This document shows positions 1-64,000 of a stretch of DNA of 64,000 nt, one piece after another. Under the pieces are notes generated by a model. It was not told where the DNA came from. It searched no databases and saw only the letters and a program-made list of their open reading frames with translations. The position numbers and the translations under genes were made by a program. Location: contig NZ_CP136921.1 of NCBI RefSeq assembly GCF_033100095.1, forward strand, positions 342,501 to 406,500, written 5' to 3'. Numbering within the stretch: position 1 is the stretch's first letter; every line of letters begins with the position of its first letter. The DNA comes from Diaphorobacter limosus (GTDB taxonomy: Bacteria > Pseudomonadota > Gammaproteobacteria > Burkholderiales > Burkholderiaceae_C).

Positions 1-258
1 ACGGCCGCGCTCAAGGCCAGGCCTAACGCCCGGGGCAGCGAGCTACTAGCGCAGGCGCGCAGCCTGGCCTATACGCCGCTGGTGGGCGCGGATAACGTGA
101 AGAACCCCGAGTTCCTGGAGCTGTTTCGCAAGAGCCGGCGCGACGTGGCCGTGGCCAAGGAGCTGACGGGCATGGAGCAGCTGTGGTCAGAGAAGGCACG
201 CGCCAACTATGTGCGTGCCAAGCAGCTGGCGGACGAAGCGCGCGGCCTGGCCCGATAA
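1..258 (+). CDS. C-terminal fragment, probable ABC solute-binding protein
   Basis: The reading frame is open from the first base and ends at TAA 256-258, so only the last 85 residues are visible and the start is off the window. The fragment is helical and charged (it contains YTPLVGADNV and KNPEFLELF) with no recognisable motif. It lies 58 bp before a permease and ATPase on the same strand, in the position where this transporter type carries its periplasmic binding protein. The call therefore rests mainly on context; a different upstream gene is possible. Confidence 0.45.
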   Translation, partial: TAALKARPNARGSELLAQARSLAYTPLVGADNVKNPEFLELFRKSRRDVAVAKELTGMEQLWSEKARANYVRAKQLADEARGLAR

Positions 259-316
259 ATCCATTATTCAAGACCGCCACATCTGCCGCTCTGGGCGGCG
301 GGTGTGATCGAACGCC

Positions 317-2041
317 ATGCCCGTTGCTCACCTATCGACCGCCGCGCGTGCGCCGCGCGCATCTGCCGGCCTGTGGCCCTGGATCGCCTTTGCGCTGATC
401 CTGGCCTTCTTGCTGGTGTTTCTGATCCTGCCCGTGGGCACGGTGATCTACACCGCTTTCGTCACCGACACCGGCGCCCTGACCGTGGGCCATTTTGGCA
501 ATTTTTTCGACCAGCTGGTGTTCCGCGAGTCCTTCTTCAACAGCCTGTGGGTGGCACTGGCCAGCACCTTTTTTGCCAGCGTCATCGCGCTGCCGCTGGC
601 CTACCTGACGGTGCGCTTCGAGTTCCGCGGTGCGCTGTTGATACAGACACTGGGCGTGCTGCCGCTGATCATGCCGCCCTTCGTCGGTGCGGTGGCGCTG
701 CAGCTGATCTTTGGCCGCAGTGGCTCGGTCAACCTGCTGCTGGGCGACTGGTTTGACATCACCATTCCCATCATGGATGGCCTGGTGGGCGTGACCTTTG
801 TCGAGAGCATCCACTACTTCCCCTTCATCCTGCTGAACCTGGTGGCCGCCATGCGCAACATCGACGGTGCCATGGAGGAGTCGGCCCTGAATCTGGGCGC
901 GCGCGGCTGGCGCCTGTTTCGGCGCGTGATCTTTCCTCTCGCCATGCCGGGCTACCTGGCCGGCGCGGCGCTGGTGTTCGTCAAGGTGTTCGACGACCTG
1001 GGCACGCCCTTGGTCATGGGCGTGACCAACATGCTGGCGCCGCAGGCCTATCTGCGCATCACCTCGGTGGGGGTGGATGACCCGCTGGGCTACGTGATCA
1101 GCGTGATCATGATCGTGTTCTCCATCCTGGCGCTGTGGCTGGCGGCGCGTGTGATGAAGGGCAAGGACTACGCCACGCTGCAAAAGGGCGGCGGCGCGCT
1201 GCAAAAGCGGCGGTTGTCCAAGTGGGAGGCGCTGCTGGCCTATGGCTGGATAGCTCTGGTGCTGGCCGTGGTGCTGGCGCCGCATGCGGGCATCCTGCTG
1301 ATGTCGCTGGCCCAGGTGTGGAGCTTCTCGGTGCTGCCCGACAGCTACACGCTGGCGCACTACGCCACCGTGTTCAGCGACGCGCGCGGCATGATGGCCA
1401 ACACCCTGCTGTACTGCGTGCTGGCCGCCGGGCTGGACGTGGTCATAGGCACGGCCATCGCCTACCTGATCCTGCGCACGCGCTTGCCGGCGCGCCAGTG
1501 GCTGGACTGGCTGGCGTCGGCGGCGCTGGCCATTCCCGGCCTGGTGCTGGCGATTGGCTATCTGCGGCTGTTCAAGGGCGTCACGATGCCGGGCAGCGAT
1601 GAGCTGGTTGTGCAGACCTGGGTGCTGATCATGCTGGCCTACGCCGTGCGGCGCCTGCCTTATGCGCTGCGCTCGTGCATGGCGGCGTTGCAGCAGGTGC
1701 ATGTGTCGCTGGAAGAGGCGGCACAAAGCGTGGGCGCGTCGCGCCTGTCCACCATACGGCGCGTGACGGTGCCGCTGATGGCCGGCGGCATCCTGGCCGG
1801 TTTCGTCACCAGCTTCATCACGGCGGCGGTGGAGCTGTCGGCCACGCTGGTGCTGGTCTCGACCGAAAGCCAGGCGCCGATGAGCTTAGGGATATACCTC
1901 TACATGCAAAGCATTGCCGGGCGCGGGCCGGGCGCTGCTTTGGGCGTGCTGGCCGTGCTCGTCGTGGGCCTGGGCACGTATTTCTCGCACCGTTTCGTGG
2001 AGCGCTCGCGCGCCACGGTCGCTTCTTCTGCCAAGGCCTGA
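317..2041 (+). CDS. ABC transporter permease, two fused domains (FbpB/AfuB-like)
   Basis: 574-residue inner-membrane permease made of two homologous halves, each with about six transmembrane segments. Each half has an EAA loop that docks the ATPase: EESALNLGARGW near residue 187 and EEAAQSVGASRL near residue 465. The fused arrangement is typical of the Fe3+/thiamine/2-aminoethylphosphonate import family, where one chain replaces a permease dimer. A short polar N-terminus precedes TM1 at about residues 20-45. ATG 317 is used. The ATPase starts 2 bp after the stop, so the two are surely co-transcribed. The substrate cannot be read from sequence; iron is the usual annotation. Confidence 0.9.
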   Translation: MPVAHLSTAARAPRASAGLWPWIAFALILAFLLVFLILPVGTVIYTAFVTDTGALTVGHFGNFFDQLVFRESFFNSLWVALASTFFASVIALPLAYLTVRFEFRGALLIQTLGVLPLIMPPFVGAVALQLIFGRSGSVNLLLGDWFDITIPIMDGLVGVTFVESIHYFPFILLNLVAAMRNIDGAMEESALNLGARGWRLFRRVIFPLAMPGYLAGAALVFVKVFDDLGTPLVMGVTNMLAPQAYLRITSVGVDDPLGYVISVIMIVFSILALWLAARVMKGKDYATLQKGGGALQKRRLSKWEALLAYGWIALVLAVVLAPHAGILLMSLAQVWSFSVLPDSYTLAHYATVFSDARGMMANTLLYCVLAAGLDVVIGTAIAYLILRTRLPARQWLDWLASAALAIPGLVLAIGYLRLFKGVTMPGSDELVVQTWVLIMLAYAVRRLPYALRSCMAALQQVHVSLEEAAQSVGASRLSTIRRVTVPLMAGGILAGFVTSFITAAVELSATLVLVSTESQAPMSLGIYLYMQSIAGRGPGAALGVLAVLVVGLGTYFSHRFVERSRATVASSAKA

Positions 2042-2043
2042 CC

Positions 2044-3129
2044 ATGAACCAAGCCTCCCTTGAGTGCCGCCATATCAGCCTGTCCTACGGCGCCACGCCG
2101 GTGCTGCGCGATGTCAATTTGAAGATCGAACCGGGCGAGTTCTTCGCGCTGCTCGGCCCCTCGGGCTCGGGCAAGTCCACGCTGTTGCGGCTGATCGCGG
2201 GCTTCAACCAGCACCAGAGCGGCGAGCTCTTGATCGACGGCCAGGACATCTCCGGCGTGCCGCCGCATTTGCGCGGCGTGGGCATGGTGTTCCAGAACTA
2301 CGCGCTGTGGCCGCACATGACGGTGTGGGACAACGTGGCCTTCGGCCTGGTGGAGCGGCGCGAGAGCCGTGATGCGATTCGCCGCAAGGTGGGCGCGGCG
2401 CTGGAGCTGGTCGGCCTGCAGGACTACGGCCAGCGCCGCCCCGGTCAGCTGTCGGGCGGCCAGCAGCAGCGCGTGGCGCTGGCGCGCACGGTGGTCATTG
2501 AACCCAAGCTGCTGCTACTCGACGAGCCCCTGTCCAACCTGGACAAGCAGCTGCGCGTGCAGATGCGCGAGGAACTGAAGAACCTGCAGCGCCAGCTGGG
2601 CCTGACCACCATCTTCGTCACCCACGACCAGGAGGAGGCCATGACCACCGCCGACCGCATGGCCGTGCTGAACCAGGGCGTGCTGCAGCAGGTGGGCACG
2701 GCCGCCGGGCTGTATGACGAGCCGCACAACCGCTTTGTGGCCGGCTTTGTCGGCACCGCGAATCTGTTGGAGGGCCAGGTGAGCGCCTTGGACGGCGACA
2801 CGCTGGTGTTCGACGCCCAGGGCCTGGGCCGCCTGACGCTGCCCGTGCCCGCCGAACCGCCAGCGCCCGGCGCGGCGACGCTGGCTTTTCGCCCGCACCA
2901 GATCCGCATTGCCGCCGAGGGCGAGCCGGCTGACGCCGATCGCGTCTGGCTGCAGGGCAGGGTGGAGGCGGCCGAGTTTCTGGGCGAGTTTGCGCGTTAC
3001 CGCGTGCGCGTGGGCGAGGTGGCGCTGGTGGCAGACCAGCCGCATTACGCGGGCGGCGCCATGTTCCCTCCCGGCGCCCAGGTGCGGCTGGGGCTTGCGC
3101 CCACGCAGCTGCGCTATCTGCATCGCTGA
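2044..3129 (+). CDS. ABC transporter ATP-binding protein (FbpC/PotA-like)
   Basis: 361-residue cytoplasmic ATPase powering the fused permease upstream. Walker A GPSGSGKST lies at residues 38-46, the Q-loop at VFQNYALWPH, the signature LSGGQQQR near 136, Walker B LLLLDEP near 157 and the H-loop THD near 194. After about residue 240 comes a TOBE-like beta domain, as in importers of Fe3+, polyamines or phosphonates. ATG 2044 is 2 bp after the permease stop. No further transporter gene follows, so the operon probably ends here. Substrate is inferred from family only. Confidence 0.93.
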   Translation: MNQASLECRHISLSYGATPVLRDVNLKIEPGEFFALLGPSGSGKSTLLRLIAGFNQHQSGELLIDGQDISGVPPHLRGVGMVFQNYALWPHMTVWDNVAFGLVERRESRDAIRRKVGAALELVGLQDYGQRRPGQLSGGQQQRVALARTVVIEPKLLLLDEPLSNLDKQLRVQMREELKNLQRQLGLTTIFVTHDQEEAMTTADRMAVLNQGVLQQVGTAAGLYDEPHNRFVAGFVGTANLLEGQVSALDGDTLVFDAQGLGRLTLPVPAEPPAPGAATLAFRPHQIRIAAEGEPADADRVWLQGRVEAAEFLGEFARYRVRVGEVALVADQPHYAGGAMFPPGAQVRLGLAPTQLRYLHR

Positions 3130-3195
3130 GCCTGCGCCCTGCACGGGCGGGGGCGAATCCGTACACTGGGGCGCTTGTTTCCTGAAGAAGAGCCC

Positions 3196-4257
3196 ATGAA
3201 TACGATTCCCCTTGGTCAAAGCGATTTGCAGGTCACCCCCATCTGCCTGGGCACCATGACCTTTGGCGAGCAGGTGAGCGAGCAGGACGCCCACGCCATC
3301 CTCGACCGCGCCCTGGAGCGCGGCCTGAACTTCATCGACACGGCCGAGATGTACGCCGTGCCCGCGCGCGCGGCCACCTACGGCGCCACAGAATCCATCA
3401 TCGGCCGCTGGCTTGCCAGCCGCCCCGGCGCGCGCAGCCGCATCGTGCTGGCCAGCAAGGTGGCCGGCCCCTCGCGCGGCATGCCCTGGATACGCGCCGG
3501 CAGTGGCATGACGGCGGCCGACATCCAGGCATCTTGCGAGGCCAGCCTGCGCCGCCTGCAGACCGATTGCATAGACCTCTACCAGATCCACTGGCCCGAG
3601 CGCCATGTGCCGGTGTTCGGCCAGCTGTACTACGAGCCCGCCCAGGAGACCTCGCAAACCTCCATCCGCGAGCAGCTGCAGGCGCTGGCCGCCCTGGTGC
3701 AGGCCGGCAAGGTGCGCCACATCGGCCTGTCCAACGAGACGCCCTACGGCGTGCATGAATTCGTGCGCCTGGCCGAGCAGCATGGCCTGCCGCGGGTGGT
3801 GTCGGTGCAAAACCCGTACGGCCTGGTGAACCGCAGCTGGGACAACGCCATGGACGAGAGCTGCCACCGCCTGGGGGTGTCGCTGCTGGCCTATTCGCCG
3901 TTGGGCTTTGGCCTGCTCACCGGCAAGTACGACCGGCATGCGCCGCATGAACCCGGCGCGCCCCAGCAGGCGCGCATCGCCCGCTACGAGTCGGTGCGCA
4001 AGCAGCGCTGGGGCCGGCCCGAGGCCCTGGCCGCCGCGCGCCGCTACAACCAGCTGGCGCGCGACCATGGCCTGACGCCGGTGCAGCTGGCGCTGGCCTT
4101 CTGCTACCAGAGCTGGCGCGTGGCCAGCACCATCATCGGCGTGACCACGCTGGCACAGCTGGACGAAAACCTGGACGCCTGGGGCACGGTGCTGTCCCCC
4201 GAGCTGCTGGCCGCCGTGGACGCGCTGCGCTGGCAGCTGCGCGACCCCGGGCAATGA
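3196..4257 (+). CDS. tas: Aldo/keto reductase, Tas family
   Basis: 353-residue NADP(H)-dependent oxidoreductase with a TIM-barrel fold, close to E. coli Tas in length and motifs. The catalytic tetrad is visible as D48 and Y53 (FIDTAEMY), K88 (LASKVAG) and H132 (YQIHWP). The insert AVPARAATYGATE after the tyrosine is characteristic of Tas-type enzymes. The start is ATG 3196 with a purine-rich GAAGAAGAG just upstream, in preference to TTG 3175. The physiological substrate is unknown. It stands alone, followed by a palindromic repeat. Confidence 0.85.
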   Translation: MNTIPLGQSDLQVTPICLGTMTFGEQVSEQDAHAILDRALERGLNFIDTAEMYAVPARAATYGATESIIGRWLASRPGARSRIVLASKVAGPSRGMPWIRAGSGMTAADIQASCEASLRRLQTDCIDLYQIHWPERHVPVFGQLYYEPAQETSQTSIREQLQALAALVQAGKVRHIGLSNETPYGVHEFVRLAEQHGLPRVVSVQNPYGLVNRSWDNAMDESCHRLGVSLLAYSPLGFGLLTGKYDRHAPHEPGAPQQARIARYESVRKQRWGRPEALAAARRYNQLARDHGLTPVQLALAFCYQSWRVASTIIGVTTLAQLDENLDAWGTVLSPELLAAVDALRWQLRDPGQ

Positions 4258-4263
4258 TTTGAA

Positions 4264-4316
4264 TAAAAAAACGGCTGTAGCGCTTATCCATAAAGCGCAA
4301 ACAGCTATGATTTTTG
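4264..4316. repeat. Short palindromic repeat, copy 1
   Basis: Intergenic element with core GTAGCGCTTATCCATAAAGC followed by GCAAACAGCTAT, flanked by A- and T-runs. It belongs to a family of about 12 copies in this window. The AGCGCTT / AAGCGC arms can pair. It ends 3 bp before the ybaK start and occupies the place of a Shine-Dalgarno sequence, which is not otherwise visible. Confidence 0.8.
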
Positions 4317-4319
4317 AAT

Positions 4320-4820
4320 ATGGCCAAGAAAGACAAGAACGCCCATGTGAGCGAAACCCCCGCCACACAGCTGTTGCGCGCGCAGGGCGTGGAGTTCACC
4401 GAGCACCCCTACGACTACGTGGAGCATGGCGGCAGCGCCGAGTCCGCGCGCCAGCTGGGCCTGGATGAGCACATGGTGGTCAAGACCCTGGTGATGCAGG
4501 ACCAGGACGCCAGGCCGCTGATCGTGCTCATGCATGGCGACCGCAAGGTCTCCACCAAGAACCTGGCGCGCCAGATCGGCGCCAAGCATGTACAGCCCTG
4601 CAAGCCCGAGGTGGCGAATCGCCATAGCGGCTATCTGGTGGGCGGCACCTCGCCCTTCGGCACCAAAAAGGACATGCCGGTGTTCATCGAGGAAAGCATC
4701 TTGAGCCTGCCGCGCATCGCCATCAACGGCGGGCGGCGCGGCTATCTGCTGCAGCTCGACCCACAGGTGTGCGTGCGGCTGCTGCAGGCGAAAACCGTGC
4801 AGTGCGCGCTGGCAGAATAG
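4320..4820 (+). CDS. ybaK: Cys-tRNA(Pro)/Cys-tRNA(Cys) deacylase YbaK
   Basis: 166-residue member of the YbaK/EbsC editing family, which hydrolyses Cys mischarged onto tRNA-Pro. The hallmark segment GYLVGGTSPFGTKK is present near residue 103, and K46 in HMVVKTLV matches the conserved lysine in the editing pocket. The start is ATG 4320; TTG 4314 is possible. No clear ribosome-binding site is seen because a palindromic repeat lies immediately upstream. The gene is single, 30 bp before plsY. Confidence 0.9.
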   Translation: MAKKDKNAHVSETPATQLLRAQGVEFTEHPYDYVEHGGSAESARQLGLDEHMVVKTLVMQDQDARPLIVLMHGDRKVSTKNLARQIGAKHVQPCKPEVANRHSGYLVGGTSPFGTKKDMPVFIEESILSLPRIAINGGRRGYLLQLDPQVCVRLLQAKTVQCALAE

Positions 4821-4850
4821 GGCGCTTCGTTTCCTCCTTCCTTGTCTGCC

Positions 4851-5483
4851 GTGAGCATCCTCCTGTCCCTTGCCGCCACCCTGGCCGCCTATTTGCTCGG
4901 TTCCCTGTCGTTCGCCGTCATCGTCAGCCGCGCCATGGGCCTGTCCGATCCGCGCAGCTATGGCAGCAAGAACCCCGGCGCTACGAATGTGCTGCGCTCT
5001 GGCTCCAAGGCGGCGGCCGTCGTCACGCTGGTGCTGGATGCCGCCAAAGGCTGGCTGCCGGTGGCCCTGGTGCGCTGGTTTGGCGCGCCCTTCGGGTTGG
5101 AGGAGGGCACCATGGCCATGGTCGGCCTGGCGGCGTTTGCCGGCCACCTGTGGCCGGTGTTCTTCCGTTTCGAGGGCGGCAAGGGCGTGGCCACGGCGCT
5201 GGGCGTGCTGCTGGGCGTGAGCGGCTGGCTGGGCCTGGCCACGCTGCTGACCTGGGTCATCGTTGCGTTCTTCTTCCGCTATTCCTCGCTGGCGTCGCTG
5301 GTGGCGGCGGCTTTTGCGCCGTTCTTTTATTTTCTGGGCGCCGGCATGGTCTGGTACAGCGATGCGCGGCTGGGCGTGGCCATGGTGGTCATGGCGGGCC
5401 TGCTGGCCTGGCGCCACAAGGCGAACATTCAGCGGCTCATCCAGGGCAAGGAATCGCGCCTGGGGACAAAAAAGAAGGCCTGA
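4851..5483 (+). CDS. plsY: Glycerol-3-phosphate acyltransferase PlsY
   Basis: 210-residue inner-membrane enzyme that transfers the acyl group of acyl-phosphate to glycerol-3-phosphate, the first step of phospholipid synthesis. Conserved motifs are YLLGSLSFAVIVSR, YGSKNPGATNVLR and RFEGGKGVATALG, spread over about five hydrophobic segments. I chose GTG 4851 because it gives the usual distance to the first membrane segment; TTG 4842 adds three residues. No strong Shine-Dalgarno is seen. The C-terminus is lysine-rich. Confidence 0.9.
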   Translation: MSILLSLAATLAAYLLGSLSFAVIVSRAMGLSDPRSYGSKNPGATNVLRSGSKAAAVVTLVLDAAKGWLPVALVRWFGAPFGLEEGTMAMVGLAAFAGHLWPVFFRFEGGKGVATALGVLLGVSGWLGLATLLTWVIVAFFFRYSSLASLVAAAFAPFFYFLGAGMVWYSDARLGVAMVVMAGLLAWRHKANIQRLIQGKESRLGTKKKA

Positions 5484-5497
5484 AAAAGAAGGCCTGA

Positions 5498-6496
5498 TCA
5501 GCCCGAGACGCTGGCGCTGCGCTGCGCCGCATACAGCCCCAGGCGCACCATGGTGCGGTAGGGCAGCTCCACGGTGACCGCCGAGCGCGCCAGCGCCGCC
5601 TGAATGCGCTGCTGGCCGCGCTCGGTGTGGTACAGCCGGGGTTCTGATTGCGGCTCCCCCTTGGCATCGACGACGCTGGCCACCAGCGGAAAGTTGGCGC
5701 GCTCGCCGCGGCGCAGCACGATGGCCGTCTCGCCATTGTCAAGCCGCACGAAGGTGCCGGGCGGGCACAGGCCCACGGTGCGCACCAGGGTCAGGCCGAC
5801 CTCGTCGCGCACGTCGGCATCCTGGCCGACGATGGCCCGCACCGAATCGGTGGCGCTGCGGCCGGCGCGCGACTTGCGCGGGCTGATCATGGCCGCGTAG
5901 CGGTCTATGGCGCCAAGGATGCGCGTCAGCCGCTCCAGCGCCGACAGGCCGGCCAGGGCGTCGGCTTCGGGCTGTGGCGTGTGGTGCTGGCCCACCACCT
6001 CCAGCCACAGCTCGTCGCTGATGCCCAGCTCCTCCAGCAAGTCCAGGCCCGCGCGCGGGTGCTGATCGACGGCGCTGCGCTGCGCGGGCGTGAGCGGCTC
6101 GCGCTGCTGGGCCAGTTCGTCCTGCAGCGCCGTCATGGCCAGGTTCATGGTGAAGGCCGCGCGCACCAGGCTGTCGCGCTCCTGCACGGGCAGGCGCAGC
6201 TCGTGTCCAAGTATGTGGCACAGCGTGGCGCACACCAGGGCGTGCGCGGCGCTGTAGCCCACGCTGGAGGTGGCGGCGAGCTGGAACATCAGGTACAGGG
6301 CGGCGTCTATGTCGTGCGCCACCAGGTCCTGCAGCCAGCGGTCGCACTGGCGCAGCTTGAACGCAAAGTCCTGCACGCTGCGCGGGCGCGCCAGCAGCAC
6401 CGACAGCGCGGACTCCAGATCCGACCACTGGCCCAGCAAGTCTTCGTACTCGCTATCGACCGTATCCGGGGCGTTGGCGGGTGACTGTGCGGTCAT
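5498..6496 (-). CDS. Degenerate HD-GYP-type protein
   Basis: 332 residues, no signal peptide. The middle part resembles HD-GYP cyclic-di-GMP phosphodiesterases (SAAHALVCATLCHILGHEL, DQHPRAGLDLLEELG, VVGQHHTPQ, LTRILGAIDRYAAMISPR). The canonical HD pair and the GYP triplet are absent; DSLVRAAF and TPQPEAD stand where they would be expected. This suggests a catalytically inactive, perhaps ligand-binding or scaffolding, member. The C-terminal 100 residues form a beta-rich domain (GTFVRLDNGETAIVLRRGE) often seen after such domains. It is the last of three minus-strand genes with the protease and yajQ. Confidence 0.7.
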   Translation of the reverse strand: MTAQSPANAPDTVDSEYEDLLGQWSDLESALSVLLARPRSVQDFAFKLRQCDRWLQDLVAHDIDAALYLMFQLAATSSVGYSAAHALVCATLCHILGHELRLPVQERDSLVRAAFTMNLAMTALQDELAQQREPLTPAQRSAVDQHPRAGLDLLEELGISDELWLEVVGQHHTPQPEADALAGLSALERLTRILGAIDRYAAMISPRKSRAGRSATDSVRAIVGQDADVRDEVGLTLVRTVGLCPPGTFVRLDNGETAIVLRRGERANFPLVASVVDAKGEPQSEPRLYHTERGQQRIQAALARSAVTVELPYRTMVRLGLYAAQRSASVSG

Positions 6497-6522
6497 GGGC
6501 GGGGTGGTTTGTGTGGGGTGGT

Positions 6523-7167
6523 TCAGCGCCGCTTGAGCAGCATCATTTCGTCGCCGTTGCGGCTCATCTCGAATTCGCGCAGAAAGCTGTTGCCCAGCAG
6601 CACATAGGGCATGGGCTGGGGGGTGACGATGGCGTCCACGCCGCGCAGTTCGACATCGCCCACGCGCACCGAATCCAGCCGCAGGCGCCAGCCCTGGGCC
6701 ACGCCGTTGGCGGTGTTCATCCTCACGCTCTGGCCCTGTTCCTCGAACTTGAGGCCCATGCGTTCTGCATCAGGCCGGCCTATGGCGATCGTGGAGGCGC
6801 CGGTGTCCACCATGTACTGCATGATGCGGCCGTTGATCTGGCCACTGCTGACGAAATGCCCGCGCGCATCGGCCTTCAGCACCACGCGCTGGCCCGTGCC
6901 GCTGCCGCCGACGCGCACCGGCGCCTCGCCCAGGCGCAGGCTGCGCCGGCCGCCGGCACTGTCCACCACGGCATCCTCGCGGCCCACAGAGACAACCTGC
7001 ACCCCCATGTGGGACTCGCCCGGCGCCACGCCGCGCGGCGCGCTGCCATTGACGACGAGCAGCGCCTTGCCACCCAGAATGCCGGCCAGGGCCACGTCCT
7101 GCGCCTGCACCTGCGCCGGCAGGCAAAACGCCAGCGCGGTGCTCAGGCAGGTCAGCGGGTAGCGCAT
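6523..7167 (-). CDS. Periplasmic retropepsin-like aspartic protease (clan AA)
   Basis: 214 residues with an N-terminal signal peptide (hydrophobic stretch ending AQVQAQ). The C-terminal half has the single-lobe retropepsin active site VDTGAST near residue 119 and the later hydrophobic strand PYVLLGNSFL. The overall architecture matches the TIGR02281-type family of proteobacterial exported proteases, likely active as dimers. Substrate unknown. It sits between yajQ (13 bp) and the HD-GYP-like gene (26 bp) on the same strand, a probable operon. Confidence 0.82.
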   Translation of the reverse strand: MRYPLTCLSTALAFCLPAQVQAQDVALAGILGGKALLVVNGSAPRGVAPGESHMGVQVVSVGREDAVVDSAGGRRSLRLGEAPVRVGGSGTGQRVVLKADARGHFVSSGQINGRIMQYMVDTGASTIAIGRPDAERMGLKFEEQGQSVRMNTANGVAQGWRLRLDSVRVGDVELRGVDAIVTPQPMPYVLLGNSFLREFEMSRNGDEMMLLKRR

Positions 7168-7180
7168 GGTGCGGGGAAGG

Positions 7181-7666
7181 TCAGTCGCGGAAGTTGTCGA
7201 ATGTGAGCGGCAGGTCGGCCACTTCCTTGCGGATCAGCGCCATGGCCGCCTGCAGGTCGTCGCGCTTGGCGCCGGTCACGCGCACCTTTTCTTCCTGAAT
7301 GGCGGCCTGCAGCTTGAGCTTGCTTTCCTTGATGAGCTTCTGGATCTTCTTGGCCTGCTCGCTGTCGATGCCGTTACGCACCTTGACCACCTGCTTGAGC
7401 TTGTCGCCGCCGATCTTCTGCGGCTTTTGCACGTCGAGGAAGCGCACGTCCACGCTGCGCTTGCTGAGCTTGCCGCGCAGAATGTCCTCGACCTGCTGCA
7501 GCTGAAATTCGGCGTCGCCAAACAGCGTGATCTCCTTGTCCTTGAGCTCCACGCCGGCCGACGTGCCCTTGAAGTCAAAGCGCGTGCCTATCTCCTTGGC
7601 CGTGTTCTCCACGGCATTCTTCACTTCGACGAAGTTGGCTTCACAAACGGTATCAAAAGACGGCAT
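7181..7666 (-). CDS. yajQ: YajQ family nucleotide-binding protein
   Basis: 161 residues, the full family length. It starts [20 protein letters not shown] and ends PLTFDNFRD, both strongly conserved in YajQ proteins. Members bind cyclic di-GMP (shown in Xanthomonas) and have been implicated in RNA or protein folding; which applies here is unknown. It is the first gene of the minus-strand group with the protease and the degenerate HD-GYP protein, divergent from murB across 68 bp. Confidence 0.93.
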
Positions 7667-7734
7667 GGCAATACTCTCTGGTCAAACCTGGGGCAAACCC
7701 GCAGCCCAGTGGGGCGGGTGCGACAATCCGGCCG

Positions 7735-8823
7735 ATGTTAGTCGAGAAAAACGTCCCCCTGCAGCCCTACAACAGCTTCGGCATTGCCGCGCGCGCCCAT
7801 ACGTTGGTGCGCGTGCGCTCGGCGCAGGATGTGCATGAGCTGCTGGCCGACCACCGCCTGGCGCGCCAGCCGCTGTTTGTGCTGGGCGGGGGCAGCAACA
7901 TCGTGCTCACGGGCGATGTGAAGCCCGTGGTGCTGAAGATGGAGATCAAGGGCCGGCGCCTGCTGGAAGAAACCGACAAGGCCTGGATCGTCGAGGCCGG
8001 CGCCGGCGAGCCCTGGCACGACACCGTGGACTGGACTTTGACCCAAGGCTGGCCGGGGCTGGAGAACCTGGCCCTGATCCCCGGCACCGTGGGCGCGGCG
8101 CCGGTGCAGAACATTGGCGCCTATGGCGTGGAGCTGCAGGACCGCTTTCATTCGCTGGTCGCGATCGACCTGGCCACGGGCCAGCCCTTCACGCTGGACG
8201 CCGCGCAATGCGCCTTCGGCTACCGCGACTCGGTGTTCAAGCATGCCGCGCCGCTGGCCGAGCAGGAGGGCGCCGGCCTGCCTGGCCACTGGGGCCGGGG
8301 CATGGGGTTGGCGGGGCGGGCGGTGATCACCCATGTGCGCTTTCTGCTGCGCAAGGACTGGGCGCCTGAACTGGGCTACCTGGATCTGGAGAGGAAGCGT
8401 ATCGAGGCCGGTGTGGCGCGGCCCACGGCGCGGCAGATCTTCGACTGGGTGTGCGAGATACGCCGCGCCAAGCTGCCCGACCCGGCCGTCATCGGCAACG
8501 CCGGCAGCTTCTTCAAGAACCCCACGGTGTCGCCCGAGCAGTGCCAGGACATCATCGCGCGCGACCCGAAGATCGTGCACTACCCCATGGCGGACGGCAG
8601 CATCAAGCTGGCGGCGGGCTGGTTGATAGACGCCTGCGGCTGGAAGGGCAAGAGCGTGGGCAAGGCGGGGGTGTACGACAAACAGGCCCTGGTGCTGGTG
8701 AACCGCGGCACGCCGGATGACAGCGTGACCGGCGGCGAGGTGATGACCCTGGCCCGCGCGATACAGACCAGCGTCTATGAGCGCTTTGGCATTCGGCTGG
8801 AGCCTGAGCCGGTGGTGTTGTAG
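7735..8823 (+). CDS. murB: UDP-N-acetylenolpyruvoylglucosamine reductase
   Basis: 362-residue FAD- and NADPH-dependent cytoplasmic enzyme that makes UDP-N-acetylmuramate for peptidoglycan. Recognised from NSFGIAARA, LGGGSNIVL (FAD site), PGTVGAAPVQNIGAYG, and the catalytic segment GNAGSFFKNP, whose serine is the proton donor. It is a type I enzyme with the extra loop, like E. coli MurB (342 residues). ATG 7735 gives the family-typical N-terminus. It is transcribed divergently from yajQ and followed by a repeat and a terminator. Confidence 0.95.
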   Translation: MLVEKNVPLQPYNSFGIAARAHTLVRVRSAQDVHELLADHRLARQPLFVLGGGSNIVLTGDVKPVVLKMEIKGRRLLEETDKAWIVEAGAGEPWHDTVDWTLTQGWPGLENLALIPGTVGAAPVQNIGAYGVELQDRFHSLVAIDLATGQPFTLDAAQCAFGYRDSVFKHAAPLAEQEGAGLPGHWGRGMGLAGRAVITHVRFLLRKDWAPELGYLDLERKRIEAGVARPTARQIFDWVCEIRRAKLPDPAVIGNAGSFFKNPTVSPEQCQDIIARDPKIVHYPMADGSIKLAAGWLIDACGWKGKSVGKAGVYDKQALVLVNRGTPDDSVTGGEVMTLARAIQTSVYERFGIRLEPEPVVL

Positions 8824-8836
8824 TTGTTGCTCATAT

Positions 8837-8875
8837 TTAAATAGCTGCTGACGCTTTATGGATAAGCGATAGGTC
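8837..8875. repeat. Short palindromic repeat, copy 2
   Basis: ATAGCTGCTGACGCTTTATG then GATAAGCGATAGG, the same family as copy 1 in the opposite orientation. It lies just after the murB stop and before the terminator. Confidence 0.75.
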
Positions 8876-8889
8876 CAAAAAGTGCCGAA

Positions 8890-8916
8890 AGAAAACCGCC
8901 CGAGGGCGGTTTTCTC
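8890..8916. terminator. Bidirectional terminator between murB and the SPW gene
   Basis: AAAACCGCCC and GGGCGGTTTT form a 10-bp stem with a 2-nt centre (effectively a 4-nt loop) and A/T runs on both sides, serving the convergent genes on either side. Confidence 0.8.
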
Positions 8917-8929
8917 GTGACGCATGGCG

Positions 8930-9295
8930 TCAATGGGCTGGGCCGTGGTGCATCCAGGCGCTGTACTCCTTGTCGGTCAGCAACACCCACAGGGCCAGGG
9001 CCAGCACGACGATGCCCGAGGCGACGGCCACGCGCATGACATCCATCTGGGCGCTGAAGCCCAGCAGCCAGGGCGAGGCAATCATCCACAGTCCCAGCAC
9101 GGCCTGGCTCCATTCCTCCCAGGCGCGCGGCACGAACATGGCGCCCAGCGATGCAGCGATCAGGGCCAAGCCGACGACCACGCTGCTGGCTGTGGGTGCC
9201 ATCTGGGCCTCAAAGCCCATGGCCCAGGGCGATAGCACCAACCAGGCGCCGACCAGCGCATTGAGCGGATCCTGCCAATGTTTCATGTTCCTCAT
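8930..9295 (-). CDS. SPW-repeat membrane protein
   Basis: 121 residues with four hydrophobic segments in two repeated halves. Each half carries the SPW motif (LSPWAMGFEAQ near residue 25, ASPWLLGFSAQ near 78). Function of the SPW family is not established. I place the start at ATG 9295, which has AGGAGGT 8 bp upstream, rather than TTG 9316. The protein ends in a His-rich tail (MHHGPAH). It is convergent with murB. Confidence 0.85.
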   Translation of the reverse strand: MRNMKHWQDPLNALVGAWLVLSPWAMGFEAQMAPTASSVVVGLALIAASLGAMFVPRAWEEWSQAVLGLWMIASPWLLGFSAQMDVMRVAVASGIVVLALALWVLLTDKEYSAWMHHGPAH

Positions 9296-9364
9296 GGCTG
9301 CAACCTCCTGCCGCAATACCCATTCGATTGTGGCAATTTGTTAGAGCGCGGGCGGGGGCCAAGG

Positions 9365-9395
9365 TTCCACTGCTGCGCGCCGCGCCGCCTATAAT
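9365..9395 (+). promoter_or_regulatory. Probable sigma70 promoter of yhhQ-queC
   Basis: A perfect TATAAT lies at 9390-9395, with a weak -35 candidate TTCCAC 19 bp upstream. The predicted start near 9402 would begin the transcript about 15 nt before the riboswitch-like element. Confidence 0.55.
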
Positions 9396-9416
9396 CGCGC
9401 CCCTCGATTTCGTCAA

Positions 9417-9450
9417 CATGGGTTCCCTCGCCCCCATCCACAAAAAAGGA
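9417..9450 (+). promoter_or_regulatory. preQ1-I-type riboswitch candidate
   Basis: Stem P1 is ATGGG 9418-9422 with CCCAT 9433-9437. The loop starts TTCC, and an A-rich tail ACAAAAAAGGA (9440-9450) follows. The tail GGA can pair with the loop TCC to form the H-type pseudoknot of preQ1-I aptamers. The same GGA is the ribosome-binding site of yhhQ, 5 bp before its ATG, so ligand binding would block translation. The regulated gene is a queuosine-precursor transporter, as expected for this riboswitch class. Confidence 0.7.
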
Positions 9451-9455
9451 CTGCC

Positions 9456-10127
9456 ATGACCTCGCTGCAGGCACCGCCGTCGCGCGCGCCGCTCTATCTC
9501 TCCCTCCTGGTGGCATTCCATATCGCCATCGTCATCGCCAGCAACTACCTGGTGCAGCTGCCGATCAACCTGCTGGGCTTTCACAGCACCTGGGGGGCGT
9601 TCAGCTTTCCCTTCATCTTTCTGGCCACCGACCTCACGGTGCGGCTCATCGGCAAGGTCAGCGCGCGCCGCGTGATCACGCGCGCCATGCTGCCGGCGCT
9701 GGTGGCCTCGTACATCGTCGGGGTGCTGTTCCATGAGGGCGGTTTCAATGGCTGGGGCGCCCTGGCTGACTTCAACAGCTTTGTCTTTCGCATTGCCTTT
9801 GCCAGCTTTGCCGCGTATGTGCTCGGGCAGTTGCTGGACATCCAGGTGTTCGACCGCATCCGGCAACAAAGCCGCGTCTGGTGGCTGGCGCCGGCCGCGG
9901 CCTCGGTGGTGGGCCAGGCACTGGATACGGCGGCCTTTTTTGTGATCGCCTTCTGGCACAGCTCCAACGCCTTCATGGCGGCCAACTGGGTGGAGATTGC
10001 CTGGGTGGACTATGTCATCAAGCTCGCGGTGAGTCTGCTGTTGTTCGTGCCCGCCTATGGCGTGCTGCTGGCCGCCGTGGTGCGCTGGCTGCGCCAGGAT
10101 CCGCTGCCGCTGGCCGCCGCGCGATGA
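9456..10127 (+). CDS. yhhQ: Queuosine precursor transporter YhhQ
   Basis: 223-residue inner-membrane protein of the VUT family with about six hydrophobic segments. Characteristic stretches are [27 protein letters not shown] and [15 protein letters not shown], as in E. coli YhhQ, which imports preQ0/preQ1. Translation starts at ATG 9456 after AGGA. The stop overlaps the queC start (ATGA), so the pair is translationally coupled. The preQ1-type aptamer upstream fits feedback control of uptake. Confidence 0.9.
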
Positions 10128-10831
10128 GCGCCGTGCAGCCGCGCCGCGCACTGGTGCTGCTGTCGGGCGGGCAGGATTCCGCCACCTGCCTGGCCTGGGC
10201 GCTGACGCGCTATGCCGAGGTGGAGACCCTGGGCTTTGACTACGGCCAGCGCCACCGTGTCGAGCTCGACTGCCGCGAGCGGCTGCGCACCGGCCTGCAG
10301 GCCATGACCTGGCCGGGCCGGCTGGGGCCGGATCATCTGCTCACCGTGGATGTGCTGGCGCAACTGGGCGGCAGCGCCATGACCGACGAGGTGACGATTG
10401 CCATGCAGGCAGACGGCCTGCCCAACACCTTTGTGCCAGGGCGCAACCTGCTGTTCTTCACCCTGGCGGCGGCGCTGGCCTACCGGCGCGGGCTGGATGT
10501 GCTGGTGGGCGGCATGTCCGAGACCGACTATTCCGGCTACCCCGACTGTCGCGACAACACGCTGAAGGCGCTGCAGGTGGCGCTGAGTCTGGGCGTGGAC
10601 AGGCGTTTGACGCTGGAGACGCCGTTGATGTGGCTCGATAAGGCCGCCACCTGGCAGATGGCGCAGGATCTGGGCGGCGCGGCGCTGGTGGAGCTGATTC
10701 GGCGCGACTCGCACAGCTGCTACCTGGGCGAGCGCGGCCGGCTGCATGCCTGGGGCCATGGCTGCGGCCACTGCCCGGCCTGCGTGCTGCGCGCCCAGGG
10801 CTGGGCACAGTGGGCGGCGCGTCAGGCATGA
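10124..10831 (+). CDS. queC: 7-cyano-7-deazaguanine synthase QueC
   Basis: 235-residue ATP-dependent enzyme converting 7-carboxy-7-deazaguanine to preQ0 in queuosine biosynthesis. It has the PP-loop [12 protein letters not shown] near residue 14, the motif [10 protein letters not shown], and a C-terminal zinc site with cysteines in CYLGER and CGHCPAC. ATG 10124 overlaps the yhhQ stop. Uptake and synthesis of the precursor are thus in one operon under the same candidate riboswitch. Other que genes are not in the window. Confidence 0.95.
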
Positions 10832-10871
10832 AAAAACCGCCCGGCTTGGGCCAGCGGGGCGGTTCTTTTTT
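10829..10871 (+). terminator. Terminator after queC
   Basis: AACCGCCC (from 10835) pairs with GGGCGGTT (to 10864), followed by CTTTTTTG. A-runs on the other side make it usable in both directions. Confidence 0.75.
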
Positions 10872-10912
10872 GATAGCTGCCAGCGTTTGATGGATAAGCG
10901 CTGCAGCCTTGT
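10868..10912. repeat. Short palindromic repeat, copy 3
   Basis: TGATAGCTGCCAGCGTTTGA then TGGATAAGCGCTGCAGCC, directly after the queC terminator and 8 bp from the argG stop. Confidence 0.8.
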
Positions 10913-10919
10913 TTAACCA

Positions 10920-12318
<1,399 letters not shown>

Positions 12319-12324
12319 AAATGC

Positions 12325-12642
12325 TCATGCGAAATGGCAGATGTAGTGATAGGCCTGATCGACCCGGATGTCGAAGCTGGAGTTGGCGGGGATGCTGAAC
12401 TTGTCGCCAGGGCCGGATGTCTGCCAGGCATCGCTGCCGGCCAGCTTGTATTCGCAGCCGCCGGCCACGCATTCCATGACCTCGGCCGCGCCGGTGTTGA
12501 AGGTGAGCGTGGACGGCAATACCACGCCCACCGACTTCTTCGTGCCATCGGCCAGCGTCAGGCTGTGGCTCACGCATTTGCCGTCAAAGTACACGTTGGC
12601 CTGGGTGCTGACCGTGGCGCCAGCAATCGATTCGGTGGTCAT
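12325..12642 (-). CDS. ppnP: Pyrimidine/purine nucleoside phosphorylase PpnP
   Basis: 105-residue single cupin domain (formerly DUF1255, YaiE). E. coli PpnP phosphorolyses a broad set of nucleosides. Matching segments are ANVYFDGKCVSHSL, KKSVGVVLPSTLTFNTGAAEVMECVAGGCEYKL and the final FDIRVDQAYHYICHFA. The start is ATG 12642 (MTTES), giving family length; the open frame continues upstream without support. It probably lies with argG on the same strand, separated by repeat copy 4. Confidence 0.9.
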   Translation of the reverse strand: MTTESIAGATVSTQANVYFDGKCVSHSLTLADGTKKSVGVVLPSTLTFNTGAAEVMECVAGGCEYKLAGSDAWQTSGPGDKFSIPANSSFDIRVDQAYHYICHFA

Positions 12643-12726
12643 GGGTGGTGACTGAAGAGCGGTGGACAAACCGGCAATTCTAGGCCGGCCGCGCGCGCCG
12701 CTGCCCCCTGGCGTGCGCTGCGCCAT

Positions 12727-12752
12727 GAAAAAAGGAGCCCTGGAGGGCTCCT
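12727..12752 (-). terminator. Terminator of the glycine-zipper gene
   Basis: Read on the minus strand: AGGAGCCC, loop TCCA, GGGCTCCT and a run of T, 17 bp after the stop of the gene at 12770-13426. Confidence 0.85.
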
Positions 12753-12769
12753 GTGGTGGCTGCGGATCT

Positions 12770-13426
12770 TCAGTAGTTGTAGCGCGGCTGGCGATAGGGG
12801 TAGTGGCCGTAATAGGGGTAGCGGTGCTCGTAGACCGTCGGTGGCGGCACCACATAGGCCGGCGGGCCCGGCGGGGTGCCGTAGACCGCGCCGGGGTGAC
12901 CGTAGCCGGGATCGCCGGCGTTCTGCGCTGCGTAGCCGGGCGGCGTGTAGCCGGACATGCCCGGCACGGCCGGCTGCACGGTAATCGGAATCCACTGCCC
13001 GGGATCGGACTGGGTCCGTGTGGTGTAGCTGCGGCCGGCGTATTCGTAGGTCACGTCGTAGCCGATCACGCGCTGGTCGTAGTAGGTCTCGGTGGTGCAG
13101 CGCTGCACGTTCTGGTAGCCGGGGCGGCCGCTCTCGATCTGGTTGCCCAGCAGCGCGCCGCCAATCACGCCCAGGGCCGTGGCTGCGGCGCGGCCGCCGC
13201 CGCTGCCAATGGCATTGCCCGCGGCGCCACCGGCAATGGCGCCCAGCACTGCGCCACCGCCGGTCGTCGGGCGCGCCCCGTTGTAAATGGTCTCGTTGCC
13301 GCACACCTGCTGCGGCACGGCCACCTGCTGGGTGATGGGGGTGGCCGACAGCACGCGGCCCAGATCCTGGGCCTGGCTGGCCATGGCCGCCATGGTGAGG
13401 GTGGCAAGGACGATGATCTTGTTCAT
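12770..13426 (-). CDS. Glycine-zipper 2TM domain protein
   Basis: 218 residues with a signal peptide (MNKIIVLATLTMAAMASQAQ). A glycine-zipper membrane segment (GGGAVLGAIAGGAAGNAIGS and ALGVIGGALLGNQIE, about residues 56-100) resembles the Rickettsia 17-kDa/SlyB type. A beta-rich part with TYEYAGRSYTTR follows, then a Pro/Tyr/Gly-rich C-terminal tail ending in repeated PY pairs. It is probably envelope-associated; function unknown. ATG 13426 has AGGAGC upstream; ATG 13504 is a less likely longer start. Confidence 0.82.
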   Translation of the reverse strand: MNKIIVLATLTMAAMASQAQDLGRVLSATPITQQVAVPQQVCGNETIYNGARPTTGGGAVLGAIAGGAAGNAIGSGGGRAAATALGVIGGALLGNQIESGRPGYQNVQRCTTETYYDQRVIGYDVTYEYAGRSYTTRTQSDPGQWIPITVQPAVPGMSGYTPPGYAAQNAGDPGYGHPGAVYGTPPGPPAYVVPPPTVYEHRYPYYGHYPYRQPRYNY

Positions 13427-13532
13427 GGACTGAAAGCTCCTTTCGGTCAGCCTGTAACGCACCAGGGTCGCAGGCAGTTTCACCCGGGTGTGCTTTTCTG
13501 CCATGGCGGCCAGGTAAATCTGGCGTAAAGAC

Positions 13533-13922
13533 CTATGTTTTGGAGCCGGCGGCCAGCAATTCGTTCCAGGTCTCGGGCTTGAAGCCCACGGTCACGCGGC
13601 CCGTGGCTGTGCCGTTCCACTCGACCACCGGGCGTTTGATGACCGAGGCATGTTCGCGCATTAGCGCGGCGGCACTGGCGGCGTCCTGCACGCTGGACTG
13701 CACTGCAGCGTCCAGCCTGCGCCAGCTCGTGCCCTGGCGATTGAGCAGCCTGTCCCAGCCCACGGCGGCCATCCAGGCGCTCAGACGTTCCGCGGGCACG
13801 CCCTGCTTCTTGAAGTCGTGGAACTGGTAGGCCAGGCTCTGCCCGGCGAGCCAGGCGCGCGCCTTCTTCACCGTGTCGCAATTGGGAATGCCGTAGAGGA
13901 TGATCGTGGTGGGGGTACTCAT
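13533..13922 (-). CDS. ArsC-like/Spx-family reductase (YffB type)
   Basis: 129-residue thioredoxin-fold protein. IPNCDTVKKARAWL has the N-terminal cysteine of the ArsC/Spx family, and SVIKRPVVEW matches the YffB signature. It lacks the extra catalytic cysteines of true arsenate reductases, and no ars genes are nearby, so arsenate reduction is unlikely. The physiological partner is unknown. It is divergent from folC across 48 bp. Confidence 0.85.
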   Translation of the reverse strand: MSTPTTIILYGIPNCDTVKKARAWLAGQSLAYQFHDFKKQGVPAERLSAWMAAVGWDRLLNRQGTSWRRLDAAVQSSVQDAASAAALMREHASVIKRPVVEWNGTATGRVTVGFKPETWNELLAAGSKT

Positions 13923-13970
13923 GGGCGCGCATCATCGCCCATGGCCGGCTCGGCGACAATCGCGGGCTCT

Positions 13971-15296
13971 ATGCAAACCTATCCCCAGACACTGCAAGGC
14001 TGGCTCGAGCATTGCGAGCGGCTGCATGCCAAGAATATCGACATGGGCCTGGCCCGCGTGGGCGAGGTGGCGCGCCGGCTGGCGTTGCGCTTTGACTGCC
14101 CGGTGATCACCGTCGCCGGCACCAACGGCAAGGGCTCCACCTGCGCCCTGCTGGAGGCCGTGGCCATGGAGGCCGGCTACCGCACCGGGGTGTATTCATC
14201 GCCGCATCTGGTGCATTTCGAGGAGCGCTGCCGCGTGCGCGGCGACAGCGTCGCTGCCGCAGCGCTGCTGCCGCATTTCGAGGCCGTGGAGCGCGCCCGG
14301 ACGGAAGCCGGGACCGAGGTGTCGCTGACCTACTTCGAGTTCACCACTCTGGCCATCCTGCGGTTCATGAGCCAGGCGGGCCTGGATGTGGCCATTCTCG
14401 AGGTCGGCCTGGGCGGGCGGCTGGACGCCACCAACATCATCGACGCCGACTGCGCCGTGATCACCAGCGTGGACATCGACCATGTGGAGTTTCTCGGGTC
14501 AGACCGTGAATCGATCGGGCGCGAGAAGGCCGGCATCATGCGTGCCGGCCGACCGGTGGTGGTCAGCGACCCGTTGCCGCCGCAAAGCGTGATCGATCAG
14601 GCGCAGCAGATCGGCGCCGACCTGTGGCGCTTCGGGCAGGACTTCAACTATTCGGGCGACAAGCAGCAATGGTCCTGGGCCGGGCGCGGGCGGCGTTATG
14701 CCGGCCTGGCCTATCCGGCGCTGCGCGGGGCCAATCAGCTCATCAACGCCTCGGGCGCGCTGGCGGCGCTGGAGGCGCTGCGCCAGCGCCTGCCGGTCAC
14801 GGCGCAGGCGGTGCGCCTGGGGCTGGCGCGGGTGGAGCTGCCCGGGCGCTTCCAGGTCGTGCCCGGCCAGCCGGCCCTGGTGCTGGATGTGGCGCACAAC
14901 CCGCATTCGGTGGCGGCGCTGACGGCGAACCTGGACGCCATGGGCTACTTTCCGACCACGCACGCCGTGTTTGGCGCCATGGCCGACAAGGATCTGGCGC
15001 CCATGCTGGAGAAGATCGCCCCCCTCATCGACCGCTGGTATTTCACCGACCTGCCCACGCCGCGCGCCGAGAGCGCGGCCGGCCTGCAGCAGAAGTGGAG
15101 TACATTGCCAGCGGCTTCGGCCACCGGCCGCAAGGCTGGAACCAGCCTGCACGCCAGTCCCGAAGAGGCGCTGCGTGCGGCCGTCGAGGCGGCCGACCCC
15201 ACTGATAGAATTGTGGTCTTTGGTTCGTTCTACACGGTGGGCGGCGTGCTCAAAAACGGAGTGCCCCGACTGCACGCCAAGCATCTGGACGCCTAA
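13971..15296 (+). CDS. folC: Folylpolyglutamate/dihydrofolate synthase
   Basis: 441-residue bifunctional enzyme that adds glutamate to dihydropteroate and to tetrahydrofolate. P-loop VAGTNGKGSTCALLE (near residue 47), the Mur-ligase motif LEVGLGGRLDATN, and DVAHNPHS are conserved. ATG 13971 matches the usual N-terminus (MQTYPQTLQGWLEHCERLH); ATG 13941 is an in-frame alternative. It heads the folC-dedD-cvpA-purF cluster, an order also known in E. coli. Confidence 0.95.
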   Translation: MQTYPQTLQGWLEHCERLHAKNIDMGLARVGEVARRLALRFDCPVITVAGTNGKGSTCALLEAVAMEAGYRTGVYSSPHLVHFEERCRVRGDSVAAAALLPHFEAVERARTEAGTEVSLTYFEFTTLAILRFMSQAGLDVAILEVGLGGRLDATNIIDADCAVITSVDIDHVEFLGSDRESIGREKAGIMRAGRPVVVSDPLPPQSVIDQAQQIGADLWRFGQDFNYSGDKQQWSWAGRGRRYAGLAYPALRGANQLINASGALAALEALRQRLPVTAQAVRLGLARVELPGRFQVVPGQPALVLDVAHNPHSVAALTANLDAMGYFPTTHAVFGAMADKDLAPMLEKIAPLIDRWYFTDLPTPRAESAAGLQQKWSTLPAASATGRKAGTSLHASPEEALRAAVEAADPTDRIVVFGSFYTVGGVLKNGVPRLHAKHLDA

Positions 15297-15310
15297 CCAG
15301 TCCACACTCC

Positions 15311-16138
15311 ATGGCATTTTTCAAGTTTCGTTGGCCCGGCGGTGCCGAGCCGCAGGCCGACAGCAACAAGGGCGCACGGCGCTCGCGCGCAGCCGCACAG
15401 GCCGAGAGCATCGACGACATGCGCCGCCGGGCGCGCCATCGCCTGATCGGCGCGGCCGTGCTGGTGCTGGCGGGCGTGGTCGGCTTTCCGCTGGTTTTCG
15501 ACACCCAGCCGCGCCCGGTGGCGGTGGACGTGGCCATCGACATTCCCGATCGCAACAAGGTCGCCCCGCTGGCGGTACCAGGCAAGGGCGCCAGCCAGGA
15601 CGAGCCCAGGGCCAAGCCAGAGCCGGCTGCGGCCGGGTTGGACGCTGGCGAGGAAGTGATCGGTACCAGCAGTCGCGCAGAACCCGCCGCGCAGGTCGAG
15701 GCCAAACCTGAAGCCAGGACTGAGCCCAAGCCCGCTCCCCGGCCGGAACCGAAAGCCGAGCCGAAACCCGAGCCCAAGGTGGAGCACAAGCCCGAACCCA
15801 AGCCCGACGCCAAGCCGGCACGCCCGGATGACGCGGCCCGCGCCCGGGCCCTGCTCGAAGGTCGGGGCCAGCAGCCGGCGCAGGCCGCCAGCGCGGCTGC
15901 GGCCGATCAGGGCCGTTTCATCGTCCAGGTGGGTGCCTTTGCCGATGCCGACAAGGTGCGCGAGGTGCGCGAGAAGCTGGAACGCTCGGGCCTCAAGACC
16001 TATACCCAGGTGGTGGACACCAAGGACGGCAAGCGCACGCGCGTGCGTCTGGGGCCGTTTGACAGCCGTGCCGAGGCCGACAAGGCCGTGGGGCGCGTCA
16101 AGAGCGCTGGCCTGTCGGCTTCCGTGCTGGCGTTGTAA
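15311..16138 (+). CDS. dedD: SPOR-domain protein, DedD-like
   Basis: 275 residues: cytoplasmic basic N-terminus, one transmembrane helix (LIGAAVLVLAGVVGFPLVF, about 47-65), a long Pro/Lys/Glu linker with repeated PEPK units (about 135-180), and a C-terminal SPOR domain (FIVQVGAFADADKVREVREK...). SPOR domains bind denuded septal peptidoglycan, so the protein likely acts at division sites. The position between folC and cvpA supports the DedD identity. Confidence 0.88.
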   Translation: MAFFKFRWPGGAEPQADSNKGARRSRAAAQAESIDDMRRRARHRLIGAAVLVLAGVVGFPLVFDTQPRPVAVDVAIDIPDRNKVAPLAVPGKGASQDEPRAKPEPAAAGLDAGEEVIGTSSRAEPAAQVEAKPEARTEPKPAPRPEPKAEPKPEPKVEHKPEPKPDAKPARPDDAARARALLEGRGQQPAQAASAAAADQGRFIVQVGAFADADKVREVREKLERSGLKTYTQVVDTKDGKRTRVRLGPFDSRAEADKAVGRVKSAGLSASVLAL

Positions 16139-16159
16139 CAAGCCACCGGCTCTGGATGG

Positions 16160-16654
16160 ATGGCGATGGCAGCGCTGGACTGGGTGTTTCTGACGGTGCT
16201 GGCCGCGTCGCTGTTGATTGGCGCGTGGCGCGGCCTGGTGTTCGAATTGTTGTCGCTGGCTGGCTGGGTCGTTGCATTCTTTGCTGCGCAGTGGTTTGCC
16301 GATGCCGCCGGGGCCTGGTTGCCCATGGGCGAGGCGGATGCCGCATGGCGCCATGTGGCCGGTTTTGTGGTGGTGTTTGTTGCCGCGGTGTTTGCCTGCG
16401 GCCTGCTGGCCTGGCTGCTCAAGAAGCTTGTCGATGCCGTCGGCCTGCGGCCGGCCGACCGGGCGCTGGGGGCACTGTTTGGCGTGCTTCGTGGCCTGCT
16501 GCTGCTGCTGGTCGTGGCGCTGGTCGCCGGCTGGCTGCAGGTGCAAGATGCGCCCTGGTGGCGGCAGTCGCAGCTGGCGCCCTGGCTGCAGGTGGCGCTC
16601 AAGGGCATGCGGCCCGTGCTGCCCGAGGAGCTGGGGCGGCATCTGCCGTCGTAG
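16160..16654 (+). CDS. cvpA: CvpA family membrane protein
   Basis: 164-residue inner-membrane protein with four hydrophobic helices. The start LDWVFLTVLAASLLIGAWRGLVFELLSL has the conserved WRG...E signature of CvpA (colicin V production protein). Its role in E. coli is linked to colicin V export and envelope robustness; the molecular function is unclear. It lies immediately upstream of purF, as in many proteobacteria. ATG 16160 chosen; ATG 16166 is equally possible. Confidence 0.9.
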   Translation: MAMAALDWVFLTVLAASLLIGAWRGLVFELLSLAGWVVAFFAAQWFADAAGAWLPMGEADAAWRHVAGFVVVFVAAVFACGLLAWLLKKLVDAVGLRPADRALGALFGVLRGLLLLLVVALVAGWLQVQDAPWWRQSQLAPWLQVALKGMRPVLPEELGRHLPS

Positions 16655-16730
16655 CGAGGGCGCTGCTGCCAGCGGGCAGTCAATGGTTGTCGGCGGGAAG
16701 TCTCCCGCCATTGAAAATGGAACGCGAACT

Positions 16731-18236
<1,506 letters not shown>

Positions 18237-18364
18237 CCTGCCGGCGCAGACGGAAAAAAGTGAGCGCCTTGCGCCTGTCAATGGGCGGTTTCATAAGAGA
18301 AGTTGATTCAAACCACCGTGCAACAAGCGCACGCAGCTCCTATTCTTGAATAAGGATTGTCACC

Positions 18365-19579
18365 GTGACCGAGAAATCCCTGCCCCCGGGCCTGCACCCC
18401 GACACCCTGGCCGTGCGTGAGGCCGTGGAGCGCAGCCAGTGGGGCGAGCACAGCGAAGCCCTGTACCTGAGCAGCAGCTTCGTGCAGAGCGACTGCGCCA
18501 GCTCCGCGCGCCGCTTTGCCAATGAGGAGGCGGGCTACACCTACAGCCGCACGGCCAATCCCACCGTCACCAGTTTCGAGCGCCGCCTGGCCGCCATGGA
18601 GGGCACCGAATGCGCCGTGGCCACCAGCACCGGCATGTCGGCCATCCTGCTGGTGGCGCTCACGGTCCTCAAGGCCGGCGACCATGTGGTCTGCTCGCAG
18701 TCCATGTTCGGCTCCACCATCAAGCTGCTGGGCACCGAGATGGCGCGCTTTGGCGTGGAGACCAGCTTTGTCTCGCAGACCGATGTGGCGGCCTGGCAGG
18801 CTGCGATCCGCCCGAACACGCGCTTGCTGTTCGCCGAAACGCCCACCAACCCGCTCACCGACCTGTGCGACATCGCCGCGCTGGCTGAAATTGCCCACGC
18901 CCACGGCGCGTTGCTGGCGGTGGACAACAGTTTTGCCTCGCCCGTGCTGCAGCAGCCGGCCAGGTTGGGCGCCGACATCGTCGTGCACTCGGGCACCAAG
19001 CTGCTCGACGGCCAGGGCCGCGTCATGGCCGGCGCCGTGTGCGGCACGGTGGCACTGGTGGACAAGGTCATGGGCACCTTTTTGCGCAGCGGCGGGCTGA
19101 ACCTGGCACCGTTCAATGCCTGGGTGGTCTTGAAGGGTCTGGAGACCCTGGCCCTGCGCGTCAAGGCCGAGAGCGCCGCCGCGCTGGAACTGGCCGCCTG
19201 GCTGGAGCAGCAGCCCAAGGTGGCGCGCGTCTACTACCCCGGCCTGAAGAGCCACCCGCAGCATGAGCTGGCCATGCGCCAGCAAAACGGCATGGGTGGC
19301 ACGGTGCTGGCATTCGACGTGGCGGGGCAGGGCGCCGAGCAGCTGCGCGCCAACGCCTTCCACGTGATCGACAGCACGCGCGTGTGCTCCATCACCGCCA
19401 ACCTGGGCGACGTGAAGACCACCATCACCCACCCGGCCAGCACCTCGCACGGGCGCCTGACGGAAGAACAGCGCCAGGCCGCTGGCATAGGCCAGGGGCT
19501 GGTGCGCATCTCCGTGGGCCTGGAACATCTCGACGACCTGAAGGCCGACCTCTTGCGCGGCCTGGACACTCTGGCATGA
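18365..19579 (+). CDS. metZ: O-succinylhomoserine sulfhydrylase
   Basis: 404-residue PLP enzyme of the Cys/Met metabolism family, making homocysteine from succinyl-homoserine and sulfide. Motifs: [21 protein letters not shown], the PLP lysine K212 in [12 protein letters not shown], and SLG-type end [16 protein letters not shown] 18365 is the start, with AAGGA 8 bp upstream. It follows purF by 128 bp, which fits the purF-metZ linkage seen in many beta- and gamma-proteobacteria. The stop overlaps the gltX start. A cystathionine-forming role cannot be excluded by sequence alone. Confidence 0.9.
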
Positions 19580-20997
19580 CACAAGCAAAAGTACGCACGC
19601 GTTTCGCCCCGTCGCCGACGGGCTTCATCCACCTGGGCAACATCCGCTCGGCGCTCTACCCCTGGGCCTTTGCGCGCGCCATGGGTGGCGACTTCATCCT
19701 GCGCATCGAGGACACCGACGTCGAGCGCTCCACCCAGGCCAGCGTCGATGTGATCCTGGAGGGCATGGCCTGGCTGCGGCTGGATCACGATGAAGGCCCG
19801 TACTACCAGATGCAGCGCATGGCGCGTTACAGGGAAGTGCTGGCCCAGCTGCAGGCCAGCGGCCATGTCTACCCCTGCTATATGAGCATGGCCGAGCTGG
19901 ACGCGCTGCGCGAGCGCCAGACCGCCGCCAAGGAAAAGCCGCGCTACGACGGTACCTGGCGCCCCGAGCCTGGCAAGCAGCTGCCGCCCGTGCCCGAGGG
20001 CGTACAGCCGGTGCTGCGCTTCAAGACACCCAAGGATGGCGTGGTGGCATGGGATGACAAGTGCAAGGGCCGCATCGAATTTCAAAATAGCGAGCTCGAC
20101 GACCTGGTCATCGCCCGCCCGGCACAGAACGGCGAAGCCGTGGGCACGCCCACCTACAACTTCTGCGTCTGTGTCGATGACATCGACATGCGCATCACCC
20201 ATGTGATCCGCGGCGACGACCATGTGAACAACACGCCGCGCCAGATCCACATCTTCGAGGCACTTGGAGCGCAGGTGCCGGTGTTTGCCCACTTGCCCAC
20301 CGTCTTGAACGAGCAGGGCGAGAAGATGAGCAAGCGCAATGGCGCCAAGGCTGTCACGCAGTACCGCGACGAGGGCTACCTGCCCGACGCCATGGTCAAC
20401 TACCTGGCGCGCCTGGGCTGGAGCCACGGCGACGACGAAATCTTCTCGCGCGCGCAGTTCCTGGAGTGGTTCAACCTCGACCACCTGGGCCGTAGCGCCG
20501 GCCAGTTCGACGAGGCCAAGCTGCGCTGGGTCAACGCCCAGCATATGAAGGCACTCGACGACTTTGAGCTCGCGCGCCTGGTGGCCCCCTTCGTCGAGAA
20601 CGAAGGCGTGGCCCCGGCGGCGCTGGACGAGCGTCTGCCGCGCATCTGCGCGCTGTTCAAGGATCGCTGCGAGACCCTGGTCGATCTGGCACGCTGGGTG
20701 CGTGTGTTCTATCTGGACCGCGTGGAGCGCAACGCCGAAGACTATGCCAGGCATGTCACGCCCGAGGCCGGTCCGCTGCTGGACGCCTTTGCCACAGCGA
20801 TGGCCACGGTGGAGTGGAACAAGGAGGCGATCGCCGCCGCCATCAAGCAACTGCTGAAGGAGCAGGGCGCGAAGATGCCGCAACTGGCCATGCCCGTGCG
20901 CGTGCTGACCGTGGGCCAGGCACACACGCCGTCGGTCGATGCGGTGCTGGAACTCCTGGGGCGCGAAAAAATCCTCACACGTTTGAAAAGTCGTTAA
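19576..20997 (+). CDS. gltX: Glutamyl-tRNA synthetase
   Basis: 473-residue class I synthetase charging tRNA-Glu. HIGH-type motif FIHLGN at residues 17-22 and KMSKR at 250-254. ATG 19576 overlaps the metZ TGA (ATGA). Directly downstream is a tRNA cluster that includes two tRNA-Glu genes. A separate glnS at 52738-54543 means tRNA-Gln is charged directly rather than through this enzyme. Confidence 0.96.
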
Positions 20998-21012
20998 AAA
21001 CCTGTCTATAAT
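20983..21012 (+). promoter_or_regulatory. Promoter of the tRNA cluster
   Basis: TTGAAA (20983-20988), 18 bp, TATAAT (21007-21012). The -35 lies inside the last codons of gltX. The predicted start near 21019 is 40 nt before the first tRNA. Confidence 0.75.
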
Positions 21013-21058
21013 TCAAGGCTCAGCAGATGACGGATACGAAAGTTTCTGAAATCTGAGT

Positions 21059-21134
<76 letters not shown>

Positions 21135-21151
21135 CACTGAATCTAGGTTTT

Positions 21152-21227
21152 GACCCTATCGTCTAGAGGCCTAGGACATCACCCTTTCACGGTGAGTACC
21201 GGGGTTCGAATCCCCGTAGGGTCGCCA
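21152..21227 (+). tRNA. tRNA-Glu (TTC), copy 1
   Basis: 76 nt with encoded CCA. Acceptor GACCCTA / TAGGGTC, anticodon loop CTTTCAC with TTC, T-loop TTCGAAT. Discriminator G. Confidence 0.96.
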
Positions 21228-21276
21228 AGTTTGGCTGCACTTGGACTCGCAAGAGTCGCAACGCAGCTACCGACGC

Positions 21277-21353
21277 GGAGTGGTAGTTCAGTCGGTTAGA
21301 ATACCGGCCTGTCACGCCGGGGGTCGCGGGTTCGAGTCCCGTCCACTCCGCCA
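21277..21353 (+). tRNA. tRNA-Asp (GTC), copy 1
   Basis: 77 nt with encoded CCA. Acceptor GGAGTGG / CCACTCC, anticodon stem-loop CGGCCTGTCACGCCG with anticodon GTC, discriminator G as required for AspRS. Confidence 0.96.
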
Positions 21354-21370
21354 AAGTTTTCGCAAGGTTC

Positions 21371-21446
<76 letters not shown>

Positions 21447-21467
21447 ACCTGCACAGTTTCTAGGTTT

Positions 21468-21543
21468 GACCCTATCGTCTAGAGGCCTAGGACATCACCC
21501 TTTCACGGTGAGTACCGGGGTTCGAATCCCCGTAGGGTCGCCA
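21468..21543 (+). tRNA. tRNA-Glu (TTC), copy 2
   Basis: Identical to the copy 316 bp upstream. The spacer before it shares the end TCTAGGTTT(T)GACC with the first copy. Confidence 0.96.
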
Positions 21544-21590
21544 AGTTTTGTCGCACTTGGGCTCGCAAGAGCCGAACGCGGCACCGACGC

Positions 21591-21667
21591 GGAGTGGTAG
21601 TTCAGTCGGTTAGAATACCGGCCTGTCACGCCGGGGGTCGCGGGTTCGAGTCCCGTCCACTCCGCCA
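21591..21667 (+). tRNA. tRNA-Asp (GTC), copy 2
   Basis: Identical to the copy 314 bp upstream. The preceding spacer contains TTGG(A/G)CTCGCAAGAG in both units. Last gene of the tRNA transcript. Confidence 0.96.
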
Positions 21668-21676
21668 AGTCTCTCA

Positions 21677-21715
21677 AAACGGGCTGCATCGCAAGTTGCA
21701 GCCCGTTTGCTTTTG
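21677..21715 (+). terminator. Terminator of the tRNA operon
   Basis: AAACGGGCTGCA (21677-21688) pairs perfectly with TGCAGCCCGTTT (21697-21708), followed by GCTTTTGCT, 9 bp after the last tRNA. Confidence 0.9.
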
Positions 21716-21735
21716 CTGCTGCTTCGTTTCAAAAG

Positions 21736-21758
21736 AAAAACGCCTGCAGGGCAGGCGT
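21736..21758 (-). terminator. Terminator of the SDR gene
   Basis: Minus strand: CGCCTGC, loop CCT, GCAGGCG, then TTTTTCTTTT. It lies 30 bp after the SDR stop and is convergent with the tRNA terminator. Confidence 0.85.
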
Positions 21759-21787
21759 GACAAGCGTTTGCAGCTCTTAAAAATACA

Positions 21788-22546
21788 TCACTTCGGTGCC
21801 ATGCGTATGGCGCCATCAAGGCGGATCACCTCGCCGTTGAGCATGTCGTTTTCAAAAATGTGACGCGCCAGCTTGGCGTAGTCTTCCGGTGTGCCCAGGC
21901 GGCTGGGGAAGGGTACGCCGGCAGCCAGCGCGTCCTGCACTTCCTTAGGCATGCCGAACAGCATGGGCGTGCCGAAGATGCCTGGCGCGATCGTCATGTT
22001 GCGTATGCCGCTCTTGGCCAGGTCGCGCGCAATCGGCAGCGTCATGCCGACCACGCCACCCTTGGATGCGGAATAGGCCGCCTGGCCAATTTGCCCGTCG
22101 TAGGCTGCCACGCTGGCGGTGGAGATCAGCACGCCTCGCTCGCCGGTGGCCTCGGGCTCGTTTTTGCTCATGGCGTCGGCCGCCAGGCGGATCATGTTGA
22201 AGCTGCCGATCAGGTTCACGGTGATGGTCTTGCTGAAGCTGGCCAGGCCGTGCGCGCCGTTCTTGCCCACGGTTTTTTCCGCCGGGGCGATGCCGGCGCA
22301 GTTCACCAGGCCCATGAGCTTGCCCATAGAGACGGCCTTGGCGACCACCGCCTGGCCGTCGGCCTCGCTGGCCACATCGCACTTGACGAAGGCGCCGCCA
22401 ATATCGCGTGCCACGGCCTCACCCCTGTCTTGCTGCATGTCGGCAATCACCACCAGCCCGCCGGCTGCGGCCAGCATGCGCGCCGTGCCTTCGCCCAGGC
22501 CGGATGCGCCGCCCGTGACGATGAATACCTTGCCCTTGATTTCCAT
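21788..22546 (-). CDS. 3-hydroxyacyl-CoA dehydrogenase, SDR type (HSD10-like)
   Basis: 252-residue short-chain dehydrogenase. [15 protein letters not shown] is the NAD-binding motif, NCAGIAPA the structural NxAG motif, and YSASK holds the catalytic Tyr and Lys. The closest family is the type-II 3-hydroxyacyl-CoA / 2-methyl-3-hydroxybutyryl-CoA dehydrogenases (HSD17B10-like). That suggests a role in fatty-acid or isoleucine degradation. ATG 22546 has AGGAG upstream. A palindrome resembling LiuR sites lies 23 bp before the start. Exact substrate is inferred. Confidence 0.85.
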
Positions 22547-22568
22547 TCCTGGTCTCCTGCAAATAACG

Positions 22569-22584
22569 TTGACGTACACGTCAA
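22569..22584. promoter_or_regulatory. Palindromic operator upstream of the SDR gene
   Basis: TTGACGT-AC-ACGTCAA: 7-bp perfect arms with a 2-bp centre, 22 bp upstream of the start. It resembles sites of the MerR-family regulator LiuR, which controls branched-chain amino-acid and fatty-acid degradation genes in proteobacteria. Regulator identity is inference. Confidence 0.55.
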
Positions 22585-22612
22585 TTATGACGTCGTCGCA
22601 ATTCATCGGATG

Positions 22613-22637
22613 AAAAAAAACCCGGCCGGGCCGGGTT
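22613..22637 (-). terminator. Terminator of fbpA
   Basis: Minus strand: AACCCGG / CCGGGTT stem with a GC-rich loop followed by eight T residues, 26 bp after the fbpA stop. Confidence 0.85.
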
Positions 22638-22662
22638 CGGTGAAGGCTTGCCCCGGAGCGGA

Positions 22663-23712
22663 TCAGCGGAAACCGACGCGATCGAGCATCTGCTGCACCT
22701 TGGTGGTGTTGGCGCCCACGGCCCCGATGGGAATGGTCTCGCTCTTGAAAGGCTTGCCGTCGGTCATGGCTTTCAGCGCCGGGTTGTCCAGTTCCACGCC
22801 CTTGGCTGCGGGCCATTCGTTGTTGCCGTTGGCAAAATAGTTTTGCGCCTCCGGGCTGGCCAGGTACTCCAGGAACTTGATGGCATTCGCCTGGTTCTTG
22901 GTATGGCGTGCCACGGCGCCGCCGGCGATGTTCAGGTGGGTGCCCCAGGACTGCTGGTTCGGGAAGACCACGGCCACCTTGTCCACCACGGCCTTGTCCT
23001 CGGGCTTGGCCGAGCGCATCAGGCGTGCCAGGTAGTAGCTGTTGCTGACGGCGATATCGCACTCGCCGGCGGCCACTGCCTTGATCTGATCGGTGTCGCC
23101 TCCCTTGGGCGCGCGGGCCAGGTTGGCGACCACGCCCTTGAGCCAGGCCTCGGCCTTTTGTTCGCCCATGTGTTCGGTCACGGCGCCGAACAGGCTCAGG
23201 TTGTAGGGGTGCGAGCCCGAGCGAATGCACAGCTTGCCCTTGTTCTTGGGGTCGCCGAGCTCCTCGTAGGTGTCTACGTCGTCCTTGTTGACCTTGGCCT
23301 TGTTGTAGACGATGACGCGGGCACGGGTGGACAGGCCGAACCAGGGGATGCCGCCGTCGGCTGTGGGGGTTGCGCGCAGGTTGGCGGGAATGGCGTCCTC
23401 GAGCACCTTGGAGCGCACCGGCAGAAACAGGCCGTCGGCCTCGCCGCGGTACAGGCGGGCGGCGTCCACCAGCAGGATCACGTCCGCGGGCGAAGCCGAG
23501 CCCTCGGCCTTCAGGCGGGCCATGATGCCGGCGTCGTCCGAGTCCACGCGCTGGATCTTGATCCCCGTGGCCTTGGTAAAGCCGCTGTACAAGGCCTCGT
23601 CCGTCGGATAGTGGCGTGCCGAATACAGGTTGACGACCTGCTCCTGGGCGCTGGCGATGCCGGCTGCAGCGAGTGCACAGATGACCAACAGTGACTTGAT
23701 GGGCTTGGACAT
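22663..23712 (-). CDS. fbpA: Fe(3+) ABC transporter substrate-binding protein
   Basis: 349-residue periplasmic protein with signal peptide ([23 protein letters not shown]). The mature start [20 protein letters not shown] is that of FbpA/FutA iron-binding proteins. Tyrosines in the [17 protein letters not shown] segment match the iron-binding tyrosine pair. Cognate permease and ATPase are not adjacent: the gene is monocistronic between two terminators. A Fur-like box overlaps its promoter, consistent with iron repression. It may work with the fused permease/ATPase at 317-3129. Confidence 0.92.
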
Positions 23713-23748
23713 GGGGTATCAGTTCCTTCTCGGTGATGTGATGCCGGG

Positions 23749-23777
23749 ATCATAAGGCAAACGAGAATCGTTCTTAA
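23749..23777 (-). promoter_or_regulatory. Promoter of fbpA with Fur-like box
   Basis: On the minus strand: -35 TTAAGA (23772-23777), 17-bp spacer, -10 TATGAT (23749-23754). CGAGAATCGTTCTTA at 23762-23776 has 9 of 14 matches to the Fur 7-1-7 palindrome and lies inside the spacer and -35, a repressor position. Confidence 0.6.
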
Positions 23778-23812
23778 ATAAACCGTGATTCCAGCGGGCC
23801 ATCATCGAGCAC

Positions 23813-23851
23813 GCAAAAAAAGCCCAGTCAGAAGACCGGGCTTGAAGGGAT
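23813..23851 (-). terminator. Terminator of the phasin gene
   Basis: Minus strand: AAGCCCGGTC, loop TTCT, GACTGGGCTT followed by a T-run. It lies about 140 bp after the phasin stop, so the transcript carries a long 3' UTR. Confidence 0.8.
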
Positions 23852-23956
23852 CCCAGAAACGCGGAGTTTCGAGAGGATCCAAGGAGACAACTGGAGAACC
23901 TTGTTATTAAAAAGAACAACAAGATCGAAGTTGAGATTTTAGGTGTTAACCCTGAA

Positions 23957-23980
23957 CTGCGCACATGGGCATGTGCGCAG
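23957..23980. other. Perfect hairpin in the phasin 3' UTR
   Basis: CTGCGCACATG and CATGTGCGCAG form an 11-bp perfect stem with only two unpaired bases, 8 bp after the phasin stop. There is no T-run, so it is not a standard terminator. It could stabilise the mRNA 3' end. Confidence 0.6.
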
Positions 23981-23988
23981 CCGGGCTA

Positions 23989-24543
23989 TCAGCGCTTGCG
24001 GGCAGCGACTTCAACCGTCTTGGCAGCGTTGGCGGCCGAGTTGGCAACGGCGTTGAAGTTGGCTTCGGCCACGTCGCTGGCTTGCTTCACGGCCTTTTGC
24101 ACGGACTCGAAAGCGTTGTTGGCGGCGGAGACGGCGCTCTTGAACACGGCAACGGTGGTTTCGGAACCGGCGGGTGCGCTCTTGGCAGCGGTGTCCACCA
24201 GGTTGCTGAAGCTACGCTGGGCTTCTGCGGTCTGGCTTTCAAAGGCCTTGCCGAACTCGGCGTTGGTGCCGGAGGCGATTTCGTACACGTGGCGGCTGTA
24301 AGCGGCAGCCTTCTCAGCCATGGGCTGGAACAGGCCGGCTTGCAGGGCCAGCAGCTCTTGTGCGTCCTTGACCGACAGCACGGCCTGGGTGTGGGCAGCG
24401 GCTTCCGTCAGGGCGGCGCGCGAGGCGGCAACGTTCAGTTGCACCAGCTTTTCCACGCCTTCGAAGGCCTTGTTGGTCAGGCCGAACAGGGTTTCGATGT
24501 TGGCTTTTTGGGAAGCGAGGATTTGCTCGGGGGTCATGGTCAT
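23989..24543 (-). CDS. phaP: Phasin family protein
   Basis: 184-residue amphipathic, alanine-rich helical protein of the PhaP type ([37 protein letters not shown]). Phasins coat polyhydroxyalkanoate granules and control their size and number. ATG 24543 has GGAG 7 bp upstream; the open frame extends further but lacks a ribosome site. Two palindromes resembling PhaR operators lie upstream. The presence of the gene implies that this organism stores PHA. Confidence 0.92.
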
Positions 24544-24610
24544 GTCATTACTCCAATTGAAATGCCCTTGCGGACGGGTTAAGAGGTCTGCCCTGACTGA
24601 CCGTTGAGTC

Positions 24611-24627
24611 ATGTTGCAGTGCAGCAT
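24611..24627. promoter_or_regulatory. PhaR-like operator 1
   Basis: ATGTTGCA-G-TGCAGCAT, an imperfect palindrome of the TTGC...GCAA class bound by PhaR, 68 bp upstream of the phasin start. Confidence 0.6.
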
Positions 24628-24670
24628 GGGGCGAATTTTAGGCATCCTGGCGAGACTTGCAAGTCTTTTT

Positions 24671-24685
24671 TGTTGCGGTGCAACA
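24671..24685. promoter_or_regulatory. PhaR-like operator 2
   Basis: TGTTGC-GGT-GCAACA, a perfect palindrome 60 bp from operator 1 and sharing its half-site. Two spaced sites upstream of phaP match the arrangement known from Cupriavidus. Confidence 0.6.
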
Positions 24686-24765
24686 TTTTTAGGGTCATTG
24701 CCCCAATGTTCCGTTGGTTACGGCTGCGCCGATGCGCGGCGCCTGGCTGGCAGAATCACCCTTCC

Positions 24766-25251
24766 ATGAATGCGTCCCATGTTTCTTCCCCTTCGCAGGC
24801 CGGTCGCGCCCCTGAGCGCCCCGCGCCGCAGGCCAGACAAACCTACCCCGTGCTGCGGCCGATCACGACCCGCTGGCTGGACAACGACATCTATGGCCAT
24901 GTGAACAATGTCGTGTACTACAGTTGGTTCGACACCGCCGTGAATGCCTATCTGATAGAGCAGGGCGCGCTGGACATTCACCAGGGCGAGACCATAGGCC
25001 TGGTGATCGAGACCCAGTGCAACTACTTTGCGCCGCTGGCCTTTCCGCAGACGATTGAGGCCGGCATCCGCGTGGCGCGGCTGGGCGGCAGCAGCGTGCG
25101 CTATGAGGTCGGCCTGTTCGCCCAGGGCCAGGAGTTGAGCGCCGCCTGCGGCCATTTCGTGCATGTCTATGTGGGGCGGGGTGATCGCCGTCCGCGCCCC
25201 TTGCCCCAGCGGCTGCGCCAGGTGCTTGAACCCCTGTGCCTGGCGCCATAG
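24766..25251 (+). CDS. Acyl-CoA thioesterase, hot-dog fold
   Basis: 161 residues of the 4-hydroxybenzoyl-CoA thioesterase/YbgC superfamily. The signature is [26 protein letters not shown] near residue 38, with the conserved Asp and the helix-start His-Val-Asn. It likely hydrolyses acyl-CoA esters; substrate unknown. ATG 24766 chosen. Divergent from phaP, so it may share the PhaR-like control region, although its promoter is not identified. Confidence 0.85.
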
Positions 25252-25380
25252 GGCAGGGTGGCAATGGGTATTGCCATGGGTGCCAGACATTGATGCCAGA
25301 ATCACCGCAGAGACAAACACCCTGCGGTGCCCGCCACCGCCCCTGACCAGCACCGGCCCGCAGGGCTGGCGCGCGCATCC

Positions 25381-26580
25381 ATGATCATCACCAGCCTGCT
25401 CGACACCGACCTGTACAAGTTCACCATGATGCAGGTGGTGCTGCACCAGTTTCCGGGCGCGCAGGTCGAATACCGCTTCAAATGCCGCAACCCGGGCGTG
25501 CAGTTGGCGCCCCATGTGGATCAGATTCGCGACGAGATCCGCGCCCTGTGCACCCTGCGCTTTCAGGATGCGGAGCTGGCCTATCTGCGCTCGCTGCGCT
25601 TCATCAAGAGCGATTTCGTGGACTTTCTGGCGCTGTTTCGGCTGAACGAAAAGTACATACAGGTCAGCGCCCTGCCCACAGGCGAGATCGACATTTGCAT
25701 CACCGGCCCCTGGCTGCACACCATCCTGTTCGAGATCCCGGTGCTGGCCATCGTCAACGAGGTGTACTTTCGCAACACGCAAAAGCAGCCCAACTTCCCC
25801 GAGGGGCGCAGGCGGCTGGACGCCAAGATCGCGCAGCTGCAGGCCGACGGCCTGGAGAGCCTGAAGATTGCCGACTATGGCACCCGCCGGCGCTTTTCAC
25901 GCGCCTGGCATGAGGAGGTGCTGCGCGTGCTGTGCGCACGCCTGGGCACCGACGACCGTGGCAACGGCGGCGCCGGGCAGTTGGCCGGCACCAGCAATGT
26001 GCTGTATGCGATGCAGCTGGGCCTGACACCGCTGGGCACCATGGCGCACGAATACCTGCAGGCCTGCCAGTCGCTGGGCCCGCGCCTGCGCGATACCCAG
26101 GTGTTCGGCTTCGAGATGTGGGCCAAGGAGTACCGCGGTGACCTGGGCATTGCACTGTCCGATGTATACGGCATGAACGCCTTTTTGCGCGACTTCGACC
26201 TGTACTTCTGCAAGCTGTTCGACGGTGCACGCCACGACAGCGGCGACCCCTTTGCCTGGGGCGAACGGCTCTTGCAGCATTACCGCAACCACCGCGTTGA
26301 CCCGCTGACCAAGACGCTGATCTTCAGCGACGCGCTCACCGTGCCGCGCATCATCGAGCTGCACCAGCGCTTTCATGGCCGCTGCCAGCTGGCCTTTGGC
26401 ATTGGCACCAACCTGACCAATGATTTGGGCCATGAGCCGCTGCAGATCGTCATCAAGATGACGCGCTGCAACGACCAGCCGGTGGCCAAGCTGTCGGACG
26501 CGCCGGGCAAGAACATGTGCGACGACGAGAAATACCTGGCCTACCTGCGCCAGGTGTTCGACATTCCCAGCCCGCCATGA
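25381..26580 (+). CDS. pncB: Nicotinate phosphoribosyltransferase
   Basis: 399-residue enzyme converting nicotinate and PRPP to nicotinate mononucleotide in NAD salvage. It starts [37 protein letters not shown], near-identical to the conserved family start. The phosphorylated histidine segment corresponds to [23 protein letters not shown], and phosphate-binding IGTNLTND follows. Length matches E. coli PncB (400). ATG 25381 is preferred over the upstream open frame. Confidence 0.95.
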
Positions 26581-26626
26581 GCGCCGCTGCGCAGCATCAG
26601 AACAAGAACCCAGGAGAGACTGTCCC

Positions 26627-28042
26627 ATGAAGCTTTTTCGCACCCTGACCCTGACCGCCCTCAGCCTGGCGCCGGCCCTGGCCGCTGCCGCGGATATCGA
26701 TGGCGGCCAGCTGTCGCTGCTGTGGGGTGTGCCCTTTGCCGGCATCCTGCTGTCGATCGCGCTCCTGCCCATGGTGGCGCCGCTGTTCTGGCACCACCAT
26801 TTCGGCAAGCTGGTGGTGGGTTGGTCACTGGCATTTCTGCTGCCATTTGCGGTCGTCTTTGGGCCGCAGGCGGCGGGCGCCCAGTTTGTGCATGCCCTGG
26901 CGGCCGAGTACCTGCCCTTCGTCATCCTGCTGTCGGCGCTGTTCACCGTCGCCGGTGGCATCTACATACGCGGCAACCTGCGCGGCAGCCCGGTGCTCAA
27001 CACCGGCATCCTGTTGGTGGGCGCGGTGCTGGCCAGCTTCATGGGCACCACAGGGGCATCCATGCTGCTGATACGCCCGTTGATACGCGCCAATGACAAC
27101 CGCAGGCATGTGGCCCATGTGGTGGTGTTCTTCATCTTCGTCGTCTCCAACGCGGGCGGCTCGCTCACGCCACTGGGCGATCCGCCCTTGTTCCTGGGCT
27201 TTCTGAAGGGTGTGGATTTTTTCTGGACGCTGCGCCACATCTTCCCCGAGACGCTGTTCCTGATCGCCGTGCTGCTGGTGCTGTTCTTTGCCATTGACTC
27301 CTGGTACTTCCGCCAGGACGGCGAGCTGCGGCGTACCGACCCCACGCCCGACTCAGGCGGCGCCGCGCTGGGCTTTGACGGCAAGATCAACTTCGTGCTG
27401 CTCCTGGGCGTGGTGGCCCTGGTGCTGATGAGCGGCATGTGGAAGTCCAGCGTGCAATGGACGATAGCCGGCACCCCGGTGGGCCTGCCCGGCCTGCTGC
27501 GCGACCTGGGGCTGATCGCCATCACGCTGGTGTCGCTGGTGCTCACGCCGCGCCAGGTGCACAGCGACAACCAGTTCGGCTGGGGCCCGATGCAGGAGGT
27601 GGCCAAGCTGTTTGCCGGTATCTTTCTGACCATCATCCCGGTCATCGCCATGCTCAAGGCGGGTGTCAACGGGCCGTTTGGCGCCATCGTTTCCGCGGTC
27701 ACGCGGGCCGATGGCCAGCCCGACCCGGCCATGTACTTCTGGGCCACCGGGTTGCTGTCCTCCTTCCTGGACAACGCGCCCACCTATCTGGTGTTCTTCA
27801 ACACCGCCGGCGGCGACCCGGCCACGCTGATGACCACCTACGCCACGACTCTGGCGGCCATCTCCGCCGGCTCGGTGTTCATGGGCGCCAACACCTATAT
27901 CGGCAACGCGCCCAATCTCATGGTCAAGGCCATTGCCGAGGATAGGGGCGTGAAGATGCCCAGCTTCTTCGGCTACATGCTCTGGTCCTGCGGCATCCTG
28001 GTGCCGCTGTTCATCGCCATGACCTTCATCTGGCTGCGCTGA
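26627..28042 (+). CDS. Sodium:proton antiporter (ion transporter superfamily)
   Basis: 471-residue polytopic protein with about 12 hydrophobic segments. The first 22 residues look like a cleavable signal (ALSLAPALAAA). Conserved stretches: FMGTTGASMLLIRPLIRAN, SNAGGSLTPLGDPPLFLGFLKGV and FLDNAPTYLVFFNTAGGD, typical of the NhaD/CitMHS-like antiporter group. The acidic DPP and DNAP motifs are likely cation sites. It starts after a good CAGGAGAG ribosome site and is 20 bp before a hydroxyacid dehydrogenase, probably co-transcribed. Na+/H+ specificity is inferred. Confidence 0.85.
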   Translation: MKLFRTLTLTALSLAPALAAAADIDGGQLSLLWGVPFAGILLSIALLPMVAPLFWHHHFGKLVVGWSLAFLLPFAVVFGPQAAGAQFVHALAAEYLPFVILLSALFTVAGGIYIRGNLRGSPVLNTGILLVGAVLASFMGTTGASMLLIRPLIRANDNRRHVAHVVVFFIFVVSNAGGSLTPLGDPPLFLGFLKGVDFFWTLRHIFPETLFLIAVLLVLFFAIDSWYFRQDGELRRTDPTPDSGGAALGFDGKINFVLLLGVVALVLMSGMWKSSVQWTIAGTPVGLPGLLRDLGLIAITLVSLVLTPRQVHSDNQFGWGPMQEVAKLFAGIFLTIIPVIAMLKAGVNGPFGAIVSAVTRADGQPDPAMYFWATGLLSSFLDNAPTYLVFFNTAGGDPATLMTTYATTLAAISAGSVFMGANTYIGNAPNLMVKAIAEDRGVKMPSFFGYMLWSCGILVPLFIAMTFIWLR

Positions 28043-28062
28043 CTACAGAAAGGAAACGCCCC

Positions 28063-29040
28063 ATGTCCAAGCCCCGCATCCTGGTCACACGCCATATCTT
28101 TCCCGAGATCACCGACTACCTGGCGCAGCATTTCGCGCTCGAGTCCAACCCCGAGGATGTGCTGTGGAGCCAGGCAGAACTGGCCCAGCGCCTGGCTGAC
28201 AAGGATGGTGTCTTCATCACCGGCAGCCACCGCATAGACACCGCCCTGCTGGCCGCCTGCCCGCGTCTGAAAATCGCCGCCAACATGGCCGTCGGCTACA
28301 ACAATTTCGATGTGGATGCCATGACCGCCGCCGGCGTGCAGGGCACGAACACGCCCGACGTGCTGACCGAAACCACGGCCGATTTCGGTTTTGCACTGCT
28401 CATGGCCACGGCGCGGCGCATGACAGAGTCCGAGCATTACCTGCGCGCCGGCCTGTGGAACAGCTGGCGCTACGACATGTTCGCCGGCGCCGAGGTGCAT
28501 GGCAGCACCCTGGGCATTCTGGGCATGGGCCGCATCGGCCAGGGCATTGCCCGGCGCGGCGCGCATGGCTTTGGCATGCAGGTGATCTACCACAACCGCT
28601 CGCGCCTGGCGCCCGAGCTGGAAGCCGAATGCAAGGCGCGCTATGTCAGCAAGGACGAGTTGCTGGCCCAGGCCGACCACCTGGTGCTGGTGCTGCCCTA
28701 CAGCGCCGAGTCGCACCACGCCATTGGTGCGGCAGAGCTCGCGCGCATGAAGCCCACGGCCACGCTGGTGAATATTGCGCGCGGCGGCATCGTCGATGAC
28801 GCGGCGCTGGCCCAGGCCCTGAAGGAGGGGCGCATCGCCGCCGCCGGCCTGGATGTGTTCGAGGGCGAGCCCGCCGTACACCCCGGCCTGCTGGAGCGCT
28901 CCAACGTGGTGCTCACCCCGCATATCGCCAGTGCCACCGTACCCACGCGCCTGGCCATGGCGCGGCTGGCGGCGGACAACCTGGTGGCCTTCTTTGACGG
29001 GCGCGGCGCGCTGACGCCGGTGAATACCCCCAATCAGTAA
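28063..29040 (+). CDS. D-2-hydroxyacid dehydrogenase (GhrB-like)
   Basis: 325-residue NAD(P)-dependent enzyme interconverting 2-hydroxy and 2-keto acids such as glyoxylate/glycolate or hydroxypyruvate/glycerate. Nucleotide motif GILGMGRIGQGIARR near residue 150. The catalytic triad is R in VNIARGGIVDD (near 240), E in EGEPA and H in TPHIASAT (near 289). AGGAAA precedes ATG 28063. It closely follows the antiporter. Substrate preference is not readable. Confidence 0.9.
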   Translation: MSKPRILVTRHIFPEITDYLAQHFALESNPEDVLWSQAELAQRLADKDGVFITGSHRIDTALLAACPRLKIAANMAVGYNNFDVDAMTAAGVQGTNTPDVLTETTADFGFALLMATARRMTESEHYLRAGLWNSWRYDMFAGAEVHGSTLGILGMGRIGQGIARRGAHGFGMQVIYHNRSRLAPELEAECKARYVSKDELLAQADHLVLVLPYSAESHHAIGAAELARMKPTATLVNIARGGIVDDAALAQALKEGRIAAAGLDVFEGEPAVHPGLLERSNVVLTPHIASATVPTRLAMARLAADNLVAFFDGRGALTPVNTPNQ

Positions 29041-29043
29041 TAA

Positions 29044-29100
29044 GCAAAAAAAGGCTGTAGCGCTTATCCACAAAGCGCAAACAGCTATTGAATCGATAGT
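29044..29100. repeat. Short palindromic repeat, copy 5
   Basis: GGCTGTAGCGCTTATCCACA then AAGCGCAAACAGCTATTG, nearly identical to copy 1. It lies just after the dehydrogenase stop and ends 5 bp before the rmuC start. Confidence 0.82.
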
Positions 29101-29105
29101 ATTCC

Positions 29106-30647
29106 ATGACCCTTGAAATGATGATCGCGCTGGCCCTGCTGGTGCTGGTCGTGCTGCTGCTGTGCGCCCTGTTACTGCGCCGCCCCCGTGTTGCGCTGCC
29201 GCCCGAGTGGCCGCAGCGCCTGCAGGCGCTGGAGTCGGCAGTGCAGGCCACGCAACTGGCGGTGGCCAAGAACGATGGCGCGCTGGACGCCATGGGCCAG
29301 CAGCTGCGCGGCTTCACGCACAGCACGCAGGTGCTGCTGGACGAGCGCCTGCAGCTGGCGGCGCAGGAGTCGCGCACCAGCCGCGCCGAGCTGCAGGCAG
29401 CCTTTGGCGCGCTGCAGCAGCGGCTGGAGCAGCAACTGGTGCAGGGCCGCAGCGATGAGGCCCAGGCGCGCCATGAGCAGCTGCAGGCGCTGGCCGCCTT
29501 CCGCGCCGAGCTCACGCAGACCGCCCAGGCCCTGAAGGGCGATGTGCAGGCGCAGCTGGAGGCGCATACGCAGCAGCTGCGCCACCAGTTCGCCGGCCTG
29601 CAGGAGGCGGTGGGCCAGCAGCTCACGGGCCTGGCGGCCAGCAGCCAGCAGGGCGCCGAGGCGCTGCGCGCTGCGCTCAACGAACGCCTGGCCGCCATCC
29701 AGCAGGACAACGCCGCCAAGCTGGAGGAAATGCGCCGCACCGTGGACGAGAAGTTGCACGCCACGCTGGAGCAGCGCCTGGGCGACTCCTTCAAGCTGGT
29801 CAGCGAGCGCCTGGAGCTGGTGCACAAGGGCCTGGGCGAGATGCAGACCCTGGCCGCCGGCGTGGGCGACCTGAAGCGCGTGATGACCAACGTGAAGACG
29901 CGCGGCACCTGGGGCGAGCTGCAGCTGGGCGCCATCATCGACAACGTGCTCACGCCCGGGCAGTACGAGAAAAACGTCAAGACCCAGCCCGGCAGCGACG
30001 AGCTGGTGGAATTTGCCATCCGCCTGCCGGGCCGCAGCGACGAGCAGCCGGTGTGGCTGCCGATCGACTCCAAGTACCCCGTGGAGCATTACCAGCGCCT
30101 GGTGGACGCGCAAGACCAGGCCGACAAGGGGGCGATCGCCGCCGCCGGCAATGCCTTCGAGGCCTCCATCAAACTGGAGGCCAAGAAAATCTTCAGCAAA
30201 TACGTGGCGCCGCCCTACACCACCGACTTCGCCGTGCTCTACCTGCCCACCGAGGGCCTGTTTGCCGAGGTCATGCGCCGCCCCGGCCTGGTGGAGGCGG
30301 TGCAGAACGACTGCCGCGTGATGATCACCGGCCCGGCCAACCTGGCGGCCATGCTCAGCAGCCTGCAGATGGGCTTCAAGACCCTGGCGATCGAGAAGCG
30401 CTCGTCCGAGGTCTGGGGCGTACTGGGGCAGGTGAAGAGTGAATTCGCCAAGTTTGGCGTCATCGTGGATCAGACGCGCAAGTCCATCGACGCGGCGGCC
30501 AGGAAGTTCGAGCAGGTCGATGTGCGCACGCGCGCCATACAGCGGCGCCTGCGCGACGTGCAGGAACTGCCGGCGCCCGGGCAGCAGGCGCTGGACGATG
30601 CCGGCGCGAGTGCTGAGGACTTATTGATAGAGGACGAAGGCGATTAG
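29106..30647 (+). CDS. rmuC: DNA recombination protein RmuC
   Basis: 513 residues: an N-terminal membrane helix (LALLVLVVLLLCALLL, 8-25), a long coiled coil (about 35-250), then the RmuC core with LKRVMTNVKTRGTWGELQLGAIIDNVLTPGQYEKNV and LPIDSKYPVEHYQRL. RmuC restrains DNA inversion at short inverted repeats and has a nuclease-like fold. The start has no Shine-Dalgarno; a palindromic repeat lies immediately upstream. A link between RmuC and the many inverted repeats here is speculative. Confidence 0.92.
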   Translation: MTLEMMIALALLVLVVLLLCALLLRRPRVALPPEWPQRLQALESAVQATQLAVAKNDGALDAMGQQLRGFTHSTQVLLDERLQLAAQESRTSRAELQAAFGALQQRLEQQLVQGRSDEAQARHEQLQALAAFRAELTQTAQALKGDVQAQLEAHTQQLRHQFAGLQEAVGQQLTGLAASSQQGAEALRAALNERLAAIQQDNAAKLEEMRRTVDEKLHATLEQRLGDSFKLVSERLELVHKGLGEMQTLAAGVGDLKRVMTNVKTRGTWGELQLGAIIDNVLTPGQYEKNVKTQPGSDELVEFAIRLPGRSDEQPVWLPIDSKYPVEHYQRLVDAQDQADKGAIAAAGNAFEASIKLEAKKIFSKYVAPPYTTDFAVLYLPTEGLFAEVMRRPGLVEAVQNDCRVMITGPANLAAMLSSLQMGFKTLAIEKRSSEVWGVLGQVKSEFAKFGVIVDQTRKSIDAAARKFEQVDVRTRAIQRRLRDVQELPAPGQQALDDAGASAEDLLIEDEGD

Positions 30648-30679
30648 GAACACGGCCACCGGGCAGCGGCCAGGTGGGC

Positions 30680-31543
30680 TCACAGCTCGTAGAACGCGCG
30701 CACGATGGCCCAGGCCTCGGCCGGGTCGTCGCAGTAGTGGAACAGCTTCAGGTCGCCCTGCGAGATCGTGCCTTGCTCCACCAGGGCGTCGAAGTTGATC
30801 AGGCGCTTCCAGAACTCGGAGCCGAACAGCACGATGGGCGCGGCCTTGGCCTTGCCGGTCTGCACCAGGGTCAGCACCTCGAACAGCTCGTCCAGCGTGC
30901 CAAAGCCTCCGGGGAACAGCACCAGGGCCTTGGCGCGCATCATGAAATGCATCTTGCGCAGCGCGAAGTAGTGGAACTTGAACGACAGCGAGGGCGTGAT
31001 GTATTTGTTGCCGCTTTGCTCGTGCGGCAGCGTGATGTTCAGGCCGATGTTGGGCGCGCCGGCCTCGTGCGCGCCGCGGTTGGCCGCCTCCATGATGCCG
31101 GGGCCGCCGCCGGTGCAGATGTACAGGCGCTCGGCCGGCGGACGCGTCTGGCTGTATTCGGCCACATGGCGCGCAAAGCGGCGCGCCTGGTCGTAGTAGT
31201 AGGCGTTCTTCACGGCGCGCTCGGCGCGCGCGATGCGCTCGGCATCGCCGCTGGCCTGGGCTTCGGCCAACTGCTCGGCCGCGTCCTCGGGTGCAACAAA
31301 GCGCGCGCTGCCATACACCACCACCGTGTGTTCTATGCCCTGGTCGGCCTGTTCCAGCTCGGGCTTCAGCAGCTCCAGCTGAAAGCGGATGCCGCGTGTC
31401 TCGCGGCGCAGCATGAATTCGGGGTCGGCAAAGGCCAGGCGATAGGAGTCGGCGTGCAGCGGATTGCCGGCCACGGCGTAGTTGTGCAGCTCGGCCCAGG
31501 CGTTGGCCAGGCGGCTGTCTTGAAGGTCGGTGTTGGCTTGCAT
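30680..31543 (-). CDS. LOG family protein (TIGR00730-like)
   Basis: 287 residues with the Rossmann-type LOG motifs GGGPGIMEAANRGA (near 155) and PGGFGTLDELFE (near 215). Many LOG proteins are cytokinin riboside 5'-monophosphate phosphoribohydrolases that also act on AMP. This longer bacterial type has an extra N-terminal helical region. Start at ATG 31543; the frame runs on into repeat copy 6. Convergent with rmuC. Confidence 0.85.
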   Translation of the reverse strand: MQANTDLQDSRLANAWAELHNYAVAGNPLHADSYRLAFADPEFMLRRETRGIRFQLELLKPELEQADQGIEHTVVVYGSARFVAPEDAAEQLAEAQASGDAERIARAERAVKNAYYYDQARRFARHVAEYSQTRPPAERLYICTGGGPGIMEAANRGAHEAGAPNIGLNITLPHEQSGNKYITPSLSFKFHYFALRKMHFMMRAKALVLFPGGFGTLDELFEVLTLVQTGKAKAAPIVLFGSEFWKRLINFDALVEQGTISQGDLKLFHYCDDPAEAWAIVRAFYEL

Positions 31544-31623
31544 GATTCTTGGTATCGGAAAAAGGGCCGTCGGCTTGAGCGGTGGAGTAGCGTCAGTGGG
31601 CGGTTTGATTGTTGGATTAATTG

Positions 31624-31674
31624 GCTTGAAACGCTTATATGGCAAGCGCTAACAGCTATGTAAATGATAGTTTA
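31624..31674. repeat. Short palindromic repeat, copy 6
   Basis: GAAACGCTTATATGGCAAGC then GCTAACAGCTATG and TGATAG, between crcB and the LOG gene. The crcB stop codon lies in its right end. Confidence 0.75.
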
Positions 31675-32061
31675 AAACCGGCTTTCAAGGCGCAGCAGCG
31701 CCGCGCTTTGCAGTCCGGCCCAGGTCATGCACAGCGAGCCCGCCACATGCAGGGTAGCCAGGCCCAGGGCCAGCGCCAGGCGCTGCTGCTGCAGCAGGCC
31801 CAGCACCTCGGCCGAGAAGGTGGAAAAGGTGGTCAGGGCGCCGAGAAAGCCGGTCACGAGCAGCAGGCGCCAGGCAGGGTCGAGCTGCGGCAGGGCCTGG
31901 AACAGCGCCAGACACAGGCCGATGAGATAGCCGCCAATCAGGTTCGCCGCCAGCGTGCCCCAGGGCAGCAGCGCCCCCTGGGTGTTGAGCCATAGCGACA
32001 GCCGCCAGCGCGCCAGGGCGCCGGCGCAGGCGCCGAGGCAGATGGCAAGAGCGTGCAGCAT
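31672..32061 (-). CDS. crcB: Fluoride channel CrcB/FluC
   Basis: 129-residue inner-membrane protein with four helices that exports fluoride as a dual-topology dimer. Conserved: [26 protein letters not shown] (pore Asn) and [13 protein letters not shown] (phenylalanine box). Start ATG 32061, 28 bp after the M14 peptidase stop, same strand. I see no fluoride riboswitch in the short gap, so expression may depend on the upstream gene. Confidence 0.92.
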
Positions 32062-32089
32062 CGCGGCATTGTAGGCAGGCCGGCGCGCG

Positions 32090-33871
32090 TCACAGCTCGA
32101 TCTGCTGCCAGGCCTGCACCGCCGCGAGCACGGTGTGCATCTGCACCAGGTGTGCAAAGCGGAAGGCGTCGCCATGCACGGTTTCGTCGGGGAATTCGGT
32201 CACCAGCGTCACCGGTGCGTCGTGCGTGGTCTGTGCCTGCGTGCAGGCGATGCCGTCGATGAGCTCGAACGGCATCGGGCCGGCATGCTGCTCGTACAGC
32301 GCGCGCTGGCGCGCATTGAATTCGGCCAGGCCCGGCACTGCCTTGAGGCGCGCGCACACGGCCTCGAGCAGCGTGCGCGCCGGCTGCTGCCAGCCGGCGT
32401 GGTAGCGCAGGATCAGGAAGAAGGCCTTGGGACACATCCACTGCTCGAAGCCGCGCGGCACATAGCCCGACAGCGGGCGCGTCCACTCGTGCGCCGGGTA
32501 GCCGTGCAGGTTCACATGCAGCTGCGCGCCCGACAGGGCCAGCGCCTGCTGGCGCGCCGCGCGCTCATACAGTGGCGCGCCCTCGCGGTATTCGACATCG
32601 TCGCCCAGGGCGGTATAGCGCGCCGCATGGTGCATATGGCCGCTGTGCTGGCAGCACAGCTCGCGGTGCAGGGCGTAGCCGTCGGGGTTCTCCAGCGCGA
32701 TGAGCGCGAAATGGGCCCTGCCGTCATGGCGCAGCGCGTCGGCGGCGCGCAGCGCGCCCACCACGCCCGAGGTCTCGTTGGCATGCTGGCCACCGCTGAT
32801 GAACACCGGCCGTTGCGTGCCGGCCTGGTAATAGCCCCACACGCTGCGTCCCTGGCGCGTGGGCGCCTCAAAGCGCTGGCCGGGCCAGCCCTGCAGGATC
32901 TGGGCGATATAGGCCGGCGCCGGGGCGCTGCCCAGACTCTCCAGCGCCGCTGCTGCCGCCTGCGGCAGTTGTGCGGCGGCCAGCGCGTCCTGCGCCTGCG
33001 CATCAAAGGGCTGCAGGCTGACCCGCACGCGCGGCGTGGTGGCGCCCAGGCGTATGTCGGGCACGATCTGGCCGGGCTGCAGCCGCCGGTCGCCCAGCGG
33101 GCGGCCGCTGTGCTGCTGGAAGAACTCGAGCAGCGAGAAGTACAAGTCCTCGTGCAGCGCCTCGGCCGTGCTGATGCTCTCGCCCGCCCAGGCAATGGGC
33201 TGCTCGTAGCCGGGCAGGTCGATGCGCAGCTGCAGGCGCTCGAAATACGGCTCCGCATCCGGCCAGGGATGGGCGCGCACGGCGTGTAGCGCCTGGGCAA
33301 AGGCCTGCTCGTAGTCGGTGCTGACGGCGCAGTCCAGCAGGTTGGCCGCGCCGGCCATGGTGCCCACGCGCAGCCAGCCCGTGGGCGACAGCGCCGGGGC
33401 GCCGCTGGCGTCGGCGTGGCGGCGGTTGGGTGCGTGCACGCGTTGCGTCAGGCGCTTGCCGCCCTGCAGCTCAAGCTCGACGTCGTAGTGCAGCAGGGCG
33501 TCGGCGCGTGGCTCCAGCGTCAGCCCGCCTTCGGGCAGCAGGGCGGCGAGCGGGTAGGCCTCCAGCCTGAAGCGCTGCGCTGGGCCGATCTGCGGCACCG
33601 GGTAGCGCACATGGGCCGCCACCAGCTGCGCGCGGCCGACGTTGTCGATGAAATGCTGCACCAGCGGCTTGTAGGCGCTGTGAAAGCGCGCCTGCACGCC
33701 CACGGCCGCCAGCCGCTGCTCGGCCGCGCGGCGCTCGGCCTGGCCCTCGAACAGCCAGCCCTCGACATGCCGGCCGCGCCATTGCGGCTGTGAGAAGCGG
33801 CGCAGCCACAGATCCAGGGTGCGGTCCAGGTTCAGGTCGAGCAGCGTGGTGCCGGTGTCGGTATCGGTCAT
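32090..33871 (-). CDS. M14-family zinc carboxypeptidase-like protein
   Basis: 593 residues, no signal peptide. The N-terminal ~300 residues are of unknown fold. The C-terminal peptidase domain has [10 protein letters not shown] (HxxE zinc ligands, near 360), a third ligand in [12 protein letters not shown] (near 455) and a catalytic-Glu candidate in LVTEFPDE (near 558). The substrate is unknown. Start at ATG 33871 (MTDTDTGTT); the open frame reaches 33946. crcB follows closely on the same strand. Confidence 0.78.
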
Positions 33872-33981
33872 GGTGGTGGGGGTGAATGGCAAGGGGGCTG
33901 TGCGGCGGCATGTCATTATCTGCAGGTCATGACCCGGCCGGGCCATGCGGCGCGGATCGTGCAGGCCCGCGGGAATATGAG

Positions 33982-34029
33982 TGAAAAAGGCCTTTAGCGC
34001 TTGTGTAGCAAGCGCCAGATGCTCTTATT
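33982..34029. repeat. Short palindromic repeat, copy 7
   Basis: GGCCTTTAGCGCTTGTGTAG then CAAGCGCCAGATGCTC, a diverged copy upstream of the SDR gene at 34061, replacing most of its 5' region. Confidence 0.7.
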
Positions 34030-34060
34030 TTTATACTTTCTTTCTCTGGAGATGATTGCC

Positions 34061-34984
34061 ATGACCCTCGATTTCCAAGGCCGCGTGGCCATCGTGACGG
34101 GCGCCGGTGGTGGCCTGGGGCGCCAGCATGCGCTGGCGCTGGCGGCGCGCGGCGCCAGGGTGCTGGTCAACGACCTGGGTGGCGCGGTGGACGGCAGCGG
34201 TGGCAGCGTGGGCGCGGCGCAGGCCGTGGCCGACGAGATCCGCGCCGCCGGCGGCCAGGCGCTGGCCAATGGCGCCTCGGTGACCGACTTTGCCGCCGTG
34301 CAGGCCATGGTGCAGCAGGCGCAGGACGCCTGGGGGCGCGTGGACATCCTGGTCAACAACGCCGGCATCCTGCGTGACAAGAGCTTTGCCAAGATGGACA
34401 TGGCCGACTTCGCCCTGGTGGTGCAGGTGCACCTGATGGGCGCGGCGCATTGCTGCAAGGCCGTGTGGCCGCTGATGCAGGCGCAGAACTATGGGCGCAT
34501 CGTCATGACCACCTCCTCCACCGGCCTGTACGGCAACTTTGGCCAGGCCAACTACGGCGCGGCCAAGCTGGCCCAGGCGGGGCTGATGCAGACCCTGGCC
34601 ATCGAGGGCGCCAAGTACGGCATCCATGTGAACGCGCTGGCGCCCACGGCCGCCACGCGCATGACCGCGGGCCTGCTGCCCGACGAGGTCATGGCCGCCA
34701 TCCGGCCCGAGGCCGTGGTGCCCGCCATGCTGGTGCTGGCGCACGAGAGCGCGCCCACGCGCACCATCCTGTGCGCCGGCGCGGGCACCTTCGAGGCCGC
34801 GCATATCACCCTGACCCAGGGCCTGTACCTGGGCGTGGGTGACGACGTACCCGAACAACTGGCCGCCCGCCTGGCCGAGGTCTGCGAGCGCCACGGTGAG
34901 CAGGTGCCCGCCAGCGGCGCCGCCCAGGGCCAGAACGAGATCCGCCTGGCCATGGCGGCGGCAGAGGCCGGGGTAAGCGCGTAG
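34061..34984 (+). CDS. SDR oxidoreductase, MFE-2/FabG-like
   Basis: 307 residues. TGAGGGLGRQHALALAARG and NDLGGAVDGSGGS match the hydroxyacyl-CoA dehydrogenase domain of multifunctional beta-oxidation enzymes. NNAGILRDKSF and YGAAK complete the SDR active site. A C-terminal ~70-residue extension beyond the classic SDR fold is usual for this subgroup. ATG 34061 has CTGGAG at suitable distance. Substrate probably a 3-hydroxyacyl-CoA; inferred from family. Confidence 0.85.
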   Translation: MTLDFQGRVAIVTGAGGGLGRQHALALAARGARVLVNDLGGAVDGSGGSVGAAQAVADEIRAAGGQALANGASVTDFAAVQAMVQQAQDAWGRVDILVNNAGILRDKSFAKMDMADFALVVQVHLMGAAHCCKAVWPLMQAQNYGRIVMTTSSTGLYGNFGQANYGAAKLAQAGLMQTLAIEGAKYGIHVNALAPTAATRMTAGLLPDEVMAAIRPEAVVPAMLVLAHESAPTRTILCAGAGTFEAAHITLTQGLYLGVGDDVPEQLAARLAEVCERHGEQVPASGAAQGQNEIRLAMAAAEAGVSA

Positions 34985-34987
34985 GCC

Positions 34988-35153
34988 TTGTACAGCAACA
35001 CGGAAATATCGAAACATGAAAGCGCGCCTTCGCCCCCATGGCGGCGTTGCAAATCCTCGCGATAGCTACGGCTATCGCTGCGGTTTGCGCCTTGCCCTGG
35101 GCGCGAATCCATCACTTTCATCTTGTTCCGATACCTCCGTGTCGCTGTACTAG
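34988..35153. mobile_element. MITE-like element A, copy 1
   Basis: About 166 bp with imperfect inverted ends: TGTACAGCAACACGGA at the left, TCCGTGTCGCTGTAC at the right. The similarity continues inwards to TGAAAG / CTTTCA, about 34 bp per arm. The centre has a second palindrome GCGATAGC-TACG-GCTATCGC. No transposase. A second copy at 45914-46080 differs at only a few internal positions. It fills most of the gap before gshA. Confidence 0.8.
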
Positions 35154-35251
35154 TGCCCTTGCTGGGCCGTGGCGCTTGGCGGTCCTGTCAGGCAGGCGCG
35201 GGCCCGGCGTGCTAAGTTCCGGCCCCTCGCAGAAAAAAGCAACAGCACACA

Positions 35252-36781
35252 ATGAACAATTGGCAACAGCGAATCGCAGCCCTGCCGGCCGAGCGCCTGG
35301 CGGGTATGCGCCGCGGCATAGAAAAAGAGGGGCTGCGCGTGCTGCCGGAGGGCGGTCTGGCACTCACGCCGCACCCGCAGGCGCTGGGCTCGGCCCTGAC
35401 GCACGCCAGCATCACCACCGACTACAGCGAGTCGCAGATCGAGCTCATCACTGGCGCGCACCAAAGCGTCTCTGGCTGCCTGGACGAGCTGATCCACATC
35501 CACCAATATGTGCTGCGCACGCTGGCCGGCGCGGGTGGCGAGATGCTCTGGGTCTCCAGCATGCCCTGCGGCCTGCCCACGGACGAGACCATCCCCATAG
35601 GCCGCTATGGCAACTCGCATATCGGCCGCGCCAAGAGCATCTACCGCATGGGCCTGGCGCACCGCTACGGGCGGCGCATGCAGACGATTTCGGGCATCCA
35701 CTACAACTGGTCGCTGCCGGGCGTGACGAGCGAGGAATACTTTGCGCTGATCCGCAACTTCCGCCGCCACGCCTTCGTGCTGCTCTACCTGTTTGGCGCC
35801 TCGCCCGCGCTGTGCCCCTGCTTCGTCGAGGGGCGCACGCACAGCCTGCAGCCCATGGGCGACGGCAGCCAGGCCCTGCACCTGCCGCACGCCACCTCGC
35901 TGCGCATGGGCCGCCTGGGCTACCAGAGCGACGCCCAGGCCAGCCTGGCCGTGAGCTACAACGGCCTGTCGGGCTATGCCGACTCGCTGTACGAGGCGCT
36001 CACGCGGCCGTACCCGGCCTATGAGGCGATCGGCATACGCAACATCGGTGGCGACTACAACCAGCTGGGCACCAGCCTGCTGCAGATCGAGAACGAGTTC
36101 TACGGCACCATCCGCCCCAAGCGCACGGTGCAGCGCGGCGAGCGCCCGCTGCATGCGCTGCGCGAGCGCGGCGTGGAATATGTCGAGGTGCGGCTGATGG
36201 ACCTGGATCCGTTCGAGAACGTGGGCATCACCGCCCCCACCATGCGCCTGCTGGACATATTCTTGCTGCACTGCCTGCTGTCCGACAGTCCGCCGGACAC
36301 GCCGCAGGAGATTGCCGAGATCAAGCACAACCAGCACCAGACTGCGGAGCGCGGGCGCGAACCGGGCCTGCAGCTGCTGCGTGCGGGCCAGGCGGTGCCG
36401 CTGGCCGACTGGGCCGCGCAGCTGCTGGGCGAATGCACCCCCATCGCCACGGCGCTGGATGCCGCCCAGGGCGGCGGCGACTACGCCGCCGCGCTGCAGC
36501 AGGCCCAGGCCCGGCTGGCCGACAGCAGCCTGACCCCGTCGGCACGGGTGCTGGCCGCCATGCGGGGCCAGCATGGCTGCAGCTACGAGGCGTTTTCCTT
36601 CGCGCAGTCGCAGCAGGCGCGCGAGCGGCTGCTGGCCATGCCCTGGGACGCGGCGCAGCAGCAGCACTACGAAGCCCTGGCCGCGCAGTCCCTGGCGGCG
36701 CAAAAGGCCATCGAGGATGCGGACACCCTGCCGTTCGAGGACTGGCGCCAGCAGTACATGGATCCGCGCCAGCTCGGCTGA
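35252..36781 (+). CDS. gshA: Glutamate-cysteine ligase
   Basis: 509-residue ATP-dependent enzyme for the first step of glutathione synthesis, of the gamma-proteobacterial GshA type (E. coli 518). Characteristic: RGIEKEGLRVLPEGGLALTPHP, ITTDYSESQIELIT, SGIHYNWSLP and the cysteine-containing SPALCPCFVEG. ATG 35252. The S-formylglutathione hydrolase at the right edge of the window uses the glutathione made here. Confidence 0.95.
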   Translation: MNNWQQRIAALPAERLAGMRRGIEKEGLRVLPEGGLALTPHPQALGSALTHASITTDYSESQIELITGAHQSVSGCLDELIHIHQYVLRTLAGAGGEMLWVSSMPCGLPTDETIPIGRYGNSHIGRAKSIYRMGLAHRYGRRMQTISGIHYNWSLPGVTSEEYFALIRNFRRHAFVLLYLFGASPALCPCFVEGRTHSLQPMGDGSQALHLPHATSLRMGRLGYQSDAQASLAVSYNGLSGYADSLYEALTRPYPAYEAIGIRNIGGDYNQLGTSLLQIENEFYGTIRPKRTVQRGERPLHALRERGVEYVEVRLMDLDPFENVGITAPTMRLLDIFLLHCLLSDSPPDTPQEIAEIKHNQHQTAERGREPGLQLLRAGQAVPLADWAAQLLGECTPIATALDAAQGGGDYAAALQQAQARLADSSLTPSARVLAAMRGQHGCSYEAFSFAQSQQARERLLAMPWDAAQQQHYEALAAQSLAAQKAIEDADTLPFEDWRQQYMDPRQLG

Positions 36782-36818
36782 ACCTGGCTGAGCCCATTCG
36801 GTCGTAGGATGGGGCGCC

Positions 36819-38999
36819 ATGACCATGCCCCTTGAGATCCGGCTGCGCGGCGCCCTGCGGGTGCTGCTGTCGCATTACGTCGCCAATGGCGTGGCCGGTG
36901 CGCTCGGGCTGCTGCTCATTTCCTCGCTGGTGCATGTGCTGCTGGGCAGCGCGGCGGGGTCGGCGGCCGCGGTGGGGGCCATCGTCGCCATTCCGCCCGA
37001 CATTCCAGCGCCGCGGCGCGGCAAGTTCCTGCACATGCTGCCCGCGCCGCTGCTGGCGCTGCCGCTGTTCTTTGTCGTGCAGCTGCTGCACGAGCAGCCC
37101 TGGTTGCTGGGTCTGCTCATCGTGCCGGCGAGTTTTTTTGCCTTCCTGGCCATGGCCTGGGGCAAGCGCGGCGCGCCCGTGGCCATCGCCGCCGTGCTGG
37201 CGCTGGTGTTCTCCATGGCCGTGCCGGTGCACACCGGGGCCGAGGGCTGGCGCGCGGCCCTTACCACCAGCTTTTACTTTGGCCTGGGCTCGCTGCTGTT
37301 CGTTCCCTGGTCGGTGCTGGTCAACCGGCTGCTCAATGGCCGCTACCGCGCGCAGGTGCTGGCCGATGTGCTGCTCTCGCAGGCCGCTCTGATGCGGCTG
37401 CAGGCCCTGCAGTTCACGCCCGTGCTGGCCCTGGGCGAGCGCGCCAACCCGCTCATGGGCCAGCTCTTGCTGCGCCAGGCGACGCTGGCCGACCAACTGC
37501 AGTCGGCGCGCGACATCGTGCTGGAGTCGCCCGGCAGCGCGCGCCAGCAGCGGCTGGCCGGCATGCTGCTGTGCGCGCTGGAGATGCGCGACCATCTGCT
37601 GGCCAGCGCGCTGGATCTGGAGGAACTGCGCCGGCAGCCCGAGCAGGCCGGGGCGCTGACACGCCAGCATGGCGTGCTGCTGGCGCTGGCCGCGCAGATG
37701 GAGCAGCTGGCCGATGCCCTGCTGCGCGGGCAGGTGCCGGCGCCGTTCGAGGATTTGCGCGCCCAGCTGCAGCTGGCCGTGCCTCAGGGCGATGCTGGCT
37801 TTTCCCCCGCGCGGCTGGCGCAGGCGCTGTCGCACCGCATAGGCCATATCCATGACGAGGTGGCGCGCCTGGTTGCCCTGGCGCGCGGCGAGGCCGCGCC
37901 CGACCTGGCCCTGGTGCGCGTGTGCTGGCAGATGTTCGTCAGCCCCACGGGCTGGGGCTGGCGGCCATTGCTGGGCCTGTGGCGCTGGAGCGCGGCGCCG
38001 CTGCGCCACGCCATGCGCGCGGCGCTGGCGATCGGCGTGGGCTATGCGCTGTCGCAGCTGCTGCCCTGGCGCGAGCATGCCTACTGGATCGTGCTGACCA
38101 TCGTCGTCGTGCTGCGCGGCAGCCTGGCGCAGACGCTGGAGCGGCGCAACGAGCGCGTGGCCGGCACGCTGCTGGGCTGCATGCTGGCCTCGATCGTGTT
38201 GCTGGCCAACCTGCCGCACTGGGCGCTGCTGGCCTGTGTGACCCTGGCCCAGGCCGTGGCCCATGCCTTCACGCTGCGCCGCTACCTGTTCACGGCCGTG
38301 GCGGCCACCGTGCTCGGACTGGTGCAGGCGCATCTGCTGGGCGCGGGCGGCAGCGCCGGCTTCGTGCTGCTTGAGCGCATGGCCGACACCCTGATAGGCG
38401 CCGGCATCGCCTGGGCCTTTGCCTATGTGCTGCCCTCCTGGGAGCGCCAGCAGATACCGGCCCTGGTGGCGCGCGCGCTGGCGGCGCAGACGCGCCATGC
38501 GCGCGAGGCCCTGGCCCTGGGCCAGCTGCAGGCCGTGGACAACCACCCCGAGCTGGCCTGGCGCCTGGCGCGCCGCGAGGCCTACGACAGCCTGGGCGTG
38601 CTGGTGCAGGCCACGGCGCGCGCCTGGAAGGAGCCGCGCGCCGTGCGCCCGCCGCTGGCGCCGCTGGAGCGCATGCAGGTGCATTGCTACCAGCTGCTGG
38701 CGCAGCTCACCGCCGTCAAGTCCATGCTGCTGCTGCGCCGCGGCCATCTGCGTGCCGAGGATGTGCAAGAGCCCCTGCAGGCCGCTACGGCGCGGCTGGA
38801 GGCGGTGTTGACCGGCGCCGCAGTGGCCACCGCGCCCGCGTCCGATCAGGCCGGGGTGTACGAGCCGCAGGCGCTGCCGCCACTGGTCGAGACCGACCTG
38901 GCCCCCTGGCTGCTGCGCCGCCTGTGCCTGGCCGAGGAGCTGGCCCGGCAGCTGCGCAGCGAGGCCATGGCGGTGGTCGTGCCGCTGCGGGCCGATTGA
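36819..38999 (+). CDS. FUSC/YccS-family inner-membrane protein
   Basis: 726 residues in two hydrophobic blocks (about 15-165 and 405-560), each with several helices, separated and followed by cytoplasmic helical segments. This is the FUSC (fusaric-acid-resistance-like) architecture. PHWALLACVTLAQAVAHAF and a conserved R-P-like arrangement in block two fit. Role probably efflux or envelope-related; substrate unknown. It begins 37 bp after gshA and may be co-transcribed. Confidence 0.8.
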   Translation: MTMPLEIRLRGALRVLLSHYVANGVAGALGLLLISSLVHVLLGSAAGSAAAVGAIVAIPPDIPAPRRGKFLHMLPAPLLALPLFFVVQLLHEQPWLLGLLIVPASFFAFLAMAWGKRGAPVAIAAVLALVFSMAVPVHTGAEGWRAALTTSFYFGLGSLLFVPWSVLVNRLLNGRYRAQVLADVLLSQAALMRLQALQFTPVLALGERANPLMGQLLLRQATLADQLQSARDIVLESPGSARQQRLAGMLLCALEMRDHLLASALDLEELRRQPEQAGALTRQHGVLLALAAQMEQLADALLRGQVPAPFEDLRAQLQLAVPQGDAGFSPARLAQALSHRIGHIHDEVARLVALARGEAAPDLALVRVCWQMFVSPTGWGWRPLLGLWRWSAAPLRHAMRAALAIGVGYALSQLLPWREHAYWIVLTIVVVLRGSLAQTLERRNERVAGTLLGCMLASIVLLANLPHWALLACVTLAQAVAHAFTLRRYLFTAVAATVLGLVQAHLLGAGGSAGFVLLERMADTLIGAGIAWAFAYVLPSWERQQIPALVARALAAQTRHAREALALGQLQAVDNHPELAWRLARREAYDSLGVLVQATARAWKEPRAVRPPLAPLERMQVHCYQLLAQLTAVKSMLLLRRGHLRAEDVQEPLQAATARLEAVLTGAAVATAPASDQAGVYEPQALPPLVETDLAPWLLRRLCLAEELARQLRSEAMAVVVPLRAD

Positions 39000-39224
39000 T
39001 CAGCCGCCGCGCCTGCGCCAGCGCAGCAGGCCCCAGCGCAGCACAAAGGCGCCGCCCAGCACCAGGGCGAACCAGCCGGCCAGATACACCTGGGCCATGA
39101 GCTCGCGCACATCCGGCGAGCGCGCCACATGCGGGGCCAGCAGGATGATGGCGCCGATCAGCGTGCAGATCACGCCCTTGAGCAAGAGCTCGGAATCTTG
39201 TTTGCGCGGGTCGGAGGAGGGCAT
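39000..39224 (-). CDS. Small two-helix membrane protein
   Basis: 74 residues, hydrophobic helices at about 20-38 (VICTLIGAIILLAPHVA) and 48-66, basic C-terminus RWGLLRWRRRGG. No family recognised. ATG 39224 has GGAGGAGG? only as CCTCC on the plus strand, i.e. a purine-poor 5' side. The coding case rests on length, codon bias and the two membrane segments. The stop abuts the FUSC stop. Confidence 0.65.
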   Translation of the reverse strand: MPSSDPRKQDSELLLKGVICTLIGAIILLAPHVARSPDVRELMAQVYLAGWFALVLGGAFVLRWGLLRWRRRGG

Positions 39225-39278
39225 GGGGCGATTATCCTTGCCACCTTTCCCAGCCCCGATTAGTGAAAGTACAGCCTT

Positions 39279-40235
39279 ATGGCCATCCAGTGGTTCCCCG
39301 GTCACATGCACCTGACGCGCAAGGCGATAGGCGAGCGCATCAAGGACATCGACGTGGTGATCGAGCTGCTGGACGCGCGCCTGCCCGGCTCCAGCAGCAA
39401 CCCGCTGCTGGCCGAGCTGACCGCGCACAAGCCCACGCTCAAGGTGCTGAACAAGCAGGACCTGGCCGACCCCGGGCGTACCGGCGCCTGGCTGGCCTGG
39501 TACAACGCGCGCGCCGATACCAGCGCCATCGCGCTGGATGCGTCCGACGCGGCGCCCGCGCGCCGGCTGATTGATGCCTGCCGCCAGCTCGCGCCCAACC
39601 GGCGCGGCCTCTCAAAGCCCATGCGGGTGCTGATCTGCGGTATCCCCAACGTCGGCAAGTCCACGCTGATCAACACCCTGAGCCGCAAGACCCAGGCCAA
39701 GACCGGCGACGAGGCCGGTATCACCAAGCAGGAGCAGCGCATCGTGCTCGACGATGACTTCTACCTGTGGGACACGCCCGGCATGCTCTGGCCGCGCATC
39801 ATCGTGCCAGAGAGCGGCTTGCGCCTGGCCGCCAGCGGCGCCATGGGGCGCAACGCCTATGAAGAGGAAGAGGTGGTGCTGGAGCTGCTGGCCTACCTCA
39901 AGCAGCACTACGCGCCGCTGATCGATGCGCGCTACAAGCTGGGCCTGGATGCAGAGGCGATCGCTGCCCGCCACGACGAAGAGCTGTTGGAGCTGATCGC
40001 GAAAAAGCGCGGCGCCGTGATGAGCGGCGGCCGCCTGAACATGCAAAAGGCCGCCGAGATCGTGCTCACCGACCTGCGCGGCGCAGCGCTGGGCCGCCTG
40101 ACGCTGGAGACGGTGCCCGAGTTCGAGGCCTGGCTGGCCGCCGGCCAGCTGCAGGACAAGGCGCGCGCCGAGCGCAAGGCCGAGCAGCGCAAGCGCGACG
40201 AGCGCCGGGCGCGCAATGCGCAGCGCCGTGAATAG
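39279..40235 (+). CDS. ylqF: Ribosome biogenesis GTPase YlqF/RbgA
   Basis: 318-residue circularly permuted GTPase. NKQD (G4) near residue 60 precedes GIPNVGKST (G1) near 120 and DTPG (G3) near 167, the order diagnostic of this family. The start AIQWFPGHMHLTRK is the conserved N-terminus. It acts in late assembly of the 50S subunit. The C-terminus is unusually rich in Lys/Arg/Glu (RAERKAEQRKRDERRARNA), possibly RNA-binding. Single gene. Confidence 0.93.
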   Translation: MAIQWFPGHMHLTRKAIGERIKDIDVVIELLDARLPGSSSNPLLAELTAHKPTLKVLNKQDLADPGRTGAWLAWYNARADTSAIALDASDAAPARRLIDACRQLAPNRRGLSKPMRVLICGIPNVGKSTLINTLSRKTQAKTGDEAGITKQEQRIVLDDDFYLWDTPGMLWPRIIVPESGLRLAASGAMGRNAYEEEEVVLELLAYLKQHYAPLIDARYKLGLDAEAIAARHDEELLELIAKKRGAVMSGGRLNMQKAAEIVLTDLRGAALGRLTLETVPEFEAWLAAGQLQDKARAERKAEQRKRDERRARNAQRRE

Positions 40236-40338
40236 TTGCAGGCCGGAACCGGTTTGCAGCGCCGCTCGGTGATCCCGGAGCTGGCCGTTTTTGTGTTGCA
40301 ACAGCTTGATTAGGCATATGCCTCTGACCGCTGTCTTG

Positions 40339-40680
40339 ACTCTCTCCCACTCTGGGGGAGGGCGGGGTGGGGCCAGCGACGCTCGCGTCCTGATGCCTGC
40401 GCTCCTGGCCCCTATCCCAACCTTCCCCCAGAGGGCATGGGTGTCTACACACCTTTTTCGTAGCGCAGAACGCTTGTTTGACGGGGCTTCAACTCCCTCG
40501 CCCCCTTGGGGGAGAGGGTGGGGGTGAGGGGGTGATGGGGCGCAGCGCGGGCATTGGCCCCCTCACCCCCCCCTCTCCCGCCAGCGGGAGAGGGAGAAAC
40601 AGCCCCAGGGCCGCACACATGTTGCGTGGCACGCTATACAAAAGATGTGTAGACACCCAGGCCCAGAGGGGGAAGGAGTT
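40339..40680. repeat. REP-like cluster in a 535-bp non-coding gap
   Basis: Five units of a GC-rich hairpin-plus-tail motif of the type CCCTC-N-GGGAGAGGG-GGGTGAGGG lie in alternating orientation: about 40341-40372 (+), 40409-40435 (-), 40495-40532 (+), 40558-40595 (-) and a partial one at 40658-40680. The inner part 40439-40658 is bounded by inverted GGGTGTCTACACA(C/T)CTTTT. The rest of 40236-40770 holds GGCATATGCC (40313-40322) and repeat copy 8. No gene seen. Confidence 0.75.
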
Positions 40681-40700
40681 TGAGTCATGCCGAAGATTTG

Positions 40701-40752
40701 GTAAAAAAGGCTGGTATCGCCCTTGGGAAAAGCGCTGATAGCTATCAAAAAA
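40701..40752. repeat. Short palindromic repeat, copy 8
   Basis: AAAAAAGGCTGGTATCGCCC then AAAAGCGCTGATAGCTATC, a diverged copy with the same A-run, arm and TAGCTAT layout, just after the stop of the 611-residue gene. Confidence 0.65.
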
Positions 40753-40770
40753 GAAGTGTAAACCTTGCCG

Positions 40771-42606
40771 CTACCAGGCCAGCGGCGCCGGCGCATCACC
40801 CCAGAAGATGAAGCGCCTGGCCTCGGCGTAGCGCGAGTTGCTGACCAGATAGGGATCGGTGCCGCTGCCCTTGTGCAGCAGCACCAGGTAGCCGCCGGCC
40901 GTGCCCACGGCCAGGGTGTGGCCGTCGGGTGCCGGGGCGATGCTGCGGATCGCGCCGCCGACATGGTGGCGCCACAGGGCGCGGCCGTCCTCGGCCAGGC
41001 CGTGCAGGTCGCCGGCCCCGTCGCCGCGCACCGTCACGCCGTGGGCCGTGCTGCTGGCGTCGGCGCTTGTCACGGTGGCGGGCGCCTGCGCCGGGGGCAG
41101 GGCGGTCATGCTCCGGCGATCGGCACTGAGCTGCCACCAGGCGCCGGTCTGATCGGCCGTGCCGCTGGCGCCATCGACATGGGCCAGCAGACTGCCATCG
41201 GCTTGCCACAGCAATGGCCCCACGGCCCGGCCGCTGCGCGCGGCATGGTGCTCGAAGGCGCCGGGCGCAAAGGCAAAGCGGCGGTGAAAGCGTGCCGACA
41301 AGTCCGGGTCCGCCAGCGCATGCACGGCGTGTGCCAGCTGTAGCACATCCGTGGCCTGGCCCATGCGCGGATCGACCAGCGCCGGCGGCGCGGGGGCGCC
41401 GGCATGCTGCGCGTCGGGGGGGCACATGCCCTCGGCCTGCGCGGTCCAGCGCTCGCGCACCAGGGTGGCGTGGCTGCGGCCGCTGCTCTGCCAGCCATGC
41501 GACAGGGCCATGATGGCCGGGCCGAGGACATCGGCGTCGGTTTCGTCCGGATCAAACGGGGGTCTGCGCGGCAGGGCTGGCGCGGCGCCGGCCGGGGCCA
41601 GGGGGGCGCAGCGCAGCGCCCGCTGTTCGCGCGCATTGGCCGCGTACAGCTGCTGCTCCAGATCGGTAAACAGTTGCAGCAGCCGCGCCATATGCTGCAC
41701 GGCGTCGTTGGTCAGGGGGCGGCGGGCGTCGCTCTGGCGCTGGCCATAGCTCAGACGCAGGCCGGGCGGCTGGGCCGTGCCCTGGGCCGGGGTGTCGTCC
41801 TCGACCAGGTCGATCTGGTAGCAGGCGTGGGCGTCGTCCTCCTCGTCGCCGGGCTGCTCGCTGCCGTTGCGCCAGCTCAGTTTCAGGGCCCGGCCCCAGT
41901 GCCGGCTGCCCTGGTGGCCGGGCTGGCGTGCGCCTATCCACACATCGCCCTGCCACCAGCCGTTGCGCTCGGGGTTCCACCAGTCGTTGTAGCGGCCGGT
42001 GAACACCGGCAGCAGCGTCAACGCCTGCACGCGCGCGGTGGTCAGGGCGGCGTGCAGCCGCTCGCGCAGCGGCCGGCCGGCGCGGCGCTGGCCCTCGGCC
42101 AGGCGCCAGTAGTCGATCACGCCGCGCCAGGCCTGGGCGCAGGCCTGCAGCGCCTCGGGGCTGGCATGGTCTGCATCCAGCGGCTGCCATGGGCCGGGGC
42201 GGCCGGCATCGTCATAGGCGCGGTACTGGCGCAGCAGGCCGTCAGCAAGCGCGGGCTGATGGTCCTGGCGCAGCCTGGCCCAGGCCTGGGCCAGGCGCCC
42301 GCCTGGGCCCGTACTGTCGTCGGGCAGGGCCAGCCAGAAGTCCCAGCGCTTCCAGAGGGTGATGAACAGGCCGTCGTGGTAGGCGTCTTGGTCCTCGTCC
42401 ACATGGCGGCGCGTGAACAGAAAGTCGGTCTGCCCGAACCAGCCCGCGGCCTTGTGGTGGCTGCTGTCGGGCAGCGCGGCGCGCAGCAGCTGGTGCAGGT
42501 GCTGGCCGTGCATGGCCTCGCCGGGGCAGAGCGTGCCGTCCAGCGGCAGGTCGGCCTGGTTCATGTCGGACTCGGTGTGCGCGGTGCTGGCGGTGAGGTC
42601 GGGCAT
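40771..42606 (-). CDS. Uncharacterised 611-residue protein
   Basis: I do not recognise the family of the main part. No signal peptide or membrane helix. The N-terminal ~250 residues are rich in Trp and Asp (GRYNDWWNPERNGWWQGDVWIGARQPG). The last ~150 look like beta-propeller or PQQ-like repeats (GPLLWQADGSLLAHVDG, GALWRHHVGG-type, SIAPAPDGHTLAVGTAGGYLVLLH). Start uncertain: ATG 42606 or ATG 42564, neither with a clear ribosome site; the frame stays open to 43512, but that part is antisense-frame of truC. Strong codon bias over the whole length supports coding. Confidence 0.65.
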   Translation of the reverse strand: MPDLTASTAHTESDMNQADLPLDGTLCPGEAMHGQHLHQLLRAALPDSSHHKAAGWFGQTDFLFTRRHVDEDQDAYHDGLFITLWKRWDFWLALPDDSTGPGGRLAQAWARLRQDHQPALADGLLRQYRAYDDAGRPGPWQPLDADHASPEALQACAQAWRGVIDYWRLAEGQRRAGRPLRERLHAALTTARVQALTLLPVFTGRYNDWWNPERNGWWQGDVWIGARQPGHQGSRHWGRALKLSWRNGSEQPGDEEDDAHACYQIDLVEDDTPAQGTAQPPGLRLSYGQRQSDARRPLTNDAVQHMARLLQLFTDLEQQLYAANAREQRALRCAPLAPAGAAPALPRRPPFDPDETDADVLGPAIMALSHGWQSSGRSHATLVRERWTAQAEGMCPPDAQHAGAPAPPALVDPRMGQATDVLQLAHAVHALADPDLSARFHRRFAFAPGAFEHHAARSGRAVGPLLWQADGSLLAHVDGASGTADQTGAWWQLSADRRSMTALPPAQAPATVTSADASSTAHGVTVRGDGAGDLHGLAEDGRALWRHHVGGAIRSIAPAPDGHTLAVGTAGGYLVLLHKGSGTDPYLVSNSRYAEARRFIFWGDAPAPLAW

Positions 42607-42668
42607 GGCGGGCTGGGGGCAGTGGCGGGGCCCATGGTAGCGCGGCGGCGCGCGGCTCAGGCGTTCTT

Positions 42669-43439
42669 TCAGTCGTTCTGCCAGGGCAGGGCCAACACGC
42701 GTTGCCAGTCCCGCCAGGGCGCGGCGCCGTCGCCCGGTGTCGCCTGGGGCCAGCGCAGGCCGCTGTCCAGGGTGATCCATCGCCCGTCCACCGGGTGCGG
42801 CAGTTGCAGGCGCCAGGCGTGCAGCCACAGGCGCTGCAGGCCCAGGCGCTCGGCCCACCAGCGGTTCAGCGGGCCCTTGCCGTGGGTGGCGTCGCCGATG
42901 ATGGGGTGGGCCAGGTGCTTCAGGTGGCGGCGGATCTGGTGGCGCCGGCCGGTGGTCGGCTGGGCCAGCACCAGGCTGGCGCGGGTGCCGGCATGGCGCG
43001 CGTCGCTGGGCTCGGGCAGGTCCAGCCGGGCCAGGCGGGTGATGGTCGTGTGGGCGTCCTGGGCCGTCGCATCGGGTGGGGCGTCGTCGGGGCGCAGTGG
43101 GTGGTTGACCTCTGCGCTCTCGGGCGCCCAGCCGCGCACCAGGGCCAGGTATTGCTTGCGCACGGCATGCGCGGCAAAGGCCCCGGCCAGGGCGCGCGTG
43201 GCGGCCGGGTGCAGGCCCATGACGAGCACGCCGCAGGTGCCCTTGTCCAGGCGGTGCACGGGGTAGACATGCTGGCCGATCTGGTCGCGCAGGGTCTGCA
43301 CCACGAAGCGCGTCTCGCCGGCGTCCAGCCCCGTGCGGTGCACCAGCCAGCCGGCGGGCTTGTACAGCGCCACCAGGTGCTCGTCCTGCCACAGGATGGA
43401 CAGAGGTGGGTGGGCGCTGGCGCCTGGCTGGGTTTCCAT
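42669..43439 (-). CDS. truC: tRNA pseudouridine(65) synthase TruC-like
   Basis: 256-residue RluA-family enzyme. The catalytic aspartate lies in YPVHRLDKGTCGVLV (near residue 68). The end of the core, TGRRHQIRRHLKHLAHPIIGDATHGKGPLNR, is typical of TruC, which modifies U65 of tRNA-Ile and tRNA-Asp. There is no S4 domain, as in TruC and unlike RluC/RluD. ATG 43439. It overlaps no neighbour and is divergent from the DHH gene. Confidence 0.85.
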   Translation of the reverse strand: METQPGASAHPPLSILWQDEHLVALYKPAGWLVHRTGLDAGETRFVVQTLRDQIGQHVYPVHRLDKGTCGVLVMGLHPAATRALAGAFAAHAVRKQYLALVRGWAPESAEVNHPLRPDDAPPDATAQDAHTTITRLARLDLPEPSDARHAGTRASLVLAQPTTGRRHQIRRHLKHLAHPIIGDATHGKGPLNRWWAERLGLQRLWLHAWRLQLPHPVDGRWITLDSGLRWPQATPGDGAAPWRDWQRVLALPWQND

Positions 43440-43499
43440 GAATGGTGAGACGAAGTGGGCAGGCCGGGCATGGTATCGGCTGGCGCACAATGCGCCGCC

Positions 43500-44423
43500 A
43501 TGATGTCCACACGCTCCACGCTGCTGCCGCTGCCCCTGCTGGCGGCCCCCTCGCTCAACGATCCCCAGCCCCTGGTGCTGTACCACGACCGCTGCGCCGA
43601 CGGTTTTGCCGCCGCGCTGGCCGCCTGGCGCTTCTATGGCGGGCAGGTGCAATGCCTGGGCCTGTCGCACGGGCAGATCCGCAATGTTGAAGAGCTGCCG
43701 CCGCTGGCCGGCCGGGCCGTCTATGTGCTGGATTTTTCCTTTGGGCCCGAGCTGCTGGCCGAGATCGACGCACGCGCCGCCAAGCTGGTGCTGCTGGACC
43801 ACCACAAGAGCGCGGCCGAGCAGCTGGCCGGCTTTGCCTGCCGCTGTGGCGCGCTGCATTTCGACATGACCAAGTCGGGCGCACGCCTGGCCTGGGAGCT
43901 CTTTCACCCCGAAACGCCGCTGCCCGACCTGGTGCGCCATGTGGAAGACCGCGACCTGTGGGCCTGGCAGTACCCCGAGACGGCGGGCTATGTGGCGGCG
44001 CTGGACATGGAGCCCTTCGACTTTGCACGCTGGCAGCAGATTGCCGACTTTGCGCCGGCCGAGACGGCGGCCTTCGTCGCGCGCGGCCAGGCCATGGACG
44101 AAAAATTCCGCCACCTGGCGCAGGACGTGGCCGGCGGCGCCCAGCCGCTGCTGTTCAACGGCCAGGCCGGGCTGATGGTGAACGCGCCCGGGGCCTTCCA
44201 CAGCCTGGTGGGCGAGCTGCTGTCCAAGCAATGCGGCACCTTCGCGCTGATGTGGGCCGTGGCCAAGGACGGTCAGGTCAAGGTGGGACTGCGCTCGCAG
44301 CGCGGCTACGACTGCTCGCCGCTGGCTGTCAGCATGGGCGGCGGCGGCCACGCCCAGGCCTGCGGCTTTCGCTTGCCCGCAGATCGCCTGCCCGAGCTGC
44401 TGGGCGGCAACTTCAAGGCATAG
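43500..44423 (+). CDS. DHH-family phosphoesterase
   Basis: 307 residues. LVLYHDRCADGFAAALAAW carries the first metal-site aspartate, VLDFSFGPELL the second, LLDHHKSA the DHH motif and SMGGGGHAQACGF the DHHA1 glycine/His motif. Such proteins hydrolyse small oligonucleotides or cyclic-dinucleotide products (NrnA-like), but this short subgroup is not well characterised. ATG 43500 or 43503. Adjacent to the amidase by 6 bp, probably one transcript. Confidence 0.85.
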   Translation: MMSTRSTLLPLPLLAAPSLNDPQPLVLYHDRCADGFAAALAAWRFYGGQVQCLGLSHGQIRNVEELPPLAGRAVYVLDFSFGPELLAEIDARAAKLVLLDHHKSAAEQLAGFACRCGALHFDMTKSGARLAWELFHPETPLPDLVRHVEDRDLWAWQYPETAGYVAALDMEPFDFARWQQIADFAPAETAAFVARGQAMDEKFRHLAQDVAGGAQPLLFNGQAGLMVNAPGAFHSLVGELLSKQCGTFALMWAVAKDGQVKVGLRSQRGYDCSPLAVSMGGGGHAQACGFRLPADRLPELLGGNFKA

Positions 44424-44429
44424 GCAAAT

Positions 44430-45884
44430 ATGGCCACGCCCGCGCCCATCTCCATCGACGACATCACCGCGCTCGACGCCAGCGCGCTGTCGCAAGCCAT
44501 TCATGCCCGCAGCGTCTCCTGCCGCGCCGTCATGCAGGCCTACCTGGCGCGCATCCAGCGCCTGAACCCGCGCTACAACGCGCTGGTTTCGCTGCGGCCC
44601 GAGGACTATCTGCTGGCCGATGCCGATGCCTGCGACGCTGAGCTGGAGCGCGGTCAGTCGCGCGGCTGGATGCACGGCATGCCGCAGGCGATCAAGGACC
44701 TGTCCAACGCTGCCGGCCTGCCCACCACGCTGGGTTCGCCGCTGATGCGGGGCTTCGTCGCCAACGAGGACGGGCTGATGGTCGCGCGCATGAAGGCGGC
44801 CGGCTGCATCGTCATCGGCAAGAGCAACACGCCGGAGTTCGGCCTGGGTTCGCACACCTTCAACCCGGTGTTCGGCACCACGCTGAACGCCTATGACCCC
44901 GCCAGGTCGGCCGGCGGCTCCAGCGGCGGCGCGGCCGTGGCGCTGGCGCTGCGGCTGCTGCCGGTGGCCGACGGTTCGGACTTCATGGGCAGCCTGCGCA
45001 ACCCGGCGGCCTGGGCGAACATCTTTGGCTTCAGGCCCAGCCAGGGCCGCGTGCCCATGTGGCCGGCGCAGGACGTGTGGATCAGCCAGCTGGGCACCGA
45101 AGGCCCCATGGGGCGTAGCGTGCGTGACCTGCAGCGCCTGCTGGCGACACAGGCGGGCTGGTCGCCAAATGCTCCACTATCAATAGCTGAAGGCGCTTAT
45201 CCTGAAATGGCTGGCGGCCTGTTTGATGTCAAATCCACGCGCATCGCCTGGCTGGCTGATCTGGACGGCTACCTGCCCATGGAGCCCGGCATTCTGGACA
45301 TATGCGCCCAGGGGCTGCGGCGCCTGGAAAGCCTGGGCTGCAGCGTGCAGCCCTGCGCCCTGGGCATGCCGCCCGAGCGCGTGTGGCAGGCCTGGCTGGT
45401 GTGGCGGCGCGTGCTGGTGGCGTCGCGCATTGCCCCCTTCCTGCTGAAGGAGGGCAACCGCGCCCATATCAAGCCCGAGGCGCTGTGGGAGCATGACCAG
45501 GCGGCGCAGGTCAGCGGCGCCGATTTCATGGGCGCCAGCGTAGCGCGCACCAGCTTCTACCAGCAGCTGCTGCGCCTGTTCGAGCACCATGACGTGCTGG
45601 CCCTGCCCAGCGCCCAGGTGTGGCCCTTCGACGCTGCCGAGCGCTGGCCGGAGCAGATCGCCGGCTTGGCCATGGACAGCTACCACCGCTGGATGGAGGT
45701 GGTCATCTACGCCACCTTTGCCGGCCTGCCCTGCATCAGCGTGCCCACCGGCTTCAATGCCCAGGGCCTGCCCATGGGGCTGCAGCTGATCGGCCGGCCG
45801 CACGGTGATGCGGCGCTGCTGGCCTTGGCAGCGGCCTACGAAGGGGCGATAGGGGACTGGCTGGCGGTGCGGCCGGGGGCCTGA
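44430..45884 (+). CDS. Amidase-signature family hydrolase
   Basis: 484 residues. The Ser-cisSer-Lys triad is visible: K in MPQAIKDLSN (near 89), S-rich SAGGSSGGAAVALALRLLPVADGSDFMGSLRNPA with cis-Ser and nucleophile (near 165-190). No GatA-specific context; likely a catabolic or broad amidase. An AT-rich, rare-codon stretch at 45163-45214 (PNAPLSIAEGAYPEM) looks like the dispersed short repeat embedded in the gene. ATG 44430. Confidence 0.88.
   Translation: MATPAPISIDDITALDASALSQAIHARSVSCRAVMQAYLARIQRLNPRYNALVSLRPEDYLLADADACDAELERGQSRGWMHGMPQAIKDLSNAAGLPTTLGSPLMRGFVANEDGLMVARMKAAGCIVIGKSNTPEFGLGSHTFNPVFGTTLNAYDPARSAGGSSGGAAVALALRLLPVADGSDFMGSLRNPAAWANIFGFRPSQGRVPMWPAQDVWISQLGTEGPMGRSVRDLQRLLATQAGWSPNAPLSIAEGAYPEMAGGLFDVKSTRIAWLADLDGYLPMEPGILDICAQGLRRLESLGCSVQPCALGMPPERVWQAWLVWRRVLVASRIAPFLLKEGNRAHIKPEALWEHDQAAQVSGADFMGASVARTSFYQQLLRLFEHHDVLALPSAQVWPFDAAERWPEQIAGLAMDSYHRWMEVVIYATFAGLPCISVPTGFNAQGLPMGLQLIGRPHGDAALLALAAAYEGAIGDWLAVRPGA
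45170..45212. repeat. Short palindromic repeat-like tract inside the amidase gene
   Basis: ACTATCAATAGCTGAAGGCG then CTTATCCTGAAATGGCTG, matching the ATAGCTG...GCGCTTATCC core of the family. It is read in frame with rare codons CTA, TCA, ATA. One palindrome arm is eroded. Candidate only. Confidence 0.45.
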
Positions 45885-45913
45885 ACGCACGCCAGCCTCC
45901 CTGCCGGCTATGG

Positions 45914-46080
45914 CTAGGACAGCAACCCGGAAATATCGAAACATGAAAGCGCGCCTTCGCCCCCATGGCGGCGTTGCAAATCCTCGCGATAGCTACGGCT
46001 ATCTCTGCGGTTTGCGCCTTGCCCTGTGCGCGAATCCATCGCTTTCATTGTGTTCCTCTACTTCCAGGTTGCTGTACTAG
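45914..46080. mobile_element. MITE-like element A, copy 2
   Basis: About 167 bp, internal ~110 bp nearly identical to the copy at 34988. Ends: CTAGGACAGCAACCCGG left, CCAGGTTGCTGTACTAG right, so CTAG stands at both extremities. The right end overlaps the last codon of the SNase-like gene and provides its TAG stop. The rest of the gap 45885-46076 holds nothing else. Confidence 0.8.
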
Positions 46081-46517
46081 GGCCGCAGGTACTGGCGCCG
46101 ATAGTCCCAGGGCGCCAGCGGGCGCTTTTGCGCCCACAGCCCCTGGCCATTGGCGCGTGCCTGGCGCTGCAGGGCCACTAGCCTGGGGTGCTGTTTTGCC
46201 TGCGGCGCATACACCCAGGCCAGGCCGGCGCGCAGCTGGGCCGTGGCCACGTCCTGGCCTTGGCAGCGCACATGGGCCAGGGTGCGGCCGTAGCTGTCGT
46301 GGCCCAGGCGGTACAGCCGCGCCTGCTGGCGAAAACACAGCCGCGCCAGGTTCTGGCGCGCGCGCTGGCCAAAGGCCTGGCGGCTCTCGGGGGCATCAAC
46401 GACGGCGATGCGCACGCGCTCCTGGCGCCAGGCGCCGGGCGCGCCGCAGCGCGCGCTGAGGGTGTCGCCGTCGTGGATGGCGACAACCAGGCAGAGCAGG
46501 GCGGTAGAGGCGGGCAT
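46077..46517 (-). CDS. Thermonuclease-family (SNase-like) protein
   Basis: 146 residues. The family active site can be read: first Asp in IHDGDTLSA (near 17), Arg/Glu in VRIAVVDAPESRQAFG (near 36-50), and Arg in YGRTLAHVRC (near 77). A short hydrophobic start (MPASTALLCLVVAI) may be a weak signal or membrane anchor. The C-terminal WDYRRQYLRP stops at a TAG supplied by MITE-like element A. Predicted extracellular or periplasmic nuclease. Confidence 0.8.
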   Translation of the reverse strand: MPASTALLCLVVAIHDGDTLSARCGAPGAWRQERVRIAVVDAPESRQAFGQRARQNLARLCFRQQARLYRLGHDSYGRTLAHVRCQGQDVATAQLRAGLAWVYAPQAKQHPRLVALQRQARANGQGLWAQKRPLAPWDYRRQYLRP

Positions 46518-46687
46518 GGGGGCGGCGGCAGGACAAAAGGGGGCGCACTATACCCGCTGCGGGCCGCGGCCATGGTCGCGGCAGGCGCTGCCTAAAAAAT
46601 CAGCGATGCGCTGCAGCCCAATACCGGCGCGGCTTGGGGCTGGTTGTACCGGTGGTTTTCCACAGGGCCGCCCACAGGCCGTGGGCA

Positions 46688-47014
46688 TAACCCTAGAAAC
46701 GGCAGTTGACCGCTTTCAAACTTCACGAAAGCCGCGTGAATATTGAGGTTTGCTGCTTCGTCGGCACTCACCTGTGGGGCGACAACGCTACGCTACTTGT
46801 CAGTACCGCGCTCGCCGCGCCATGCGGCGTTGCTCCTCCTTGCGGGCAGTAGCCCGCTGCGGCGTCCCCCTTGCAGGGCGCGGTCCCGCCAGAGGCGGAA
46901 CCCGCTCATGCCGTCCAAGGGTGCACAGGCACCCTTGGAGCCGCGGCATTCGCCCTTGCCTGGCACGCCGATCACGGCACTGCCAAGCATGTCCAACTGC
47001 CGTTTCTAGGGTAA
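46688..47014. mobile_element. 321-bp MITE with perfect 18-bp inverted ends
   Basis: Left end CCCTAGAAACGGCAGTTG (46691-46708) and right end CAACTGCCGTTTCTAGGG (46994-47011) are perfect inverted repeats, flanked by TAA on both sides (46688-46690, 47012-47014), a likely target duplication. Inside are further hairpins: TCCAAGGGTGC-ACAG-GCACCCTTGGA (46914-46939) and GCGGGC-AGTA-GCCCGC (46842-46857). No transposase; the small internal open frame has no known features. It fills most of the 550-bp gap between the SNase-like and RarD-like genes. Confidence 0.85.
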
Positions 47015-47067
47015 CTGCGCCCGCCGATGACCGACAATCACCGGTTTTCCTCGCAGCCCCCATACCC

Positions 47068-47949
47068 GTGTTCAAAGGTCTTGTAGCGTCCGTCGTGGCG
47101 TCGGTTTTGTTTGGCGCCATGTACTACCTGGCGCCCCAGCTGGCGCCGCTCGATGGCGAGCAGATCTTCGGCTGGCGCGTGCTGGCCACGCTGCCCTTCA
47201 CCACCGTGCTGCTGCTGGCGCTGGGCCAGTGGCGGCGCGTGCGCCTGCTGCTGCGGCGCGCACGGCGCCAGCCGTCGTTGGCACTGGGGCTGCTGGCCAG
47301 CGCGGCGCTGCTGGGCGTGCAGCTGTGGCTGTTCTTGTGGGCGCCGCTGCACGGGCGCGCGCTGCCGGTGTCGCTGGGCTACTTTCTGCTGCCGCTGGTG
47401 ATGGTGCTGGCCGGGCGGGTGCTGTACCGCGAAAGCCTGACCGGCCTGCAATGGCTGGCCACGCTGCTCGCGGGCGCCGGCGTGGCGCATGAGGTGCTGC
47501 GCGCCGGCGGCATGTCGTGGGAGACCTGGCTGGTCGCCCTGGGCTACACGGCGTACTTCGTGCTGCGCCGCCGTCTGGCCACCGACCACCTGGGCGGGCA
47601 CTGGCTGGACATGCTGCTGCTGGTGCCCGCGGCCCTGTGGTTCGTGGCGCGCGCGCCCTCGTCGCTGGGCCTGGTGGCCGGCCACCAGCACCTGTGGGCC
47701 ATGGTGCCGGTGTTGGGCCTGGTGAGCGCCGTGGCGCTGGCGCTGTACATGGCCGCCAGCCGGCTGCTGCCGCTGGGCTTGTTTGGCCTCTTGAGCTATG
47801 TGGAGCCGGTGCTGCTGGCCCTGGTGGCGCTGGCCCTGGGCGAGAGCATTGGCCGCGAGCAGTGGCCGAGCTACGGGCCCATTTTCGCGGCCGTGGGCGT
47901 GCTGGTGCTCGATGGCGCACTGCGCCTGGGCCAGTCGCAGAAAGTTTGA
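47068..47949 (+). CDS. rarD: EamA/RarD-family transporter
   Basis: 293 residues, ten predicted membrane helices in two EamA halves. GTG 47068 gives the conserved RarD N-terminus: FKGLVASVVASVLFGAMYYLAPQLAPLDGEQIFGWR. The second half ends GLFGLLSYVEPVLLALVALALGE. RarD proteins are drug/metabolite transporters of uncertain substrate. The start codon lies 57 bp after the 321-bp MITE, so its promoter may lie within or be altered by that element. Confidence 0.85.
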   Translation: MFKGLVASVVASVLFGAMYYLAPQLAPLDGEQIFGWRVLATLPFTTVLLLALGQWRRVRLLLRRARRQPSLALGLLASAALLGVQLWLFLWAPLHGRALPVSLGYFLLPLVMVLAGRVLYRESLTGLQWLATLLAGAGVAHEVLRAGGMSWETWLVALGYTAYFVLRRRLATDHLGGHWLDMLLLVPAALWFVARAPSSLGLVAGHQHLWAMVPVLGLVSAVALALYMAASRLLPLGLFGLLSYVEPVLLALVALALGESIGREQWPSYGPIFAAVGVLVLDGALRLGQSQKV

Positions 47950-47955
47950 TGGAAA

Positions 47956-48008
47956 TACGGCCGTAGCGCCCGTGGGATAAGCGTTAACAGCTCTTTTTTT
48001 GATAGTTT
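47956..48008. repeat. Short palindromic repeat, copy 9
   Basis: GGCCGTAGCGCCCGTGGGAT then AAGCGTTAACAGCTC, a T-run and TGATAG. Its right half encodes the last residues of RluE (PNYQKKSC) on the minus strand; its left end starts just after the rarD stop. Confidence 0.75.
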
Positions 48009-48589
48009 GGTACGTCGGCATCGGCCCAGCAACCGGGTGCCAGGCCGTCCAGCCGGTACGGCCCAATGGCCGCGCGCACCAGGCGCAGCGTGGGGTGACC
48101 CACGGCGGCCGTCATGCGGCGCACCTGGCGGTTGCGGCCTTCGCGGATGATGAGCTCCAGCCAGCAGTCCGGGATGTTCTGGCGCACGCGTATCGGCGGG
48201 TCGCGCGGCCACAGCGTAGGCGGCGGGTCTAGCCGGCGCACGCGCGCGGGCAGGGTGGGGCCGTCGTTCAGCGCCACGCCATGTCGCAGCGCATCCAGTG
48301 CGGCGTCGTCGGGAATGCCCTCGACCTGCACCCAGTAGGTCTTCTCCATCTTGTGGCGCGGGTCGCTGATGCGCGCCTGCAGGGGGCCGTCGTTGGTCAG
48401 CAGCAGCAGGCCCTCGCTGTCGGCGTCCAGGCGACCGGCGACATAGACGCCGGGCTCGGTGATGAAGTCCTTGAGGCCACGCCAGCGCCCCTCGGGCGTG
48501 AACTGGCTCAGCACGCCGTAGGGCTTGTTGAAGCGCAGCAGGCGCGGGGCGGCGGGCGCCGGCCGGTGCAGCGTGGGGCGCTGGCTCAT
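47984..48589 (-). CDS. rluE: 23S rRNA pseudouridine synthase RluE-like
   Basis: 201-residue RsuA-family enzyme without S4 domain, as in RluE (U2457 of 23S rRNA). [15 protein letters not shown], the catalytic [19 protein letters not shown] (near 51) and [12 protein letters not shown] are diagnostic. The C-terminal tail beyond DADVP comes from the short palindromic repeat. ATG 48589, 9 bp after the M23 peptidase stop, so the two are probably co-transcribed. Confidence 0.88.
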
Positions 48590-48598
48590 GTGGTCAGG

Positions 48599-49552
48599 TC
48601 ATGCGGGCAGGAACAGGGCCGGATCGACCATGCTGCGGTTCAGCATCACGCCCCAGTGCAGGTGCGGGCCCGTGACGCGGCCGGTGGCGCCCACGCGGCA
48701 AAACGCCTGGCCGGTGGCGAGCTGCTCGCCCACGGCGCAGTCCACGCCGCTGAGGTGGCAGTACATGCTGAGCAGGCCGCCGCCATGGTCCAGCCAGACC
48801 GTGCCGCCGTTGAAGAAATAGTCGCCCACGTCGATCACCCGGCCCGGCAGCGGTGCCACCACGGGCGTGCCGGTGGCGGCCGCTATGTCCATGCCGCTGT
48901 GCGGGTTGCGCGCCTGGCCGTTGAACACGCGGCGCAGTCCAAAGCTGCTGGAGCGCCGCCCGGGCACGGGCTGGCGCATGCGCAATGCGTCGGCCGGCAA
49001 CGGTGTGGAGAAGGTGGCCATGACGCGCTGCTGGTGGTCGCGCTCGCGCTCGTAGCGGGCCTGATCCTCGGGCGAAAGATCCACCGTGCGCGGCGCCACG
49101 TTCAGGCGTTGCTCGCGGTACTTCTTGGCCGCCACCTGATAGGCGATGCGCCGCGCCGGCGCGCCGTCCGTGGCCTGCACGCTGACATGGGCCTGGCCCA
49201 CGGGCGCGGCCAGCGGTATGCCGACGATGGCCGTCCAGGCGCTGGCATCGCCCAGCACCAGCACCGGAATGTCGCCGGCATGAACCACCGGACGCTCGGG
49301 CGCCGGGCCCAGCGCCAGCCGGGCCACGCCGCCGGGCACCTGCAGCGCCTGGGGCCATGGGCCTGGGGTGGCGTCCTGGGCCAGCGCTGCGCTGGCGGGC
49401 AGCAGCGCCAGGCCCATGGCTTGCAGCATGGTGCGGCGCTGGCAGCCGGATCTGGCAGAGGGGAGGTGATGGGGCAGATATGGCACGGCGGGCAGTGTAG
49501 AGCGGCGCCATGGCGCCAGAGGCGGGGCGATGCAAAAAGGCAAGGTTCTCAT
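48599..49552 (-). CDS. M23-family peptidoglycan endopeptidase
   Basis: 317 residues. The N-terminus has RRTMLQAMGLALLPASAALAQ, a Tat- or Sec-type signal when the start is ATG 49552; ATG 49429 would remove the twin arginine. The C-terminal LytM domain has zinc ligands in NPHSGMDIA (HxxxD) and GPHLHWG (HxH). It cuts peptidoglycan cross-links or activates amidases. Similar proteins act in cell division or remodelling; specificity unknown. Confidence 0.88.
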   Translation of the reverse strand: MRTLPFCIAPPLAPWRRSTLPAVPYLPHHLPSARSGCQRRTMLQAMGLALLPASAALAQDATPGPWPQALQVPGGVARLALGPAPERPVVHAGDIPVLVLGDASAWTAIVGIPLAAPVGQAHVSVQATDGAPARRIAYQVAAKKYREQRLNVAPRTVDLSPEDQARYERERDHQQRVMATFSTPLPADALRMRQPVPGRRSSSFGLRRVFNGQARNPHSGMDIAAATGTPVVAPLPGRVIDVGDYFFNGGTVWLDHGGGLLSMYCHLSGVDCAVGEQLATGQAFCRVGATGRVTGPHLHWGVMLNRSMVDPALFLPA

Positions 49553-49584
49553 GCCGGCCCTGCATATTGATGGATAATTTGCAC

Positions 49585-49618
49585 CAATGCCCTGGGCACC
49601 AAGGTGGTCAGGGCATTG
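49585..49618. other. Strong hairpin in the aspA/M23 divergent region
   Basis: CAATGCCCTG pairs perfectly with CAGGGCATTG (10 bp), and the loop can extend with ACC/GGT. It lies 33 bp from the M23 start and 182 bp before aspA, without a T-run. It may be part of a long aspA leader. T-runs near 49686 and 49758 lie further down the leader. Otherwise nothing is seen in 49553-49800. Confidence 0.5.
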
Positions 49619-49800
49619 CCACGTCTGGCGCGGCTTTCATGCTGACCCACAAGGTTCGCCGCACGGTACATGGCACCCGCACAGTTTTTTTGCGGCCCGC
49701 TCGCGGTGGCTTGCATGCGCTTTGGTTGTTCAGTTTTCGCACAGCCGGGCATTGTTTTTTTGTTTCCCCTCCCCCCCATTTGTCAGAAAGCATATCGACC

Positions 49801-51204
<1,404 letters not shown>

Positions 51205-51205
51205 A

Positions 51206-51268
51206 ACTATCAAAAAAATAGCTGCTAGCGCTTTTTGATAAAGCGCTGCAGCTGTTTTTTTATGATGG
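51206..51268. repeat. Short palindromic repeat, copy 10
   Basis: AACTATCAAAAAAATAGCTG then CTAGCGCTTTTTGATAAAGC, GCTGCAGCTG and a T-run. It is the best-conserved copy; stem GCGCTTT-TTGAT-AAAGCGC followed by T-rich sequence could also terminate aspA. Confidence 0.85.
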
Positions 51269-51289
51269 TTTTGGTGGTCGCTTGGGGGC

Positions 51290-52102
51290 TTACTTCACGC
51301 GCTCCGTCTCCACCACCATGTCCAGCACATAGGCGTAGGCCGAGGCATCGGCCGGCGGGGTCTTGACCGCGTAGCGGTTGATGCGCAGCACGTTGCGCAT
51401 GCCCTTCTCATGCTGCCAGCCCTGGATCTCGCCGTAGAACATCTGCCATTCGCCCACCGACTGCTTCACGCCGTTGTCGGCATAGCGGATCTCGCGCACG
51501 CGCAGGCATTGGGCGTTCTTCATCACGCCATGGCTGCAGGCCACGCGTTCGGGCGCCACCTCCAGAAAGATGCGCTCAGCCGGCCCGCCGTACTGCGTCT
51601 GCGGCGTGGGCTGGCCGGCCAGCTCCCAGCGGCTGCCGTCGGCAAACCACAGTTGCAGCTCGGGCGTGCCGGCGGCGCGCAGCTGGTAGCGCTTCATGGT
51701 GGGTAGCAGCGCGCCCACGCGATCCTCCAGCTGCATCAGGGCCTGGTCGGCGCAGGCGCGCTTGGTGGACATGGTCTGGGTCAGCTGGATGTCGTTGCCC
51801 TGGGTGCCAAAGTCGGCGCCCAGCACATTGCACAGCTTGCGCACCGACAGGCGCTGGTCTTCAAAGTGCAGTTGCAGCGGCTCGCGCCCGGCCAGCAGCC
51901 AGCGCCCGTCGGGCTGGCCCTGGGCATCGAAGGCGGCCGTCAGGTTCCAGTCGTACGAGGCCAGGTCGGGGGTGCTGTGCTGCGCGATGGTCGGGGGCAT
52001 GGGGGCCGCGGGTTGTGATGGGGCGCTGGTGCAGGCGCCCATCAGGGCGGCCAGGGCCAGGACGTAGAGGGTGTGAAGGGTGGTGCGCTGGTTCTTGTTC
52101 AT
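51290..52102 (-). CDS. META/HslJ-like lipoprotein with DUF4377
   Basis: 270 residues with a lipoprotein signal (LYVLALAALMGAC, lipobox cysteine near 23). The first globular part (YDWNLTAAFDAQGQPDGRWLL, LSVRKLCNVLGADFG, QLTQTMSTKRACAD) is a META/HslJ-like domain; the second (VAPERVACSHGVMKNAQCLRVREIRY) is DUF4377. Probably an outer-membrane or periplasmic lipoprotein; function unknown. ATG 52102 (MNKNQ) gives a proper signal peptide. Confidence 0.85.
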   Translation of the reverse strand: MNKNQRTTLHTLYVLALAALMGACTSAPSQPAAPMPPTIAQHSTPDLASYDWNLTAAFDAQGQPDGRWLLAGREPLQLHFEDQRLSVRKLCNVLGADFGTQGNDIQLTQTMSTKRACADQALMQLEDRVGALLPTMKRYQLRAAGTPELQLWFADGSRWELAGQPTPQTQYGGPAERIFLEVAPERVACSHGVMKNAQCLRVREIRYADNGVKQSVGEWQMFYGEIQGWQHEKGMRNVLRINRYAVKTPPADASAYAYVLDMVVETERVK

Positions 52103-52177
52103 CGGTGTTAGGCGCGGTTGCGGGGCAAAGGTTCGGGCGTGAATGTCACGCAAACGTCAAACCCTGCCCGGGGTTGG

Positions 52178-52717
52178 TCAAAACGCCGAACCGGGCTGGC
52201 GCAGAAACGTCAGCTCTTCGTCGCTGGATGCTCGCCCCAGGATGGCGTTGCGATGCGGGTAGCGGCCAAAGCGCTCGATGATGGCCTGGTGCTGCAGCGC
52301 AAAGGGCAGGTTGACCTCCAGCCCGGGCTGTGCGAACAGCCGCGCCGACTGCGCCTGCACCACGCGGGATTCGCTGTGCATGTAGGGCATGTAGGCAAAG
52401 GCACGCTGGGCGCTGGGCAATTGCCTGTCGAGTCCTTGCGTCACCAGCTCCTGCGCCAGCACCAGGGCCATGCCGTCCTGGGCAAAGGCCTGCGGCGTGT
52501 CGCGGTAGATGTTGCGTGAGAACTGATCCAGCAGCACGATCTCGGCCAGCCGCCCGGCCGCATTCACGCGCCAGCCAGACAGCTCGCCGCGCGCGCCGGC
52601 CTCGAGCAGGGCGCCAAAGCGCTGGCCCATGGCGGCATCGAGCTGCGCGTCCTTGGCGAAATGCTGCGCCGGCGTCAGCTCGTCGAACCAGAAATGCAGG
52701 ATGGCTTCGGGCGTCAT
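52178..52717 (-). CDS. DUF924 family protein
   Basis: 179-residue helical protein, TPR-like fold by family. Conserved: ILHFWFDEL, GRLAEIVLLDQFSRNIYRDTPQAFAQD, FAYMPYMHSES and GRYPHRNAILGR. Function unknown. ATG 52717 (MTPEAI) gives the family start. It is 20 bp after the glnS stop on the same strand, probably co-transcribed. Confidence 0.88.
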   Translation of the reverse strand: MTPEAILHFWFDELTPAQHFAKDAQLDAAMGQRFGALLEAGARGELSGWRVNAAGRLAEIVLLDQFSRNIYRDTPQAFAQDGMALVLAQELVTQGLDRQLPSAQRAFAYMPYMHSESRVVQAQSARLFAQPGLEVNLPFALQHQAIIERFGRYPHRNAILGRASSDEELTFLRQPGSAF

Positions 52718-52737
52718 GTGCGAGAGCGGCAAGGGGC

Positions 52738-54543
52738 TCACTTGCCCCAGCTGTCCTTGAGCCCCGTCACCCGGTTGAACACCGGCTTGGCCGGCGCGTG
52801 ATCCTTGCGGTCGGCGACGAAGTAGCCGAAGCGCTCGAACTGGAACTTGTCCTCGGCCTGGGCGGCGGCCAGCGAGGGCTCCACGTAGGCCGTCACCACC
52901 TTCAGGCTGTCCGGGTTGAGCAGGGCTAGGTAGTCCTTGCCGCCTGCGTCGGGCTGGGCGTCGGTAAACAGCCGGTCGTACAGGCGCACCTCGGCCTGCA
53001 CGCCGTCGGCCACGCCCACCCAGGTGATGGCGGCCTTGACCTTGACGCTGTCGGCGCCGGGCGTGCCGCTCTTGGTGTCCGGCACCACCGTGGCCAGCAC
53101 CTTGGTGACGTTGCCGGCGGCGTCCTTTTCGCAGCCCGTGCATTCGATGACGTAGCCGCCCTTGAGGCGCACGCGGTTAGACGGGAACAGGCGCTTGTAG
53201 CCCTTGGGCGGCAGCTCGGCGAAGTCCTCGCGCTCTATCCAGACCTCGCGGCCCAGGCTGAAGCGGCGCTCAGGCACGGTTTCGCCCTCGGCGGCGTGGG
53301 GCAGGGCGGGCAGGCTGCAGGGCTCCAGGTGATCGCCGCTGCCGAACACCTCGGCCCAGTTGGTCAGTTCCAGCTTGAGCGGGTCGAGCACCACCATGGC
53401 GCGGTGGGCCTTGGCCTCCAGGTCTTCACGCAGGCAGCCTTCGAGCGTGGCGTAGTCGATCCAGCTGTAGTCCTTGGTCACGCCTATGCGCTCGCAGAAC
53501 GCCTGGATCGATGCGGGCGTGTAGCCGCGCCGGCGCAGGCCGGCGATGGTGGGCATGCGTGGGTCGTCCCAGCCGCTGACGATGCCGTTGTCCACCAGGT
53601 GCCTGAGCTTGCGCTTGCTGGTGACCACGTAGGTCAGGTTCAGGCGCGCGAATTCGTATTGGCGCGGATGCGGCTGGGCGATCAGGCCGCCCTCGGCCAG
53701 GCGATCGAGCAGCCAGTCGTAGAACGGGCGCTGGTCTTCAAACTCCAGCGTGCAGATGCTGTGGGTGATGCACTCCAGCGCGTCCTCGATCGGGTGCGCG
53801 AAGGTATACATCGGGTAGATACACCATTTGTCGCCGGTGTTGTGGTGCTCGGCGCGCTTGATGCGGTAGATGGCCGGGTCGCGCAGGTTGATGTTCGGGC
53901 TGGCCATGTCGATCTTGGCGCGCAGCACGGCCGCGCCGTCGGCCAGCACACCATCGCGCATCTGGCGAAAGCGTGCCAGGTTCTCCGCTGGGGTGCGGCC
54001 GCGGTAGGGGCTGTCCACGCCGGGCTTGCCAAAGTCGCCGCGATTGGCGCGCATCTCGTCGGCCGTCTGCTCGTCCACGTAGGCGTTGCCGGATTCGATC
54101 AGGTACTCGGCCGCGCGGTACATGAAGTCGAAGTAGTTGCTGGCGAAGTACAGGTTCTCGTGGCCGTCCGGGTCTTTCCAGTCAAAGCCCAGCCAGTGCA
54201 CGGCATCGATGATGGCGTCCACGTACTCCTGCTCTTCCTTCTCGGGGTTGGTGTCGTCAAAGCGCAGGTGGCACACGCCGCCATAGTCGCGCGCCAGGCC
54301 GAAGTTCAGGCAGATGGATTTGGCATGACCGACATGCAGGTAGCCGTTGGGCTCGGGCGGAAAGCGCGTGCGTATCCGCGCCGGGTCGAGTGCGCCGGCC
54401 TGCTGGTGGGCGGCGTCGCCGGGGGTGCCGGCCCAGCGGTTGTTGGCATGTGTGCCCTGGGCCAGGTCGGCGTCGATGATCTGGCGCAGGAAGTTGCTGG
54501 GCTTGAGGGGTTCTGTGGTGTCGTTGTGGACTGGGGTGCTCAT
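52738..54543 (-). CDS. glnS: Glutaminyl-tRNA synthetase
   Basis: 601-residue class I synthetase. HIGH-type motif in PEPNGYLHVGHAKSI (near 65-79) and the second motif VVTSKRKLRHLV near 310; beta-barrel anticodon-binding domains follow (LGREVWIEREDF). Direct charging of tRNA-Gln means GatCAB is not needed for Gln. ATG 54543. DUF924 follows. Confidence 0.95.
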   Translation of the reverse strand: MSTPVHNDTTEPLKPSNFLRQIIDADLAQGTHANNRWAGTPGDAAHQQAGALDPARIRTRFPPEPNGYLHVGHAKSICLNFGLARDYGGVCHLRFDDTNPEKEEQEYVDAIIDAVHWLGFDWKDPDGHENLYFASNYFDFMYRAAEYLIESGNAYVDEQTADEMRANRGDFGKPGVDSPYRGRTPAENLARFRQMRDGVLADGAAVLRAKIDMASPNINLRDPAIYRIKRAEHHNTGDKWCIYPMYTFAHPIEDALECITHSICTLEFEDQRPFYDWLLDRLAEGGLIAQPHPRQYEFARLNLTYVVTSKRKLRHLVDNGIVSGWDDPRMPTIAGLRRRGYTPASIQAFCERIGVTKDYSWIDYATLEGCLREDLEAKAHRAMVVLDPLKLELTNWAEVFGSGDHLEPCSLPALPHAAEGETVPERRFSLGREVWIEREDFAELPPKGYKRLFPSNRVRLKGGYVIECTGCEKDAAGNVTKVLATVVPDTKSGTPGADSVKVKAAITWVGVADGVQAEVRLYDRLFTDAQPDAGGKDYLALLNPDSLKVVTAYVEPSLAAAQAEDKFQFERFGYFVADRKDHAPAKPVFNRVTGLKDSWGK

Positions 54544-54744
54544 GCCGCGATTTTAGGCCGTGTGCTTGCAGCGCCTGTGCTGTGCAGGGGCTACGTTCGG
54601 AAACAACATAAACAGGGGTTCATGACATCCTATTGCCCAGCTGGCGCGTTGTGGAGTCTGACAATCCTTTTCATGTTCAATGGCGCCAGTGGGGCCGTGG
54701 CCTGCGGAGGGCAGGCAGGTTTCAACGTCAAAGGAGAATTTTTC

Positions 54745-55098
54745 ATGACCCAACGTCGCTCTTGGTTTGCCGCCGTCGCATCGGCCGGTGTGGCATTGGC
54801 CTTGATGGCGGGCGCCGGCACGGCGCAGGCGCGCAGTGATGTGTATTGGTCGGTGGGCGTGGGTGCGCCCGGCGTGGTGATGGGTTTCGGCAATGCCGCA
54901 CCCATGTATTACGTGCCGCCGCCGCCCGTGTACTACGCACCGCCGCCGGCGGTGTATGTGCCGCCGCGTCCCGTGTACTACGCGCCGCCGCCGCCGGTGT
55001 ATTACCGCGGCCATGACCACCACTGGCGTGGACACCACCACCACGATCGCCATCGTGGCCATGACGGCCACCGGGGTCACCGTGGGCATCGCGATTGA
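54745..55098 (+). CDS. Secreted Pro/Tyr- and His-rich protein
   Basis: 117 residues with a signal peptide cut after AGAGTAQA. The mature protein has a short start (SDVYWSVGVGAPGVVMGFG), then repeats of (Y/V)YYxPPPP (about 52-88), then a His/Arg/Gly/Asp tail (HDHHWRGHHHHDRHRGHDG). Similar low-complexity PXPY proteins occur widely in beta-proteobacteria; function unknown, possibly metal-binding. ATG 54745 has AAGGAG 8 bp upstream. Confidence 0.82.
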   Translation: MTQRRSWFAAVASAGVALALMAGAGTAQARSDVYWSVGVGAPGVVMGFGNAAPMYYVPPPPVYYAPPPAVYVPPRPVYYAPPPPVYYRGHDHHWRGHHHHDRHRGHDGHRGHRGHRD

Positions 55099-55224
55099 CG
55101 CTGGCGCAGCTGGCAGACGGATGACACAGGCGGCCCTCAGTGGCCGCTTTTGCTTGGGCAGCGGCCCGCATAATGGACGGCTTGCGGGTCCGCGCAGGCG
55201 GGGTAGAACCGCGTATCTCACCGT

Positions 55225-55671
55225 ATGACCAAAACCGTTTACGTTCTCAACGGCCCCAATCTCAACCTGCTGGGCACGCGCGAGCCGCAGGTGTATGGCT
55301 CGCAGACCCTGGCCGATGTCGAGCAGCTTTGCACCGAGGCCTGCGCACGCCATGGTTTCACGCTGGTGTTCCGCCAAAGCAACCACGAGGGCGCGCTGGT
55401 GGACTGGATCCACGAGGCCGGCCGCCTGCATGCGGCGGGCCAGCTGGCGGGGCTGGTGCTCAACGCCGCGGCCTATACGCACACCAGCGTGGCGTTGCTG
55501 GACGCCGTCAAGGGCACGGGCGTGCCGCTGGTGGAGCTGCACATCAGCAACGTGCATGCGCGCGAGGCGTTTCGTCACCACTCCTACCTGTCTGGCGTGG
55601 CCCGGGCCGTGATGTGCGGCTTTGGCGTGCAGGGCTATGCCCTGGCCATAGACGGGCTGGCGCAATGGTGA
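55225..55671 (+). CDS. aroQ: 3-dehydroquinate dehydratase, type II
   Basis: 148-residue dodecameric enzyme of the shikimate pathway. [20 protein letters not shown] has the catalytic Tyr/Arg loop, [17 protein letters not shown] and [17 protein letters not shown] form the active site, and [19 protein letters not shown] has the catalytic His. The start [12 protein letters not shown] is the family start. It overlaps the following hydrolase by 7 bp. Confidence 0.96.
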
Positions 55672-56546
55672 GCGCCCCCGCGCTGGCCACCTTGCCCGTG
55701 CCCGCCGAGGTGCTGCGCCTGCAGGCCCTGGCGCGGCGCGAGACCACGCCCTGCGGCGACGGCGACATGGTCTGGCATGTCTGGGGCGATGCGCGGCCCG
55801 ACCGGCCGCCGCTGGTGCTGCTGCATGGCGGCAGCGGTAGTTGGACGCACTGGGTGCGCAACATCGACGATCTGCTGGCCGCCGGGCGCGAGCTGTGGAT
55901 TCCGGATCTGCCCGGTTTTGGTGCGTCGGCGTCGCCCACCCGGGGTGGCGATGCAGACGCCCTGGTCGAACCGCTGGCCGAGGGCTTGCGCGCGCTGTTC
56001 GGGCCGCGCCCGTGCGATCTGGTGGGGTTCTCGTTTGGCGGCCTCACGGCCGGCCTGCTGCTGGCCGAGCATCCGGAGCTGGCACGCCAGCTGGTGCTGG
56101 TGGGTGCGCCGGCCATGGGCGTGGTGCCCAGGCGGCAGTTTGAACTCAAGGCCTGGCGCCACCTGCCGGCAGACGGGCAGCTGGCCACGCACCGCTACAA
56201 CCTCGCGGCGCTGATGCTCAAGGACCAGGCGCTGATCGACGGCCTGGACGGCCTGGCCCTGGGCCTGCATGTGGCCAACGTGGTGCGCGACCGCATGCCG
56301 CGCCGGCGCCTGGCGCATACCGATGCGCTGGCGCTTGCCCTGCCGCGGGTGACCTGTCCGGTGCATGCCATCTACGGCCGCGACGATGCGTTGTACAAGG
56401 AATGGATAGTCGCGCTGGAGGGTGCCTATGCCGCCGCCGCGCCGGACTTTCGCGGCATGGCGCTGATCGACGACACCGGCCACTGGGTGCAGTTCGAGCG
56501 CCCGCAGGCGTTTGCGCAGACCCTGCTGGCGGAGCTGGGGGCTTGA
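55665..56546 (+). CDS. Alpha/beta hydrolase
   Basis: 293 residues. [17 protein letters not shown] holds the oxyanion region, [11 protein letters not shown] the nucleophile serine (G-F-S-F-G), [12 protein letters not shown] the acid and [11 protein letters not shown] the catalytic histidine. Probably an esterase or C-C bond hydrolase; substrate unknown. ATG 55665 overlaps aroQ; GTG 55668 is possible. arfB begins within about 12 bp, giving an aroQ-hydrolase-arfB operon. Confidence 0.85.
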
Positions 56547-56557
56547 GTGTGGCGGCC

Positions 56558-56956
56558 ATGCAGGTGAACCCGGCCGAGGTGGAATTGAGCGCCATGCGCG
56601 CCCAGGGCGCGGGCGGGCAGAACGTGAACAAGGTCGCGAGCGCCGTGCACCTGCGTTTTGACATTGCCGCGTCCTCCCTGCCCGAGGACGTGAAGCTGCG
56701 CCTGCTGGCCCTGCGCGATGGCCGCATCACCCTGCAGGGCGTGCTGGTCATCAAGGCCCAGCAATACCGCACGCAGGAGGCCAACCGCCAGGACGCGCTG
56801 GCGCGCCTGCAGGCCCTGGTGGACAGCGTGGCGCGGCCGCCGCGCCCGCGCCGCGCCACGCGGCCCACGCTGGGCTCGCAGCGGCGGCGGCTGGAATCCA
56901 AGAGCCGGCGTTCCGGCATCAAGGCGCTGCGTGCCCGGCCGGCGGATACGCAATAG
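56558..56956 (+). CDS. arfB: Peptidyl-tRNA hydrolase ArfB
   Basis: 132-residue ribosome-rescue factor. The catalytic GGQ is in AMRAQGAGGQNVNKVASAVHLRFDI (near 16-40), and the basic C-terminal tail (PRPRRATRPTLGSQRRRLESKSRRSG) inserts into the empty mRNA channel of stalled ribosomes. Start uncertain: ATG 56558 used; GTG 56549 or TTG 56543 (overlapping the previous stop) give the fuller N-terminus of E. coli ArfB. Confidence 0.92.
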   Translation: MQVNPAEVELSAMRAQGAGGQNVNKVASAVHLRFDIAASSLPEDVKLRLLALRDGRITLQGVLVIKAQQYRTQEANRQDALARLQALVDSVARPPRPRRATRPTLGSQRRRLESKSRRSGIKALRARPADTQ

Positions 56957-57004
56957 GGCGCGGGCCTCTTGGCATTGGGCGCGCCGCGCCCACATGAGGG
57001 GTGT

Positions 57005-57820
57005 ATGAACCAAGATCCGCAACCCATATCCCCGGCGGCGCTGCCGACGCTGTATGTCTCGCATGGTGCGCCGCTGTTTGCTTTGGCGCCGGGCAGCACC
57101 GGCCCGGCGTTGACGCAGTGGGGCGCCCAGCTGCGCGCACAACACCCCGACCTGCGCGGCGTGGTCGTCATGTCGCCGCACTGGATGGCCCAAGGCGTTA
57201 CCGTCATGACCGGCGCGCGGCCCGCCACCTGGCATGACTTTGGTGGCTTTCCGCCCGAGCTCTACCAGCTGCAATACCCGGCGCCGGGCGATCCGGCCCT
57301 GGCTGGCCAGGTGCTGGATCTGCTGCGGCAGGCCGGCATGGATGCCCGGGGCGACGCGGCGCGCCCCTTCGACCATGGCGCCTGGGTGCCGCTGATGCAT
57401 TTGTTCCCGCAGGCCGACCTGCCCGTGGTGCAGCTGGCCCTGCCCCTGGGCGCCGGGCCGGCCGAGGTGCATGCCCTGGGCGCGGCCCTGCGCGGCCTGC
57501 GCGCGCAGGGCGTGCTGCTCGCGGGCTCGGGCAGCATGACGCACAACCTGGCGGAATTCTTCGGGGGTGTGAGCGAGCCCGCACCCTATGTGCTGGAGTT
57601 CAGCCGCTGGATCGAGCAGCAGCTTGAGCGCGGCGACCTGGCGGCGCTGCTGGACTACCGCGCCCGCGCGCCACATGCCCGGCGTGCCCACCCCACCGAG
57701 GAGCATTTCCTGCCGCTGTTTTTTGCGCTGGGGGCGGCGGGTGCGGGCGCCCACGCCGAGTACCTGAGCCGCGAGGTGATGTACGGCATGCTCGCCATGG
57801 ATGCGTTCTCCTTAGGGTGA
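57005..57820 (+). CDS. DODA-type extradiol dioxygenase (YgiD-like)
   Basis: 271-residue non-haem iron enzyme of the LigB superfamily. Metal ligands are likely the histidines in LYVSHGAP (near 20), VVMSPHWM (near 59) and FDHGAWVPLMHLFP, with GSGSMTHNL later. Some relatives are 4,5-DOPA dioxygenases; physiological substrate unknown. ATG 57005. Single gene with a short repeat after it. Confidence 0.87.
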   Translation: MNQDPQPISPAALPTLYVSHGAPLFALAPGSTGPALTQWGAQLRAQHPDLRGVVVMSPHWMAQGVTVMTGARPATWHDFGGFPPELYQLQYPAPGDPALAGQVLDLLRQAGMDARGDAARPFDHGAWVPLMHLFPQADLPVVQLALPLGAGPAEVHALGAALRGLRAQGVLLAGSGSMTHNLAEFFGGVSEPAPYVLEFSRWIEQQLERGDLAALLDYRARAPHARRAHPTEEHFLPLFFALGAAGAGAHAEYLSREVMYGMLAMDAFSLG

Positions 57821-57827
57821 AATTGGC

Positions 57828-57868
57828 CCATAGCCCTTTGTACAAAAGCGCGAACAGCTATCAATAAA
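57828..57868. repeat. Short palindromic repeat, copy 11
   Basis: CCATAGCCCTTTGTACAAAA then GCGCGAACAGCTATCAATAA, a diverged copy 10 bp after the dioxygenase stop. The remaining gap to 57951 shows nothing else. Confidence 0.65.
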
Positions 57869-57951
57869 GGAGTTTCAGCACTGCGCAATGTCGGGCGGCA
57901 GCAAGCGTCTCAAATACCCTTTGTGGCGCATTCGGGCATACAGTGGCGTCC

Positions 57952-60588
57952 ATGAATGCTCCCACGCCCATTTCCGCCCTGAACACCATGCCGGACACCG
58001 ATCCGCAAGAAACCGCCGAATGGCGCGACGCCTTTGCCGCCCTGGTTGCCGCCCAAGGCCCGGAGCGAGCGCGCTTCATCCTTGACGAGCTGGCGCGTGC
58101 GGCCCATGCCAGGCGCGTGGGTTGGCAGCCCGAGCTCAATACCCCCCATGTCAATACCATCGCCGCGCAGCAGCAGCCTGTGTTCCCGGGCGACCTGGCG
58201 GTGGAGGAGCGCCTGGCCAGCCTGATGCGCTGGAATGCCCTGGCCATGGTGGTGCGCGCCAACCAGGCCTATGGCGAGCTGGGTGGGCATATCGCCAGCT
58301 ACGCCAGCGCGGCCGATCTGTTCGAGGCCGGCTTCAACCATTTCTTCCATGCCCGCGAAGGGCTGGAGCCGGGCCAGCACCGCGGCGATCTGGTGTTTTT
58401 TCAGCCGCACAGCGCGCCCGGCGTGTACGCGCGCGCCTACCTCGAAGGCTTTTTGAGCGAGCAGGATTTGCTGCATTTCCGCCAGGAGATCACCGCCCCC
58501 ACGGTGGGCGTGCGCGGCCTGTGCAGCTACCCGCACCCCTGGTCCATGCCGGATTTTTGGCAGTTTCCGACTGGCTCCATGGGCATAGGCCCGATCAGCA
58601 GCATCTACCACGCGCGCTTCATGCACTTCTTGACCGACCGCGGCCTGCTCGACTGCAGCGGGCGCAAGGTCTGGGGCGTGTTTGGCGACGGCGAGATGGA
58701 CGAGCCCGAGAGCACCAGCGCGCTGACCCTGGCCTCGCGCGAGGGCCTGGACAACCTGGTCTGGGTGGTCAACTGCAACCTGCAGCGGCTCGATGGCCCG
58801 GTGCGCGGCAACGGCAGCATCGTCGCTGAGCTCGAGCGCCTGTTCACCGGTAGCGGCTGGAACGTCATCAAGCTGATGTGGGGCAGCGACTGGGACGGCC
58901 TGTTCGCGCGCGACCTGACGGGCGCCCTGGTGCGCACCCTGGGCGAGACGGTGGACGGCCAGATGCAGACCTTTGCCGCCAAGGACGGGCGCTACAACCG
59001 CGACCATTTCTTTGGCCAAAGCCCCGCGCTGCAGCAGCTGGCCCAGGGCATGACCGACGAGCAGATCGATCGCCTGAAACGCGGCGGCCACGACCTGGTG
59101 AAGATTTACGCCGCCTACGCGCAAGCGGCCGCGCACAAGGGCCAGCCCACGGTCATCCTGGCGCACACCAAGAAGGGCTACGGCATGGGCACGGCCGGCC
59201 AGGGCAAGATGACCACGCACAGCCAGAAGAAGCTCGATGACCAGGAGCTGATCGAATTTCGCAACCGCTTCAACCTGCCGCTTACCGACGCGCAGGCGGT
59301 GGGCCTGGAATTCTTGAAGCCCGCGCCCGACAGCGCCGAGATGCAGTACCTGCAGGCGCGGCGTGCGCAGCTGGGCGGCTACCTGCCACGGCGTCAAGCC
59401 ACGTGCGAGCCTCTGCCGGTGCCGCCGCTGGCCAGCTACGCCCAATTTGCCCTGCAGGCCGATGGCAAGGACATGAGCACCACCATGGCCTTTGTGCGCA
59501 TGCTCGGCGGCCTGCTCAAAGACGCCAGCCTGGGCCCGCGCATCGTGCCCATCGTCGCCGACGAGGCGCGCACCTTCGGCATGGCCAACCTGTTCAAGCA
59601 GGTCGGCATCTACAGCAACGTCGGCCAGCGCTACGCACCCGAGGACATAGGCTCCATCCTCTCGTACCGCGAGGCCAAGGACGGGCAGATTCTGGAAGAG
59701 GGCATCAGCGAGGCCGGCGCCATCGCCAGCTGGACGGCGGCGGCCACCAGCTACAGCGTGCACGGCCTGGCCATGCTGCCGTTCTACATTTACTACTCGA
59801 TGTTCGGCTTTCAGCGCGTGGGCGACGCCATCTGGGCCGCCGCCGACCAGCGCGCGCGCGGCTTTCTGCTGGGCGCCACCAGCGGGCGCACCACGCTGGG
59901 CGGCGAGGGCCTGCAGCACCAGGACGGCAGCAGCCACCTCATCGCCGCCACCATCCCCAACTGCAAGGCCTACGACCCGGCCTTTGCCGGCGAGATGGCG
60001 GTGATTGTGGACGCGGGCATGCGCGAGATGCTGACCGAGCAGCGCGACGTTTTCTACTACGTCACGCTGATGAACGAGAACTACGCCCAGCCCGACCTGC
60101 CCGAAACCGCGCACCCGGGGGTGCTGCGTGGTTGCTACTTGTTCGATAGCTATCCGCGCTTGTCGGACGGGCGCGAGGCGCCTGTTTCATCTGCAAAACA
60201 GGTGACGCTGCTGGGCTCGGGCGCCATCCTCACCGAGGTCGTCAAGGCCGCCGAGCTGCTGGCGGCCGAGGGCATTGGCGCGCAAGTGCTCAGCGTGACC
60301 AGCTGGAGCGAGCTGGCGCGCGATGGCCAGGCCTGCGAGGACAGCGGTGCGACGCCCTGGATCGCCCAGGTGCTGGCGAGTTGCGGCGGCCCCATCGTCG
60401 CCGCCACCGACTATGTGCGCGCCGTGCCCGAGAGCGTGCGTGCCTATGTCCCGGTCGGGCGTGCCTACCGCACACTGGGCACCGACGGCTTTGGCCGCAG
60501 CGACACGCGCGCCGCGCTGCGCTGCTTCTTCCGGGTGGATGCGGCGCATATTGCCGCGGCCGCCCGGCAGGCCCTGGCCCAGGGGTGA
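57952..60588 (+). CDS. Homodimeric AceE-type 2-oxoacid dehydrogenase E1
   Basis: 878-residue thiamine-diphosphate enzyme homologous to pyruvate dehydrogenase E1 (AceE, 887 in E. coli). The ThDP motif runs from VFGDGEMDEPES (near 245) to NCNLQRLDG (near 275). Other AceE segments: LMRWNALAMVVRANQ, SFPTGSMG-type QFPTGSMGIGPI, TKKGYGMGTAGQGKMTTHSQKK. No E2 or E3 gene is adjacent, so it may be a paralogue (compare MdeB, which acts on 2-oxobutyrate). ATG 57952 preferred to GTG 57943. Confidence 0.88.
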   Translation: MNAPTPISALNTMPDTDPQETAEWRDAFAALVAAQGPERARFILDELARAAHARRVGWQPELNTPHVNTIAAQQQPVFPGDLAVEERLASLMRWNALAMVVRANQAYGELGGHIASYASAADLFEAGFNHFFHAREGLEPGQHRGDLVFFQPHSAPGVYARAYLEGFLSEQDLLHFRQEITAPTVGVRGLCSYPHPWSMPDFWQFPTGSMGIGPISSIYHARFMHFLTDRGLLDCSGRKVWGVFGDGEMDEPESTSALTLASREGLDNLVWVVNCNLQRLDGPVRGNGSIVAELERLFTGSGWNVIKLMWGSDWDGLFARDLTGALVRTLGETVDGQMQTFAAKDGRYNRDHFFGQSPALQQLAQGMTDEQIDRLKRGGHDLVKIYAAYAQAAAHKGQPTVILAHTKKGYGMGTAGQGKMTTHSQKKLDDQELIEFRNRFNLPLTDAQAVGLEFLKPAPDSAEMQYLQARRAQLGGYLPRRQATCEPLPVPPLASYAQFALQADGKDMSTTMAFVRMLGGLLKDASLGPRIVPIVADEARTFGMANLFKQVGIYSNVGQRYAPEDIGSILSYREAKDGQILEEGISEAGAIASWTAAATSYSVHGLAMLPFYIYYSMFGFQRVGDAIWAAADQRARGFLLGATSGRTTLGGEGLQHQDGSSHLIAATIPNCKAYDPAFAGEMAVIVDAGMREMLTEQRDVFYYVTLMNENYAQPDLPETAHPGVLRGCYLFDSYPRLSDGREAPVSSAKQVTLLGSGAILTEVVKAAELLAAEGIGAQVLSVTSWSELARDGQACEDSGATPWIAQVLASCGGPIVAATDYVRAVPESVRAYVPVGRAYRTLGTDGFGRSDTRAALRCFFRVDAAHIAAAARQALAQG

Positions 60589-60752
60589 AGGGCGGGTAAA
60601 GCGCATAAAGCGGGCTCGGGCGCGGCGGCGGCGCGCAGTTTGTAACCAATGGGGTGGCTGGCGCGTTATGCCTGGCATTGCGCCCCTTTGCCGAGCCCGA
60701 TGCCCTGGGCGGCGCTGAACCGTGCGCACCCGTTCATCTCCCGCCATCTTTC

Positions 60753-61901
60753 ATGTCCCACATTCAACGCAGCGCCCTTATCGACTGCACCAAGGGCCTG
60801 GCCTGCGCGGCCATCGTCTGGCACCACCTCGCTTTCTATGGCCCCATGTCCGACCAGCTGGGCCAGGTTCTGCCCGGCCTCATGGCCTGGCTGCAGGAAG
60901 ATGCGCGCATGGCGGTGCAGGTGTTTCTGGTGCTGGGTGGCTTTCTGGCGGCTGCCAGCCTGGCGCCGCGTGGCCATGCGCGGTTTGATGACCCCTGGCC
61001 GCGCATGGCGCGGCGCTTTGTGCGCCTGGTGCTGCCCTATGCCGTGGCGCTGGTCGTGGCTATCCTCGTGCAGGCGGCGGTGCGGCCGTGGTTTGCGCAT
61101 GACTCGGTGTCGGCCGAGCCCGGCCTGTGGCAGTTGCTGGCGCATGCGCTGCTGCTGCAGGGCGTGCTGGGCGAGGAGTCGCTGTCGGCCGGGGTCTGGT
61201 ATGTGGCCATCGACTTCCAGCTGTTCGTGCTGACCACCATGCTGCTGGCCGGGGCGACCACGGCCGCCACGCGGCTGCGCGCGCGCTGGGGTGGCGACCG
61301 GCTGGCGCGCCGTTGGCCCTGGGCCATGACCGGCGCGCAGCTGCTGGTGGTGTTGGGGGTGGCTGCGTCGCTGCTGGGCTTCAACCGCGCTGCGCAGTGG
61401 GACAACTGGGCGCTGTACTTTTTTGGCGCCTATGGGCTGGGCATGCTGGCCTATTGGGCCGTGCAGTCGCGGCGGCCCTGGGGTGCCTGGGGCTGGGCGC
61501 TGTTGCTGGCCGCCCTGGTGCTGGCGGCGCTGGCGCTGGAGTGGCGCGCGCGCATCGCATTGGCCGGCGCCACGGCGCTGCTGCTGGTGCCGGCCCTGCG
61601 CCTGCCGGCCGTGGCGCGCTGGGGCGGCTGGGCGCCCTTGAACCGGCTGGGGCAGATCTCCTACTCGGTCTTTCTCGTCCACTTTGCCGTGTGCGTGGCC
61701 GTGAACGCCGTGGTCAGCTGGTTCTGGCCGCAGGCCCTGGGGGCGGTAGCCGCGGGCATGGTACTGGCGTTTGTGCTGTCGATTGCCGCCGGCCATCTGC
61801 TGTACGAGCGCGTCGAGCGCCAACTGCCTTCCTGGCAGGAGGCGCTGCGCTGGCAGGCGGGCATGGTGGGTGCCGGGCTGATCAGCAGTGCCCTGATGTG
61901 A
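60753..61901 (+). CDS. Acyltransferase-3 family membrane protein
   Basis: 382 residues with about ten membrane helices. The start (SALIDCTKGLACAAIVWHHLAFYGPMSD) has the catalytic His of acyltransferase 3 proteins (OafA/NodX-like), which acylate sugars of LPS or exopolysaccharide. R-x10-like and LPYAVAL motifs follow, and QISYSVFLVHF is typical of the last helices. Substrate unknown. ATG 60753 is chosen because the upstream open frame is not membrane-like. No LPS genes nearby. Confidence 0.83.
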   Translation: MSHIQRSALIDCTKGLACAAIVWHHLAFYGPMSDQLGQVLPGLMAWLQEDARMAVQVFLVLGGFLAAASLAPRGHARFDDPWPRMARRFVRLVLPYAVALVVAILVQAAVRPWFAHDSVSAEPGLWQLLAHALLLQGVLGEESLSAGVWYVAIDFQLFVLTTMLLAGATTAATRLRARWGGDRLARRWPWAMTGAQLLVVLGVAASLLGFNRAAQWDNWALYFFGAYGLGMLAYWAVQSRRPWGAWGWALLLAALVLAALALEWRARIALAGATALLLVPALRLPAVARWGGWAPLNRLGQISYSVFLVHFAVCVAVNAVVSWFWPQALGAVAAGMVLAFVLSIAAGHLLYERVERQLPSWQEALRWQAGMVGAGLISSALM

Positions 61902-61913
61902 GGGACGGGCAGA

Positions 61914-61938
61914 AAAAAAAGCAGCCCGCGAGGGCTGC
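61914..61938 (-). terminator. Terminator of rnk
   Basis: Minus strand: GCAGCCC, loop TCGC, GGGCTGC, then eight T residues, 26 bp after the rnk stop. Also usable for the convergent acyltransferase. Confidence 0.88.
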
Positions 61939-61964
61939 CTGTTGAACCAGCTACCGCGCCAGGC

Positions 61965-62372
61965 TCAGCGGTGCAGCTCGCCGGCGTTCTCGGGCTGGTA
62001 TTCGATGGCATCGACGCGCACCGTGACCCGGCCCGTGGGGCTGGGCATGGGCAGTTCGTCGCCCACGCTCAGGCCGAGCAGGGCAATGCCGACGGGGGCG
62101 AACACCGACACCTTGTTGTCGCTGCCGTCCATCTCCTTGGGATAGACCAGGGTCAGGGTGCTGCTCTTGCCGGTCTCCAGCATGGTGAAGCGCACGGTGG
62201 AGTTCATGGTGACCACATTCGGCGGCATGTCCTTGGGGTCGAGCACATCGGCGCGGTCAAGCTCGGCCTCCAGTGCGTCCCGGCCAGGGAAATCGCCGGT
62301 CTGCTTTTCCAGCAAGGATTCCAGGCGCTCGAAGTCCAGCGACGAGACGGTGATGGATGGTTTGCTGTTCAT
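61965..62372 (-). CDS. rnk: Regulator of nucleoside diphosphate kinase (Rnk)
   Basis: 135 residues. The N-terminal short coiled coil (DFERLESLLEKQTG, DALEAELDRADVL) and the C-terminal FKBP-like GreA/GreB domain (STLTLVYPKEMDGSDNKVSVFAPVGIALLGLSVGDELP) are those of Rnk, which binds RNA polymerase. Its coiled coil is too short to reach the active site as GreA does. ATG 62372 after AAGGGA. Single gene. Confidence 0.9.
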   Translation of the reverse strand: MNSKPSITVSSLDFERLESLLEKQTGDFPGRDALEAELDRADVLDPKDMPPNVVTMNSTVRFTMLETGKSSTLTLVYPKEMDGSDNKVSVFAPVGIALLGLSVGDELPMPSPTGRVTVRVDAIEYQPENAGELHR

Positions 62373-62456
62373 GTTGGTTCCCTTGGTACGAATAGACGGG
62401 GCAAAAACGGACAAAAGCCCGGGCAACGGGGTTGTCCGGGCCAAGGCGTTTTTGCA

Positions 62457-62482
62457 TGCAAAAAAAAGGCACCCAACGGTGC
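62457..62482 (-). terminator. Terminator of mscS
   Basis: Minus strand: GCACC, loop GTTG, GGTGC followed by CTTTTTTTT, about 110 bp after the mscS stop and upstream of rnk. Confidence 0.75.
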
Positions 62483-62589
62483 GTTGCGCTCCATTGTCGG
62501 GCCAGTACGGGTTTTTGCCAAGGTTTGCCGCACTGGCCGACTGTGATTTTTTGTGCGCTTGCGCAAACAGGCGCAATCGCTTAAGCGCG

Positions 62590-63408
62590 CTATTGCATGG
62601 CCGACTGGCGGTAGGCCATGGGGGTCTCTGGCACCGGGTAGCCGGCGGCGCCAAAGGTTTCGACGATGGCCTTGTGGGTGTCGAAGTACACCTGCCAGTA
62701 ATGGTCGGTGTGGGTGAAGGGGCGCACGCACAGCTTGGGGCCCTCGGGCGTGAATTCCAGGATCTCGATCACCGGCGCCGGGTCGGTCGCTACGTTGGGG
62801 ATGGCGGCGATCACCGGTTGCAGGCGCGCAATCGCGTCCAGCGGGTTGACGCTGTTGGCCACCTTGGCCACGCAATCGACGCGGCGCACGGGCAGGGCAC
62901 TGTAGTTCTGGATGTTGTCGCCAAACACCTTGCCGTTGCCCACCACGGTAACCACGTTGTCGGGCGTGATGACAGTGGTGGCAAACAGGCCCAGCTCTTT
63001 CACGGTGCCCACCACGCCCCCGGCGCTGATGAAGTCGCCCACCTTGTACGGGCGCAGCACCTGCATGAACACGCCGGCGGCAAAGTTGCCCAGCATGCCG
63101 CTCCAGGCTGCGCCTATGGCCAGGCCGGCGCCGGCCAGCAGGGCGGCAAACGAGGTGGTCTTGACGCCGAAGATGTCCAGGATGGCCAGGATCAGGACGA
63201 TGTTCATCAGCACCGAGGCGATGGATTGCAGGTATTGCGACAGCGTGGCGTCGATCTTGTTACCGCGCTCGAAGACCTTGCCCATCAGGCGCACCGCCAG
63301 GCTGATGAGCCAGCGGCCCACCACCCAGGCGGCAATCGCCGTGAGCAGCTTGATGCCGAATTCAGCCCCTTGGGGACTGATGAATTGCCAGATTTCTTGG
63401 GCGTTCAT
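62590..63408 (-). CDS. mscS: Small-conductance mechanosensitive channel MscS
   Basis: 272-residue inner-membrane channel (E. coli MscS 286) opening under membrane tension. Three N-terminal helices are followed by the pore helix with conserved Gly/Ala pattern (FAALLAGAGLAIGAAWSGMLGNFAAGVFMQVLRPYKVGD, near 85-125) and the beta domain (ELGLFATTVITPDNVVTVVGNGKVFGDNIQNYS). ATG 63408 with AGGAGGC upstream. Single gene with a terminator. Confidence 0.94.
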   Translation of the reverse strand: MNAQEIWQFISPQGAEFGIKLLTAIAAWVVGRWLISLAVRLMGKVFERGNKIDATLSQYLQSIASVLMNIVLILAILDIFGVKTTSFAALLAGAGLAIGAAWSGMLGNFAAGVFMQVLRPYKVGDFISAGGVVGTVKELGLFATTVITPDNVVTVVGNGKVFGDNIQNYSALPVRRVDCVAKVANSVNPLDAIARLQPVIAAIPNVATDPAPVIEILEFTPEGPKLCVRPFTHTDHYWQVYFDTHKAIVETFGAAGYPVPETPMAYRQSAMQ

Positions 63409-63489
63409 GGAGCCTCCTGCTGCAAAAAAAGGGCTCCATCCTATGGCCTGTGACTATCGACCAATGCAAATCATTGCAAACGCCTGATG

Positions 63490-64000
63490 CTATCCGGCCA
63501 GTTGCTGCGCGTGGTGGCGCAGGTGATCCTGGACAAAGGTTTGTATGAAGTAGTAGCCATGGTCGTAGCCCTCGTGGCGGCGCAGCGTGAGCGGCTGGCC
63601 GACGAGCGCGCAGGCGGCGTTGAACAGCTCCGGGTGCAGCTGCTCGGCCAGGAATTTGTCGGCCAGGCCCTGGTCGATGAGGATGCCGGCCGGATAGGGC
63701 GCTGTGCTCTGCTGCTCCATGAGCCCGGTGGCGTCATGCGCGCCCCAGCCGGCGCGATCCGGGCCCAGGTAGCCCGTGAAGGCCTTCACGCCCCAGGGGC
63801 AGCGCGTGGGCGCGCAGATGGGTGCGAAGGCCGACAGGCTCTTGAAGCGCCCCGGGTGGCGCAGCGCCAGCGTGAGCGCGCCATGCCCGCCCATGCTGTG
63901 GCCAAAAATGCCCAGCCGCGCGCCGTCGATGGGCAGGGCGCTGCCGGCCAGCGGCAGCAGCTCGTCCAGCAGATAGCTCTCCATGCGCCAGTGCGCGGCC
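63490..64000 (-). CDS. fghA: S-formylglutathione hydrolase, C-terminal part
   Basis: The frame runs off the right edge; 169 residues are visible and about 110 N-terminal residues are missing. It hydrolyses S-formylglutathione in glutathione-dependent formaldehyde detoxification. AAHWRMESYLLDELLPL and IFGHSMGGHGALTLALRHP (nucleophile serine), DQGLADKFL (Asp) and YDHGYYFIQTF (His) complete an esterase-D active site. The internal ATG 63984 is not the start. The dehydrogenase partner is presumably outside the window. Confidence 0.92.
   Translation of the reverse strand, partial: AAHWRMESYLLDELLPLAGSALPIDGARLGIFGHSMGGHGALTLALRHPGRFKSLSAFAPICAPTRCPWGVKAFTGYLGPDRAGWGAHDATGLMEQQSTAPYPAGILIDQGLADKFLAEQLHPELFNAACALVGQPLTLRRHEGYDHGYYFIQTFVQDHLRHHAQQLAG

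Follow-up and report, generated by a model that had tools for sequence, protein, structure and literature searches.

The intergenic region between rarD and an SNase-like nuclease gene in Diaphorobacter limosus contains a 319-bp element that is, with high confidence, a non-autonomous element (MITE) of a betaproteobacterial family with IS1380-family (ISEcp1-type) ends, most likely moved in trans and enclosing a structured hairpin. Little doubt remains that it is a MITE and that its ends are of the IS1380 type. The element has defined ends and a target duplication, is present in three copies in its genome and in many copies in relatives, faces an empty site in related species, and has autonomous counterparts whose ends and duplication are of the same kind, all of which agrees with the transposed, non-autonomous element proposed in a first-pass annotation of this DNA. 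Such a MITE is ordinary in kind; what it adds is a tie between a widespread betaproteobacterial MITE family and IS1380-type transposases.

Borders, copies and insertion site

The features that define the insertion are listed below, in coordinates of the window, by which we mean the whole 64,000-nucleotide stretch of DNA that was analysed.

46692..47010, no strand: MITE of 319 bp, the long form of a 234-bp core element, delimited by comparison of other copies and by the empty site of relatives
46692..46708, plus strand: left terminal inverted repeat of 17 bp, CCTAGAAACGGCAGTTG, of the IS1380-family kind
46994..47010, minus strand: right terminal inverted repeat of 17 bp, identical to the left one when reversed
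46687..46691, no strand: ATAAC, the target duplication of 5 bp on the left side, as judged from the empty site GGGCATAAC in G002, G003, G004 and G005
47011..47015, no strand: GTAAC, the duplication on the right side, which differs at one base
47068..47949, plus strand: rarD, an EamA-family transporter gene with a GTG start (TIGR00688, 197.6 bits against a cut-off of 130.15)
46077..46517, minus strand: SNase-like nuclease gene (PF00565)

Perfect 17-bp inverted ends, CCTAGAAACGGCAGTTG, bound the 319-bp element, and the duplication that flanks it, ATAAC/GTAAC, matches at 4 of 5 positions. The first-pass annotation had described a 321-bp element with 18-bp ends; the bases that it named, CCCTAGAAACGGCAGTTG at 46691-46708, are exactly inverted at 46994-47011, and the inverted match runs one base further, to 19 bp (ACCC...GGGT). 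Comparison with other copies places the borders at CCTAG...CTAGG. Because the copies share the end CCTAGAAACGGCAGTTG or a near form of it, and the sequence outside varies as a direct repeat, we moved the border inward by one base on each side, so that the inverted match stands and the lengths become 319 and 17 bp. The TAA noted earlier does flank both sides, but not as a duplication of 3 bp: read across the copies, the outer C/G, like the 18th and 19th matching bases in general, and the TAA are part of a 5-bp duplication of the form NTNAN. A search of the window for the 19-bp end, allowing 3 mismatches, gave these two places only, and 100 shuffled sequences gave none.

The element is 64.3% GC and is much more stably folded than shuffled DNA (z -8.75), and both interior hairpins described in the annotation, at 46914-46939 and 46842-46857, are perfect when the sequence is read. 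None of the open reading frames overlapping the element is transposase-like by eye, which bears out the earlier statement that no transposase lies inside; the element is short, has terminal inverted repeats and lacks a transposase, as MITEs do. An open reading frame of its own was rejected as a candidate, the minus-strand SD-like stretch and ATG not being conserved, by eye, across all copies.

Three copies, including that of the window, occur in the D. limosus genome (one contig of 4,099,615 bases), the other two being 234 bp long and located at 659415-659648 and 2051613-2051846. The second genome of the species (G099, 82% complete) has the same three copies and a fourth, which is missing from G000; since the same TTCAG site is occupied by a copy in G001, we do not read this difference between G099 and G000 as a recent jump. 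More widely, the element or part of it matches 20 of 99 genomes including its own, some of them over an end or the apical part only.

At the locus itself, both genomes of the species are filled; five other species of the genus were compared, and all of them are empty (7 genomes in all). In four of these relatives (G002, G003, G004 and G005) the empty site is resolved to the base, with GGGCATAAC leading on towards rarD without the element; in G001 the element is likewise missing and the upstream part has diverged. Since both genomes of D. limosus are filled and the five other species are empty, the element probably arrived after D. limosus had diverged from those five. The search for empty sites that the annotation had suggested therefore found them in all five, precisely in four, and the pattern that it had set against transposition, one locus filled in all relatives and no further copies, is not what we found.

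The element occupies the intergenic region shared by the divergent rarD and SNase-like genes, and parts the conserved GGGCATAAC stretch from rarD. The RarD-like transporter with a GTG start is indeed downstream as annotated, but its distance changes from 56 to 57 bp when counted from the corrected end to the start at 47068. A simple consensus scan found no sigma-70-type promoter in 46500-47120, nor one in the empty region of G002, and the idea that the element brought in a promoter for rarD was dropped. In an exploratory survey of neighbour orientation with a home-made ORF caller, 43 copies were listed, 2 without coordinates were skipped and 41 were examined, among which 39 could be classed, 1 was undecided and 1 lay inside an ORF. 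In this exploratory set the gene 3' of the structured strand (defined below) was convergent in 29/39 copies, often stopping, by the same home-made calls, a few bases from the element; the other side gave 20 to 19, without bias.

Across the bacterial family, the exact ends occur in 28 of 299 genomes, against 2 matches of the reversed pattern. From 63 fetched loci we retained 54 elements, no two of them identical, that measure 60-420 bp, have CCT/AGG as their outermost bases and reach 13/17 end matches or more; left out were duplicates, elements whose outer bases had changed and loci that gave no pair of ends, and the 54 include two copies of the genome's own loci from the other genome and a few nested copies that were mispaired. 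The flanking duplication is perfect (5/5) in 25/54 copies and matches at 4/5 or better in 42/54, and 12/54 have at most 3 matching bases, some of these being the mispaired nested copies. Random re-pairing of the flanks, repeated 2000 times, gave means of 3.2 (5/5) and 14.5 (at least 4/5), with maxima of 10 and 24. In the duplication flanks, position 2 is T in 101/108 and position 4 is A in 101/108, giving NTNAN. Exactly 234 bp is the length of 28/54 elements, and plasmids in Polaromonas sp. P1-6 and in Caballeronia grimmiae carry 234-bp relatives; the phages searched gave no match. The same ends also bound other elements: a second MITE type of 176-177 bp with an interior that differs by eye, in the genome with 57 exact ends (G027; L132-L135), and elements of 86 bp (L114) and 115 bp (L130).

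IS1380-type transposases as the likely mover

The first-pass annotation had called for a transposase with the same ends, and IS1380-type elements of this description were found, at one of the fetched loci (L124), in two genomes that also hold MITE copies (G039 and G019) and in a wider scan. Twenty loci had been fetched because one end lacked an exact partner, and most had a mismatched second end nearby. Among them, L124 is a 1657-bp element with the MITE ends (3 mismatches on one side) that encodes a 542-aa DDE transposase; the protein reaches the IS1380 transposase model NF033539 at its 180-bit cut-off and PF13701 above cut-off. L124 has no flanking duplication, with at most 1/5 bases matching. 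G039 and G019 each carry an intact transposase of the L124 clade with the same kind of ends, in addition to their MITE copies. Three further loci (L120, L127 and L131) were rejected as autonomous partners, having no second end at up to 3 mismatches and, by eye, nothing transposase-like among the longer ORFs listed. A gene in G027 (L144) that is IS1380-like and 28% similar was also set aside, as it is flanked by another inverted repeat, TTAGCCCGGATATTTCACC....

Scanning named genomes with an alignment of the transposases of L124, G039 and G019, we took the best 79 of 464 loci, 74 of which have sequence on both sides. In these 74, 99/148 ends match the MITE end at 14 or more of 17 positions, compared with none in a reversed-pattern control (maximum 13), and CCT is present at both ends in 70/74. 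Where flanks were available among the same best 79 of 464 loci, the 5-bp duplication was perfect in 44/65 and NTNAN fitted 126/130 flanks. The ends of an element in Paraburkholderia elongata match at 17 and 16 of 17 positions, with CTCAC on both sides. End variants of the MITE have IS counterparts, CCTAAAAACCTCAGTTG being present in the MITEs of G078 and in Thauera (L268). Betaproteobacterium UKL13-2 (CP012157.1; L208-L218, L220-L222 and L246) contains no fewer than 15 IS1380-type elements, possibly from a recent burst, and a 5/5 duplication flanks 11 of these.

Insertion sequences of the IS1380 family share both the ends and the 5-bp NTNAN duplication with the MITE, and their transposase is therefore its likely mover; judged from these sequences, that an IS1380-type transposase moved the element is the natural reading. 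In the D. limosus genome, no transposase of the L124 clade and no match to the IS1380 model was found, so the element seems to be without its mover there now, and it is for this reason that we infer the identity of the mover. The IS1380 model matches 2 of the 7 genomes of the genus: G003, with one intact IS1380 gene (31% identical to the query over part of its length) and two weaker partial matches, and G001, with a single weak match. Comparing the MITE with IS DNA by blastn, we found that nearly all of the matches listed lie at the ends and that none is clear beyond ~20-30 bp; by this comparison, the interior is not an IS remnant.

In the course of events that we consider most likely, an IS1380-type DDE transposase supplied in trans would bind the two 17-bp ends and move the element, and insertion at an NTNAN site would duplicate 5 bp. 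In D. limosus, its arrival in the rarD-SNase intergenic region would probably postdate the separation from the other five species.

The interior hairpin and its apical core

The interior is characterized by a long hairpin, of which the following features of the window are relevant:

46786..46998, minus strand (the structured strand): conserved long hairpin region with hand-set limits, interrupted by an 85-bp insert
46867..46951 (+-2 bp), no strand: insert of ~85 bp, missing from the 234-bp copies by alignment, which carries the 46914-46939 hairpin
45914..46080, minus strand: member of a second palindromic repeat family, 167 bp, with ends CTAGTACAGCAACC/CTAGGACAGCAACC and the same apical core
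34987..35153, minus strand: second-family copy with the same core module

Aligning 24 copies from many genera (A2), we obtained a single structure in which 30/56 pairs changed on both sides in one copy or another. A second alignment (A3; 31 sequences, ~130 nt adjoining the right end, on the other strand) gave both-sided change in 34/43 pairs, with 95.9% of cells pairing; shuffled controls reached 20.1 +- 2.2 pairs and sliding the partner 8 to 19. The sequences are related, with several per genome, so these covariation figures, as well as the strand figures below, are not probabilities.

On the structured strand, leaving out the pairs of the end repeat, A3 contains 163 G-U against 8 A-C, with the same lean in 30/31 sequences. 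Because that structure had been predicted on the very strand being counted, we repeated the count on the structure of the opposite strand. There, helices 3, 4 and 6, those with both-sided changes, give 7 G-U and 30 A-C, favouring the minus strand; the end repeat has little bias (5 G-U, 8 A-C); and helices 2 and 5, in which no pair changed on both sides, point in the opposite direction (43 to 1, 44 to 0), bringing the total over all helices to 99 G-U against 39 A-C. The strand bias therefore depends in part on the helices chosen. As independent evidence, folding is better on the structured (window minus) strand in 24/24 copies, with a mean of -131.9 versus -110.2 kcal/mol. Compensatory change, combined with better folding on one strand, leads us to propose that the hairpin of the 234-bp copies probably functions, or once functioned, as structured RNA or single-stranded DNA.

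Searching Rfam 15 with window positions 45000-49000 and with sets of 5 and 13 loci, we found nothing at or above gathering score. A covariance model of the hairpin (R1), whose E-values are rough, matched 53 of 148 genomes including its own at E up to 1e-4, across several families of the order. It had no match in 40 IS1380-type loci, comprising 36 of the best 79 together with L124, L138, L139 and L142, one of which is decayed and at least one element of which was entered twice. An integron attC site, for which the motif GTTGGAC was considered, was rejected since, by eye and against the attC consensus, the motif is on the wrong arm.

In the window copy, R1 matches only 46816-46882, and the insert falls inside the conserved GGCAAGG stretch of the core; it has probably damaged the hairpin core of this copy. 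G027 and G005 also have long forms, 318-320 bp in length and flanked by duplications that match at 4/5 or 5/5, indicating that the long form too moves as a unit. The hairpin part of the insert (query 199-268) stands alone in the D. limosus genome at L010 and L011 (1926082 and 305322) with 79-81% identity, and the insert may thus derive from another dispersed repeat.

The apical core of the hairpin, GGCAAGGCG...GCAACGCC or a near version, is also found in two other palindromic repeat families and in one further palindrome of the D. limosus genome, all with different ends. The second family, with ends around CTAGTACAGCAACC that are CTAG...CTAG-like, has eight near-full copies in the D. limosus genome, and R1 picked out both of its copies in the window. 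A third set (L328-L330, near 1726441, 3646595 and 3225624) combines other ends with the near core version GGCTAGGCG, and the palindrome L331 (near 3915274) has the same core between ends of yet another kind. In G001, the copy of the IS1380-type MITE has the exact second-family core arms, GGCAAGGCGCAAACCGCAG and GCGAGGATTTGCAACGCCGC (39 bases), suggesting exchange between the families.

Across the class, the pattern GGCAAGGCG(28-46)GCAACGCC occurred in 42/274 genomes, with three or more matches in 13, compared with 7 matches of the reversed control; several of the single matches read like chance coding sequence. In 18/20 inspected class cores, the core sits inside a larger inverted repeat of ~93-229 bp with differing arms, these arms having been called at 12/14 or better without a control. 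In a table of 34 cores, the inner stem alternates between A-T, T-A, G-C, C-G or adjacent G-A/A-G; the cores were hand-picked by eye as hairpin-like, and the table therefore leans towards structure. Two hairpin elements of ~100 bp (L347 and L349) lie head to head, with the same core, different arms and 53 bp between the cores.

We raise, tentatively and as the less probable case, a wider interpretation: a structured module, probably RNA, consisting of GGCAAGGCG, a variable stem built of alternating Watson-Crick pairs or of G-A pairs in tandem, and GCAACGCC, could be the cargo of several MITE families that unrelated transposases move, exchanged among them and spread class-wide. If true, this would be either a selfish RNA that rides any available transposase or an RNA of host function dispersed by MITEs. 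If the structured module is kept across genera and is common to repeats with different ends, selection may act on the interior of a MITE and not on its ends alone. A structured module with a probable strand preference, present in differently-ended repeats, is the part that specialists would not expect.

Alternative readings and known systems

Template switching is an established mutational mechanism that corrects the arms of long imperfect palindromes. The covariation of the hairpin could therefore be unselected, with palindrome arms that corrected themselves at replication mimicking compensatory change, and the elements are indeed long palindromes whose strand bias hinges in part on the helices counted. 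We consider this a possible but rather unlikely account: template switching would erase imperfections, whereas, by eye, bulges next to GGCG/CGCC and adjacent G-A mismatches turn up repeatedly in different genera, and it would favour neither G-U pairs at the expense of A-C on a single strand (163 to 8) nor better folding on the structured strand in every one of the 24 copies. Somewhat less likely still is a hairpin that is merely DNA architecture for the transposase, serving subterminal binding or end pairing, with no RNA or separate function. Its position next to the right end, and its presence inside elements with such ends in the copies aligned or checked, fit such a role, but the 40 IS1380-type loci possess transposase and ends without an R1 match, and the apical core is also present in repeats with unrelated ends.

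The remaining two alternatives concern the element as a whole. A palindromic, intergenic sequence could be an ancestral intergenic structure, a terminator or regulatory palindrome, and not an insertion; the precise empty site in four relatives, the copies elsewhere and the restriction of the element at this locus to the species' two genomes among the genus' 7 make this the least probable reading of all, close to negligible. The annotation had also raised kinship with the Acinetobacter MITEs found on either side of class 1 integrons. Both are ascribed 5-bp duplications, GTTGC and TCCAT in the Acinetobacter case, and both lack a transposase, but the Acinetobacter element, as the excerpted text of PMC3934969 describes it, is AT-rich (72.2% AT), longer (439 bp) and has other ends, which match no known IS, whereas the element here measures 234 or 319 bp, is 64.3% GC and combines IS1380-type ends with NTNAN duplications. 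Set apart by this published description, the link is unsupported and kinship very improbable.

A transposed, IS1380-ended MITE with a structured interior remains our preferred reading, and the IS1380 family is among its closest known counterparts. ISEcp1, the known mover of beta-lactamase genes, belongs to the IS1380-type group (PMC9330008, in excerpt). In the available portions of PMC12116815, the left repeat of ISEc9/ISEcp1 is given as ACGTAGAATCTAGG, i.e. CCTAGATTC... from outside, with a 5-bp duplication, and the family's target duplication as 4-5 bp. On these partial accounts, IS1380, ISEcp1 and ISEc9 have the same outer end, CCTAGA..., and the same 5-bp duplications as the MITE; the MITE differs in lacking a transposase and in its unrelated interior. 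Two ISEcp1 duplications quoted in papers, TATGA and AGGCA, do not fit the NTNAN of the MITE and its transposase clade. As a candidate IS1380 derivative, the element thus has the ends and the duplication length, and has neither an IS-derived interior nor a cognate transposase in the same genome.

Among MITEs, a 234-bp relative of the window element resides on the plasmid of Polaromonas sp. P1-6 mentioned above. A MITE was reportedly described in Polaromonas sp. JS666 by Mattes et al. in 2008, and it may belong to the same family; the window MITE may accordingly be either the first member seen of its family or a known family described anew. In the accessible text of the open-licence literature we found no description of an IS1380 MITE, although an earlier account may exist, and the end and core sequences, searched there as text, gave an unrelated match only.

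By description, the element also resembles the structured MITE-like repeats of other bacteria, among them bcr1-bcr18 of Bacillus cereus, Correia, ERIC and the QMITE of Coxiella, which excerpts of PMC3446304 and PMC10969869 portray as short, dispersed and strongly folding, and some of them as transcribed. The MITE shares the first three of these properties. Those repeats belong to other hosts, and the MITE described here is distinguished from them by its link to IS1380 and by a core that it has in common with differently-ended repeats.
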